DNA of 64,000 nucleotides from Sipunculus nudus (Eukaryota > Annelida > Sipuncula > Golfingiida > Sipunculidae). The stretch is taken from NCBI GenBank assembly GCA_026874595.1, contig CM049316.1, forward strand, positions 1,054,001 to 1,118,000, written 5' to 3'. The position numbers and the translations under genes were made by a program. Positions within the stretch are counted from its first letter, which is position 1. The number at the start of each line of letters is the position of its first letter. The notes below the pieces were generated by a model. It was not told the DNA's origin and did not search any database. It saw nothing but the letters and a program-made list of their open reading frames with translations. Below, piece by piece: positions 1 to 64,000 of this stretch.

Positions 1-858
1 TTTACTTCATCCACTTAAACCACTGCTTTTAACAACCTTGGCAACCATTTTTCTGAAACATGCAGGGATTATCAGATTGGACTTGGTCAGACCTGTGACA
101 CACACACACCTAAAGCTTGGCAGCCATTTTACTCATGCATGCACAGATATATCAGACTATGAGAGAACAGCCAGTAACAAATACTTCAGATCAACAAGTT
201 AACTTTCGTGAAAATTCAGATAAATAGTCAAAATTTCAGTTTTCAATTTTTAATTTTAGATAAACACTCTACTGTATGTTATTGTAACAGCATGTCATAG
301 TGACCCCTGATTTAAATAGTAATTTATAAAACAATTCTTGTTACATTTATTCAGGTTAAAACTTTCAACTCAAAGCTCATATCAGCAAATCAATCTTGAT
401 ACCACAAGGTTTACTGTTTCTATGGTTAAGTTTGTAGATGTTTTTTGGACCATTTCCTTACACATTGTATGTAGTTTGCATAATTAAGAGTGATACGTCT
501 GGACTCAATATGTCGATTGCTGGGTAACCAGACAGCCATCTGATTGTTTCTATGACCAGTCTGGTGTCTGGTTCAAGCTTTCATGATAAGGTGATTCATT
601 GATAATTAATCTTTACTGATTAATCAGCGTCAGACCTACAATATGAAAGAAAAATTATACTGCTGACATCACAACATATGTAACCTACAGACCTGCTGAC
701 AGTACGAAAAGGGCAATATACCAATTCTTTCAAATACAAGTACATTCATTTCAGATCACCCATATTGCCTTTTTGACATGAATGCCAGTGAAATGTGATA
801 CAAAGCTTTGGATGGGGGTTTGGTGGTTTACTGGACTTCCTGTGTACTGGGGGCCTGT
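1..858. other. Unique AT-rich DNA, no gene seen
   Basis: I see no credible coding segment, RNA gene or terminal repeat here. There are scattered short homopolymer tracts and one short CA run near 100-110. Confidence 0.5.
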
Positions 859-859
859 C

Positions 860-1060
860 CATGGAATGGGGCCCAAAGAGTATTTGGCAGGTTTGTTTAC
901 AGAATTGGACCGCAGAGTATTTGCCAGATTTGTCTATGGCTTTGGACCATACAGTATTTGCCAGGTTTGTCACTGGAATTGGACCATAGAGAAATTTTGC
1001 AGATTTGGCTAAAGATCTGGACCACTGAGAGCTTGGGGCGTAATCAGAGTAATTGGCAGG
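860..1060. repeat. 37-38 bp minisatellite, about 5 degenerate copies
   Basis: The phrase TTGGACC recurs at about 907, 944, 981 and 1019, each time followed by a version of AGTATTTGCCAGGTTTG. Copies diverge by several substitutions, so the array is old. The short open frames on both strands over this block follow from the repeat and are not taken as genes. Confidence 0.75.
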
Positions 1061-1870
1061 CTGTTGTATGGAACTGGGACAGTATGAGGATAACATCCCT
1101 CCAGACTGATCACCCAGCAGTAAGAGTGGGTACATGATCAAGTATTCTTAATGTATTTCAATAGAATTTACCATATCACCTCCATCCATGTATTTCATTT
1201 ATTAATGTACTAATTATCTATACAAAATGACCTTAATGATCTCTTAATATTGTAAATATTTCAATAGTTTCACAATATCCACAAACATTTTATTCTGGCA
1301 ACCATGCATCCACATTTAATAAAAACTGATCAACTCAAAACATTTAATTAATTCTTACCTCTGAAACAAATTTTTCTTAAATTCCATAATGAATTTCTGA
1401 GATATCTTGCGCAGAAAGAAAAGAAATAATAAATTAAAGGATATACAGACTGGTATAGGTGTATACAAGATCTGTACCCAATCAGATTAGTAGAGCTCTA
1501 TGGGTAAAATATGTTATATGGCAAACATTGCATCAGAACTATGGGCTAAGCTCTGCTTTCTGGTCCAGATTAGTTAAATAAAAATGTAAGTTTCACCAAG
1601 CACTGAATGTTTTATTTTTTTTATAAATTGTGTGACAATAACAGAGTGTTCAGATGAAGGATAAAATTGGTAGACTGTGACAGTTACAGAGTGTTCAGAT
1701 GAAGGCTGAAGTTTGCTGATTGTGTTCACATCAGGGCTTGTCATGGTATATCACCACAGGTCTCAAGAGATTGGTCCAGTCCAATTAGTGACCCGCCACT
1801 CTCTCCAGGATCCAGTGCTAGTTCTTGTAATTAGCACCTGTATCTCTGCCACTACTGGGTTCAAACTAAA
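1061..1870. other. Unique AT-rich DNA with a two-copy short repeat
   Basis: No gene is visible. A phrase around ACAGAGTGTTCAGATGAAGG occurs twice (about 1640 and 1687), a small local duplication. Confidence 0.45.
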
Positions 1871-2190
1871 CTCCTATTGGTGGTAAGAATACCTGCCGGA
1901 GCAGGAGCTGGAGGTATAGGCTGGTGGAGGCATTGCGTGGGTTCTGCCAGTTGTGGGCCCAGCAGCATTAAAAGCAGCTTCACTCAGTTCCACCAGCTTG
2001 TGTGCTCTCCCTGCTGCAGTAATAGCTGCTTCATTCAGTTCCACTCCTTCTGTGTGGTGGGCAACCACAGCAGCAGCTCATCTAGTGACTGTACAGTCTT
2101 ACCATAGACTGCTGGTGTGGATGGCTCCATCGCCAACTCTGGATGCCAGGCCAATTTCTTCTGCTCTCTGGTTAATCAGCTTCCATAAGT
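1871..2190 (-). other. Possible degenerate coding remnant, minus strand
   Basis: This is a locally GC-richer patch in AT-rich surroundings. Read on the minus strand in one frame it gives a protein-like stretch (containing QRAEEIGLASRVGDGAIHTS), then two stops. The same frame then reopens as an alanine-rich segment with an internal repeat (VELNEAAITAAG / VELSEAAFNAAG) and a tail MPPPAYTSSS before a final stop. A second frame is open across the stops, so a frameshift or small intron is conceivable. I do not recognise a family. It could be a decayed gene fragment or chance; I assign no function. Confidence 0.18.
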
Positions 2191-4060
2191 GATTAACTGG
2201 CACCATCAGTAAGTATTTCATCTTGATATTGATACTTCTTTTTATAACAGAGATATTTGTGGTTTTTATAGAACTTCTTCTTGAAAAGTTATTTCTTTTT
2301 CTTCAGCCAAGTATCATGTTTTCCCATGGATTAATTTTTTTATGAGCGTAAAATGACAATAAATATGATTAAATATAGGAACAAATTTATCATATCATTA
2401 TTTCATATGTGAAATCAATGTGAGAACCAAATGCTGCATTCTTCCAGGCAGATTAAATCCAATATGATTTTCAGTATTTTTAAACAAAATGCAGAAGCAA
2501 TAAATTACAGTTTGCTGAAATACTATTTCATTTATCAAACACACATGATATAACCAATTTAAAGATTAGGAGGTACACTGCTTATCCTTAAATAGCTCCT
2601 CTTAAATGGTGTCTCTCAGCTAAGAAATCTTTGTTGAAGAAAGGTTTTCCTTCAGTGGTGCTCTACTGATATGCAGTCACAGCAAACAATCCAGTGTAAA
2701 ATTCTTGATAATACAGGAGCCTAAAAAGGTGGTTCCATAACTTTTACTTGATAAAGTTCAATTCATGAAGTCAAATCCTGGTCTATTAAGTGACCCTTAA
2801 AAGAATGTTTTAAATATTTTCTATATTTCACTGAAGTCTTGCACATTTCATTTCATAATAATCATGTGGACTACCTTTATATTTTATTTAAATTTAAAAC
2901 TACTAACAACATACTCTAGTGGGTATAGCATGCATACATGTTATTCTTATGCCTCTATAAATAGTAAGACCTTGCAAGAATTTAAGGGCAATGATGATTA
3001 GAACATTAAGCATATAAGACAGACCAAAAGTAAAATGTGTCGGATGTGCAAGGTTGACAAAGTCTACACATGCATATATAGAAAAGGCTTATATGAAGAT
3101 GTCTTTCCTATTCTGCATCTGAGAGAGATGATTGATAAATTTTATTTCAGATTAAAGGAGCACTGCTTTAGGAATGTGTGAATATTTGTATGATAGCAGA
3201 TTTCAGACTGTTGTGCTTTTTAAAGCAAAAAGGTCAAGCAATCTACCAAAGCATTTAGCTTTAGTTTATGATAAAATTTAAAAACATATTCCCTGAGTGG
3301 AAACAGGTTATCAAAAGGAAATGGTTTGATTACCTCTTGTTTCATTGCAGATATTCTAAGACACAGGTCATGTTTCAAAGCTAATGCTCTAAAGAAATTC
3401 TATTGCTAAATTGAAGAATTTCTGCTTTGTAAATCAAGAATAAACATTTTTATGATAAAAACTCTCAGAAGTAATTAAGACCAATCAGGCATGTTTGCTT
3501 TTGCTCAAAAATGAGAATGATTGTGGTAAGATGGGTCAGTAAACCCATAAAGGATTTTCTTCACAATGCAGAAAAAAATAACATGGATCAAATATTTTTG
3601 TTTCATATGAGGCACAAGCTGGAAATCATCATTCTGATTACTGGTGTGTAGGATATGTTCTTTCAACAAGTTGGATAAGCTAAATATCACAGATGACATT
3701 GCCTGACCCACCTCAAAATAACTTGTTTCAATAAAAAGTGACCTGAAAGAGCATTCTCCATGGTCTGCATATATTTTCCCGAAGATTATAATTGAAAATA
3801 AGGTAAAATTACAGCATGATATCCAAATATCTTTTACAATACAGGGGATTCCCAGGTCACAACATAAACCAGAGCCACATCAGAATAATTCAAGACAACC
3901 ATTGTGTAGTATGCCACCACTCAGTTTTATACAGAACTGTTCTAAAGTTCTTTTCCATATCCTTGAAACAAGATTCCGCCTTGACAACTAGTTTCTTTCA
4001 TATAAAAATTTTCATTGTCATTAAGGAAGAAGCAGAAAACGCCATTTCACCTCACAGAGA
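2191..4060. other. Unique AT-rich DNA, no gene seen
   Basis: I find only short open frames with no recognisable motif, and no terminal repeats or tandem arrays. Confidence 0.45.
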
Positions 4061-4067
4061 GAAAGAC

Positions 4068-4289
4068 ATCACAGGCTGGGCCACCTGTAGGCAAAAATCA
4101 CATACAAGTCACATGATCAAACATCACAGGTTAGGCCACCTGTAGGCAAAAATCACATACAAGTCACATAATCAAACATCACAGGCTGGGCCACCTGTAG
4201 GCAAAAATCACATACAAGTCACATGATCAAACATCACAAGTTTACACCACCTGTAGGCAAACATCACATACAAGTCACATGATCAAACA
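4068..4289. repeat. 54-bp minisatellite, 4 copies
   Basis: Units begin near 4069, 4123, 4177 and 4231 and carry CATCACAGGCTGGGCCACCT, then a constant stretch about a CACATACAAGTCACATGATC motif. Copies are close to identical except the last. The spacing is exactly 54 bp, a multiple of three, so a frame stays open across it without implying a gene. Confidence 0.85.
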
Positions 4290-4439
4290 TGTCTGCCAAA
4301 ATTTGCTTAAGATTATTGCAACATTTCCTGAGATAAAAGGTAACAGCTCAATTCTGCAGCGTATATGGAACAAACATGAAATTACAGAAATTCTAAATAA
4401 AAATTTTAAGTCCTGTGGGAACACCATTTGAAAATAATT

Positions 4440-7323
4440 CTATTTCTTGGCACCGCAGGTGCAAGAGTATCCCCAGACATAGTAGGCCCCCCCTTTAAGA
4501 ATAGACCCCCATTTTTAGCAGCATATACTGACACTTGGCATATTTATTGTTTCTTCCATCTAACAATCCACAATCTTGTTGAAGATGTTGGTCCTGTGAC
4601 CTTGATCTTTTTAAAGATGTGTCCTTTGACCTTGACCTTTGACCTCATGACCCCAAAATCAATTCGAGTCTTGCTTTTCCAATGGGACACATGCAAGTCA
4701 AGTTTGAAATCCATACATCAATAAAGGAAGGAATTATCATCCAGAAACTAATTTTTGGACAGATGGCTCCTGTGACCTTCACCTTTGACCTTGTGACCTC
4801 AAAAGTGATAGGGTTCTTCCTCTCTTGGCAGGTGAACTATATGTGCAAGATGAGAGATCTGAGATGAAATGTTTGGCTGAAAATGCATCTACATCTTTTT
4901 AAAGATGGGTCCTGTGACCTTGACCTTTGACCTCATGACCCAAAAATCAATTTGGGATTTGCTTTTCCAATGGGACATAAACAAGTCAAGTTTGAAATCC
5001 ATACATCAATAAAAGCAGGAATTATCATCCAGAAACTAATTTTCAGACAGATGGCTCCTGTGACCTTCACCTTTGACCTTGTGACCTCAAAAGTGATAGG
5101 GTTCTTCCTCTCTTGGCAGGTGAACTATATGTGCAAGATGAAAGATCTGAGATGAAATGTTTTGCTGAAAATGCATCCACAATCTTTTTAAAGATGTGTC
5201 CTGTGACCTTGACCTTTGACCACATGACCCCAAAATCAATTTGGTCTTGCTTTTCCAATGGGACATATACAAGTCAAGTTTGAATCCATACATCAATAAA
5301 AGAAGGAATTATCATCCAGAAACTAATTTTTGGACAGATGGCTCCTGTGACCTTCACCTTTGACCTTGTGACCTCAAAATTGGTAGGGTTCTTCCTCTCT
5401 TGGCAGGTGAACTATATGTGCAAGATGAAAGATCTGAGATGAAATGTTTTGCTGAAAATGCATCCACAATCTTTTTAAAGAGGTTTCCTGTGACCTTGAC
5501 CTTTGACCTCATGACCCCAAAATCAATTTGGGTCTTGCTTTTCCAATGGGACATATACAAGTCAAGTTTGAAATCCATACATCAATAAAAGAAGGAATTA
5601 TCATCCAGAAACTAATTTTTGGACAGATGGCTCCTGTGACCCTTCACCTTTGACCTTGTGACCTCAAAATTGATAGGGTTCTTCCTCTCTTGGCAGGTGA
5701 ACTATATGTGCAAGATGAAAGATCTGAGATGAAATGTTGAGTTGAAAATGCATCTACATCTTTTTAAAGATGGGTCCTGTGACCTTGACCTTTGACCTCA
5801 TGACCCAAAAATCAATTTGGGATTTGCTTTTCCAATGGGACATAAACAAGTCAAGTTTGAAATCCATACATCAATAAAAGCAGGAATTATCATCCAGAAA
5901 CTAATTTTTGGACAGATGGGTCCTGTGACCTTCACCTTTGACCTTGTGACCTCAAAATTGATAGGGTTCTTCCTCTCTTGGCAGGTGAACTATATGTGCA
6001 AGATGAAAGATCTGAGATGAAATGTTTTGCTGAAAATGCATCCACAATCTTTTTAAAGATGTGTCCTGTGACCTTGACCTTTGACCTCATGACCCAAAAT
6101 CAATTTGGGTCTTGCTTTTCCAATGGGATATATACAAGTCAAGTTTGAAATCCATACATCAATAAAGAAGGAATTATCATCCAGAAACTAATTTTTGGAC
6201 AGATGGCTCCTGTGACCTTCACCTTTGATCTTGTGACCTCAAAATTGGTAGGGTTCTTCCTCTCTTGGCAGGTGAACTATATGTGCAAGATGAAAGATCT
6301 GAGATGAAATGTTTTGCTGAAAATGCATCCACAATCTTTTTAAAGATGGGTCCTGTGACCTTGACCTTTGACCTCATGACCCCAAAATCAATTTGGGTCT
6401 TGCTTTTTCAATGGGACATATATAAGTCAAGTTTGAAATCAATACATCAATAAAAGCAGGAATTATCATCCAGAAACTAATTTTTGGACAGATAGCTCCT
6501 GTGGCCTTGACCTTTGACCTTGTGACCCCAAAATTTATATGGATCATCCACTATTGGCAAGTGAGCTATATATTCAAGATGGAAGACCTAGGATTAAAGT
6601 TTGGCTTAAAATGCATCCACAGTATCTTTTAAAATGCCAGTCCATTGACCTTGACCTTTGACCTCATGACCCTAGAACCTATAGGGTTCTTACTTTAGTG
6701 GTGGGCCATACATAAGTCGTGTTTGAAATCCATATGGCTATCAGCACTGGAGATATCATAAGAGGTATGTGATTTTCACCATATATGGCAATATTCAAGG
6801 TCAAGGCCACTATCATAGGAAAGGTTATGACCCCAATTTAAATAAACATCATCCCATAACCCATACCTATGTATATGCATAATATAAAAGAAATCTGTCC
6901 ATTAGTTTTTTACTTATAATGCTCACAGTACTGTAAGGTGGCAATTTTGGGGGTATTAAACGGCACAAAAACAAGTAAAGAATAATAGGTGGCGCCACCA
7001 GTTTCTGGAACATGACAACCCTATCCATGATCTTCCCTCAACTTGATTTTGGGATAAATCCATGCAAGATTTCTTGAGATATTAAAGAATTTGTGTGATT
7101 TTCCCCAAAATTGGACCTATTCAAGGTCAAGGACACTCTCCTAGTAAAGGTCATGACCTCATTTTAAATAGGCGTCGTCCTCTTACCCATATCTATACAT
7201 ATACCAAGTTTGGTAAAGTTCCGTGAAATATTTTTGGGTTATCATGCCAACAAGATTTATATGCGGCGGCGGCGTGACCGGTATGAAAACATAGTATCCC
7301 CCGACTTTGTCTCGGGATACAAT
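4440..7323 (+). mobile_element. Family A element A1 (HINE-like, non-autonomous)
   Basis: Seen: the 5' end has a small hairpin (GCACC 4450-4454 / GGTGC 4458-4462) followed by GTATCCCCAGACA (4467-4479). The core is a 288-bp tandem array. The last 550 bp match element A2 (36720-38640). The 3' end has a GCG trinucleotide run (about 7263-7274), then GAAAACATA, then a hairpin (7294-7320) that starts GTATCCC and ends GGGATAC. The right hairpin arm is the inverted counterpart of the 5' motif. No transposase, Rep or helicase frame is present. The structure matches what is known of Helentron-derived HINE elements, which have asymmetric terminal inverted repeats, a 3' hairpin and an internal microsatellite. 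That class assignment is inference. Confidence 0.65.
4590..6700 (+). repeat. 288-bp tandem repeat rich in TGACCTTTGACC, about 7 copies
   Basis: GGTGAACTAT recurs at 4831, 5119, 5406, 5696, 5984 and 6271, with a diverged form at about 6560: a period of 287-290 bp. Each unit has two related halves of about 144 bp. One half carries TGACCTTGACCTTTGACCTC followed by ATGACCC; the other carries TGACCTTCACCTTTGACCTT followed by GTGACC. The earlier copies are nearly identical and the last is diverged. This is the core of element A1. A relative of the same repeat forms the core of the element at 56831-57785. Confidence 0.9.
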
Positions 7324-7324
7324 C

Positions 7325-8223
7325 AGTGTCCATTTATTTCTAAGGAATCCTTGTATATGATTTTAAGGCTAAATTTTTCTTACTGCATGAGTTTTCTGAA
7401 GGAAAGCAGGAAAGACTGTTTTGAGTCACAGAAAGACATTAAATAAAAGTGGTGGTCACTTGCAGGTTATCATGTCTGTCAGGTGAGGAATTCATCTGGA
7501 AAACATGGTGATAAATGGTGCAGCAGTTAATGAGATAAAATGTGAAACAGCCCAATTTGGAACACAGAAAGAAGTTCAAAACAGGTAGTGCCACCTAGCG
7601 GTATTCCGGCCCTCTGACATTATAGAAATTTTGACTACCTTACGGGCCATTATATTCTTCAAAGAGGATCACACTTAAATGCTCTATGAGGATGCTAAAA
7701 TGTTGTCATTTTTGACTCATTGCCTACAACTATGCTGTCACATGACATAAACTAGACCATTTTTTAGTTTTTTAGTATACTTTCTAACAACACCAACCAT
7801 GAGCAAGAAAAAATCTTTTTCAACTCAGCATATTGGTAAATATGCATGTTTATTGAATTTCTGACCACATGAATACAAGCATGGCATGCGAGGGAAAAAT
7901 ACTTGATGGCAGCCAACTTGTACATGATTCAGGAAATGGCTCATTACCATAGAGACAGAGTTTCACGAATTAGTTGTGATTTCACATGAATTCTTTTGTT
8001 TCAATTCATAATTCATGGCCTTATGTTAAGATTTTGGGCTGCTAACCAAAATATAAATGCACAATATAAATTGAAGACCACTGTGATATATATCCCTATA
8101 TATATCACAACTGGAGTAAGGCTTGCCAGCCCAATATGAGTGCCTACTGAGTCGTGTACTCACATCACGGTTATAGCTCCACCTGCAGTTTAAAGTCACA
8201 TGTCAGTCATCTGAAAATTTTAA
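7325..8223. other. Unique DNA with one AT-rich palindrome
   Basis: No gene is seen. A perfect inverted repeat lies at 8083-8108 (GTGATATATAT, 4-bp spacer, ATATATATCAC); it could form a hairpin but has no neighbouring feature that gives it a role. Confidence 0.45.
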
Positions 8224-10150
8224 TTAACACATTCGCTGCCAATAACGTGTATACCCGTCATTTATTATGATTACCCTAGTGCCAAGCACGTGTATACACG
8301 TCATTTATTTATAAGCCATTTTCAGCAGGAATTCTCATAAATTTATCAATAAATTCTTTGCAAATGAGCAGTAGTCCATTTATAAAACAGTCTCGCAGTA
8401 TGAAAATGAATTATTTGTAATTCAACAGTGCGCTGCATCATCCGAAAGCAGGAAAGATGTGTTGATGGTGACAAAATCCACGACTCCGGTCCTTTGCCGT
8501 CAAATAACTTTATGGCGCGCCTCAGTTTGAAGTTGATTGCTTGTAAGAATGCTACTTTGAATCAAACGAAAGCAAGGATCGTAAAAATATGTAACTAGTT
8601 TTATATTAGAGCATGTTTTGACAACTTATTTATGACAAAACTGGTTGGGAAACCAACGTGTGATAGATCGCACCTTAGGTGTGAACTCAAGATAGCGAGG
8701 TGTGAGGTCGTCCAGGTTAATTGCCCCGCGAGCACAGGGTATTGCGCAATCAACAACAATAGGGCGCATGCAACATGCCTGACACACAGATCAGCAGGGT
8801 GATCAGAACGCGACTGCAAATGATTCTTTCCACTTATTGCTTCTTCCTTATTTTCTTATATATAGATATATGCATATATTAGTAACTTCACAAACAAGTG
8901 CTTGTAAATAGCAAAACTGAAATAATCTCCGTGTTTCGTGTGACTGTCAGTGTTACAATGACGAGGTCAATTGCGTCAAAGCTCAAGCATGTCGGTAGTT
9001 GTGCGGAAAGGGGTACAAAATTTTGGACTTGAGTACCTGACAGGCACTACCTGACTCGGACTCGAGTACTAGTTACCATGGCAACGCTGTAAAGATAAAA
9101 TGGACATTTCTTTACGGAGGCAAAATATGCATAAATTTGACTTTGTGACGGCTTAACTTTATCCAAAACGAAGGAATAGATATATTTCATCACAAGACCT
9201 CTGTTAATTTGACTAACAATTTAGAGCCCTATGCCAGGCTACAATAATGAATAAATAGGCCTACAGACTGCCCGTAAATTTGCAGTAGTATTCAGATGTG
9301 CATGTACATACACAAGTACTTGAGTCCAAATTTTGGACTCAAGTACTCGGTAAGTATTACCCGGACTCGAGTACTCGAGTACTCCTTTCAGCCCTAGTCG
9401 GTATATATAAACAGTCTATGACTATGTTTGAAAATTACATGTGTAATGTAAAATTATAATTATTATTTATAATTATATCGATCGGTAGAATCTCTGTGTT
9501 CGTTATGAAACTGTAAAACTGCATGTTTGAGCACTAAAACTATATATTAAAAAAAAAAAAACACCCAATATAATGCAGGTCCGAACTCATGCGGTAACCA
9601 ATGTATGCACATGTTGACCACCTGTTCTAAGCACTGCGCCATTCTGGCTATGCTTCCATTTTATGTGTTTATGGTAATATAAAAGAGTGTACAAATCACG
9701 TGTGCCCGAAGATACAGTACCGGTATAAAATTTATTTTGGTTAGACATATATAGGCCTATATATGTGAGTGCTTTTCAATCATTTGACTCTTCCCAATTC
9801 AGCATTCGTGCCAACATACACATTTTCAATTCGTTTATCATTTTTCATTAAATACAGATCTTTATTTGAATCAGTTGTAAGCTTTATGCTGGTGTCAACG
9901 TGGACGCTATGAGTATGAGACCAATCCACCAAGTCCTGCTTTGGCTACTATCGGTAATTTGGCTCAGTGCCCAACTTCACACTCCCCCCCCCCCAAGAGT
10001 TTTATTGCCCCTGTTTTATCTGAAGTCACACCTTCTTATCAGGTAATTAGCACCTAGTCTTGGTACCACTGCAGCTCTCGGGGCTGCTGGGGTCCCTGTG
10101 TATGGCCCTGGCACTGGGGGTGAACATGAGCTTGGCAGTGAATGTGTTAA
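8224..10150. mobile_element. piggyBac-like non-autonomous element with TTAA flanks
   Basis: The left end is TTAA (8224-8227) followed by CACATTCGCTGCCAA. The right end is TTGGCAGTGAATGTG followed by TTAA (10147-10150). The 15-bp ends are inverted copies with one mismatch. TTAA duplication and short inverted ends are the known signature of the piggyBac superfamily. No transposase frame of the expected several hundred residues exists inside, so the element is non-autonomous or gutted. It contains a nested hAT-like insertion (8999-9396). The two ends might come from two separate copies; an intact homologue elsewhere would settle this. Confidence 0.6.
8999..9396. mobile_element. hAT-like MITE, 398 bp, nested in the piggyBac-like element
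   Basis: Flanks are GTCGGTAG (8991-8998) and GTCGGTAT (9397-9404), an 8-bp duplication with one mismatch, the size known for hAT. The right end read inward is TAGGGCTGAAAGGAGTAC, which fits hAT termini; the left end is a diverged version (TTGTGCGGAAAGGGGTAC). Both ends continue into subterminal repeats built from GGACTCGAGTAC and TTTTGGACT. There is no coding capacity. Confidence 0.65.
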
Positions 10151-10444
10151 GAAAGCAGCAAGGATTTAAGAGATATGTGGTAAAAGAAGGACAGACAGAC
10201 CAAGGCTATTTTAGCAGTCCTCCCTCCTACAGTAGGACTATGATTTCATCACTGAAAGCCACACATATTATATCTCTTAATCATGAGACTTTTGCAAGGT
10301 GTATGTATTTTATTTGTTGCTCTGGGTTTTACATTACGCATACAAAAGAGGAGACATAGTGACAGGAATCAATCAATGACTGGTGGACATTGAGCACATC
10401 TTTATCTGATTGTCTGGGAACACTAATCTGATTATGGGATAATC

Positions 10445-11165
10445 AAGACACACACACACAGATACAGGGCCATCAATACAGACAGATACTTTATATACAG
10501 AGCCATTGATACAGACAGATACCTTATATACAGTGCCATCCATATAGACTGATACTTTATAGCAAGCCATCTATACAGACAGCTACTTTATATACAGAGC
10601 CATCGGTGCAGACAGATACTTTATATACAGACCCATCAATACAGACAGTTACTTTATATATACAGAACCATCCATACAGACAGTTACTTTATATATACAG
10701 AGCCACTGACACAAACTGATATTTTATAGCAAGCCATCTATACAGAATGATACTTTATATATACAGAGCCATTGATACAGACTGATACTTTATATACAGG
10801 GCCATCAACACACACTATTACTTTATATGCAGAGCCATCAAAACAGACTAATACTTTATATACAGAGCCATCGATTCAGACTAATACTTTATATGCAGAG
10901 CCATTGATACAGACTGATACTTTATATACAGGGCCATCAACACAGACTAATACTTTATATGCAGTACGTGCCATCTAAACAGACTAATACTTTATATACA
11001 GAGCCATCGATTCAGACTAATACTTTATATGCAGAGCCATGGATACAGACTATTACTTTATATGCGGAGCTATCAATACAGACTAATACTTAATATGTAG
11101 AGCAATCTATACAGACTAAGACTTTATATGTAGAGCATTCGATACAGACTAATACTTTACATATG
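10445..11165. repeat. 33-38 bp minisatellite, about 20 copies
   Basis: The unit is about ATACAGACTAATACTTTATA followed by TGCAGAGCCATCG. Spacing varies by a few bases because of TATA slippage. The open frames seen here on either strand are repeat artefacts. Confidence 0.85.
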
Positions 11166-11525
11166 AGTCTCATGGCTCAGTGTCACAAGTTTCCCATCCT
11201 ATATCAGGATCATCCAGGATTTCTTGTTGCTCTCCTAAAGATGTTCAGTGTATAGTACATCAGATTGTAAGTAATATTTCTTACAAACTTGCAGAAATAT
11301 AGTGTCTATATATTGAAAAGAAATTCAGAAATATCTTAAACATGTTTAACAAATGTTATGCTGAAGAGTCTGATGAATGCCCTCAGCCAAAAGAAAAATG
11401 TGTTTGGGTGGTAACAATAGTATAATTACATTAATATAAATGGTAAATTTGAATTAGAGATGCATGTAGTACCATTGCAAGCCAGACGACAAAAGTAATA
11501 TAGATGTCAAACAATAATCATAAGA
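11166..11525. other. Unique AT-rich spacer between two arrays
   Basis: Nothing recognisable lies between the two minisatellites. Confidence 0.4.
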
Positions 11526-11910
11526 CTGCATGGTCCAGGCTAACAATGACTGTAAGCTGGCATGGTCCAGGCTAACAATGATCGTAAGCTGGCATGATCC
11601 AGGCTAACAATGATCATAAGCTGGCATGATCCAGGCAAACAATGATTGTAATTACGCTGGCATGATCCAGGCTAACAATGATCATAAGCTGGCATGATCC
11701 AGGCAAACAATGATTGTAATTACGCTGGCATGATCCAGGCTAACAATGATCGTACGCTGGCATGATCCAGGCTAACAATGATCGTAAGCTGGCATGATCC
11801 AGGCTAACAATCATCATAAGCGGGCATGATCCAGGCTAACAATGATCGTAAGCTGGCATGGTCCAGGCAAACAATGATTGTATGGTTGCATGGTCAATGG
11901 CAAACAATGA
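11526..11910. repeat. 32-36 bp minisatellite, about 11 copies
   Basis: The unit is GCTGGCATGATCCAGGCTAA followed by CAATGATCGTAA. Two copies carry a 4-bp extension (TGTAATTAC form) and share an extra A for T change, suggesting duplication of a two-unit block inside the array. Confidence 0.85.
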
Positions 11911-12970
11911 TCGAAATGATCAGGGGGAATTCATGCCTGACTGATGTGAGTCTAGCCCAGCAGCTTTCATGTAGCTCTGCTGCAAGTGACTGCTTGGGTT
12001 TGTTCAGAGCGGTAAACATCAAACCACGAGGGAACCAATGGTCATTTAGTTTTGGCCGCCAGTGGTGGCCCTAAAGGCAACGTTCAAACAAAAACAAAAA
12101 AAGTGTCAACTTGATTGAATGAAGCATCAAATGTTTAATCCAATTCCACTGCAGGGAGCTGGGTTTGTATGCCAAGGCTAGCGGGATTCCGAGCCACGTC
12201 TGATCTGCCAGACAAGATAGCTTAGTTATATATAAATGGAGGTGTTCAAACATGGAAGCAACATATATCTGCCGCCTTGACAGGGGCTGAAATGAGCACT
12301 GATTTCTATGCATGGCATGCATAAGCTGAAGAGGGTAGTTTGTGACTCATGCTAACTGATCAACATGTCTGATTACAGTTTAATTTGCATCTGTAAAAAG
12401 TATTATAATTTACTGATCACCCTGGAGCTGTTAATCAGGTCCGTCTACCCCGGCTGACAACTTACCACCATACGGCAGACTGGTCTGAAAGTACATTTTA
12501 GTCACCATCCTGCACATTCCCTTTGGAAGACTACAGGCTCTAAGTGCCTTAAAAAGGAGAGAATCTGTAAGAATCCTTTGAACAAAAAATATATTATGGT
12601 GATATTATGGTGATCAATGTAAATTATTTCACAAATTTAAAAGATGGTGTTACCAAAATGGTGGATGTAAAACAAACCCACTTAATGCTGTTTGAAGCAA
12701 AAGCAAACAATTAAAAGTCCATAAATATAATGAATCCACATTAAAGACATCTTATTTAAAATAATGTGTCACAACTTGTACAAAACAAGCTGACCTGATG
12801 AACAGGTTAAATGGCTTCATACCTCACTTAAATACCTCACCAGGCCTCACCTAAAACCATTACACAGATCACAATAATCAAGTCTTCCTTATTGAAATGT
12901 TGAACGTCAAGGCTGAGGTAAATACTTGATTCCCTAACATGAATAAGTATTGGCAGCACCTACCCACAAC
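11911..12970. other. Unique DNA, no gene seen
   Basis: Only short unrecognised open frames. A GC-richer patch at about 11940-12080 shows no motif I can name. Confidence 0.4.
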
Positions 12971-12971
12971 A

Positions 12972-13545
12972 GATGGTGATTGTGCGGCACCAAGCTGTCA
13001 CAGATGGTGATTGTGTGGCACCTAGCTGTCACAGATGGTGATTGTGCAGCACCTAGCTGTCACAGATGGTGATTGTGTGGCACCTAGCTGTCACAGATGG
13101 TGATTGTGTGGCACCTAGCTGTCACAGATGGTGATTGTGTGGCACCTAGCTATCACAGATGGTGATTGTTCAGCACCGAGCTGTCACAGATGGTGATTGT
13201 GCGGCATCTGACTGTCACAGATGGTGATTGTGCAGCACCTAGCTGTCAGAGATGGTAATCCTGCGGCACCTAGCTGTCACAGATGGTGACTGTGCAGCAT
13301 CTAGCTGTCACAGATGGTGATTGTGCAGCACCTAGCTGTCACATATGGTGATTGTGCGGCACCTAGCTGTCACAGATGGTGACTGTGCAGCATCTAGCTG
13401 TCACAGATGGTGATTGTGCAGCACCTAGCTGTCACAGATGGTGACTGTGCAGCACCTAGCTGTCAGAGATGGTAATCCTGCGGCACCTAGCTGTCACAGA
13501 TGGTGATCCTGCGGCACCTAGCTGTCAAATAAGGTGATTGTGAGG
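12972..13545. repeat. 31-bp minisatellite, about 18 copies
   Basis: The unit is CACAGATGGTGATTGTGCGG followed by CACCTAGCTGT. Variants (GACTGTGCAGCATC; GATCCTGCGGCACC) recur in the same order at about 13240-13330 and 13360-13500, so multi-unit blocks were copied within the array. Confidence 0.9.
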
Positions 13546-13944
13546 TAACAAATCTTTGAAACCAAATTACACACGATTGCCAATGCAGGAACTTAATTAA
13601 ATATGATTTCTAGGTGCTCATTTTGCAGGTATTTATTTTCTTTTTATTAGCCATATATTAGACTCAAATCAAGCCCATTAGTCTTGTTTCAGCAGGGATG
13701 CTTTCGACTCAGCCTTAAAGTTTATGTCCATCATAAGAAGAACATAAGAAAAAATAAACAAGTGAATGGTAAATTGATATTCAGGTCAAAGATACACTGA
13801 CACCAAAGATAAAAATAGGACAGTGGTATTATGCATATGCTGCAAATAACTCTTATGTTACAAACATAAGGCTTGAAATAGCAATATAATTGGCATAATT
13901 AGCATCCTGTAAAACACTCGAAATAAAGAATGAATACACTGAAA

Positions 13945-14645
13945 ACTAGAATACGGGTAGTCGCCAAGTGACTGTGTGTATCCGCAGAAAACAGAGTGGG
14001 ACAGGTGAAGTGAGGCATGTATTGATTGGCAAAAGAAAATATGGTGAGGTGTGTTGCATATTAGCATGGATGTCTGCAGCCAAAATGTGTATGTAGGTGG
14101 CAACTCCTGCCACAAAATCCAGAAAACTATCAAAGTTGTATACATATGCAAAATTTTAGGCAGACAAGTCAATCCACTGCTTGTATACGAGTCATTTTAT
14201 CCCACAGCAGACAAACAGAAGTACACTGTGCAAAATTGGTTGCAGGTGGCGCCACCAATTTTGTGTATGATAAAGAGCTATGTGAGATCTATATACATGC
14301 AAAATTTCAGGGGGATATGTCCAACTAGTTTTGAGATATAAGCCTTGATGTCTGCAGCCTGAATGTGAATGCTGGTGATGCCACCTGTCATAAAATCAAA
14401 TAAGCTATCAAGGATGTATACACTTGCAAAATTTCAGGTGGATAAGTCCATTCACTGCAGAAATATGAGTGATTTTATCCCAATGCAGATGACGCTGTGC
14501 AAAAATGGATGCAGGTGGGCCACCATTTTTTGTGAAAAATCTGTCCAGTGGTCTCAGAATTTTATTCTGGAAATGAACACGGCAGTGGCGGTGAAACCCT
14601 GTCAAAAACATAGTATCTGCAAATCTTTGTTTTGCAGATACAAAT
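13945..14645 (+). mobile_element. Family D element D1 (HINE-like)
   Basis: The 5' end has AGTC (13959-13962) / GACT (13970-13973), then GTATCCGCAGAAAACAGAGT (13978-13997). The core has one full GGTGGCGCCACC palindrome (14245-14256). The 3' end has a GGCAGTGGCGG remnant of the GCG run, CAAAAACATA, then a perfect 11-bp stem hairpin at 14613-14641 (GTATCTGCAAA ... TTTGCAGATAC). Sequence and order match D2 (24925-26276), but D1 has about half its length. No coding capacity. It lies directly against the 36-bp satellite. Confidence 0.65.
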
Positions 14646-14873
14646 GTCTTGCTTTTTTTTTAAAATTTGTAACAGGGCTGCTATATTGATATATACTTTA
14701 TATGACCTTAACAGGGTTGCTATGAGATATACTTTATGGTACATTAAAAAGGCTGTTATGATATATACTTTATTCAAAATTAACAGGGCTGCTATGAAAT
14801 AAACTTTATGGGACAATAACAGGGCTGCTGAGGTATACACTTTATGGGACATTAACAGGGCTGCCATTATATA

Positions 14874-15303
14874 CTGTGGTTAGCTTCATATTCGCGAGGC
14901 AGAAATTTCGCGATTTCTCCATTTTAAATGTTTCGCGAGGGTTTCATTTTCACGATCTAACCAGAACCTATATCAAATCTTTGGTAAATCCATACCTTTG
15001 TGTATTATAAAATGAAAATAAGTCATGAGTTCGTGATATTCTTCTCATATAACGATGGGCCCGTACACACAGCACAGGTAGTTTAGTTCAAATTTAAGGT
15101 AACGTTTTCCCTATACCTGTATGGATGCAACTTATTATAAAATTTCTTACTGTTATAACCTATTCCCATACAAGTATTGGCTACACTAAATATGAAAGAC
15201 ACACTCAATTGGCCAATTATTGCTGAGGGCTTCATTTTAGCGATTATGTTCCATTCGCGAATATCGCGAATTTAAAACCCTCGCGAACAAAAAGGCAACC
15301 ACA
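14874..15303. mobile_element. 430-bp MITE inserted in the 36-bp satellite
   Basis: The left end begins CTGTGGTTAGC and continues through TTCGCGAGG and TTTCGCGAT. The right end, read inward, is TGTGGTTGCC, then TTCGCGAGGG and ATTCGCGATA. These are imperfect inverted repeats of about 40 bp, both studded with TTCGCGA. Flanking TA at 14872-14873 and 15304-15305 is compatible with a TA duplication (Tc1/mariner-like), but satellite background makes the boundary uncertain by one or two bases. No coding capacity. Confidence 0.75.
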
Positions 15304-16486
15304 TAATGGGACATTAACAGGTCTGCTATTATATATACATAATGGGACATTAACAGGGCTGCTATGATATATATTTTTTTCGACATTAACAGGGTTGCTA
15401 TGATATATACTTTATGGTACAAAAAAAAGGCTGCTATGATATATACTTTATGGGACATTAACAGGGCTGTTATGATATATATTTTTTTGGACATTAACAG
15501 GGTAGCTATGATATATACTTTATGGTACATAAAAAGGGTGCTATGACATATACTTAATGGGACATTAACAGGGCTGTTATGATATATATTTTGTTGGACA
15601 TTATCAGGGCTGCTATGATATATACATTATTGGATATTAACAGGGTTGCTATGATATATACTTTATGGAACATTAACAGGGCTGTTGTGACATATACTTT
15701 GTAGGGCATGAACAGGGCTATTATGATATATACTTTATTGGACATTAACAGGCCTGCTATGATATATACTTTATGGGGTATTATCAAGGCATCAATGATA
15801 TATACATTATGAGACATTAACAGAGCTGCTATGATATATACCTTATTGGATATTAACAGGGCTGTTATGATATATATTTTTGGACATTAACAAGGTTGCT
15901 ATTATATATACTTAATATGGTACATTAACAGGGCTGTTATGACATATACATTATGGGACATTAACAGGGCTGCTATGATATACATATTATTGGATATTAA
16001 CAAGGTTGTTATGATATATATTTTTGGACATTAACAGAGTTGCTATGATATATACTTTATGGAACATTAACAGGGCTGTTATGACATATACTTTGTAGGG
16101 CATGAACAGTGCTATTAAGATATATACTTTATTGGACATTTACAGGGCTGCTATGATATATACTTTATGGTACATTAAGAAGGCTGCTATGATATATTCT
16201 TTATGGGACATTAACAGGACTGCAATTATATAAACTTTATGGGACATTAACAGGGCTGCAATGATATATACTTTATAGGACGTTAACAGGTCTACCATGG
16301 TATACACATTATGGGACATTAACAGGTCTGCTATGATATATACTCTATGGGACATTAACAGGGCTGCTATGATATATTCTTTTGGGACATTAACAGCGCT
16401 GGTATGATACTTTATGGGACAATAACAGGTCTGCAATGGTATATTCTTTATGGGACATTAACAGGTCTACCATGGTATACACATTA

Positions 16487-17881
16487 CCGTAAAATCTCCA
16501 CTTAAAACCGCACTTCCGATTAAAACCGCACCCAGACTTCGCCGAAATTCGAGGCGAGACACCGCGAGGGGCTCAAATACGAAGAACCCCCCTTTAAAAC
16601 CGCACCAACTTTCGCTACGGAATGATTTGACTAAAGACACAATCAAGCAATCATCTAGAAATGAACACGCGTAGGTTGCGACTCGGCCATTCCTGTCCAC
16701 TTTAAAAATTCCTTGGGCATTTTATTGAAACACATAACACTTTTTTGCAGGGTCACTCAAGCATGAAGTTTGGGAAGACGTAATGGCCGGTGAACCTCTG
16801 CCTGTTTATACAGATTTTATATTCCGTGCCGTATTCTTGTTTGCTACTGATTTGTCATTATATTTTGGAAAAAATATTCTGCTGATCCATTTCAAGTCAC
16901 TGTATATTTTAATTCTAAAAGTAATATTTTGAAATCTTAATTTTTGATGAAAATTCCATTCTTGGAATTACTCGGAAGATTCAAATCATTTTCATACCGG
17001 TTACTTCGGTATTATCTTCGTCACATCGTACGTTGACATCGCTCCATGTCACAATTTGCTGGTGCGTTTGAAAACATCGCTGGTCAACTAAATATCAAAG
17101 TAACTGAAGTTACCTTTTCGAGATACGCACGTATAGGAATCATGACGCTTGAAAACGAGTAATTTTAAGGTAAAATTAAAGTGGCCAGTCCGGGTTAGCA
17201 AGTTTTTTTTCCTGAAGAAAGTTTCCGTGTGGAGAGCCATTTTGTCAAGGCAGTGTTCGCGCAAGGCACGCTGGGACGAAATAGGTGGCTGTTCTATTTA
17301 CCACCCACCGCGTACAGCCGTTCAAAATATTCTTAGCAGAATACCGGGGTGTTTCAGCACATGGCGGCACTCAAACTTGATTTTAAAACGATAGTCTGCC
17401 ATTGTGTGACTCTTTACGATGTCAGCTTTTTATTCATTTTACGTTTTAAACAAATAATCATTGCTAAATAATGCCGCAAATGGGTTTAAAGTAGGCTTTT
17501 ATTTCAATTTTGCTTGACCATGCCCAACGAAGTGGACCGCTGTGTGTAACAGCAGGGTTGTTGTAAACGTATTATTTGGTGACAATTACCAAGATTTTAT
17601 AACAAGTTATATATCACACGAAAACTAATCAGAAATATTTAATTTATAAATAACAAATAATCGTAAATAATACATTTTACACACGGCTCCCATGCATGCT
17701 AAGAACAGCCTTCGAAAGTTGAAATATTATCGCCCACGCGCCGGCCCAAAAACGATGTCTGTCAGGAAGATATTCAGGAAACCCTTCTAGTATAAACCGC
17801 ACAGTGCTTTCAGGAAATCAACCTGATTTCAAGATTTTGAATTTCTTGATTAAACCGCGGTTTTAAGTGGAGATTTTACGG
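16487..17881. mobile_element. 1395-bp TIR element with exact TA duplication
   Basis: Perfect 25-bp terminal inverted repeats lie at 16487-16511 and 17857-17881; they start CCGTAAAATC and end AAAACCGC. TA occurs at 16485-16486 and 17882-17883. The uninterrupted satellite unit at about 16297-16320 reads ACACATTATGGGAC, exactly the sequence left when the element and one TA are removed. AAACCGCA-type motifs repeat inside both ends (16503-16590; about 17795-17860), as in transposase-binding subterminal repeats. No transposase frame is found. TA duplication fits Tc1/mariner/pogo-type or related DDE families; the subclass is open. Confidence 0.85.
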
Positions 17882-17985
17882 TATGGGACATTAACAGGTT
17901 TGCTATGATATATACTCTATGGAACATTAACAGGGCTGCTATGGTATATTCTTTATGGGACATTAACAGGTCCGCTATGATATAT

Positions 17986-20399
17986 AACTGAATATTATTT
18001 AACTTATGATCATTAAAATGAGCTATTTTTAGTGATAAATCACTAGCCCCTTGTTGTTGTGTAATCTATGTCAAGGCTAGTTCAGACTGCATTTTACTAA
18101 TGGGAACCCCTTGACTAAGAGCTCAACTGCCTGAATGATCTGGTCCACCATATATGAGTGTAGGAAACTGCCTTAATGTATCATGTCCACCATGTATTTT
18201 TGTATGAAGGCACTGAACAAATTAATGAAATTACTTGGGTATTTTTCTACCCCTTCATACAATCTGGTGGACATTTGTTCAGTACTTTATTAATGCATAG
18301 TCTTGCCAACAAACAAACAAACAGACATTATGAAAATCTAAACCCACTGGCAGAGGTGATACCCTTCAAGCACATTATTGTTGGTTGGGTTTTAAAAATT
18401 ACAAGAATACTCCTGTCCAAAGATCTTGAGGGACAAGTGCAGAGTCTGTTTTGTATTGTGTTTTCTGTTCATATATTCTTCATGGCAACCTGAGTGGTTG
18501 GTAAAGTATTAAGCAGCACAAAGACTTGACTCAAATCCTAACACCCGCAGCTCTCATGACTACTGTTTTAAATCTGCCAAACATTAATGCATAACCAAAA
18601 AAAGGGCAGGTCTGAGTGTCATCACATGGCATGGAGACAATCTGTCACGTGAATAGTCTTTGCTCACAGATACAGATGATCCGCCAGTCATCAATGGTGG
18701 CTTGTAACATCAACAGCATTTCCCTAACTTGATTTACAGCCTGGCAGACCAGTAGACTTGTAACACACACCCACTGGATGTCAGTTCAGCACCAAGGAAT
18801 CTAAGCAACTATTTTTTGGAGAAAATAACCCTTCTTCTCTTGGCTGTAGTAATTTGTGGTGACAAGCTTGAGGAAAAGCCCTCCATCCCATGTAACTTGT
18901 ATTACAGTTTATTAATGCATTATGCATAGGAAGCCTTATAACCCAAGAAGGATTAGAATGGAGGCAGCCTGAAGTTACCCATCTCACATGAAGCAGCCAC
19001 ACAGGCATTCAATTTCCCCATTACATTCTGCTTAATTTAGTAAGCATGGCTTCTTGGGCCTGACTTGCTGTTCATTATGATCATACGCAAAAACTTCAAG
19101 GACAAGCTGGTGTTGCTGACAAGAGCTAAGTAACATGTTGACCCCACCTAAAAGCAAATCAATTTGGTTGAGACTAGAATGACAGAAAAAGAGTAGAACT
19201 GACAAAAGGTGTTATAAAGAAGACCACTATGATGTGCAATTAAGGTGTAATATCCATAAACACAATAAGGAAATTGGTTTAGTTCAGTAATGAAAATAAG
19301 AAAATAAATCTTGACTGGTGTTTGCAGTAGAATAGATGTGATCAATGTAAATAGTGAATTAGAAAATGAATCTCAACCATCTTAATTTAAGATATAACTG
19401 TATTTTTACAGCTGTGTCTATTTCACAAACAGGTCCACATTATTCAATAATTTTCAATAAATTCCAATATTATTTAATTAGATACTGATGCTTGAATGAG
19501 TATAAACAACTGATATATATTATATAATATGAAAGGATTTTATAACAGTAATTTTCCCTTTGCATTCCCTGAAGAATATATATAATGCTCTGATGAATAT
19601 CTTTAAATAATCTCCACACTGAACATATTTTTACTGTGATCAGCAATACCTCAGTACCTTACCATTATAACTATAAAATACAAGAATCTCATGTTAGGTT
19701 AAACAATATTACCTGGAAAATAAAACAATACTGTAAAAAGATAATTAAAATTATAAAACAAATAAATAAATAAATAAATTGATTGGGAAGGCACATATCT
19801 CTTTGAAAAATACTGTGGGCTGAAATAAAACAGGCTTGTCTCTGTATAAAACATAATGTAAAAAACATGATTCAGCTGAAAAAATAGCAAAACTGATGGC
19901 AAAACTTAAGGCTAAAATAGTCCTGGCACAATTAAGTGCAATTGGTACCTGCAGGTTATCATCATTTGAGTCAAATGAAAATTTAGTGATGACCCAAAAG
20001 CAAAAAGGATTGTAGAAATTTAGAGAAATAGAATGAAAGAAGAGGGCAGGATGGACAGACCCAGAGCAATTTAGTATTCCTGCCTTCTGTGGCAGAGGAT
20101 ATATTTACAAATTATTGGGTACTATTAATAGCTCTAAAAGTACCTGATATTTCTGAATATCATATTTAACTATATAATTTTTTACATATTACAATATAAT
20201 ATGCTCTATTTAAAGGTAAAGAGAGTAAAAGATGATGCTCATGCAAGTACTTTAGTTGCAGGAGTCTGGGACCCTATCCCTAGGTATTCCCTCAATAATG
20301 ACACTGGTGACAAATTAGGGTGTCATGAACCAATTTAGGCAAAATTATCAGAATTTAGGGGGATCAACAAAGCTAAATTATTGGCATAAATATATATTA
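17986..20399. other. Unique AT-rich DNA, no gene seen
   Basis: Only short unrecognised frames and an AAAT microsatellite near 19760-19780. No terminal repeats seen. Confidence 0.4.
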
Positions 20400-20401
20400 T
20401 A

Positions 20402-21197
20402 CAGTAGAGCGTCGTTCATCCGAAATCCTATGGGGAAAAGCTTTTGTTCGGATGAACCATCGTTTGGATGAACAAATTATGCATGAAATTGGGAATCACC
20501 CTGATTAGGCATTACCAGATACTGATTGACCCAAAATTGATTCAGCTAGCCCATGATAAACGTGTGACAATATATAGTAACATTTTCAATCAATTTAATA
20601 AATATATTATATGGAACACATTCTTATAAAATAATATAATTATTGGTGAAAAGCCCTGCGCTGTAAACAATCGGTATCGTACCTACAACATGTCAGGCAT
20701 GGCTGCCATGATAACTAGAATGACCTGACATGACCTCAAAAGTGCTGCAATCTCTCGGCAGATAGGTTAATAACGGAAACCTTTATACATGTATTGTCTT
20801 TTTTATTGAAATTACAAGCGAGAGGATCGGTTGAATGCACAAGTAAACACGTACACAGTTTTATTTAAAATAAATGAAACGAAATGTAAATGTCGCTGAT
20901 CGTAGATCTGTCGACATTGAATTCTCTGGCGAGGTCAGCTGGCTTGGTACCCATGTCAAGGATTGACAGCTTGTCATCAACTGACAGGACATGGTGCTTG
21001 CTCTTACAGCAATATGTATCACTGCTGATTGCACTACTTTTAATTTGAATCAGACACCATCTTTTACACCATTTTTATTCTGGATTTTAATGTCATTGTT
21101 CAGATTTCGGATAATAGTCAACATTTCAGTTCTCTGATTTCATTTTGGATGAACCATTTTTCGGATAAATGGTGTTCAGATATTTAACGCTCTACTG
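20402..21197 (-). mobile_element. pogo/Tigger-type relic, 796 bp
   Basis: The left end is CAGTAGAGCGTCGTTCATCC and the right end read inward is CAGTAGAGCGTTAAATATCT; the first 11 bases match. Additional ATCCGAA/GGATGAACCAT motifs occur subterminally at both ends. TA precedes the left end (20400-20401), but the right flank is TT, so the duplication is not intact. CAGTAGA...ATCCGAA ends are typical of pogo/Tigger elements. A transposase N-terminal fragment is still readable inside (20884-21008, minus strand), which fixes the family and orientation. Confidence 0.75.
20884..21008 (-). pseudogene. Fragment of Tigger/CENP-B-like transposase, N-terminal HTH
   Basis: On the minus strand this block reads KSKHHVLSVDDK, then KLSILDMGTKPADLAREF, then NVDRSTISDI. 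This is the pattern of the N-terminal helix-turn-helix (Psq/CENP-B N-terminal domain) of pogo/Tigger transposases, where a basic lead is followed by a K-x-x-I-L-D helix, an LAREF-type helix and an R-STISDI recognition helix. After ISDI the sequence becomes unrelated; the second HTH and the DDE catalytic domain are absent. At about 42 residues against several hundred for a full transposase, it cannot be active. No initiator Met is preserved. Confidence 0.78.
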
Positions 21198-24100
21198 TTT
21201 TTACAATGCCATGAAATATAAGACATTAAGATGATAATCAAACAGGTTCTGGATCACAGGTGTATACCCATGTCAAGAATTTAAGTCACAAAAATTTATA
21301 TTGGTGTTCTTTTAGATTTTTTTTATTTCCTGGTTGTTTTTTAATTATTACCGTTTTTGGTTATTTCATAGTGTGTTTGAGTGTTGGTGTGTGTTTGTGT
21401 GTGTGAGTGTGTGTGTGTTTGTGTGTATAATTTTTGGGTGTGTTTGTTCACAATAAAACTCATGCAATCATGAACTGAATCCCATGAAATTTTCAGGGCA
21501 TGGGCCAATGAAGAATCCATTTGATTTTGGTTTGGATATTTGTTCAGGGAATATTCACAAATGTGCTCTCAGTTATGCACAACTGAACCTGGGAATATTT
21601 GTTTGAGATATTTTATTGATATTGAATATGCACATATATATCACATGATACAAATATCAATGGGATTGAGTGCAAGCTACTTAAAGCTTACCTTGACTCT
21701 CTCCCAACAATATATTCCACTAACAATATATATATGATGGCAGTATTCAAAGTGTTTGGGTGCTACTGACTTTAAGTGAGGTATGGTGGTATGGATGTTG
21801 AGAAAGCGAAGGTATGTTGTAAATTTTCTCAGAAATAATGGTTGATTTATCTTATTTATTTATTTTTATAATGCATTAAATGGAAGAAAAATATTTAAGA
21901 TTGTTTGTGTTGCACCTGTGTTTCAAGTCCAAGTAAACTGGGACTATGAATTTATGAATATCACTTTCATGGGATATAATAATGGGGAATATTATATTTT
22001 GAACCTTTTTGTGTCTTCTATGTATGCAGATACTGATTCGGTAATTAATTCATTTCCGATGTGGTTTGAATTGGGATTTCGAAAAGGAAGTTTTTCTACA
22101 GGTATATTTGGGGGGAAATGATTAATTCTAGAGTTGACATGGAGTTAGAACTACAGTATAGGTAATGTTCTGTTTTCTGTTTTTCTGGCATTTTGAGTCA
22201 TTTGATAAGTGTCTTCTAAATAATCAGGTTTAAATCAGAACACTGTGTTCTTTGCCTTGTGTGAATTACTGGGCTCTGCTTGATCCTGAATTGAAATATT
22301 TAGGTGGTTTGAATTTTGCAATATCTCTGGAATAAGTATTTTTTAGTGATTTACTGGTCTGGCAGTGTTTAAGTCTATTATTTTATTTTTTCCACAGTCT
22401 TGTAGATTTTGATGAGAATGATTTGTAGAACAACTCTGTTCTAGAGAAAATGGTTTGAAAATTGATCTTGTGTTAAAGGCGTAGTTTCTTGGTGGAGGTA
22501 ATAGAAGGTACAGGTACTGTGGATTTTCTTGTTTTATCATTTTGTGAAGCTGGATGACCACTGAGATTTCTCTACCCTAGCTTTTTTGAAAGGGCCAGCC
22601 TGTTTCTTTGTAGAGTTTGTCATGGCTAGTTCCTCTGACACAGCCTGTCAAAACCGAGCAGCTTGTAGCTGTACTGCCTCTGAGAGTATTGCTTTGTTCT
22701 TGCTTGTGTGCAGTCACACCACACAACATTGCCATATTAAAGTATTGGCCTTATATAAGTTAAATATGTGTTTATATGAGTTTACCTATTAAGCATATAT
22801 ATTTTAATTTGCCCAATATCAAGACTTCTGAGTTTGCTTTGGCTTTTGTAATTTCTATGCATCATTCCAAAGAATACGGGCTCATAAGTGAATGAACACA
22901 GGGGTAACGAAGTAGCCACATAAAGGACCACCCACATGGCGGAGGCTGCATTCCTGAAAATTTATGTTCATCATGAGACACACTAATTGTGGCAATTATA
23001 TAAAGGGTTAAAAGACTTAATTAACCATCAAATTTCTATCAAAATTGATTTAGCAGATATTATTCAGTGCTCAGGCATGTGCATGTAATTACTTTAGAAA
23101 ACGTTACCTTCACAAATTAGTAAAAAGAAGGTCAGACAGGGACACATGGGAAAAAGTGATCAAAAGACACTCAGCTTTAACTGCCTACAGAGAGCAGGCT
23201 GCTAAATGTTAAACGTCATAATCTGGAAATAGTCTCATTTAACATTGTTAGCCACCAGGAGGTTATTGGTTTTTCATGTATACAGCAACCAGAGAGGATC
23301 TCTTTTGACAGCTGTAGACTGCTATTGAAGTGATAGAATTGGGATGTGGAGGAGGCTGTTGCCAAGAGCGGTATCTCTTACCGTGTGTCTGTAGGACAAA
23401 GCCACATGAATAAACTGTGCTCCTCATTGATTTCCTTCATTTTATTTTATCTGCGGGTTAAATTGGAGTTGCCCTGTCACCTTTTTTGTATCCCAGTTCC
23501 CTAGACTCTCTTAAAACATCATCCTATTCAACTTGACCACCTTTCCAGATCATATTTATGGCCAAACCACTGTCTGCTTGTCTATTCTTTTATTTCTTTA
23601 TGCATCTCAAAAGATTTGTGATGACACTCCGCAAACTTGTCAGACAGGCTGAAGATATTAAATACAAGTTGGTACCAAGTTTTTGTTGTTTGGAAAGATG
23701 CAAACCAAGAATGGTACAGATAACTGTGAGTGATATGGACAGACTGTTTCTGCAAGTTGTTCTCTGTTGGAAAATTCAAAGTGGTAACATGAAAATAATT
23801 TTGTTCCTCTTGTTATGATTGTTTAAATTTCTTTTAAAAATATTAACTGTTAAACTTCATTATAATAATTAATTCTTAGTACTGCCATTACTAAATTTAG
23901 TCATATATTATTTTTTCCAATATACCATATATTTTTTTTTATATTTGAGTAGCCTTTTCATTGAAATTTAACAATAATTATGCATTTTATCTCATCTGTT
24001 TTAATTATCACTTGGATATATTGAAATTAAATTATTAATCTTAAATATGCATCATGAAGTATAATATATTTGTTTGCAAGCCTCTCTTTAACAATTCAAA

Positions 24101-24924
24101 CTTTATTTATTTATTATGGATTGTACAATTTGTAATTGTAACAAATTTCATTTTTAACATTTCCGTATATGTATGAATAAGTAAAACTTTTTGTACATGG
24201 TATGTATATGGTTTTAATACATTATGCAATGGATAAAAAGTTTGTGTAATGAATAATAATGACAGTCCTTACAACAAACAGGATGACAGGAAAACCAGTA
24301 ACTTCCACATGTTAATAAGGTAATAGTCTTTCCAGTTATGGCATACAGTGAGTTAATTATATACTTGACACATAGGAAATTAACTATTGAATTCATGACA
24401 CTGAAAATAAACAGCTTTCTCTGCTACAGAGATATTATTAAGATATTAGTTGAAGGAGTTGAACCAGGATTTGGGGGATAGGAATCAATGTTTACACAGA
24501 AGGGCTAATACCCTTATAAGGTTCACACTCAAGGAAATGTGGAGTTAACTTTCAATATTAGGAAACAAACCTGTGTAATTTCTGCCAGTAAAGCAGGTTA
24601 GGAAGATTGTGAATATTGTGATGGCAGTGTTTTTGTTATTAAATGATTATCATGCTTCCTTTTCTTAAATAAAAAACTGTTTTACTTCAAAATGATCTGT
24701 GATTCAGATATAAGTTAAAATATATTATAAGCTGAAAAAATTATTTAATTCCAGTTTTATTTGCCTCTCATATAAAATAAATAATATCTCCATCAAAATA
24801 TCAAAGTCCTGCATGACATAATGCCACAGGCTTTGAAAGTCCTGAAGGAAAATGTGAATTATTTCCCAAATGAACAGAATCAGGCTTCAAGGCTGTCAGA
24901 CCTTGAAATAAATCATAACAAAGA
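21198..24924. other. Unique AT-rich DNA, no gene seen
   Basis: There is a GT-rich microsatellite at about 21380-21425. Open frames are short and unlike any family I know. No arrays or terminal repeats were recognised. Confidence 0.4.
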
Positions 24925-26276
24925 TAACTAGAATACGGATAGTCGACAAGCAACTACGTGTATCAGCCTAAATCAGAGTGGAACGGGTGAAGTGAGGCAT
25001 GGATTGAGTGGCAAGGGGAAATAGAGTGAAGTGTTGCATATAAGCATGGATGTCTGCAGCCAAATGGTGTATGTAGGTTGCGCCACCTACCACAAAATCC
25101 AGAAAGCCATCCAAGTTGTATACATATGCAAAATTTGAGGCAGATAAGTCAAACCACTATATGTTTATGAGTGATTTTAGCCCGTGGCAGACAAACAGAT
25201 GGACGCTGTGCAAAAATGGTTGAAGGTGGCGCCACCAGTTTTGCATATGATAAAGAGCTATGTGAGAACTATACACATGCAAAACTTTGGCCCAATCGGT
25301 AAAACGGTTCCCAAGATATGAGCTTGGATGTCTGCTGCATAAACTAGAATGCAGGTGGCGCCACCTGTCATAAAATCAAGAGAGCTGTCGGGGATGTATA
25401 AACGTGCAAAAATTTAGGCAGATATGTCAAACCACTGCCGAGATATGAGTGATTTTATCCCATGGCAGACAAACAGACGGGAGCTGTGCAAAAATGGCTG
25501 CAGGTGGCGCCACCAGTTAAGCGTATGATTAAGAGCTATGTGAGATCTATACACATGCAAAATTTTGGCCCAATCGGTCAAACAGTTCCCGAGATATGAG
25601 CTTGGATGTCTGCAGCCTAAACGTGTATGTAGGTGGCGCCATCTGTCATAAAATCAGAAAAGCTAACAGGATGTATACACATGCCGAATTTCAGGTGAAT
25701 TAGTCAAATCACTGCAGAGATATGAGTGATTTTATCCCATGGCAGACAAACAGACGGGAGCTGTGCAAAAATGGCTGCAGGTGGCACCACCAGTTTTGCG
25801 TATGATAAAGAGCTATGTGAGATCTATACACACGCAAAATTTTGGCCCAATCGGTCAAACGGTTCCCGAGATATGAGCTTGGATGTCTGCAGCTTAAACG
25901 TGAATGTAGGTGGCGCCTCCTGTCATGAAATCAGAAAAGCTATCCAGGATGTATTAGCATGCCGAATTTCAGGTGAATTAGTCAAATCACTGCAGAGATA
26001 TGAGTGATTTTAACCCAAGGCAGACGAACAGATGGACACTGTGCAAACATGGTTGCAGGTGGCGCCACCATTTTTTGTGTATGTTATAAAGCCCTCCAAG
26101 GGCTACATTTGTGCAAAAAAATTTTCCTGATCCTGATGTGACCTGAACATAATCCCGGGTTTCGTAAAATTCCGCCCAGCAGTTACGGAGGAGTTCTCCG
26201 GACACCTACGCGGCGGCGGCGGCGGCGTGCAGCTGAAAACATAGTATGCGCAAAACTCTGTTTTGGCGGATACAAT
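24925..26276 (+). mobile_element. Family D element D2 (HINE-like) with 278-bp core units
   Basis: The 5' end carries TAGTCGACAAGCAACTA (small hairpin), then GTATCAGCCTAAATCAGAGT (24960-24979). The core repeats every 277-278 bp: GGTGGC begins at 25225, 25503, 25780 and 26058. Each unit holds two copies of the palindrome GGTGGCGCCACC or a near form. The 3' end has a GCG run (about 26212-26227), GAAAACATA and a hairpin (26244-26273) ending ACTCTGTTTTGGCGGATAC, the inverted match of the 5' motif. No coding capacity. Confidence 0.72.
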
Positions 26277-26805
26277 TATATGATGACAAGTTAAAATGAT
26301 TTCCTCACTAAACTGTGTTTAATTTGGACTTCCAGTTATCATGACCATAATTAGCAGCATGAAAGTCATACATATTTATGATTACTACTAATAAATGCAT
26401 AAATTACCATCTCATCTGTTACCCTTTTTTGAGGACTACTCAAGACTAACTGGTTTTGTTGAAACGTCAGTAAATCATAAGAAACATGAATATTTTGTAC
26501 TGTCTGGTTTTGTGTCAGTGAGTTAATGCTGCAGTAACAAAATCAACAGTTGCTGTCTCAGATATTCAAAATACACCCCTAGCTGTCAATCCAACCCTAG
26601 GGCCCTGGTAAGGTCTGACTTTAAAATGCAGAGGATTCTAAGGGAGATCTCTGTAGGTAAGGAATGGTTAACAGTTTTATTTTGTCCATAATTTTTTCAT
26701 CAATCAGACTTCAATGTCCCCTTTTGTCAGATGTTGTACAGAAGGCAGTGAAGTCCTAGATAATGCTTTATGCTAAAAAAAAATATTATACACTTACTGA
26801 CTTAC
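26277..26805. other. Unique spacer, no gene seen
   Basis: Nothing recognised between the D2 hairpin and the 42-bp array. Confidence 0.4.
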
Positions 26806-27605
26806 TATGTTAATCTACAATTAACCAGAATAAGACAATCCAGCCACTGTGCTAATCTACAATTAACCAGAATAAGTCAATCCAGCCACTATGCTAATCT
26901 ACAATTAACCAGAATAAGACAATCCAGCCACTATGCTAATCTACAATTAACCAGAATAAGTCAATCCAGCCACTATGCTAATCTACAATTAACCAGAATA
27001 AGACAATCCAGCCACTATGCTAATCTACAATTAACCAGAATAAGTCAATCCAGCCACTATGCTAATCTACAATTAACCAGAATAAGACAATCCAGCCACT
27101 ATGCTAATCTACAATTAACCAGAATAAGTCAATCCAGCCACTATGCTAATCTACATTTAACCAGAATAAGTCAATACAGCCACTATGCTAATCTACAATT
27201 AACCAGAATAAGACAATCCAGCCACTATGCTAATCTACAATTAACCAGACTAAGAAAATCCAGCCACTATCCTAAACTACAATTAACCAGACTAAGACAA
27301 TCATGCCACTATGCTAATCTACAATTAACCAGAATAAGACAATCCAGCCACTATGCTAATCTACAATAACCAGAATAAGACAATCCAGCCACTATGCTAA
27401 TCTACAATAACCAGAATAAGACAATCCAGCCACTATGCTAATCTACAATTAACCAGAATAAGTCAATCCAGCCACTATGCTAATCTACAATTAACCAGAA
27501 TAAGACAATCCAGCCACTATGCTAATCTACAATTAACCAGACTAAAACAATCCAGCCAATATGCTAATCTACAATTAACCAGAATAAGACAATCCAGCCA
27601 TTTAT
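26806..27605. repeat. 42-bp array, about 19 copies, two-unit higher order
   Basis: The unit is CAATCCAGCCACTATGCTAA followed by TCTACAATTAACCAGAATAAG and one base. Early copies alternate strictly between AAGACAATCC and AAGTCAATCC, so the real repeat is an 84-bp dimer there. The 42-bp period keeps a plus-strand frame open for 199 codons (repeat LTRIRQSSHYANLQ). I treat this as an array rather than a gene: two later units lose one base, which shifts the frame. Confidence 0.9.
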
Positions 27606-30117
27606 GCAGGACTATGATGAACTATCATTTGCAAGACATAAATGATGAAGATAAAACAGAAGTGCACTTAATAACTGAAATTCATGGTTATAACGATAAT
27701 AAAAAGATATAATAATTACATACATTATAAATTCAATACGTGATAATTTACATATTTATATTCACACATTACTAAGTATCTAGAAATCTATAAATGAAAA
27801 CTTTCACATGTAACAACTTCCATTTCAATAAACTTCCTTTACTGAATAGTTAAATTTAAAAGATAATTAGATAAAACATTTAAGATAATATATGCTCCTT
27901 TTTACTTCTTTTCAGGTAGCATTACCTGGTCGTGTGTGAGGTATCACCTCACCAGACATACCCGGCCAGATTCTTGCCACACCAAGAGCACAGATATGAC
28001 CTTTTAGGATATCAGAGAGCCTGCTTAGAAAACCTGTGATACATAAACCAAGAAGATCACCAGACAAATCCCTTGGTTCAGCATTTACATCCAGCGGCTG
28101 TAGCAGCAAACTGATAACATAACCCAGGCTGGAAGTGCCACATAGTCAAATCAGTCAAATTGAAGATCAACAAAGAAGGCTGTCAACCAAGCTTAGGGCC
28201 TTCAGAGAAAAACAATTAATATAAGCTCATTCATTACTAGAAGTCAGGATTTAAGACAAATAATAAGTGACAATAGTTGAATTAATCAATAAATGTTAAA
28301 AAGGAAGTGTAAATGACAGATTTTATAAGTGATTGCTATAAACAGCAAAAGAAAATTAAAACCAGCAATATTGACTTACACACAGATGAAATAGAACATT
28401 TAAATTTATAGATAATATGAAAAGCACCAAGATCATCGCTGGAAAGACCAGTCATTCAGCGGAAAAAAAAGAAGAAATATCTCAAGCTTTATGGTGACAT
28501 GTACTGCACAGCAACTATCACCTTGCTTTAGCCACAGATAAAATATTAACAGAAACTGCCAGTTAAGGGAGAGAGATCAAGGAGTTGAGCAGTTCAACGA
28601 ACTTCTTTGCAACTGCCACCATTTGGAAGGAACTGGAAGAAAACTGGAGCTAGCAAAGAATGGGAGGTGTTTACTGCTCCTGCCAAGGTGAAGGTTTTTC
28701 AGGATAACATACAATGTATTTCTGTCACTGCTTGCTCCTGGGACTATCAATCACTCTTCAAAACGCTGACACTTCAGGGCTCATTTATCAGAGATGCCTT
28801 TGCCAATGCCTGGCAGGAATAAGCCTTATTACACAGAGCTTGGCCCAGATTTACAAATTAAGTGAAAATAATATAATTTAAACTGCTGGGACATCAAGTG
28901 TGACAGCAACCACAACTAGTTTTGGAAACTTAATGAGCATAATGGTTCTATAGGACATCAATTTGGAGAAGAACACGGTTCTATAGAATATCAATTTGGA
29001 GAGGAATAAAATGATTCTTAAGAGATATGTGTATTTGTAGGTTATCAGTCACACTGTTGACAAAAGCAACAACTGATATCACTTGCGAATGGAAAAAATT
29101 TGATCATTTTAATCATGTTAAATTGACAATTCTTGCTGACCAATATAACATCCACTCTTAATGGTCTGAAAGCTCTCCTGCATACAGAGTAAATGAGATG
29201 CCAAATATGAAATTCATCAAAATATAATTGGTTGCCAAGGGTTGTGAATTAAGCATCTGTCAAGAAGATAAGAGATGTGACTTTGTTGATACAGTGTTAT
29301 TCAAATAAATGGCAAGTCCCATGGCACTGTTTGAGGAGCAAGCTAATCTTGAAACATAACTTATTGAGGAGGAAAATATGACATTTCCTCAAAGTCTGAC
29401 AGAAAATTCTGCAATGACATTCTCTTTGACTCTCATGAAATTAATCTTCTAGGGTAATCACATGCACATACAAGCAGAACAAAACTACAGTTACATCTCG
29501 TTACAAAATGCTGATTAAATTTCCACAGATCACTGCTTCAGAATACCTGTATGATAATTGTGACACTCTTAATACATGGCTGAGATCTATCAATAAAGTT
29601 ATATTGAGACTCAAAATCTGAAAATATTCAAAAGAATTTAAGCCTATATGTTCAGATAGGACAGTGTTAACCAGGATATAAGAAAGGAGGTCATTTAGCA
29701 GCAGTGAATGAGGAATCCAGTGGCAACTATTGCTTATTAAATTGGTAATGGACACAGTCAGCTGTAAATTGACATCTGATCACAGGAACAAGATAGTCCT
29801 GATAAAGAGTTGACAGACTGATATAAAAAAAAGTCAGGACACACACAGTCAAAAGGAGCCTAAATTTAACTGCCGCTTTCAACTGTAAAAAAGAATACAC
29901 AAGGATTCGATTTAGGAGACAAGGGAACCAAAGAATGAGACAGTCCTGGTTTAGAGATGACATACAGTTTATCAGAAACTCTGTAAGGAAATCTTTAAAA
30001 GGAAGAACAGATTAAGTGTTCCAGTGCAAATTTTGCATTTAACTTCATCAAAGAACACAACAAGATTTTCTCTTCTGGAGACCAGAAAAGTTATAGGACT
30101 GTCAAAGAAAATCTGAT
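27606..30117 (+). other. Non-coding lead-in to the receptor gene; possible 5' leader
   Basis: No second gene is visible. A pyrimidine-rich tract ending TTCTTTTCAG (27906-27915) resembles a 3' splice site and could start a long 5' leader exon that runs into the receptor, but this 2.2-kb stretch contains many upstream ATGs. A 71-codon open frame at 28607-28822 shows no family motif. RNA evidence would be needed to place the transcription start. Confidence 0.3.
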
Positions 30118-31206
30118 ATGGATCTACAAGAGCTTCCAGGACCATTGTTACCATCGACAAACTGGACAGAAGAGGAACTGCTGGAGATGTACTGGAAACG
30201 TACTGATGAATACCAGATAAGACAGCACTTGTTAACCTACCTACCACCAGTCTTCATCATTTTTGGAATTTTGGGCAATGCTGTATGTTGTGTTGTGATC
30301 AATAAAAGTGGGATGCGTGGAGATGCAACCAGATTCTATTTAGCAACCTTGTGTCTTGTGAATGTGCTAATCCTCTTCATGGGTTGTGGACTTCATTGGT
30401 TTTCTCACATCACCAATAGCCAACATGTGGCCATGTTGACTGACTGGATGTGCAGAGTATGGCAGTGTTTCTTTAATATTCTTCTGTACTCCAGCTCTTG
30501 GGTAGTGGTAGCCATGTTAGTGGAACGCTATGTCTATACTTATCATCCTAAGGTACGTTCGACTTTGTGTTCTCTGTATGCTGCAAAAGTCTCTATACTC
30601 ATCATCTGTGTTGGATTGCTTTGTGTTGCCGTTCATGCTCTGTGGACCTATGAATTAACCAGAGATGGGTGTTACGTAGATCATAGTTTGCATTCTTTTC
30701 ACACAAAATTCTGGCCCTGGTTTTCAGCCTTTGTGTATATCTACCTCCCTGTTGTCACCATTACTGTATTTGATATTTTGCTGCTGTGTGCATTTTTGCC
30801 ATCTGACTGCCACAGATCCCGCATCAGCCAAGCCAGTGAACAAAACGGAACTCTAACAAAAGTTAGCCTCTTGATTTCTTTTGTTCACTTAACTCTTTCA
30901 CTCCCAACTATAATTTTAAATCTTATTGACTACTGGGTCCCTAGTTTACGCCAGTCTCCAATGCCAATATCACGTCTTCTCCTTGCTCTTAGTGTATGCC
31001 AAATTCTATCCTGTTTGAATCACAGTACAACATTTATAGTGACATATATAATGTTGCCTGCCCTGCGTAAAGACACCACTCAGTGTCTGACACATGCTTG
31101 TAAGCGACTTAACCAGCCCCAGCATTACCAGCTGACACCAATAGAGATCAGTACAGAAGATATTGGCCAGGACACCAGTGAAAACAGTCATGTGACTGTT
31201 CTTTAA
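30118..31206 (+). CDS. Class A (rhodopsin-like) GPCR, orphan, single exon
   Basis: This 362-residue protein is a seven-helix plasma-membrane receptor expected to signal through G proteins. N15-W-T is an N-glycosylation site. Helices lie at about 40-62 (GN at 53-54), 73-95, 112-134, 153-175, 198-226 (P211), 247-270 (P263) and 287-311. C112 and C185 are placed for the extracellular disulfide. ERY (136-138) is the DRY-box variant. ICL3 is short, and C323 and C328 could be palmitoylated. Departures from the family are N82 at the usual Asp of helix 2, SLP instead of CWxP in helix 6, and NHSTTFIVTY in place of NPxxY. An in-frame TAG at 30094-30096 and a G at -3 and +4 support this start. Length is normal for the family. 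The ligand is unknown; peptide-receptor-like is an inference. Intronless class A receptors are common in molluscs. Confidence 0.92.
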   Translation: MDLQELPGPLLPSTNWTEEELLEMYWKRTDEYQIRQHLLTYLPPVFIIFGILGNAVCCVVINKSGMRGDATRFYLATLCLVNVLILFMGCGLHWFSHITNSQHVAMLTDWMCRVWQCFFNILLYSSSWVVVAMLVERYVYTYHPKVRSTLCSLYAAKVSILIICVGLLCVAVHALWTYELTRDGCYVDHSLHSFHTKFWPWFSAFVYIYLPVVTITVFDILLLCAFLPSDCHRSRISQASEQNGTLTKVSLLISFVHLTLSLPTIILNLIDYWVPSLRQSPMPISRLLLALSVCQILSCLNHSTTFIVTYIMLPALRKDTTQCLTHACKRLNQPQHYQLTPIEISTEDIGQDTSENSHVTVL

Positions 31207-31498
31207 AGGTACCATTCATTTTGTACATATATATTACATGTTAAAGTAAGCATTCCAAAAGTGTTCAACCACTTCTCATGGTGCAAAGATTGGATTGTTT
31301 ATGCATTGATAATGTATCTATTTGACACTTTCATCATTCATTGAATATATCATAGATATGGTTCTTTGAGTTAGAAGAATAATGTGAAGTTAAGGTGTTT
31401 GCTAAAAAAAAATGTATGAGCCATTACAACAGAGAACATCAATAATTATAACACTTTGAAAGGGCATAAGCTTGGTGTATATATCTATGTATGTTGGA

Positions 31499-31504
31499 AA
31501 TAAA
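31499..31504 (+). terminator. Poly(A) signal AATAAA of the receptor gene
   Basis: AATAAA occurs 293 bp past the stop codon and is followed 25-40 bp later by a T/G-rich stretch (CAGTTGTTTTTTC), the usual arrangement for cleavage and polyadenylation. It lies only about 65 bp before the family C element, so the 3' UTR ends in unique sequence. Confidence 0.65.
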
Positions 31505-31570
31505 AGTGTTTAAACTCTTTAACTTCAGTTGTTTTTTCATCAAAATAGAAACAAGCAAATTCATGGAATT

Positions 31571-32720
31571 AATGTCCCCTGCTTTGGGATCTTGTTGTTT
31601 TTCATGCTAAATAAAGGACAGAGTGACAGACAGACAGACAGAAGCCAGACACTCCAAAACAAATCCCAACCAGGGTAAGCATGAGAGCAATCACTGACCA
31701 AAATTTGAATGAAATTGGATAATATTTAGGAAGGTTATCCCACAGAAAGAAAACCTGCCAAACTGACAGAGAGACCGACGAACATAAGCCAGACACTTCA
31801 AAACAAACAAAAACCAAGGTAAGCATGAGAGCAATCAATGACCTAAATTTGAATGACATCGGATAATATTTAGGTAAGTTATAGCAGGGAAACGAAAACC
31901 TGACAGACAGACAGACAAAGTGACAGACAGACAGAGAAAAGCCAGACACTTTAACACTAATCCAAACCAAGGTATGCACGAGAGCAATCACTGACCCAAA
32001 TTTGAATGAAATCGGATAATATTTAGGAAAGTTATCGCACGGGAAGGAAAACCTGACAGACAGACAAAGTGACAGACAGAAAGAAGCCAGACACTCTAAA
32101 ACCAATCCTAACCAAGGTATGCATGAGAGCAATCACTGACCCAAATTTGAATGAAATCGGATAATATTTAGGAAAGTTATCACACGGGAACGAAATCCTG
32201 ACAGACAGACAAAGTGACAGACAGACAGAAGCCAGACACTCTCAAACCAATCCCAACCAAGGTATGCATGAGAGCAATCACTGACCCAAATTTGAATGAA
32301 ATCGGATAATATTTAGGAAAGTTATCGCACGGGAATGAAATCCTGACAGACAGACAGACAAAGTGACACACAGACAGAAGCCGGACACTCCAAAACCAAT
32401 CCCAACCAAGGTAGGCATGGGAGCAATCACTGCCCAAAATTTGAATGAAACCGGATAATATTTAGGATAGTTAGCGCATGGAAACGAAAACCTGACAGAC
32501 AAAGTGACAGACAGACAGACAGAAGCCAGACACTCCAAAACCAATCCCAACCAAGGTATGCATGAGAGCAATCACTGACCCAAATTTGGATGAAATCGGA
32601 TTATATTTAGGAAAGCAATCGCACGGAAACGAAACCTGACGGACCGACAGATAGACAGACAGACAGACAGACAGACAAACCCAATACAATGTCCCCTGCA
32701 TCCGCAGAGTGGGGACAAAA
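31571..32720 (+). mobile_element. Family C element with 146-bp tandem core
   Basis: The 5' end is AATGTCCCCTGC (31571-31582). The same motif reappears at 32688-32699 as the left arm of the 3' hairpin (32691-32716: GTCCCC-TGC ... GCA-GAGT-GGGGAC). Between them are about 7 units with GCCAGACACT at 31644, 31788, 31941, 32086, 32231, 32380 and 32525 (period 144-153 bp). Each contains GACAGACAGACA runs, and a longer GACA microsatellite (about 32649-32678) sits just before the hairpin. Minus-strand frames of type SVCLSVCLSV are translations of this microsatellite. No coding capacity. Assigned to the HINE-like group by architecture. Confidence 0.65.
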
Positions 32721-32989
32721 AAAGTGTCATTAAAGGGGCCCAATACCTATAAAGTAAGCTGAATTGACGGAAAAATAGCGTCTTCTCTCGGAAATAAATT
32801 GGTACCTGCCAAAATATTATCTTGAAACTGTTTGCATACTCCTGCAAATGAGTGTTAAAAGCAGTGGACCAGGCATGATCACAGGTGTCAACATAAACAT
32901 ATATGGGGCAACTTGTATCATGGAGCCAAAACACATGTCAATCAGGAGATGCCCTGAATGACTAAAATGGCCCAAAAAATATAATTCAT

Positions 32990-35525
32990 ATTCCAGCTTG
33001 CTCAAACACTGCGTGATTCTAAGGTCTATGTATATCTGCTATAATTTATGTCCATCTAACTTATCTGGTGCTATATGCTCAAAGAATATAGGTCACAGAG
33101 GCCTTATATAGTGTTTCTAAGAAGATTTTACAGGGCCCTTCCTGAAACTTCCTAAATTTTAATTAAATTAGAAGTTTCTACATCCAATGGCACCATTTAT
33201 GCCCATCTGACTAATATTATAGGGTGCAAAAATCATGTTCACAGAATAAAGATACAGTGACCTTATTTTGGTTTCCAAGGATACATTTTTTTTTATCACA
33301 TTTCTGGATCCAACATTAATGATTATGGCCATGTCTGACTTTCTTGGTGCTCAAAATTAGGTTTTCCTCTCATACCTCACAGATTATAGGGCATCATGGT
33401 GTTGAAGGAGATTTGCTGAAGACCTCCTTGAACTTTAAGTAAGAAGGTTTTAGTTTGACCTTTATGATTTGTGCATATCTCACTTTCAAAGAACTCAAAT
33501 CATGTTTTTTCCTATAACTCACAGAATATATGTAACACAGACGTTATTTCCAGATTCAATAGAAACTGCCAAGAACCTCCCTGAATTTTATAAAAATAGA
33601 AGGTTCTGAGTCCAACAGTTAAATTCTGGGCCATGTGTGACTGGAGCTCAAAATCATGTTGATTGCCAGTAGCTCATAGAATACAGGTCACCATGACCTC
33701 ATTTCAGGTTTCCAAAGAGATCTGACCAAAACTTCCCTGGATGATATGTTAAAAGATTTCAAGGAAAATGGATATAATTTGAATCCTGTCTGTCTGGAGG
33801 CTCAAAACAAGTTTTTTGGTCTGTTGGTCACAGAGGATAAGTCCCCATGACCTCATTTCAGGTTTCCAAAGAGATCTGTCCAATACTTCTCTGGATAATA
33901 TGTTAAGATTTAAAGAAAAAAGGATATAATTTTTACCCTATCTGTCTGGGGGCTCAAAAAAGGTTTATTTTTGGTCTGTAGCTCACAGAATAAAGGTCTA
34001 GTGACCTAATTTCAGGATTCCAAGGCATTTTGCCCAGAAACTCCCTGGATGGTGTGTTAAAAGATTCTAGGCCAGCAGATGTGATTTGTACCAATTTGAC
34101 ATTCAAGGTACTCAAAGAACATCACAGTGACATAATTTCATATTTCTATGGACATTTGCAACGGACCTACTCAATTTTACATTAGAAGAATCTAAGCCTT
34201 AAGGATACAATTTGTTCCCTATCTGACTGTCTGGGTGCTCAAAATCATGTTTTTGGCCCATAGGTCACATAATATAAGCCATCATGACCTTATTTCAGAT
34301 TTCCTCTTATATTTGCCTAGAACCTCCCAGGGTGTCACATTAGAAGAATCAAAGCCTTACAGACTTTATTTGTGCCAATCTAATATGTAACTGTGCACAT
34401 TTGACATATCTTTTTCCTATAAGTTGCAGAATATAGGTCATGGTGACCTCATTTCAAGTTTGCAAGAACATTTGCCCAGGGCCTCCCAAAATGTAATTTT
34501 AGAATATTCTAGGCCTAAGAAATACAATTGTGCCCCGTCTGTCAGTCTGGATGCTCAAAATCATATTTCGGGTGCGTAGGTCATTGAATATAGGTCACCA
34601 TGACCTAATTTCAGGTTTCCAAGGAGATTTGCCCAGAACCTCCCAGGATGCTGCGTTAGGAGATTCTAGGCCTAACAGATATAATTTGTACCCTTATGAC
34701 ATGCAGGAGATGCAAAAGAAATCTTTTCCTAAAGATCGCAGAATACAATTTATGTTTTAAAGGACATTTGCCCAGGACCTTGTTGAAGGTTACGCTAGAA
34801 GATTCTTGGCTAAATGGATATGATTTATGCTCCGTCTGACTGTCTTGGTGCCACCAGTCTGCAAACACTGATGAAACACTCCATAATTAATATCCATGCA
34901 AAGAATCATGGTGATCTCTGCATTAGTTGTTCAGATACTGCAGTTTTTGTATAAAATTTTTCATTATTCAGAGGGGTATTTTGGAGCCATACAGCTTAAA
35001 GGATATGGGTAACAGAGACCTAATTTCAGGTTTCCATGGAATCTTTTCATAGGTCTCTCAGTTTGTCAATAAATGAAGATTCTAGGTCCAGTCTTTACGA
35101 TTTGTGCCCTGTTAACAGATGTTCACATTTTTAAAGTCTCAAAAATAGAGAAAAAAATTCGTAAAACAAAACATCGAAAAATACAGATGGTGCCACCAGT
35201 CTGCAGGAACTGATGGAACATCTCATGATCAATAGATTTGCCAAAAATCATGACCATCAGTGATGTAGTTAATGAGATATTGAAGTTTTTGTATGAAATT
35301 TTTTACTATTCTGGGGGGGTACTTTGGGGCCCCATAGCTGGAAGGATATGGGTAACAGAGACCTAATTTCTGGTTTAGAAGGAGATTTTTCATGGTCCTC
35401 CCAGAATGTCAAGTTCCAAGATTCTAGGTCCAGCGGTTACGATTTGTGCCTGGTTAACGGACAGACGGACGACGGACAAAGGGTGATCGCTACAGCTTAG
35501 ATGACTTACAGTCAGCTGAGCTTAA
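32990..35525 (+). mobile_element. Family B element B1, 155-bp diverged core, intact 3' hairpin
   Basis: The core holds about 13 diverged units of roughly 155 bp, each with a version of ATTTCAGGTTTCCAAGGAGA and CACAGAATATAGGTCA (e.g. about 33700, 33855, 34605, 35020). The last part has a GGTGCCACCAGTCTGCAG module (about 35188). The 3' end is a GGACGGACGACGGACAAAGG microsatellite and hairpin 35494-35522 (AGCTTAGATGACTTACAGTC then AGCTGAGCT). I could not find its 5' end, so the start is approximate and it may be truncated. No coding capacity. Confidence 0.6.
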
Positions 35526-35794
35526 AAGGTAAAACTAATAATGCTTGAAGCCTCATTTAATATGATGCTCAAATAATACGCTGTGCTGGAGCTCTTGGAG
35601 ATCCTTTGAGTAAACTAGACATTCTAGATCAGTTGAATAAAGATGACATGATATCTCAGTCAAAAAATGTCATATTCATCATAAATCAAAGTTTTGTTAT
35701 TGTAAGGCTGTGAGCATATCTAAAACACACCTGGGCAGTGTTTTTCACTTTAGATATCGTTTGATTTAAGCACTGATCAGTGGCCATAAGCTGC

Positions 35795-38700
35795 AACAAG
35801 TGACCCATGGGTCATAACGCTCAGCTGACTGACATGTTGACAATATGTCCTTGCACAAGCAACTAATTAAGATAATGTAGGTGGCATCATTGTCCATGCA
35901 TCTTAGCTTAAGTTTATGGGTCTTATCTGGCAATTTGTGTGTCTTTTGCATTATTTCTTGGGTGCTCAAACATACCCCAAAACTCTGAAAATATAGGTCA
36001 CAGTGACTAAATTTCAGGTTTCTTGGGAAAACTTTTAAGGAACTCTCAGGATGTCAAGTAAGAAGTTTCTGGGCCAGATGGTTATGATTTGTGCCCTACT
36101 TTGGTATCAAATTTTCAATTATTCTGAGGGGTGCTTATAAGCCCCTTAGCTCAGAAAATATGGGTAACAGAGACCTAATTTCATGTTTCCAAGGAGACTT
36201 TTAATGGACCTCCCTGGATTTAAAGTTAGAAGGTTCCAGGTCCAATGGTTATGATTTCGCCTGCTTGGTATCAAATTTTTAATTATGTTGGGGGTGTTTA
36301 TAAGCCCCATAGCTCAGATAAATATAGGTAACAGAGACCTAATTTCAAGTTTCCAAAAATTGAGAGAAAAAAATGTGTTAAATTTTTTAAAAAGTCCCAG
36401 TGGCGCCACCTGTCTGCATGAACTGAGGAAACAATGCATATGCATGCAAAGAATCATGCCCATCAATGCACTAGTTGTTTAGATACTTGAGCTGTTGTAT
36501 CAAATTTTTAGTTATTCTGGGGGGTACTTCTGAGCCCCCTAGCTTGGACAATATGGGTGACAGAGACCTAATTTCAGGTTTCCAAGGAGACTTTTTCATG
36601 GGCGTTCCTGCATGTCAAGATACAAGATTTTAGGTCCAGTCATTACAATTTGGGCCCTGTAACAGATGACCACATCTTTAAAGGTCTCAAAAACAAAATA
36701 AAAAAATAGTAAAAAACTAGATATTTCTTAGCACTGCAGGTGCCACAGTATCCTCAGACAATTAATCCCCCCCCCCCCCCCTAAGAATAGGCACCCCCAT
36801 CTTCAGCAGCAAATAATTTCAGACCAGTACCAATACCTTGAACCACTCCAGATATATGAGCAATTTTTACCGAAAGCAAACATATGGATGTACGCCACAC
36901 AATAACAATGCCACCAGCCTTGAATACAAGATGGAGGTATCCAAGATAAATGGACATGCACAATTTCAGCCCAATCTGTTCTTTAGTTTTAGACCTATAA
37001 TGCTCAGTACTCTCAAGTAGCAATGATGGGGTATTAAAAAGCGCGAAAACAAGGAAAGGACAAAAGGTGGCGCCACCTGTCTTCTGCATAAGACAAAGCT
37101 ATCCACGATCTTCAGTCAGTTTGATTTTTGGACCAATCCATGCATCCCTTATTTAGATATATTTGATTTTGTGTGATTATCACCATATATGCCAATATTC
37201 AAGGTCAAGGCCACTCTCATAGGAAAGGTCATGACCCCAATTTAAATATACATCATCCCCTAACCCATGTTTATGTTTATGCATAATATGAAAGAAATCT
37301 GTCCATCAGTTTTTGACTAATAATGCTCACAGTACTTTAAAGGGCCAATGATGGGGGTATTAAACGGCACAAAAACATTAAGGAAAGGATAACAGGTGGC
37401 GCACAGTTTCTGGTACCTGACAACACTGTCCTAGATCTTTGGTCAAGTTGATTTTTGGATCTTTTGAGATATGTATCAAACTTGTGGGTTTGGTGACTGT
37501 ACCTCAAATTCTTACAAAGTTAATCCATTTAAACATCATTTTAGCAAGAAAACATAAGGTGGCGCCACCGGTCTTCTGCAGGAAACAATGCTATCAAAGA
37601 TCTTATGTCAATTTGATTTTTGGACCAATCCATGCATCCCTAAGTGAGATATTCAAGTTAACATCATTTAAGCGTTTTGCCTCTGTGACCATGAAAAATG
37701 CATCAAGGTCATCTATATTTGAACTTGGCCTAGCCCTTGATAAGATGCATCTAAACTGTAGGTTTGGTGAATGTAACACAAATTCTTTTTTAGGTTATAA
37801 CCCTAATATCATTTTAGCATAATCGCTGCTGTGACCTTGAAAAAATGCATCAAGGACATCCATGTTCGAACTTGACCTAGCCATTGATAAGATGCATCAA
37901 ACCTGTGGGTTTGTTGATGGTACCTCAAATTCTTACAAAGTTATTGCATTAACATCATTTTAACAAGAAAACAACACAAGGTGGCACCACCTGTCATCTG
38001 CAAAAGACAAAGCTATCCAAGATCTTCAGTCAATTTGATTTTTGGATCATTCCATTTATCCCTTACTGAGATATTAAAGATTTTGTGTGAATTTCACCAA
38101 AAATGGGAATATTAAAGGTCAAGGCCACTCATAGGAAAGGTCATGACCCCAATTTAAATAAACATCATCCCATAACCCGTATCTATGTATAAGCATAATA
38201 TAAAAGAAATCTGTTCATTAGTTTTTTATTCATAATGCTCACAGTACTGTCAAGTAGCAATTTTGAGGGTATTAAAAGGCACGAAAATAAGTAAAGAATA
38301 ATAGGTGGCACCACCACTTTCTGGAACATGACAACACTATCCATGATCTTTGATCAACCTGATTTTGGGATCAATCCATGCAAGATTTCTTGAGATATTC
38401 AAGAATATGTGGGATTTTCCCAAAAATTGGACCTTTTCACGATCAAGGACATTCTCCTAGTGAAGGTCATGACCTCATTTTAAATAGTCGTCGTCCTTTC
38501 ATCCAAATCTATAGATATACCAAATTTGGAAAAGATCCGTGAAATATTTTTTTGAGTTATCGTGCCAACAAGTTTTATATGTGGCGGCGGGGGACCGGCA
38601 TGAAAACATAGTATCCCCCTACTTTGTCTGGGGATACAATAAACAAAATCTAGATGGCACCACCAGTCTGCAGAAACTGATGAAACATTCCATGACCAAT

Positions 38701-38905
38701 ATCCATGCAAAGAATTATGGTGATCAATGCATTAGTTGTTCAGATACTTGAGCTTTTGTATCAAATTTTTCATTGATCTGGGGGGTAATTCAGAGCCCTA
38801 CAGCTTGAAGAATATGGGTAACAAACACCTAATTCCAGGCTTCCAAGGAGATTTTTCACGATCCTCTTTGGATATAAAGTAAGAAGATTCCAGGTCCAGC
38901 AGTTA
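35795..38905 (+). mobile_element. Family B element B2, split by a nested family A element
   Basis: The 5' end is a perfect 14-bp palindrome TGACCCATGGGTCA (35801-35814) followed by GCTCAGCTGA. The core units match B1. At about 36720 the sequence jumps into element A2 and resumes at 38641 with AAACAAAATCTAGATGGCAC. The homologous uninterrupted stretch in B1 (about 35150-35190) joins these two sides. The right part ends near 38905 inside a core unit where the 47-bp array begins, so the B2 3' hairpin is missing. Confidence 0.65.
36720..38640 (+). mobile_element. Family A element A2, nested in B2
   Basis: The 5' end is ATATTTCTTAGCACTGCAGG then TGCC (small hairpin) and GTATCCTCAGACA (36748-36760), followed by a C homopolymer of about 17 and CTTCAGCAGC as in A1 and A3. 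The core has units with GGTGGCGCCACC at 37066-37077 and 37558-37569 and near forms at about 37397, 37980 and 38306. The last 550 bp match A1. The 3' end is a GGCGGCGGGGG run and hairpin 38611-38637 with an 8-bp perfect stem (GTATCCCC / GGGGATAC). No coding capacity. Confidence 0.72.
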
Positions 38906-38907
38906 GG

Positions 38908-41080
38908 GATGAGAAGGGGCAGGGTTTTAAAAGATAATCCAGCAGAGGTATAATAACAAGAAGGGGCAGGGTTGTAAAAGATAACCCAGCAGAGGTATAA
39001 TAACAAAAAGGGGCAGGGTTGTAAAAGATAACCCAGCAGAGGTATAATAACAAGAAGGGGCAGGGTTGTAAAAGATAACCCAGCAGAGGTATAATAACAA
39101 AAAGGGGCAGGGTTGTAAAAGATAACCCAGCAGAGGTATAATAACAAGGGGCGGGGTTGTAAAAGATAACCCAGCAGAGGTATAATATCAAGAAGGGGCA
39201 GGGTTATAAAAGATAACCCAGCAGAGGTATAATAACAAAAAGGGGCAGGGTTGTGAAAGAAAGTCCAGTAGAGGTACAATAACAAGAAGGGGTAGGGTTG
39301 TAAAAGATAACCCAGCAGAGGTATAATAACAAGAAGAGGCAGGGTTGTAAAAGATAACCCAGCAGAGGTATAATAACAAGGGGCGGGGTTGTAAAAGATA
39401 ACTACGCAGAGGTATAATATCAAGAAGGGGCAGGGTTATAAAAGATAACCCAGCAGAGGTATAATAACAAAAAGGGGCAGGGTTGTGAAAGAAAGTCCAG
39501 TAGAGGTACAATAACAAGAAGGGGTAGGGTTGTAAAAGATAACCCAGCAGAGGTATAATAACAAGAAGAGGCAGGGTTGTAAAAGATAACCCAGCAGAGG
39601 TATAATAACAAGAAGGGCAGGGTTGTAACATAACCCAGCAGAGGTATAATAACAAGAAGTGGCAGGGTTGTAAAAGATAACCCAGCAGAGGTATAATAAC
39701 AAGAAGTGGCAGGGTTGTAAAAGATAACCCAGCAGAGGTATAATAACAAGAAGGGGTAGGGTTGTAAAAGATAACCCAGCAGAGGTATAATAACAAGAAG
39801 GGGCAGGGTTGTAAAAGATAACCCAGCAGAGGTATAATAACAAGAAGGGGCAGGGTTGTAAAAGATAACCCAGCAGAGGTATAATAACAAGAAGGGGCAG
39901 GGTTGTAAAAGATAACCCAGCAGAGGTATAATAACAAGAAGGGCAGGGTTGTAAAACATAACCCAGCAGAGGTATAATAACAAGAAGTGGCAGGGTTGTA
40001 AAAGATAACCCAGCAGAGGTATAATAACAAGAAGGGGCAGGGTTGTAAAAGATAACCCAGCAGAGGTATAATAACAAGAAGGGGCAGGGTTGTAAAAGAT
40101 AACCCAGCAGAGGTATAATAACAAGAAGGGGCAGGGCTGTAAAAGATAACCCAGCAGAGGTATAATAACAAGAAGGGGCAGGGTTGTAAAAGATAACCCA
40201 GCAGAGGTATAATAACAAGAAGGGGCGGGGTTGTAAAAGATTACCCAGCAGAGGTATAATAACAAGAAGGGGCAGGGTTGTAAAAGATAACCCAGCAGAG
40301 GTATAATAACAAGAAGGGGCGGGGTTGTAAAAGATAACCCAGCAGAGGTATAATAACAAGAAGGGGCGGGGTTGTAAAAGATAACCCAGCAGAGGTATAA
40401 TAACAAGGGGCGGGGTTGTAAAAGATAACCCAGCAGAGGTATAATAACAAGAAGGGGCGGGGTTGTAAAAGATAACCCAGCAGAGGTATAATAACAAGGG
40501 GCGGGGTTGTAAAAGATAACCAAGCAGAGGTATAATAACAAGAAGGGGCGGGGTTGTAAAAGATAACCCAGCAGAGGTATAATAACAAGGGGCGGGGTTG
40601 TATAAGATAACCCAGCAGAGGTATAATAACAAGAAGGGGCGGGGTTGTAAAAGATAACCCAGCAGAGGTATAATAACAAGGGGCGGGGTTGTAAAAGATA
40701 ACCCAGCAGAGGTATAATAACAAGAAGGGGCGGGTTGTAAAAGATAACCCAGCAGAGATATAATAACAAGAAGGGGCAGGGTTGTAAAAGATAACCCAGC
40801 AGAGGTATAATAACAAAAGGGGCAGGGTTGTAAAAGATAACCCAGCAGAGGTATAATAACAAGAAGGGGCAGGGTTGTAAAAGATAACCCAGCAGAGGTA
40901 TAATAACAAGAAGGGACAGGGTTGTAAAAGATAACCCAGCAGAGGTATAATGACAAGAAGGGGCAGGGTTGTAAAAGATAACCCAGCAGAGGTATAATAA
41001 CAAGAAGGGGTAGGATTATAAAAGATAACCCAGCAGAGGTATAATAACAAGAGGGGGTAGGATTATAAAAGATAACCATC
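38908..41080. repeat. 47-bp satellite array, about 46 copies
   Basis: The unit is GAAGGGGCAGGGTTGTAAAA followed by GATAACCCAGCAGAGGTATA and ATAACAA. A 44-bp variant (AACAAGGGGCGGGG) alternates with the 47-bp form at about 40380-40740, giving a 91-bp dimer. A block of about 230 bp with rare variants (AAGAAAGTCCAGTAGAGGTAC) is present twice, about 39188-39410 and 39419-39600. The minus strand of the unit has no stop codon in any frame, so several frames stay open for up to 556 codons; these are not genes. Confidence 0.95.
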
Positions 41081-41964
41081 AGAAAGAAAATGGTACATAA
41101 GTGCATAAATGTGACTGCCTCATGTTTCCTATAATGACATTAGCACACCCAGCTGAGAAACACTACGCCATTTTGTATAGCTTTGATACCCCTACATAGT
41201 AATTAAAATTACAGTGAGGGATAAACCCCTGGGCCCCAAGTATAAGGTGTCAGAGAGATTGTCAGGTAAGTAAGTTGGGTTTAGATTTGTTTCCACTGAG
41301 TGCTGGATGGTTAAGGAATCTTATAAGATGTATGAAGAACAGGTAAAGCTTTCCTACAGGTCTGTTAGCCTAATTACAGGTATGTAAGCCTAATTACAGG
41401 TATATTAATGCCTCCTCATGTCACCATCCCTGTATGACAGGCAGTGTCTGTGCACATAATAAAGCAAATTATTAAAGGACTTCAATCATTCTTCTTGGAG
41501 CATTTGATCTAACATACAGATAATAAAGCAAGTTATTAAATGATTTTAATAAACCTTCCTGAAGCGTTTGATCTTACATACAGACATGGAATTCAAAGCT
41601 TTGACTAAAGTTTGAAGCTGGCTGGGATCCAGGGACAAACAGAATCTTAACCTGTTTTTTTTTATATGTTTGCTGGCATGTGTATCTTCAGGAAAGATTT
41701 ATCCTTGAAATTTGTAGTTGTTCATTTTTTGTTGTTAACATGAATAAAAAGGTCAGAAGATATAGGTCTTAAGCACTGGAATAACATTCAGATAAATACA
41801 ATGGGACAGACAGTCAGTCAGGTGATAAAATGATAATTCCAAGTTCCTTAACAAAATTTTGATTCATTTTTAAGATCTTTTCAAACTCTTTTCAAGGACT
41901 TAAGTTTGAATTTTCTTCTTTTTTTGCATCTAATACTTCATTTCAACACAGAAGTATAGTTGTG
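41081..41964. other. Unique spacer between arrays
   Basis: No gene seen. Two short similar segments occur at about 41460-41515 and 41525-41580 (AATAAAGCAAATTATTAAA and a variant). Confidence 0.4.
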
Positions 41965-42262
41965 GTAATGTCAGACAAAAACAATGTAATCTTTGTCAAA
42001 CAAAAACAATGTGATAATTGTCGAACAAAAACAATGTGATCTTTGTCGAACAAAAACAATGTGATCATTGTCGAACAAAAACAATGTGATCTTTGTCAAA
42101 TGAAAACAATGTGATCTTTGTCAAACAAAAACAATGTGATCATTGTCAAACAAAAACAATGTGATCATTGTCGAACAAAAACAATGTGATCTTTGTCAAA
42201 CAAAAACAATGTGAACTTTGTCAAACAAAAACAATGTGATCTTTGTTGAACAAAATCAACAT
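41965..42262. repeat. 25-bp minisatellite, about 11 copies
   Basis: The unit is GTCAAACAAAAACAATGTGA followed by TCTTT. Variant positions (GTCAA/GTCGA; CTTT/CATT) are mixed along the array. Confidence 0.85.
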
Positions 42263-42302
42263 AATCACCAATGAGTTACATATGAGCTTGGTACCAAACA
42301 AT

Positions 42303-42305
<3 letters not shown>

Positions 42306-42363
<58 letters not shown>
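42306..42363. repeat. TA dinucleotide microsatellite, about 29 repeats
   Basis: An uninterrupted TA run of about 58 bp. Such runs often vary in length and can be mis-assembled. Confidence 0.95.
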
Positions 42364-42366
<3 letters not shown>

Positions 42367-42900
42367 TCAGATACCTACAAAACTGATCAAAGTTTAAACA
42401 TCTGACAGTCTAGTCACATAAAAAATATATTAGAATAATTGATCAAAGGTTGTACATTTGCCTGTATGAGTACATACAAAATATACCAAAAAAAAATTGA
42501 TCAAAGTTTGTCCATCTGCCTATATAACTACAAACAAAATATTACAAAATTTATCTTATTTTGTACATCTGCCCCTTTCTGACTGCATACAAGACATCTA
42601 CAAAATTGATCACTCTACCCCTGTGGCCATTTACAATATTGACAGATGTGGAGAGACATATCTTCATTTTGTTAAATCATGATAGTAGGTGCTATCTCAG
42701 TGTTGTTAAGTTTTGTCAACAATCCAAATAAAGGAGCCATTGGTCACATCACTCAGCTGAATTTTGGAAAATGTAAGCAATACATTTCAAACAATAGCAA
42801 ATTTTTGCACTACCGGTGAAATAAGCTCTCTAGCTTAAAAAGTTATCACGTTAAGCGAGTAAATATATTTTCTGATTTTTAACAAAGTGTATTATGGTTC

Positions 42901-43099
42901 AGGGGCAGAAACAGGATTTTGGAAAAGGGGGATCCAACCCAGGAGGGCTAATGAAAATCCTTAAAAAAGGTCATCAGGTCTGGAAAGGGGGGGTCCAGGC
43001 AGCAAAATTTTGTCTAAAACGCTTTAAAAAAGCTTGCATCGGGTGAAAAAGGGGGGGGGGGGGGGTCCGGACCCCCTGGACCCCCCCTGGATCTGCTTC
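42901..43099. mobile_element. 199-bp hAT-like MITE nested in B5
   Basis: The left end is AGGGGCAGAAACAGG and the right end, read inward, is GAAGCAGATCCAGGGGGG, imperfect inverted ends. Flanks TATGGTTC (42893-42900) and TGTGGTTT (43100-43107) look like a diverged 8-bp duplication. Other B copies read ATTATGTTTGGGCCCATAAC across this point, a natural empty site. The interior is G- and C-tract-rich. Confidence 0.6.
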
Positions 43100-43424
43100 T
43101 GTGGTTTGGCTATAACTATAAAGATTTATGCAGTGTTGTACTAATTTCTAGCATGTACATAGAAAATATATGCATGAATGGTTATATCAAATGTGAAAAG
43201 ATTTACAACAGCAGTTTTCATAATAGGCAGTTTTGAAGTGTAACAATTATATTTACTGGAAAACAGAGGTTTTCCCTTACCAGTAATTCCTCAAAGGAAT
43301 GAAGTCACAGTCACAGTGACCCAGTTGTGGGTTTGGTAGGAGAACTTAGGGATATCTATGTCAGATTTTAAATTTGTAAGTCTAACATTTTCAAAACATG
43401 CCCTGATAATGGACGAATGACAGG

Positions 43425-43665
43425 ACAGCCAGCTGGCCAAAAGGATGACAGACAAAGGATCACGATAATACTGGACAGCCAGCCAGCCAGCCAGAGGGAT
43501 GACAGACAAAGGATCACGATAATACTGGACAGCCAGCCGGCCAGCCAGAAGGATGACAGACAAAGGATCACGATAATACTGGACAGCCAGCCGGCCAGCC
43601 AGAAGGATGACAGACAAAGGATCACGATAATACTGGACAGCCAGCCGGCCAGCCAGAAATATGAC
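43425..43665. repeat. 54-bp array inside the tail of B5, about 4.5 copies
   Basis: GGATCACGATAATACTGGAC recurs at 43457, 43511, 43565 and 43619. The unit joins the B tail (GACAGACAAAGGATCACGAT) to a CAGCCAGCCGGCCAGCCAG microsatellite. Both strands stay open because 54 is a multiple of three; no gene is implied. Confidence 0.88.
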
Positions 43666-43712
43666 AGACATTAAGGATCACGATAATATAGCTCAGTTGA
43701 CTTAAAGTCAGC

Positions 43713-46021
43713 CTTTGCCCTTAACTCCAGCATGAGCAAAACCTTTGCCATTAAATTTTCTAAAGGAAAGAGTTGTCTAATGTATGTGGCATTTTGTGCT
43801 TTCTCTGGTGGTTACATGTGATGCTTCCCCACTGTTACTGCTCAATCACATACCTGGTTAAAAGCTTCAGGCCTTAAAATGCAAGGATATATTATTCTCA
43901 ACCTTCAGCCGATGTGTATGACATTTGGATGAGCTGAACATTCATTAAATGCACCTGTTTTATTTTAATATTTTCTTGACATTAAGTTGATCCCTGCATG
44001 TTAGGGATATTGTCACAAGACAGGTATAGAGGTAAAAAATCTAGGTCAAGATCAGCATGGCAAGGAGGTCACCAAAAAGTGTGACTCTGATCTGCCACCT
44101 GTTTGCTAATGCATGCAAGATATAACTGCAAGCCTTTGGTTGAGGACTTTTGAGTTCAGGAATGTTTGTATCGTTTGCAAGGATATATAAGAATTTTCAG
44201 TAAACCTTCCAGATTTCCAAAACTTTCACATGGAATCACTTTTTACACATGGAATATAAAAAATGGACAACATCATAAAAAACTCAGACAAAAAGATGCC
44301 ATTGTATTTGCAGCACTACATTTTTTCAGTTTTAATAAATCATATTTCCTATAACATGTAACAGAAAAACATTTCAGGTTTCTTAATCGATGTACATTTC
44401 AACTATGTTATAATATATGCCAGTCCATCAACTGAACCTAGCCATACAACATCTTAATATACAGGTGCTTGAATCCTACTTTTCCCCACAATTCTGTTAA
44501 GGATCACTGAATGTAAAGGTATCTACAAGTGTTCTTTAATATATCCATTTTAAATATTAATTATTATAATGGTTATTACAGGTTGAGTTAAGTAGGCATA
44601 GCATTATTTATATGACCACACTAGGCTTCATATATTAGGATTCGAGCCTCCATGCTTTATAAATTATCTGTTATACACAAATGTAATTTAATTACTGAGG
44701 TCATTTATACAACTTTAAATCATGTTATCATTTAAATATTGAAAGTAACAAAATAGCAATGTTTTGATTAAATTATTTAATGAGTTTTTATTGAAATTCA
44801 TTCCAGGAAGCTCACATTCATTAATGGCTGTTTATCTTTCTTATCTTTATAGTATAAAAATCAATCCAGTTTAAATGAGGCATCCTTCTGGTTGTGTCGA
44901 AAGGATCTTCATGTGAATGATAATACAAATTTCCTTTAACAGCTTTCACTACAGTACCCTCAGGCACAAATCATGACATGCTGAACTTTTAACATTCACT
45001 GCCCATCAAATAAATTCTGTGTATAATTAATAATCTGTAGACTTGTTAGAGGGGATGCTGGCCCAGTGACCAAGGCAAGTCAAGATGTCTCAGTGGCAGC
45101 ACTCAAAAGAAATTAGTCCTACAAGAAAGGAGGACGTCCCTGTCAGCAGCAAAGGAAAACCTTCCTGGTGGCTGCTTGTAATCACTTAGTTGAAAGAGAA
45201 GCCAAGCCAAGCATGAAAACAAAGGCTGAGCAGCTGAAGCACTCATCATCATTTCACTGTGTGCTTGTTAGTTGATCTGTGGAGATGATTTGTAAGCTTG
45301 AAGCAGTGTACCATTCAGTACAGCATGAAGATGATTCAGTTCTTGAGTTGGCTTACTCTTACCATCTTCTTGTCATCCTAATTACTTCAAGCTTTACCAA
45401 AGGTGATTATGTTACAAGACACGAGTGACACTGAGTGAGACAGTCAAACTGTTTGAATGACAATGACTTACTTCGCCCATTAATGTTAGCTCTTACAAAT
45501 CTCTGTCTCACCATGAAATCATTTGTGGAGAATACTCCTAATTAAGAAGATTACATACATCTGATGACAGACATCCACTTGAGTATATCTTCATTAAGAT
45601 TACGACATACATCTGTCCCTTACGCACTTTTATATTTCTCATACTCTTAAAGTTTCTCTCAATGAAATTAACAAGCCAACCATATCAAATGTTAACAATG
45701 TTTTTTTTATGGGGGGGGGGGGGGGGATCTTAAGCTGAAATCAACATGATCCTCAAACTATGCTGCAGTTTAAGTGTAAGACATGAACTAGACAAATCCA
45801 GGAATGTTCTTACACTGATCAAATAAAATAATGTGACAGAAAGATAATGTTCAGGTAACTAATTTGGTCAAAAGACCTTGTTAATTTCCACCTTTATTTT
45901 CAGTAATAAAATTAGACATCAATCTAAACCATACATTTTTTAAATCTACCAATATAACCAGGCCGAGTCCTGCTTTGTTCGAGGATAGATATATTCCTCA
46001 TGTAATTCTAAGTATTTTAGG
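43713..46021. other. Unique AT-rich DNA, no gene seen
   Basis: Only short unrecognised frames. A G homopolymer of about 16 lies at 45712-45727. Confidence 0.4.
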
Positions 46022-46085
46022 CCAAGCGGCGTACCTAGCCTCATTGCAGCCCGGGGCGGTCTTAGAAATTGCCGCCCCTCTAACA
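46022..46085. mobile_element. Solo transposon-end remnant
   Basis: GCGGCGTACCTAGCCTCATT, GCAGCCCGGGGCGGTC and GCCGCCCCTC form a GC-rich patch in AT-rich DNA, resembling the ends of hAT-like elements that begin with a GGCGTAGCTAGG-type motif. No partner end was found in the next 700 bp, so it is a fragment if real. Confidence 0.35.
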
Positions 46086-46776
46086 AAACATTACAAAACT
46101 GGATAACATATTGAAACATATCGTTTCAAATGTCTTTGTTACAGGCTTGTATTTGACAACAACGCAATTATATGGATTCACTGGCAGGAAATTCTTCCGT
46201 CACATATTAAAGAGCAGACATCTCTTTGCTAATGTAAATCAAAAAATCGCTCGAAGCTCAAACAACTATATTTCATTATGAAGTGAACAGAAAGGAATAA
46301 AACGAATAAATTGTAACTACTAACAGATTACACTGCAGGATACACATTTAATGTGGGAAATTGATCTTTCATCATTCATGTAAACACGATTCATGATTAC
46401 TTTAAACTCAACTTGGGAAAAAAACTTTATGTAGTGAGTGTTATTCCATTCTCGACGCATACAAATACTTTGTCACATCTATAATTCCACCTCTTGTTAT
46501 CGCATATGACAGCAGGTACATCTAATAGAGCTATTGAGATATGCATGGTAGAGCTGCAGGCAAGTCATTTAGTCTTTACTAAAACAGCGTAATTCATGAG
46601 TTAAGCATATATATGTAGGCAGGGCATGTTTATTGTTTAATTAAAATATCCTCAAAGTTAAAACATACTTTAATTCAAGGCTACATCAAAATCATTTAAG
46701 AATTATAGTGATTATGCACTTTGGGAGGTTTTATTTATAAACTGATGACTATTTGTTATTCAATAAAGTATTTATT
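46086..46776. other. Unique spacer, no gene seen
   Basis: Nothing recognised before the 119-bp array. Confidence 0.4.
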
Positions 46777-47935
46777 GATAGCTCAACTGTTTAATCTGAT
46801 GGTGAGCACTTTATGTATGATCCTGTACGTTAGAGTATTGATCAGTGGACCCTATCATTGTACACAAGACTTTGAGAGACAGCTGACTTGCGATGGATAG
46901 CTCAACTGTTTAAACTGATGGTGAGAACATAATGTATGATCCTGTAAGTTAGAGTATTGATCAGTGGACCATATCATTGTACACAAGACTTTGAGAGACA
47001 GCTGACTTGTGATGGATAGCTCAACTGTTTAATCTGATGGTGAGAACTTTATGTATGATCCTGTACATTAGAGTATTGATCAGTGGACCCTATCATTGTA
47101 CACAAGACTTTGAGAGACAGCTGACTTGCGATGGATAGCTCAACTGTTTAAACTGATGGTGAGAACTTTATGTATGATCCTGTAAGTTAGAGTATTGATC
47201 AGTGGACCCTATCATTGTACACAAGACTTTGAGAGACAGCTGACTTGCGATGGATAGCTCAACTGTTTAAACTGATGGTGAGAACTTTATGTATGATCCT
47301 GTAAGTTAGATATGATCAGTGGACCCTATCATTGTTCACAAGACTTTGAGAGACAGCTGACTTGCGATGGATAGCTCAACTGTTTAATCTGATGGTGAGA
47401 ACTTTATGTATGATCCTGTACGTTAGAGTATTGATCAGTGGACCCTATCATTGTACACAAGACTTTGAGAGACAGCTGACTTGCGATGGATAGCTCAACT
47501 GTTTAAACTGATGGTGAGAACTTCATGTATGATCCTGTAAGTTAGAGTATTGATCAGTGGACCCTATCATTGTACACAAGACTTTAAGAGACAGCTGACT
47601 TGCGATGGATAGCTCAACTGTTTAATCTGATGGTGAGAACTTTATGTATGATCCTGTACGTTAGAGTATTGATCAGTGGACCCTATCATTGTACACAAGA
47701 CTTTGAGAGACAGCTGACTTGCAATGGATAGCTCAACTGTTTAAACTGATGATGAGAACTTTATGTATGATCCTGTAAGTTAGAGTATTGATCAGTGGAC
47801 CTTATTACTGTACACAAGACTTTGAGAGACAGCTGACTTGCGATGGATAGCTTAACTGTCTAAACTGATGGGGAAACTTTATGTATGATCCTGAATGTTA
47901 GAGTATTGATCAGTGGCCCCTATCATTGTACCAGT
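46777..47935. repeat. 119-bp satellite, about 10 copies, dimeric pattern
   Basis: GATAGCTCAACTGTTTAA recurs every 119 bp from 46777. Two linked variants alternate: type 1 TTTAATCTG with CTGTACGTTAG, type 2 TTTAAACTG with CTGTAAGTTAG. The order is about 1-2-1-2-2-1-2-1-2-end, so most of the array is a 238-bp dimer with one unit-level slip. The last unit is diverged. Confidence 0.93.
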
Positions 47936-48767
47936 CTAACTGCTTCCATGGATTAGTTAATTCTTTGGCAGGGAGTCTCCCATGGCACATGCCTGTCTGC
48001 TGAAATGAACATCTAGTAATTGTACCTTCACTGGAGGAAGGGGAAAAAAAGGCCAATCAATCCTACCCTGACATAAAATGAATATACCTCTGCATCAACA
48101 AAGGCTTCATTCTGTTTTCAGCTCATTATCTGTGCCTGTGCAGGCAGCAAATTATTTATTATACTATTAATTATCATTACAGACATATTATCAGATGATC
48201 ATATAAGGCAGAATGAAACACTCCACAGAAACTAACAAGGTATCATGACACATTATTACTTGTAAACTTGCTTGTCTCGATCTCTGCATGTGGTGTTAAG
48301 TTCTTCTCATTGTATCTCTCTGTCTGTCCTTTCTGTCTGTCACCCTCTCTCTTATTTTCTGTTTTTCTGCAACAGTCAATTTCTCTGTCCATCACTGAAG
48401 ATTCATTTTTCTTATTTATTCTTTTTTTCCCTTATCTTCCTTTTCACATTCCAATCTTTCTGTTTCTTCAGCTTTATAACATTCTTTCTGCATTCCTATT
48501 TCCCTAGCTGCTATCTTTTCTGTCTTGAGTTTTCTGTCTGTATTTGAATTCTGCTGAATATTTGTAATGCCACTGTTTGCTATTTCTTTTTTCTTCTCCA
48601 GCCCCTGAAGATGTTCACCATGAAAGGTTGCCATTTTAATTGAATCCCTAAACCAGGCAATTCTATCTATATTACAGATTACAAACTAAATGGCCTTGAA
48701 AAAATGTTTTTGTGATAAAAAAATATTAGCAATAAATGTTGCTAATGGCTGCTGTAGAAACTTTCCT
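47936..48767. other. Unique spacer with a pyrimidine-rich stretch
   Basis: About 48290-48540 is rich in CT and TTC tracts, giving open frames of low complexity. No gene seen. Confidence 0.45.
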
Positions 48768-50090
48768 CAATCATTTACAAATATAATTACACACATTAAT
48801 TACGGTAAATTCTCATCCATAATAATCATTTACAAATATAATTACACACATTAATTACGGTAAATTCTCATCCATAATAATCATTTACAAATATAATTAC
48901 ACACATTAATTACGGTAAATTCTCATCCATAATAATCATTTACAAATATAATTACACACATTAATTACGGTAAATTCTCATCCATAATAATCATTTACAA
49001 ATATAATTACACACATTAATTACGGTAAATTCTCATCCATAATAATCATTTACAAATATAATTACACACATTAATTACGGTAAATTCTCATCCATAATAA
49101 TCATTTACAAATATAATTACACACATTAATTACGGTAAATTCTCATCCATAATAATCATTTACAAATATAATTACACACATTAATTACGGTAAATTCTCA
49201 TCCATAATAATCATTTACAAATATAATTACACACATTAATTACGGTAAATTCTCATCCATAATAATCATTTACAAATATAATTACACACATTAATTACGG
49301 TAAATTCTCATCCATAATAATCATTTACAAATATAATTACACACATTAATTATGGTAAATTCTCATCCATAATAATCATTTACAAATATAATTACACACA
49401 TAAATTACGGTAAATTCTCATCCATAATAATCATTTACAAATATAATTACACACATAAATTACGGTAAATTCTCATCCATAATAATCATTTACAAATATA
49501 ATTACACACATTAATTACGGTAAATTCTCATCCATAATAATCATTTACAAATATAATTACACACATTAATTACGGTAAATTCTCATCCATAATAATCATT
49601 TACAAATATAATTACACACATTAATTACGGTAAATTCTCATCCATAATAATCATTTACAAATATAATTACACACATTATTTACCGTAAATTCTCATCCAT
49701 AATAATCATTTACAAATATAATTACACACATTAATTACTGTAAATTCTCATCCATAATAATCATTTACAAATATAATTACACACATTAATTACCGTAAAT
49801 TCTCATCCATAATAATCATTTACAAATATAATTACACAGATTAATTACCGTAAATTCTCATCCATAATAATCATTTACAAATATAATTACACACATTAAT
49901 TACCGTAAATTCTCATCCATAATAATCATTTACAAATATAATTACACACATTAATTACCGTTAATTCTCATCCATAATAATCATTTACAAATATAATTAC
50001 ACACATTAATTACGGTAAATTCTCATCCATAATAATCATTTACAAATATAATTACACATATTAATTACGGTAAATTCTCATCCATAATAG
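48768..50090. repeat. 54-bp satellite, about 24 nearly identical copies
   Basis: The unit is ATAATCATTTACAAATATAA, TTACACACATTAATTACGGT, AAATTCTCATCCAT. Most copies are identical across the whole unit. Rare variants cluster: TACCGTAAAT replaces TACGGTAAAT in units at about 49680-49960, and two neighbouring units share ACATAAATTAC. The low divergence implies recent expansion or strong homogenisation. Confidence 0.96.
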
Positions 50091-50223
50091 TAAAACTGAG
50101 ACACCTTTACACTTGTGTTGTAATCTTTGTATCCTTTCTGCAAGTTGACAAATTAGATGTACTTTGTTCAGACAGGTATACCATATAATTTGCCCATTTG
50201 CGTAATATTTGTGGTCCTAAGTT

Positions 50224-51545
50224 AGATATTTCTTGGCAGTGCAGGAGCCAAAGTATCCCAAGACAATTAATTCCCCAGCCTTTAAGAAAAGGCTTCCCAT
50301 CTTCAGCAGCATATACTGACACTTGGCTAGCAACTATGGTTTCTTCCATCTATCAACTTGAGAAACAATATTTTTCACAAAATATGGGGGCCAATACAGT
50401 GAATCACTCTTGAGAAAAAGGGTTTAATTTATATTAAAAAATGGTAAGGTAGGTGACGCTACCTGTCAGGTTGATGAGAAAACTCTCCTAGATGGATGTA
50501 CATTCCAAATTAGAGGCCACACATTAAACTACTCCTCAGATATGAGCCATTTTCATCCTAAACAAATGTACTGATGAACACCAATAGAAAAAATGGCCGA
50601 TGGTGCCACAGTCATGAGTACAAGATGAAGGAAGCAAAGATCTATGCACATTCACAGTTTCAGACCAATATGGCACACCACTCCTAAGAAAAGAGCATAA
50701 AATTATTCTACGGAAATGGGAAGGTCTGTGCCACCACCTGTCTGGTTTACGTGAAAAAATTTCCAAGATGGAATGACATGCCAAATTAAGGACCCTTACC
50801 TTGAACTGCTCCAGAAATATGAGCAATATTAACCCAATGCACATGTACAAATGGATGCCACTGCAAAACAATTGCAGATGGCACCACCAGTCTTAAGTAA
50901 AAGATGGGGGAAGCCAAGATCTGTGGATATGCACAATTTCAGGCAAATAGTGCAAATCACTCCTCAGAAAAGGGCATTAATTTATTCTACAAAAATGGGA
51001 AGGTCTGTGCCACCACCTGTCTGGTTTACAAGAAAACTTTCAAAGATGGATGGACATGCCAATTTCAGAGCATTACCTTGAACCACTCTCGAGATGTGAG
51101 CAATTTTCATCCAAAGCACATACACATATGGACACCACTGGAGACGATTGCAGATGGCACCACCAGTCTTGAGCACAAAATGGAGGAGTCCAAGATCTAT
51201 TGATATGCACAATTTCAGGCCATTTAACAGGCAAATTACCCTTCAGAAAAGGGCATTAATTTATTCTACAAAACGGGGAGGTGGGTGGCCCCACCTGTCT
51301 GGTTTCTGAGAAAACATTTCAAGATGGATGGACGCCCTTAATTTCAGATTAATACCTTAAACCCCCTGGAAATATGAGCAGTTTTCACCCAGTGCTGTTT
51401 AATATCCCAATCATTGCAACTTAACAGTACTGCCAGCATTATAAGTCAAAAACCCATGATCAGATTTCTTTCATCTTATGCACTAAAACAAGAAAAGGAA
51501 AATAGGTGGCACCATTAGTTTCCAGTGCATGGAAACATGACCCCA
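50224..51545 (+). mobile_element. Family A element A3, 3' end missing
   Basis: The 5' end is AGATATTTCTTGGC with a TTGGC (50233-50237) / GCCAA (50247-50251) hairpin, then GTATCCCAAGACA (50253-50265) and CATCTTCAGCAGCATATACT, as in A1. The core has units of about 290 bp with GGTGCCACAGTC / GGCACCACCAGTCTTGAG modules and CACCACCTGTCTGG. The GCG run and hairpin expected at the 3' end are absent; sequence passes into B6 after a G run at 51555-51570. Confidence 0.6.
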
Positions 51546-51554
51546 TATGGAGCC

Positions 51555-52383
51555 GGGGGGGGGGGGGGGGCTGGAGGAGGAAATGATATGAGAATAATTG
51601 TACACCTGTGACCCCTGCTCCCCTAGTGACCCATTACAGATCAGGTTGGCACAAAGAAATGTACTGAATGACCTCCAGTGACCACAGTGGGCTTCTAGAC
51701 AATGCAAGTGAATACAATAAGAGCCTAAATAAAATTCAATAACAAGCCTATTAATTTTTAGGCTTTTATTTTCAAATATCAGATTTTAACAGATTAAATA
51801 CTTATGTGTACATGCTATGAAAGGTAAATCTACAATATATTTATGTTAATAACTTAAAAATTTGCAAGAAATCAATTCAAATTTTGGGTATACAGTTGAA
51901 TTTTTATTAAGAAAAAGTTAAATCCCTGAAAAAAATCAGTGGCTTCAACAATTCTCATGATAAGTGGGCTAATATATTCCTGATTTTTTACAAAGAGCAT
52001 AATGTTAAGACCTATTACTTAAAGAAATTACAAAATACTCACCTAATTTCTGCTATTTACATAGGAAATATATAGAGGAATACCTATATTTAATATGATC
52101 ATAAACAAATCAGTGGTTTCGATATTAGGCAGTCTTGAAGTGTAACAATGGTATTTAAATGTCATATTGAGGTTTTACCTTAATATCCCTAATCAATAAA
52201 GTCATAGGATGGTAGGAGATTTTGGGGACATCTAACTCTGTGTCATCTAACTCAGTTGTAGATCTAACTATTTAAAACATGCCTTGTTAACAGATGGACG
52301 GACTGAGGGATGTCCAGACGGATGGATGATGGACAAAGGACCATGACTATAGCTATGATGACTTAAAGTCAGCTGAGATTAAA
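51555..52383 (+). mobile_element. Family B copy B6, single-unit core
   Basis: It begins with a G homopolymer (51555-51570) and ATATGAGAATAATTGTACAC, the same start as B9 (62785). The core is shared with B5, B7 and B9. The tail microsatellite includes GGATGGATGATGGACAAAGG, and the hairpin at 52350-52380 contains ATGACTTAAAGTCAGCTGAG. No coding capacity. Confidence 0.6.
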
Positions 52384-53942
52384 AAAAACAAATACAAGCT
52401 AGAGAATTCAACAAAATGAAAAACCACAAGAGAGGGCAGAAAATAAATGAATGAAAAATAGGCAACCACAAGAAAAGGCAGCACAAAACAGATTACTACA
52501 ACAGAATTCAAACAAAACAGGACAAAAACAAGAGAACTTAACAAAACCCAGAAAACCACAAGAGAAAGTAGCAAATCAGTGATGCAAAAACAGACAACCA
52601 CAGGATAATTAACTGTCTTGGATAAATTCATATATATGATCATCACTAATGTTTTTCATAAATATCATATGATTTTATACACTGCAGTTCATTTGTATGC
52701 ATGGATACTTCATCATACCAAAAAGGGCTAAAAGCACAGAAGTACAGACTCTGAGAAGACTATAATACATCCACTTTAGGCAGTGCTGGAGAAGAAAGCA
52801 ATAAAGGAATCATTAATAATACAACACGCCATTCATTAGGGCCTACCAAACCAGATTACAGGAAGCATGGCAGGAAACATGCACAGCATATGAGCTTTTT
52901 GGGCAAAAAAATATTCTAGAAGGGAGCATGGATCTCCTTACAGCCATGGTGTTTGGTGGGCACCTTTTGAATATGATCAGGTCATGGAAAATGCAAGGCA
53001 TTCCACTCATTTATTGATGAAGTCATGAATTTTAAGCTGTTAGGGCTTTCAGCTATAAGCCTAAACCATCAAACTCAGGCATTTCCCTAAATGAGCCAAG
53101 GAAACCCATTTATGCCCTGACTAGTACAAACCTTTATTGATGGCCGGAGCGAACTATCCTGTCAAGGAAATGATTGCAACAATACATGTCAAAAAGTAAA
53201 CAGCAGACAAAACCAGATGATCAAATGCTTTAACTCCAGCAATATTAATAAAGAAATCTTATGTTGATACTTTTTCAAGGAAGTAATGTTTTGACCTGTG
53301 TTTATTTGCCTGACTAAAAGTTCTGGAAAGAATGCAAAGTTGTTGTTAACTTATATTGAAAGGACTACCTGAGACCTCATGATAACTTCACAATCACATA
53401 CGCTTAATGTTTATTAAATGTCAAGGTGGTATTTTGTCAGTCAGTGGGTCAAGTACACATCATGCTTTTTAATCGAGTATTGTATTGTTTGTTGGTCAAA
53501 TTCCATTACAAGTTATTTATTTAAGATAATTATTCTTTTTCTTTTCTCTGACATATGACATAAGTGTTATGCACAATCTGAACTCTTTCCAAGCTATAAT
53601 ATACCTGCCAAAATGTTACTATTTCCTATTTACAGAAAAAAATAGGTAGGTATTTTTCCTGATCATGAGACGTTTTGATGATAATGTGTTAACAAGTAAC
53701 CATTCAGTCATAAAACTCCAGTGAATAGCATGACATTATGGACTAGCATTTACAACTGATTGTTGCAAATATTTTGTTTGCAAATTTAGCTTGCACCCTG
53801 CAAGGGGACAGGAATATATTTCTGCAAACAACACATTACTTGACAATCAAAGGTAAAATGTATGATTGCCAGACAATATTCATTCAAGTCATATAACCCT
53901 CAAGCTTGCAAATAATAAAAAAAAGTGGCAACAAACAGTAGC
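52384..53942. other. Unique AT-rich DNA, no gene seen
   Basis: A short low-complexity stretch (about 52385-52600) repeats ACAAGAGA/AAACAGG-type words. Nothing else recognised. Confidence 0.4.
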
Positions 53943-55441
53943 CCTCAGTTATAACAGGCTACAGTTTTGCACACAACAGCCTTGAGTAGCCCTAACTTAT
54001 CACAGGCTACAGTTCTGCACCCAACAGCCTTGAGTAGCCCTCAGTTATCACAGGCTACAGTTTTGCACCCAACAGCCTTGAGTAGCCCTCACTTATCACA
54101 GGCTACAGTTTTGCACCCAACAGCCTTGAGTAGCCCTCACTTATCACAGGCTACAGTTTTGCACCCAACAGCCTTGAGTAGCCCTCAGTTATCACAGGCT
54201 ACAGTTCTGCACCCAACAGTCTTGAGTAGCCCTCAGTTATCACAGGCTACAGTTTTGCACCCAACAGCCTTGAGTAGCCCTTAGTTATCACAGGCTACAG
54301 TTCTGCACCCAACAGCCTTGAGTAGCCCTCAGTTATCACAGGCTACAGTTCTGCACCCAACAGTCTTGAGTAGCCCTCAGTTATCACAGGCTACAGTTCT
54401 GCACCCAACAGCCTTGAGTAGCCCTCAGTTATCACAGGCTACAGTTCTGCACCCAACAGCCTTGAGTAGCCCTCAGTTATCACAGGCTACAGTTCTGCAC
54501 CCAACAGCCTTGAGTAGCCCTCAGTTATCACAGGCTACAGTTCTGCACCCAACAGCCTTGAGTAGCCCTCACTTATCACAGGCTACAGTTCTGCACCCAA
54601 CAGCCTTGAGTAGCCCTCACTTATCACAGGCTACAGTTCTGCACCCAACAGCCTTGAGTAGCCCTCAGTTGTCACAGGCTACAGTTCTGCACCCAACAGC
54701 CTTGAGTAGCCCTCAGTTATCACAGGCTTCAGTTCTGCACCCAACAGCCTTGAGTAGCCCTCAGTTATCACAGGCTACAGTTCTGCACCCAACAGCCTTG
54801 AGTAGCCCTCAGTTATCACAGGCTACAGTTCTGCACCCAACAGCCTTGAGTAGCCCTCAGTTATCACAAGCTACAGTTCTGCACCCAACAGCCTTGAGTA
54901 GCCCTCAGTTATCACAGGCTACAGTTTTGCACCCAACAGCCTTGAGTAGCCCTCAGTTATCACAGGCTACAGTTCTGCACCCAACAGCCTTGAGTAGCCC
55001 TCAGTTATCACAGGCTACAGTTCTGCACCCAACAGCCTTGAGTAGCCCTTAGTTATCACAGGCTACAGTTCTGCACCCAACAGCCTTGAGTAGCACTAAG
55101 TTATCACAGGCTACAGTTCTGCACCCAACAGCCTTGAGTAGCCCTTAGTTATCACAGGCTACAGTTCTGCACTCAACAGCCTTAAGTAGGCCTCAGTTAT
55201 CACAGGCTACAGTTCTGCACCCAACAGCCTTGAGTAGCCCTCAGTTATCACAGGCTACAGTTCTGCACCCAACAGCCTTGAGTAGCCCTTAGTTATCACA
55301 GGCTACAGTTCTGCACCCAACAGCCTTGAGTAGCACTCAGTTATCACAGGCTACAGTTCTGCACCCAACAGCCTTGAGTAGCCCTTAGTTATCACAGGCT
55401 ACAGTTCTGCACTCAACAGCCTTGAGTAGCCCTCAGTTATC
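53943..55441. repeat. 48-bp satellite, about 31 copies
   Basis: The unit is AGCCCTCAGTTATCACAGGC, TACAGTTCTGCACCCAACAG, CCTTGAGT. The 48-bp period keeps one plus-strand frame open (repeat SPQLSQATVLHPTALS) until CCTCAG changes to CCTTAG, which makes a TAG stop in several units. A three-unit block with CCTTAG, CACTAAG/CACTCAG and CCTTAG is present twice (about 55040-55190 and 55280-55430). Confidence 0.95.
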
Positions 55442-55654
55442 ACTGATCTGCAGCTGATCATCATGACCCAGATTCAGCACCAGGGTTTTTATCATAACAA
55501 TTCCAAAACCAATAGTAAAGACTGTAAAAAATATAGTGTGTCTGCAGCCCAAATAGAGTACTAATATCATTTCATAAGGTTTAGCTCTGTAGCAATGACC
55601 ATAAACACTTCTTATGAGATCCATCATAGAGAAATTAAGTGGTTATCCAACTGA

Positions 55655-56085
55655 CTGGAACACTGCTTACAATACTTAACTGAATGGAACACCACCTACA
55701 ATACTTAACTGAATGGAACACCGCCTACAATACTAAACTGAATGGAACACTGCCTACAATACTAAACTGAATGGAACACTGCCTACAATACTAAACTGAA
55801 TGGAACAACGCCTACAATACTTAACTGAATGGAACAACACCTACAACACTTAACTGAATGGAACACCGCCTACAACACTTTACTGAAGAGAACACCGCCT
55901 ACAATACTTAACTGAATGGAACACCGCCTACAATACTTACCTGAATGGAACAATGCCTACAATACTTACCTGAATGGAACACCCCCTACAATACTTTACT
56001 GAATGGAACACCGCCTACAGTACTTAACTGAATGGAACACCGCCTACAATACTTAACTAAATGGAACACTGCCTACAATACTTAA
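55655..56085. repeat. 29-bp minisatellite, about 15 copies
   Basis: The unit is AATACTTAACTGAATGGAAC followed by ACCGCCTAC. Variants AACAACGCC, ACTGCC and ACCACC occur singly. Confidence 0.9.
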
Positions 56086-56830
56086 ACAGCAGTCAAGAAA
56101 TCCCTGATGTCTTGTTCCTGCCAGCTTGTACATTGATGGCAGGGCTTAGGGTTAGACCAGTTTTATACAAAGTTTTTTTCTACAATGCAGTCTCATGATC
56201 ATAACTGCACCAAGCTGCCTATGTGACCTGTAAACATATGACCTGTAAACTTTATATTTCAATCAAACAGAGATGTAAATGTAAAACAAAAAAAAGATTT
56301 TCTTATTTTTTAAGAGCATCACACTGATGGTAAACAAAGGTTAACTGTGAGAGTTAATGAAATGAACTGCACACAAACCTACAAAAAAAAAGAAAATAAA
56401 AAACATATAAAATTTATATGTCAAGATCACACCGTGATGGCTACAGAAATAATTTTAACTGTACCGGTACACAGATCTACTTGTATACACAGCTAACTCA
56501 ACCAACAAGACCATGCTGCCAGTACTGCTACTGTCTCCCTGGCATGATCAGAACCAGCATGTGATACATCACAGCTGTGACTGTTGAATGAATGTCCAAA
56601 TGTCACAGAAAAACAACACAATGGTCAAATAATTACATTTCTCCCAATCAACTGAAGATGCAATTAACAAAACTAGCTAAATTAGATCTTTAATTAACAA
56701 GATTTTCAATTATTCCCTGTGCCTACTAATTATTTAACAAATAAATGTTATTGTGATTATCAATCATTCTTTTTTTTCAATTTCTTCAGGGTTTTCTTTC
56801 TAAAGCCAAAGTAGGTGCATAATATACATA
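56086..56830. other. Unique AT-rich spacer
   Basis: No gene or repeat recognised apart from short A and T tracts. Confidence 0.4.
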
Positions 56831-57785
56831 GACAAGGGACCTGTGGGTCATGGCACTCAGCTGAAATTGATTATCAGAATACTTTTTACAACCAAATCCC
56901 TATCTTGATTCAGACCAGTCCAAACCCTAATTAGGATGAGATTCAGGCCAAATCATGATTCAGACTGTGATTTGACTTAAAACTGAATAACACCTTCTAC
57001 CCTGTGACCTTGACCTTTGACCTCATGACCCCAAAATAAAAAGTTATTTCCTTATTGGTGAGCCTTATATAAATCAAGTTTGAAACCAATATGATATTCC
57101 AAACTGGAGTTCTCATTCAAAAACAAGTATATGGACAGATGGCCACTGTGACCTTGACCTTTTACCTTGTGACCCAAAAATCCATTAGGTTCATCTCCTA
57201 TTTGTAGGTTACCTATACAAGTAAGATTTGAAGGTTTGGGATAAAAAATTTGGCTTAAAATGCATCCACAACCTTTCTAAATAAGTGAGTCCTGTGGCCC
57301 TGACCTTTGACCTCATGACCCCAAAATCATAAGGGTTTCTTATAATATTTGTGGGTCATATATAAGTCAAGTTTCAAACCAATATGTCAATCTAAACTGG
57401 AGTTATCATCAGGAAACAAATATGCGGACAGCGTGCGCACTGTGACCATGTGCAAAAGTGCGGAACTTGTGACCTGGGCCTTTGACCTTGTGACCCCAAT
57501 ATGGATCAGTTTCTTCCAATATTGGCAGGTCAACTATTTGTGCAAGATGGAATTAAGGTTCGGGATGAAAAGTTAGGCTTAAAAAATGCACCCTACTCTT
57601 TCTAAATAAGTGGGTCCTGTTACCTTGATCTTTGACCTCATGACCCAAAAATCAATAGGGTTCTTGTGTTATAGGTGGGCCATAAATAAGTTATTTTTGA
57701 AATCCATATAATTATACAAACTGGTGTTATCATCAAGAAACATTTTGGACATACAGAAAGACAAACAGATCAGCTGATCATGATT
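56831..57785 (+). mobile_element. Chimeric element: family B start with family A core
   Basis: The 5' end is ACAAGGGACCTGTGGGTCA (56833 on) and ACTCAGCTGA, the family B start. The core, however, is the TGACCTTGACCTTTGACCTC repeat of A1, with alternating CTCATGACCCC and CTTGTGACCC half-units at about 57005, 57148, 57294, 57469 and 57620. The end has AGACAAACAGATCAGCTGAT and ACTATAG, a degraded B-like tail without a clear hairpin. Old and diverged; no coding capacity. Confidence 0.55.
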
Positions 57786-60715
57786 GGACTATAGATGTAT
57801 CACCATTGTGATACTATATTGAGTCAATAAAGCTTATGAATATCATGGTCATGTTGGGCATTATAACTGAAAATAATGTAAGGATATGAAATGTAATTCA
57901 ACAGTGCTTATAAGAAAAAAAGTTTTTTCATGATCATTAAATATTTAAAACAGGCAGAAAGATTTAGAAACAAAGCAAATTATTTTTTCCCCATTCTACC
58001 AAGCCAGGAAAAATTTAACAATATTTGCATTAATTCCTTTTTTAATAACATAATTTTTTTCCAGGTTTACAAATGTTACTATACATTTTCAGCATAACAT
58101 ATACATGAGATTGTGATTATTTCAGTCAACAGAATTGGATGGAGGGAGGAAAGGAGGCAATTAGAGAGAGAAGGAGAGAGACCCAGCCTGACCCAGACAC
58201 TCACAGAGGCAGTACCCTGGTAGGTCAGAAGTGAAGGTGTTATGTAACAGCCTAGTACACTGCATTTATACTGATCTGATGTAAACAATCAAGACATGAA
58301 CTTGAATGAAATCTACAGTTTTTGATCAATTGGTTTCAAATTTCAGATTTTAACATATGAAATGCTTATATGTACATATTGTGAAAATTCAATCAGCAGC
58401 ACTAACAGAAAAAATTTGAATATTTTTATTTTTTTTTATTGTACCAGAAAAAAAGAATGGTATTTGCAGCTATGAAACTAAAGCATGTGTTAAAAATAAT
58501 CCAAGGATCAAAAAATCCAATATATAATACAAGGAGCAATCTGGAGTTGGGAATGATTGATTTATTAACTGAAATAAAGGAATCAGTAATATAAGTTTTA
58601 ATTAACTTGCTTTATACAATCCCTAATAGTAATCAACAATTTTATTTAACTATTTTATTTTTCATTTTTATGGTTGTAATGAAAAATACCAAATGGTGAC
58701 TGCATGGTGTCATTGGAAATACATTTTTGGCCATCCATGAAAGATCCATAAATGATCAGTAATTGCAAGGTAATTCCCTGTAACTCATTAAATATAAAAT
58801 TCCTTTTCCATTTATATTTTCTTGATGTTTTTATCATAAACCAATAATTAAAAAAAAAAGTTTATTGTAATGTTTTTGGCCAAAACAAATACTAGAGGAG
58901 GGGGTTGGACAGTTAGATCCAGCTGAAGCCACCCAAGAGCTGGCTGGCTGCATAGTGCCTCACTTCAAGCATGCATCATTGGCCTGAAAGGTCATGTGGA
59001 GACATATAGAAGGGCTTCAGTACAGCCTAGGTGTGACATGGTCTCATAAAAACTTTCATAAAAAGCTAGTTTTTGATCAATTCCTTTTAAAATTTCATAA
59101 TTTAGAAGCTAAAATCTTTACGGGTGCAAGATATAAAAATTAAATCAACAGTGCTTACATGGAAAAAACATGCCATGGTCAAAGTTGGGCAAAATTTAAG
59201 GCACTGATTTTATATTCATACTAATAACTTATAAAATTTGAAAAAAAAATCAGAACTTATTTTTGGTATACAATTGAATCTTGATTAAATAATGTTATAT
59301 CCCTGACAAAAAATCTCTACTTTCAGCAATTCTCATGTTAAAGGAGTAAATGTATATATCTTGATTTTTTACAAAGTGCATTATGTTTAGGCCCATAACT
59401 TAAAACAATTTTGTAATACTGACATCATTTTTGGCATGTGCAAAGAGTATGAATAGAAGAACATGTATATAATATATGATGAAAGTCAGATCAGTGGTTG
59501 TGATATTAGGCAGTCTTGAAGTGTAACAATGGGTTTTTAATTGAAAACTGATTTTTTTTTTAATATCTGGAAGGAATAAAGTTTTAGTGACCAAACTTTT
59601 GGTATGAAAGGGGTTTGGGGGACATCTAACTATATGCCAAATTTTGGGAGCTGAGAGCTGGCCTGGGAAGCTGGGGAGCTGAGCTCTAGTAAACTGCATA
59701 ACACTTGCTTGATCTAAACAATACTTTACATTGCGTTTGAAAACTTGAATAAAATCTACAGTTTTTTATCAACTGGTTTCAAATTTCAGATGTAAACAGA
59801 TGAGATGCTTATGGTAACATGCTGTGAAAATTAAATCCACAGCAGTTACAGGAAAAAAATTTGCCATGGTCAAATCCTGGCAAAATTTAAGGTACCGATT
59901 TTATATTTATGCTAACTTATAAAATTTGAAAAATTCAGATCTAATTTTGGGTATACAATTAAATCGTGATTAAATATAGTTAAACACCTGAAAAACCTTT
60001 CTAGTTTCAGCAATTCTCAAGTTAAGGGAGAAAATATATTTCCTGAATTTTTACAAAGTGCATTATGTTCGTGCCCATTACTTGCCCATGCCCAAGAATT
60101 TTAAAAATACTGAACTAATATCTGGTATGTACATAGGAAATTTATAGAGGAATATATATATGAAAAGTGATCAATATATCAGGTCAGTGGTTTTGATATT
60201 AGGCAGTCTTGAAGTGTAACAATGGGTTTTTAATGGAAAACAGAGGTTTTTCCTTAATAATTCGAAGGAACGAAGTCCTAGTGACCCAATTTTCTGTATG
60301 GTAGGAGATTTTGGGGACATCTTAATGTATGCCGAAATTCAGATTCGTAGGTCCAACAGTTTAAAAACGTGCCAGTTAAACGGACGGACAAAGGACCATG
60401 GCTATAGCTCAGATTACTTACAGTCAGCTGAGCTAAAAATGATTAATATCAGGTCAGTGGTTTTGATATTAGGCAGTCTTGAACTGTAACAATGAGTTTT
60501 TAATATTTTCATATTTTGAAGGAACAAAGTCCAATTGACCAAATTTTATGTATGGTAGGAGATTTTGGAGACATCTAATGGTATGCTGAATTTCAGATTA
60601 GTAGGTCCAATAGTTTCAAAACGTGCTAATTTAATGGATGGATGGATGGACGGACAGCAGACAGACAAAGGACCACAACTATAGCTCAGATGACTTATAA
60701 CAACTGAGCTAAAAA
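57786..60715 (+). mobile_element. Cluster of head-to-tail family B copies
   Basis: Related copies begin at about 58240 (truncated), 59050 and 59696, sharing CTACAGTTTTTGATCAATTG-type starts, CCATGGTCAAAG, and GATATTAGGCAGTCTTGAAG tails. Only the third has an intact end: microsatellite AACGGACGGACAAAGGACCA and hairpin 60405-60434. The last 280 bp of that copy then repeat at 60441-60711 with a second hairpin (60682-60711). No coding capacity. Confidence 0.6.
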
Positions 60716-61800
60716 TTGTAAAAATTAGAAATAATGCAAGTGGTGCCACCAGTTTCAGGGAACTAACAACCCTAGTGATAGTCAATATTCAAGCCAGATT
60801 CAGGGCAATCAATACATTAACTAGATGAAGGAGTTTTTGCATGCAAATACATGAAATGCCCGGTACTTTTATGCGAACTAATAAATAATGCATTGTTTTG
60901 TCTAATTGTGATATATAATAGAGGAATCAATAGCACTGATAAAGGTATCTTTTCTGACCAAGTTTTATGGCTAAATTAGATCTGAATGACTTAATTTCAG
61001 AAAGTTATGTGAAATCAAAATGATGCAATAAAGATACACAAGAATATTTGATAATTTGCCTAAGACACACCTATAAAGCCAATTTTCCATGATACTGAGT
61101 GATTGTTGGAAATGCAATGTGCTTATAATTTGAACAAATATAGGCTAAGGTCAACCAAAAGTTAATCAATCTGAGAAAGTCATTAGTTGTTGTCTCCCAC
61201 TAAATTAGAAAAAAAATCCAATAAAAACCCTTGATGCTATCACACAAACAAACAGATGATGCCCATAGTCTACTGTGACTTGACCTTGAGAGCATGTGTC
61301 AAGGTCATGAGCAAAATGGGCACTGTTATGCAAACTGATGAACAATGCATGGTTTGGTTCAAATCTGATGCAAAATAGAGGAGCCAACTGCATTTATTTA
61401 AACAAGCTGTCTGACCTAGTTTTATTGCAAAATTATGTCACAGTGACCTAATTTTAGAAAACTATGTGGAATTAGTATGATGCAATACTGATATAAAAGA
61501 ATATTTGACAGTATGCCTAAGATACACCTAAAACCACTTTTTGATGTAATTTAGTTAATGGTTAACATGCTAATTTGCTAATAAATTGCACAAATATGGG
61601 TCAAGGTCAACCAAACATTTGAGAGAGTTAATAATCCATGCCTTCCACTAAATTAGAACACAATCCAATCAAAACCCTTGGTGGTATCATGCTAATGAAC
61701 AAACCATGCCCTAAAGTACACCGTGACTTGACCTTGAGAGCATAAATCAAGGTATCAGCACTAGGACATTTTTTTTGCCTCAATAATACAGAGTTATGAT
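60716..61800. repeat. About 437-bp direct repeat, two diverged copies
   Basis: A block including AATAATGCATTGTTTTG ... GATGCAATAAAGATACACAA (about 60880-61080) recurs at about 61320-61530 as AACAATGCATGGTTTGG ... GATGCAATACTGATATAAAA. Each is followed by AACCCTTG(A/G)TG(C/G)TATCA and CTGTGACTTGACCTTGAGAG-type words. A GTGGTGCCACCAGTTTCAGG module sits at about 60740. Probably the core of another old element; ends not found. Confidence 0.55.
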
Positions 61801-61802
61801 AT

Positions 61803-61840
61803 AACAAGGGACCTATGGGTCACTGTGCTCAGCTGACGTT
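61803..61840 (+). mobile_element. Isolated family B 5' terminus
   Basis: ACAAGGGACCTATGGGTCAC then TGTGCTCAGCTGA is the cleanest copy of the family B start, with a GACC-TATG-GGTC hairpin. The following sequence is not recognisable as B core, so the element is truncated or carries a different core. Confidence 0.5.
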
Positions 61841-62780
61841 AACCTTGAAGGTAAAAATCTAAAATAATATCTAATAGAGATAAAGTGTAAGAGGAAGAGG
61901 TAATAAAGGCCATGGTTGGTTTATATGATTGGTTTGTATTGATGAGCAAAAATTTGTTGCAAAAAATATTTTGTGACCTGACCATGTGTTTCCTAATGTT
62001 GAAACTAAAGCATGTGAGCAGTTTTTGAACAAATGATCTGTACTAATACCATGATCATTAGTTGGTTTTTCGATTAACTGTTGACATTTCAGTAGTTTAC
62101 ACATTTGTTCAATTGAATCTATATTTTTGTATAATATATATTATTATATATATGTATTTTTTTATGAAATGTATACAGTTGAAATATAGCTAATTAACAA
62201 CATAAAAAAGGGCAAACAAAGCCTGATCTCAAATTCTGCTGAGGCAGGAAAATAATGAACAAATGTTTGTATGAAATCCTGATTTTTTTATCACATCAAT
62301 TATTTTCTAATTTAAGTTTATATTTCTATACATTTCCAATATAACATATATATCTGAATATAAAAGTTGATTCATAATTCTCAATTGCATCATCATAAAT
62401 CTCAATCTTGTCAGATAACACCACATCATGCATACAAATGTTTATTTATTTTTTACCACAAAAATATATCTTTTAAATCTGTAAAATGGTAAATATCTAA
62501 AAATAATACTTGATTTAGATTTCACAATTTTTAATTGTCTTTATTTATATATAATGTGCTTCATATTTTATAATAATTTAAGCATACTGATGGGTTCATT
62601 TATATTTGTTAAAATCATTTAAAAGAAAAATTGATTTCTTTAAAAATGCTACATTACACAACATTGCATCTTTTGGATTACACCTTGAATTATTTTTTCA
62701 AGGAAAGTTTTTGCATATCGGAGTGGAAACAGCATTACAATAAAGGAGATACAGTGAAAACAATAACAATTACTGCATAA
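61841..62780. other. Unique AT-rich DNA, no gene seen
   Basis: Very AT-rich, including a TATATAATATATATTATTAT-type stretch near 62130. Nothing else recognised. Confidence 0.4.
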
Positions 62781-62784
62781 CACT

Positions 62785-63688
62785 TGGTGGGTTGGGGGAG
62801 GGGGGGGGATTGGGGTGGTGATATGAGAATAACTGTACACCTGTCACAGCAGGGGATCTCCCCCAGTGACTGTAACAAATCAGAAACCGTGGCATAGCTG
62901 ACTTCCAGTGACCTGGAGGGGGACCCTGCATCTGTAATCAAAGCAAGTGACTACAGAAAAAAATCAATAACTAGCTTAATTTTCAAGCTTTTATTTTCAA
63001 ATTTCAGATTTAGACAAACTAAATATTCATGTTTACATGCTGTGAAAATTAAATCAATGGTTGGTGCTTACAGGAAAAAAACGTGCCATGGTCAAAGTTG
63101 GGCAAAATTTAAGGTACTGATTTTTTTTATATGGTAATAACTTAAAAAATTTACAAAATTCAGATCTAATTTTGGGTATACAATTGAATCTTATTTAAAC
63201 ATAGTTATATACTTGATCAAATAGACTCTAGTTTCAAAATTTTTCATGTTAAGTGAGTTATTATTTTTTCTGATTTTTTACAAAGTCCATTATGTTTGGG
63301 CCCATAACTTAAAGAATCTATACTTTACAGACTTAATTTCTGGCATGTACATAGGAACTATATAGAGGAATATTTATGGTAAATATGAGGAAAAACAGAT
63401 GAGTGGTTTTTATATTAGGCAGTCCTGAAGTGTGAAAATAGGATTTTAATAAAAAATTGAGGTTTTTCCTTAATTTCTCAAAGGAACGAAGTCGCAAAGA
63501 CCCAGTTTTCGGCTTGGTAGGAGATCTTGGGGACATCTAACATTATGCTGAATTTTGGATTCCTAGGTCTTTCGGTTTCAAAACGTGCCACATCTACGGA
63601 CGGACGGATGGACGGACAGACGGACGGACGACTGACAATGGACCACGACTATAGCTCAGATGACTTATAGTCAGCTGAGCTAAAAATG
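62785..63688 (+). mobile_element. Family B copy B9, best-preserved 3' end
   Basis: It starts with a G-rich run and GATATGAGAATAACTGTACA, as in B6. The core matches B5-B7. The tail is a GGACGGACGG microsatellite (about 63597-63631) then ACCACGACTATAGC. The hairpin at 63652-63682 pairs TAGCTCAG with CTGAGCTA and TGACT with AGTCA around a 3-base loop, then AAAAAT. No coding capacity. Confidence 0.65.
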
Positions 63689-63689
63689 A

Positions 63690-64000
63690 TAGATACCAGC
63701 ATGTAGGAGATATTAGCATTTTAAAAGTGCAGACTCAGACTCAGACGGCCTACCGGTACAACAGTAAGCTCCCCTGTATTTGGCCCTTAATCATCAAGTT
63801 ACTGGATGTTTTGTATCAAATTTTTAATTATTCTAGGGGGTACTTACAAGCATAATAGCTTTGACAGTATAGGTCACAGTGACCTTATTTCAGGTTTTCA
63901 AGCAGATCTTTATTGACCTCCCTGGATATTCAATTATGGGGTTTTTAGTTGCAATGGTGTCAATACATGCCAGCCTAACAGACAGACAGACTGACAGACA
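63690..64000 (+). mobile_element. Partial family B core running off the window
   Basis: From about 63790 the words CAAATTTTTAATTATTCTAG, CACAGTGACCTTATTTCAGG and GACCTCCCTGGAT match B1/B2 core units, ending in a GACAGACAGACTGACAGACA microsatellite at the window edge where the B tail would begin. Confidence 0.5.

Follow-up and report, generated by a model that had tools for sequence, protein, structure and literature searches.

Within a 64,000-nucleotide stretch of the Sipunculus nudus genome (contig CM049316.1, positions 1,054,001 to 1,118,000; hereafter the window), a first-pass annotation described two families of repeats, A and D, whose 3' hairpins have different stems that are each inverse to a motif at the 5' end, and read this as covariation within the hairpin plus co-change at the far terminus. 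This raises the question of what kind of element carries such ends, and whether stem and far motif really change together. Using head and tail queries (blastn), we found four complete elements with both ends in the window (A1, D1, D2, and A2), and the span 13959-26273, first presented as one feature, corresponds to two separate elements, D1 and D2. We call head the end that carries CTAG (5' in the first-pass naming), tail the palindromic end (3'), and E a third type of tail. The A and D/E elements are very probably families of HINEs, short non-autonomous Helentrons, which are rolling-circle transposons, and would move by the mechanism proposed below. Their features, in window positions, are the following.

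4437 to 7323, + strand: element A1, probable HINE of family A (blastn with head and tail queries); the start is approximate, the first bases being degenerate
4467 to 4479, + strand: A1 subTIR at the CTAG end, the first-pass A1 5' motif (sequence)
7294 to 7320, + strand: A1 palindromic subTIR, a hairpin (sequence)
13944 to 14643, + strand: element D1, probable HINE with D-type head and E-type tail, about 700 bp (blastn with head and tail queries)
13957 to 13975, + strand: D1 end hairpin GTAGTCGCCAAGTGACTGT, degenerate, between the end CTAG and the subTIR (sequence)
13978 to 13997, + strand: D1 subTIR at the CTAG end, the first-pass D1 5' motif (sequence)
14613 to 14641, + strand: D1 palindromic subTIR, a hairpin, at the opposite end (sequence)
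24926 to 26276, + strand: element D2, probable HINE with D-type head and D-type tail, about 1,350 bp (blastn with head and tail queries)
24939 to 24957, + strand: D2 end hairpin ATAGTCGACAAGCAACTAC (sequence)
24960 to 24979, + strand: D2 subTIR at the CTAG end (sequence)
26244 to 26273, + strand: D2 palindromic subTIR, the first-pass D2 3' hairpin (sequence, and folding of a consensus-like D end)
36715 to 38640, + strand: element A2, probable HINE of family A (blastn with head and tail queries)
36748 to 36760, + strand: A2 subTIR at the CTAG end, GTATCCTCAGACA (sequence)
38611 to 38637, + strand: A2 palindromic subTIR, the first-pass A2 right arm (sequence)

The D2 and A2 hairpins, the D1 and A1 motifs, and the shared tail are all found as first written, but the reported inverse matches (D2 arm with D1 motif, A2 arm with A1 motif), whose sequences are indeed present, run between different copies. 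When each head is compared with its own tail, ungapped, the first 20 bases show 15 identities in D1, 12 in D2, 17 in A1, and 14 in A2. The tail of D1 is of the E type (TCAAAAACATA) and that of D2 of the D type, and the interiors of D2 and A1 contain tandem repeats of 278 bp and 288 bp, respectively. Next to the 5' motif lies a second hairpin, whose stem is family-specific; the first pass had missed it, as well as the position of this motif, 31-32 nt inside the end CTAG.

Three other places in the window caught our attention. At 50223-50314, 92 bases weakly match an A-type head (78%), and no tail was found nearby. By eye, 16487-17882, within a 36-bp tandem array, is bounded by inverted ends about 26 bases long (ACCGTAAAATCTCCACTTAAAACCGC with its inverse), and 20401-21198 by inverted ends ACAGTAGAGCGT...AACGCTCTACTGT; the former segment looks like a TIR transposon, and the latter like another.

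The palindromic end consists of a GTATCC stem, a three-base loop, the other arm, and then AA, and the opposite end of CTAG, the second hairpin (stem GTAGTCG/CGACTAC in D and GGCACC/GGTGCC in A), and then the motif. Folded as single-stranded DNA, the palindromic ends of consensus-like A, D, and E elements reach -9.7, -10.9, and -10.9 kcal/mol (z of -5.4, -6.3, and -6.5), with 0 of 200 shuffles as good, while the CTAG ends of A and D reach -7.4 and -7.0 kcal/mol (z of -3.5 and -2.5), with 1 and 2 of 200 shuffles as good. The unbroken core shared by consensus head and tail is 13 bases long in A and E, and 9 bases in D (GTATCCGCC), where a mismatch follows. SubTIRs with the at least 11 bp of identity expected of HINEs are present at both ends, the unbroken core of D being only 9 bp. 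The palindromic subTIR begins 2 nt (TT) after the A|T junction, within the 2-4 nt of HINEs, and the stem-loop between subTIR and CTAG corresponds to their palindrome 8-35 bp from the end. In two copies, a hairpin seems to have been turned around in place with its stem kept: the tail hairpin at C1:6250600-6253200, whose loop is CGAAG and not CTTCG, and an A hairpin at C5:20774357.

In the window alone, the 13-base tail is not beyond chance, with 5 matches at up to 2 mismatches (3 exact) against a mean of 4.61 in 100 shuffles, with 5 or more in 50 of them. Over the whole genome, the picture is different: the tail GAAAACATAGTATCC has 7,099 matches against 14 in the reversed control, the A/D tail GAAAACATA with its hairpin ending in ATACAA 7,097 against 4, the sister E tail 4,023 against 0, D-type heads 9,498 against 10, and A heads 1,062 against 0. 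These are counts of exact anchors, which miss copies with an altered anchor and count twice the places with two end anchors (2 among 100 D-type heads listed). Hairpins and motifs alike are genuine and present in very large numbers. At C1:1398707-1418691, eight GAAAACATA tails, D and A mixed, follow each other on one strand every 2.4-3.7 kb as a tandem cluster.

A host repeat into which some D copies have inserted also occurs empty (938 genome matches against 0 in the control), which allows empty and filled sites to be compared. The commonest empty form, seen in 44 among 100 places listed, is ACACAAAAA-TGATTG, and the filled sites read ACACAAAAA-CTAG...GATACAA-TGATTG, which places the junction between A and T without duplication, the run of A leaving the border loose by a base or two. 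From 44 parsed elements, we obtained a table of 39 flanks, several of them from the same host repeats, in which direct repeats have a mean length of 2.44 against 2.23 for shuffled pairing (a value reached in 37 of 500 shuffles). The longest sharing is 7 bases in one element (L004) and 8 in another (L043), the latter within an AAT repeat. No clear target duplication was found at this one host-repeat empty site or among the 39 flanks, and the T-rich target without duplication is that of HINEs. After GATAC, 29 of the 39 flanks continue with AA and then T, and 4 with AAA and then T; the remaining six include three copies with heads named F, which were misread by the script. Heads named F, G, and H have common flanks among their copies, which indicates that these copies ride in other repeats. 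The suggestion that the elements are Helentron-derived, with asymmetric inverted repeats, is borne out by the anatomy, the empty site, and the lack of a clear target duplication.

Several known systems were compared, as far as the accessible parts of their descriptions go. The HINEs and Helentrons of mite, Culex, and Drosophila likewise have palindromic subTIRs, one of them 2-4 nt from the end, a palindrome near the other end, a T-rich target without duplication, and an origin as deletion derivatives of a Rep-helicase-endonuclease element (PMC4067079). They differ in that the inner subTIR of the mite HINEs is 38-60 bp from the end, above the 31-32 nt found here, and our elements end in TT...CTAG (PMC4067079). 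The proto-Helentron-Pi of Phytophthora has the same 5' TT, 3' CTAG, and A|T insertion without duplication, but it is described as otherwise Helitron-like and without endonuclease domain, whereas the candidate partner presented below has an endonuclease match (PMC4067079). FoHeli1 and FoHeli2 of Fusarium oxysporum also have subgroup-specific 5' hairpin stems repeated in inverted form near the 3' end, self-insertion composites, and reversed gene orientation in some members; their sequences and ends (TCAG...ATTTT) are different, central tandem repeats are not mentioned in the accessible text, and a figure legend gives a distance of about 20-40 between subTIR and end (PMC5148889). Canonical Helitrons (Helitron1) were discarded, since they have 5' TC, 3' CTRR, and no terminal inverted repeats, whereas a 5' TT and subTIRs are found here, even if the 3' CTAG does fit CTRR.

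We presume that these elements resemble repeats of bivalves. Indeed, Cg_HINE of Crassostrea gigas has a 5' subTIR with a complementary IR, a microsatellite, central tandem repeats, a 3' subTIR, and a palindrome; its subTIR, IR, stem, and loop are element-specific, and it inserts into other repeats without duplication (PMC7492417). In the accessible part of that description no autonomous element could be related to Cg_HINE, in contrast to the one likely partner found here (PMC7492417).

This candidate is an element of 19,661 bp (about 19.7 kb) at C6:50110115-50129775, which combines a head of the D type with a tail of the E type and carries a Rep-helicase-endonuclease gene on the + strand. It was found among 85 places where a D end is followed by a deviating base, 20 of which were read, and was taken up because a Rep match (one of 143 in the genome) lay 13 kb off and the interior was not that of a HINE. 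The gene is in pieces and not one open frame, with matches to Rep (PF14214, 2.4e-22), PIF1 (1e-10), and Exo_endo_phos (1.1e-5), and it is collinear with the proteins of three other Helentron loci. Its Rep motif 2 is RGWPH, with W and not S between G and P, whereas Helentrons have RGSPH, as do five other Rep genes of this genome; the serine is diagnostic in most Helentron cases according to Thomas et al. 2014, as seen in the accessible text (PMC4067079). The gene points away from the CTAG end and toward the palindromic one, in agreement with the 5'/3' naming of the first-pass annotation and opposite to most Helentrons, for which one such case is reported in the same accessible text (PMC4067079).

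Several features link the C6 element with the short ones. Its head is identical over 44 and 45 bp with those of two HINEs (L048 and L049), its right 806 bp are 90.0% like L048, and its last approximately 800 bases are common to both. Furthermore, a copy of 1,160 bp on C8, with flanks different from those of C6, joins the left 333 bp of C6 (97.6%) to its right 805 bp (94.3%), which indicates that the two ends have moved as one unit. Derivation from an element with Rep, helicase, and endonuclease, as in HINEs, is therefore found for D/E (C6, C8). The right part of C6 starts with a HINE head fragment (ACTAGAATAC, segment position 18822), which suggests that a HINE inserted in the C6 element and that its end was taken over; judged by its sequence, the element may thus be a composite. 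We consider the C6 element as a likely partner of D/E, of the autonomous type but with a broken gene. The autonomous Rep-helicase element with the same ends that the first pass had proposed to search for thus has a likely counterpart, in this broken form, for D/E, and none was found for A.

Around five other Rep genes (C11, C13 twice, C7, and C17), whose stretches code for Helentron proteins, no A or D ends were found bar one in stretches of 12-12.5 kb that stop short of the element ends, so that these five elements could also be partners. Inverted repeats in these stretches are only 10-12-base matches. The exception, a D-type end at the edge of the C17 stretch, was rejected as it belongs to a HINE inserted upstream of the C17 gene. 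This HINE with a D-type head (L051 and the start of the stretch) lies in the upstream part of a Helentron whose aligned C13 copy is without it. The script marked 2 of the 20 places read as not HINE (L073 and L092). By eye, a further place (L087) resembles L092, with D-type ends and a third interior common to both, and these two are perhaps one more HINE family.

The combination of ends was analyzed in 54 head-tail pairs from the matches listed, by place and strand, and all 54 stay within A or within D/E: no A end is joined to a D or E end. The input comprised 78 of 100 listed A/D tails, 38 of 100 listed E tails, 98 of 100 listed D-type heads (two double listings omitted), and 17 of 100 listed A heads. 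For 55 of these 115 heads, a listed tail lay no more than 4.5 kb away; one of the 55 was set aside because of an intervening head, and the remaining 60 had no such tail because tails were listed by exact anchors. All 12 A heads are paired with A tails and all 42 D-type heads with D or E tails; more specifically, the 25 heads with T after GTATCCGCC all have D tails, the 10 heads with AGAGAAGG all have E tails, and the 7 other D-type heads have a D tail (6) or an E tail (1). Family-specific stems with pairing kept and a matching motif at the far end are thus confirmed for A versus D, and intact copies with the 5' motif of one family and the 3' arm of the other, which the first pass had named as contrary evidence, amount to 0 of the 54 pairs. 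Such exclusive pairs are what inheritance of both ends gives, and step-by-step covariation is not thereby shown; joint inheritance of the two ends explains why each family retains its own.

That the stem and far motif of one lineage changed stepwise, under selection by one protein, with A and D as points on the path, seems quite unlikely to us, although the inner stem does differ between A and D at both ends with pairing kept. Within D/E, the consensus heads differ after GTATCCGCC (T or A), whereas both tails have A, and the tails differ (CAGAG or CGAAG), whereas both heads have TCAGAG, so that neither difference is mirrored at the opposite end. Single copies behave alike: in 9 core positions of the 42 D/E pairs, 8 head changes and 13 tail changes coincide in place twice and in base once, which is at chance level (shuffled mean 0.35 for the same base; 29% of shuffles reach 1). 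The hairpins were typed from 100 of 100 and 99 of 100 listed matches, counting only those of 30 letters (D, E) or 27 letters (A). An excess of Watson-Crick pairs was found at stem position 6 of D, with 87 against 73.0 shuffled (p 0.003) in 172 copies partly chosen for left-arm changes, and 34 against 29.8 (p 0.002) in 38 unchosen copies. Position 11 of D gives p 0.024, which rests on a single changed pair, position 7 of E has 2 compensated pairs (p 0.13, n=36), and none of 28 A hairpins has a compensated pair. At position 6, a right-arm A accompanies a left T in 17/70 copies, G in 3/13, A in 2/14, and C in 5/75; being as frequent with left G, a small count, as with left T, it does not clearly tie the excess to the complementary base, and age or lineage, rather than pairing, may explain it. 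This position is part of a CpG on both arms, which could then decay independently. The change does not reach the head either: none of 7 T-A copies (10 regions fetched, 6 with a parsed head, and L006) has the matching T there, all 7 having C. Among copies with right-arm A, the head has T in 2/10 (L010 and L034, both riding in other repeats), compared to 4/26 among those with right-arm G; in T-G regions, 2 of 11 parsed heads have T. The proposal of covariation and co-change thus holds as a difference between A and D, and fails within families, where changes are unmirrored or at chance level. Since co-change is unseen within families, it rests on one contrast, A versus D, in which the entire inner repeat may have been replaced. 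Among the titles listed in literature searches, none deals with covariation of Helentron ends.

Cut-and-paste MITEs with terminal inverted repeats would also be short and numerous, with inverted repeats near their ends, but we find this extremely improbable, given the absence of a target duplication at the empty site and of a clear one in the 39 flanks, the repeat 31-32 nt inside one end, the hairpins at both ends, and a candidate partner coding for Rep and helicase; no transposase-coding element with these ends was seen in the sequence fetched. As for the partner itself, the HINE head fragment at the inner junction of C6, the broken gene, and the finding, among the best candidates only, of just two genome matches for its left interior, C6 itself and C8, could mean that three pieces, a D head fragment, a Helentron, and a HINE, came together by chance. 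We regard this as unlikely, as the C8 copy is a single short element, located elsewhere, that carries both ends of C6.

Taking A and D/E as HINEs, their anatomy would give a polarity opposite to the first-pass naming, the start being the end with TT and the palindromic subTIR. The far end would then be formed by the second subTIR copy and, 31-32 nt on, the end CTAG, with a different hairpin between. We infer that a Rep-helicase-endonuclease from an autonomous element recognizes both subTIR copies, starts with nicking at the first end, and stops at the hairpin-CTAG end, and that insertion takes place between A and T without target duplication. Recognition, nicking, and polarity are deduced from the arrangement of the ends. 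Against the HINE reading are the distance of 31-32 nt, the slightly long flank repeats, the RGWPH motif, the broken gene and its direction, the possibly composite nature of C6, and the lack of a partner found for A. The HINE head fragment inside C6 suggests takeover of another element's end by self-insertion, a process proposed for FoHelis in the accessible text of PMC5148889. It is conceivable, though improbable, that one Rep protein serves both A and D/E, reading the outer GTATCC, the hairpin, and CTAG and tolerating any inner repeat as long as the two ends agree, and that families arise by end takeover through such self-insertion.

Subfamily-specific switching of the stem had been put forward as a useful new handle, but matched family-specific ends are already part of Helentron classification: families are defined by subTIRs identical over at least 11 bp (PMC4067079), and FoHeli1 and FoHeli2 already differ in this way (PMC5148889), according to the accessible parts of both sources. 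A partner of A would be expected to carry GTATCCCCAGACA at both ends. What is new and useful is the likely partner of D/E: with it and its short derivative located, what moves tandem-repeat HINEs becomes testable.
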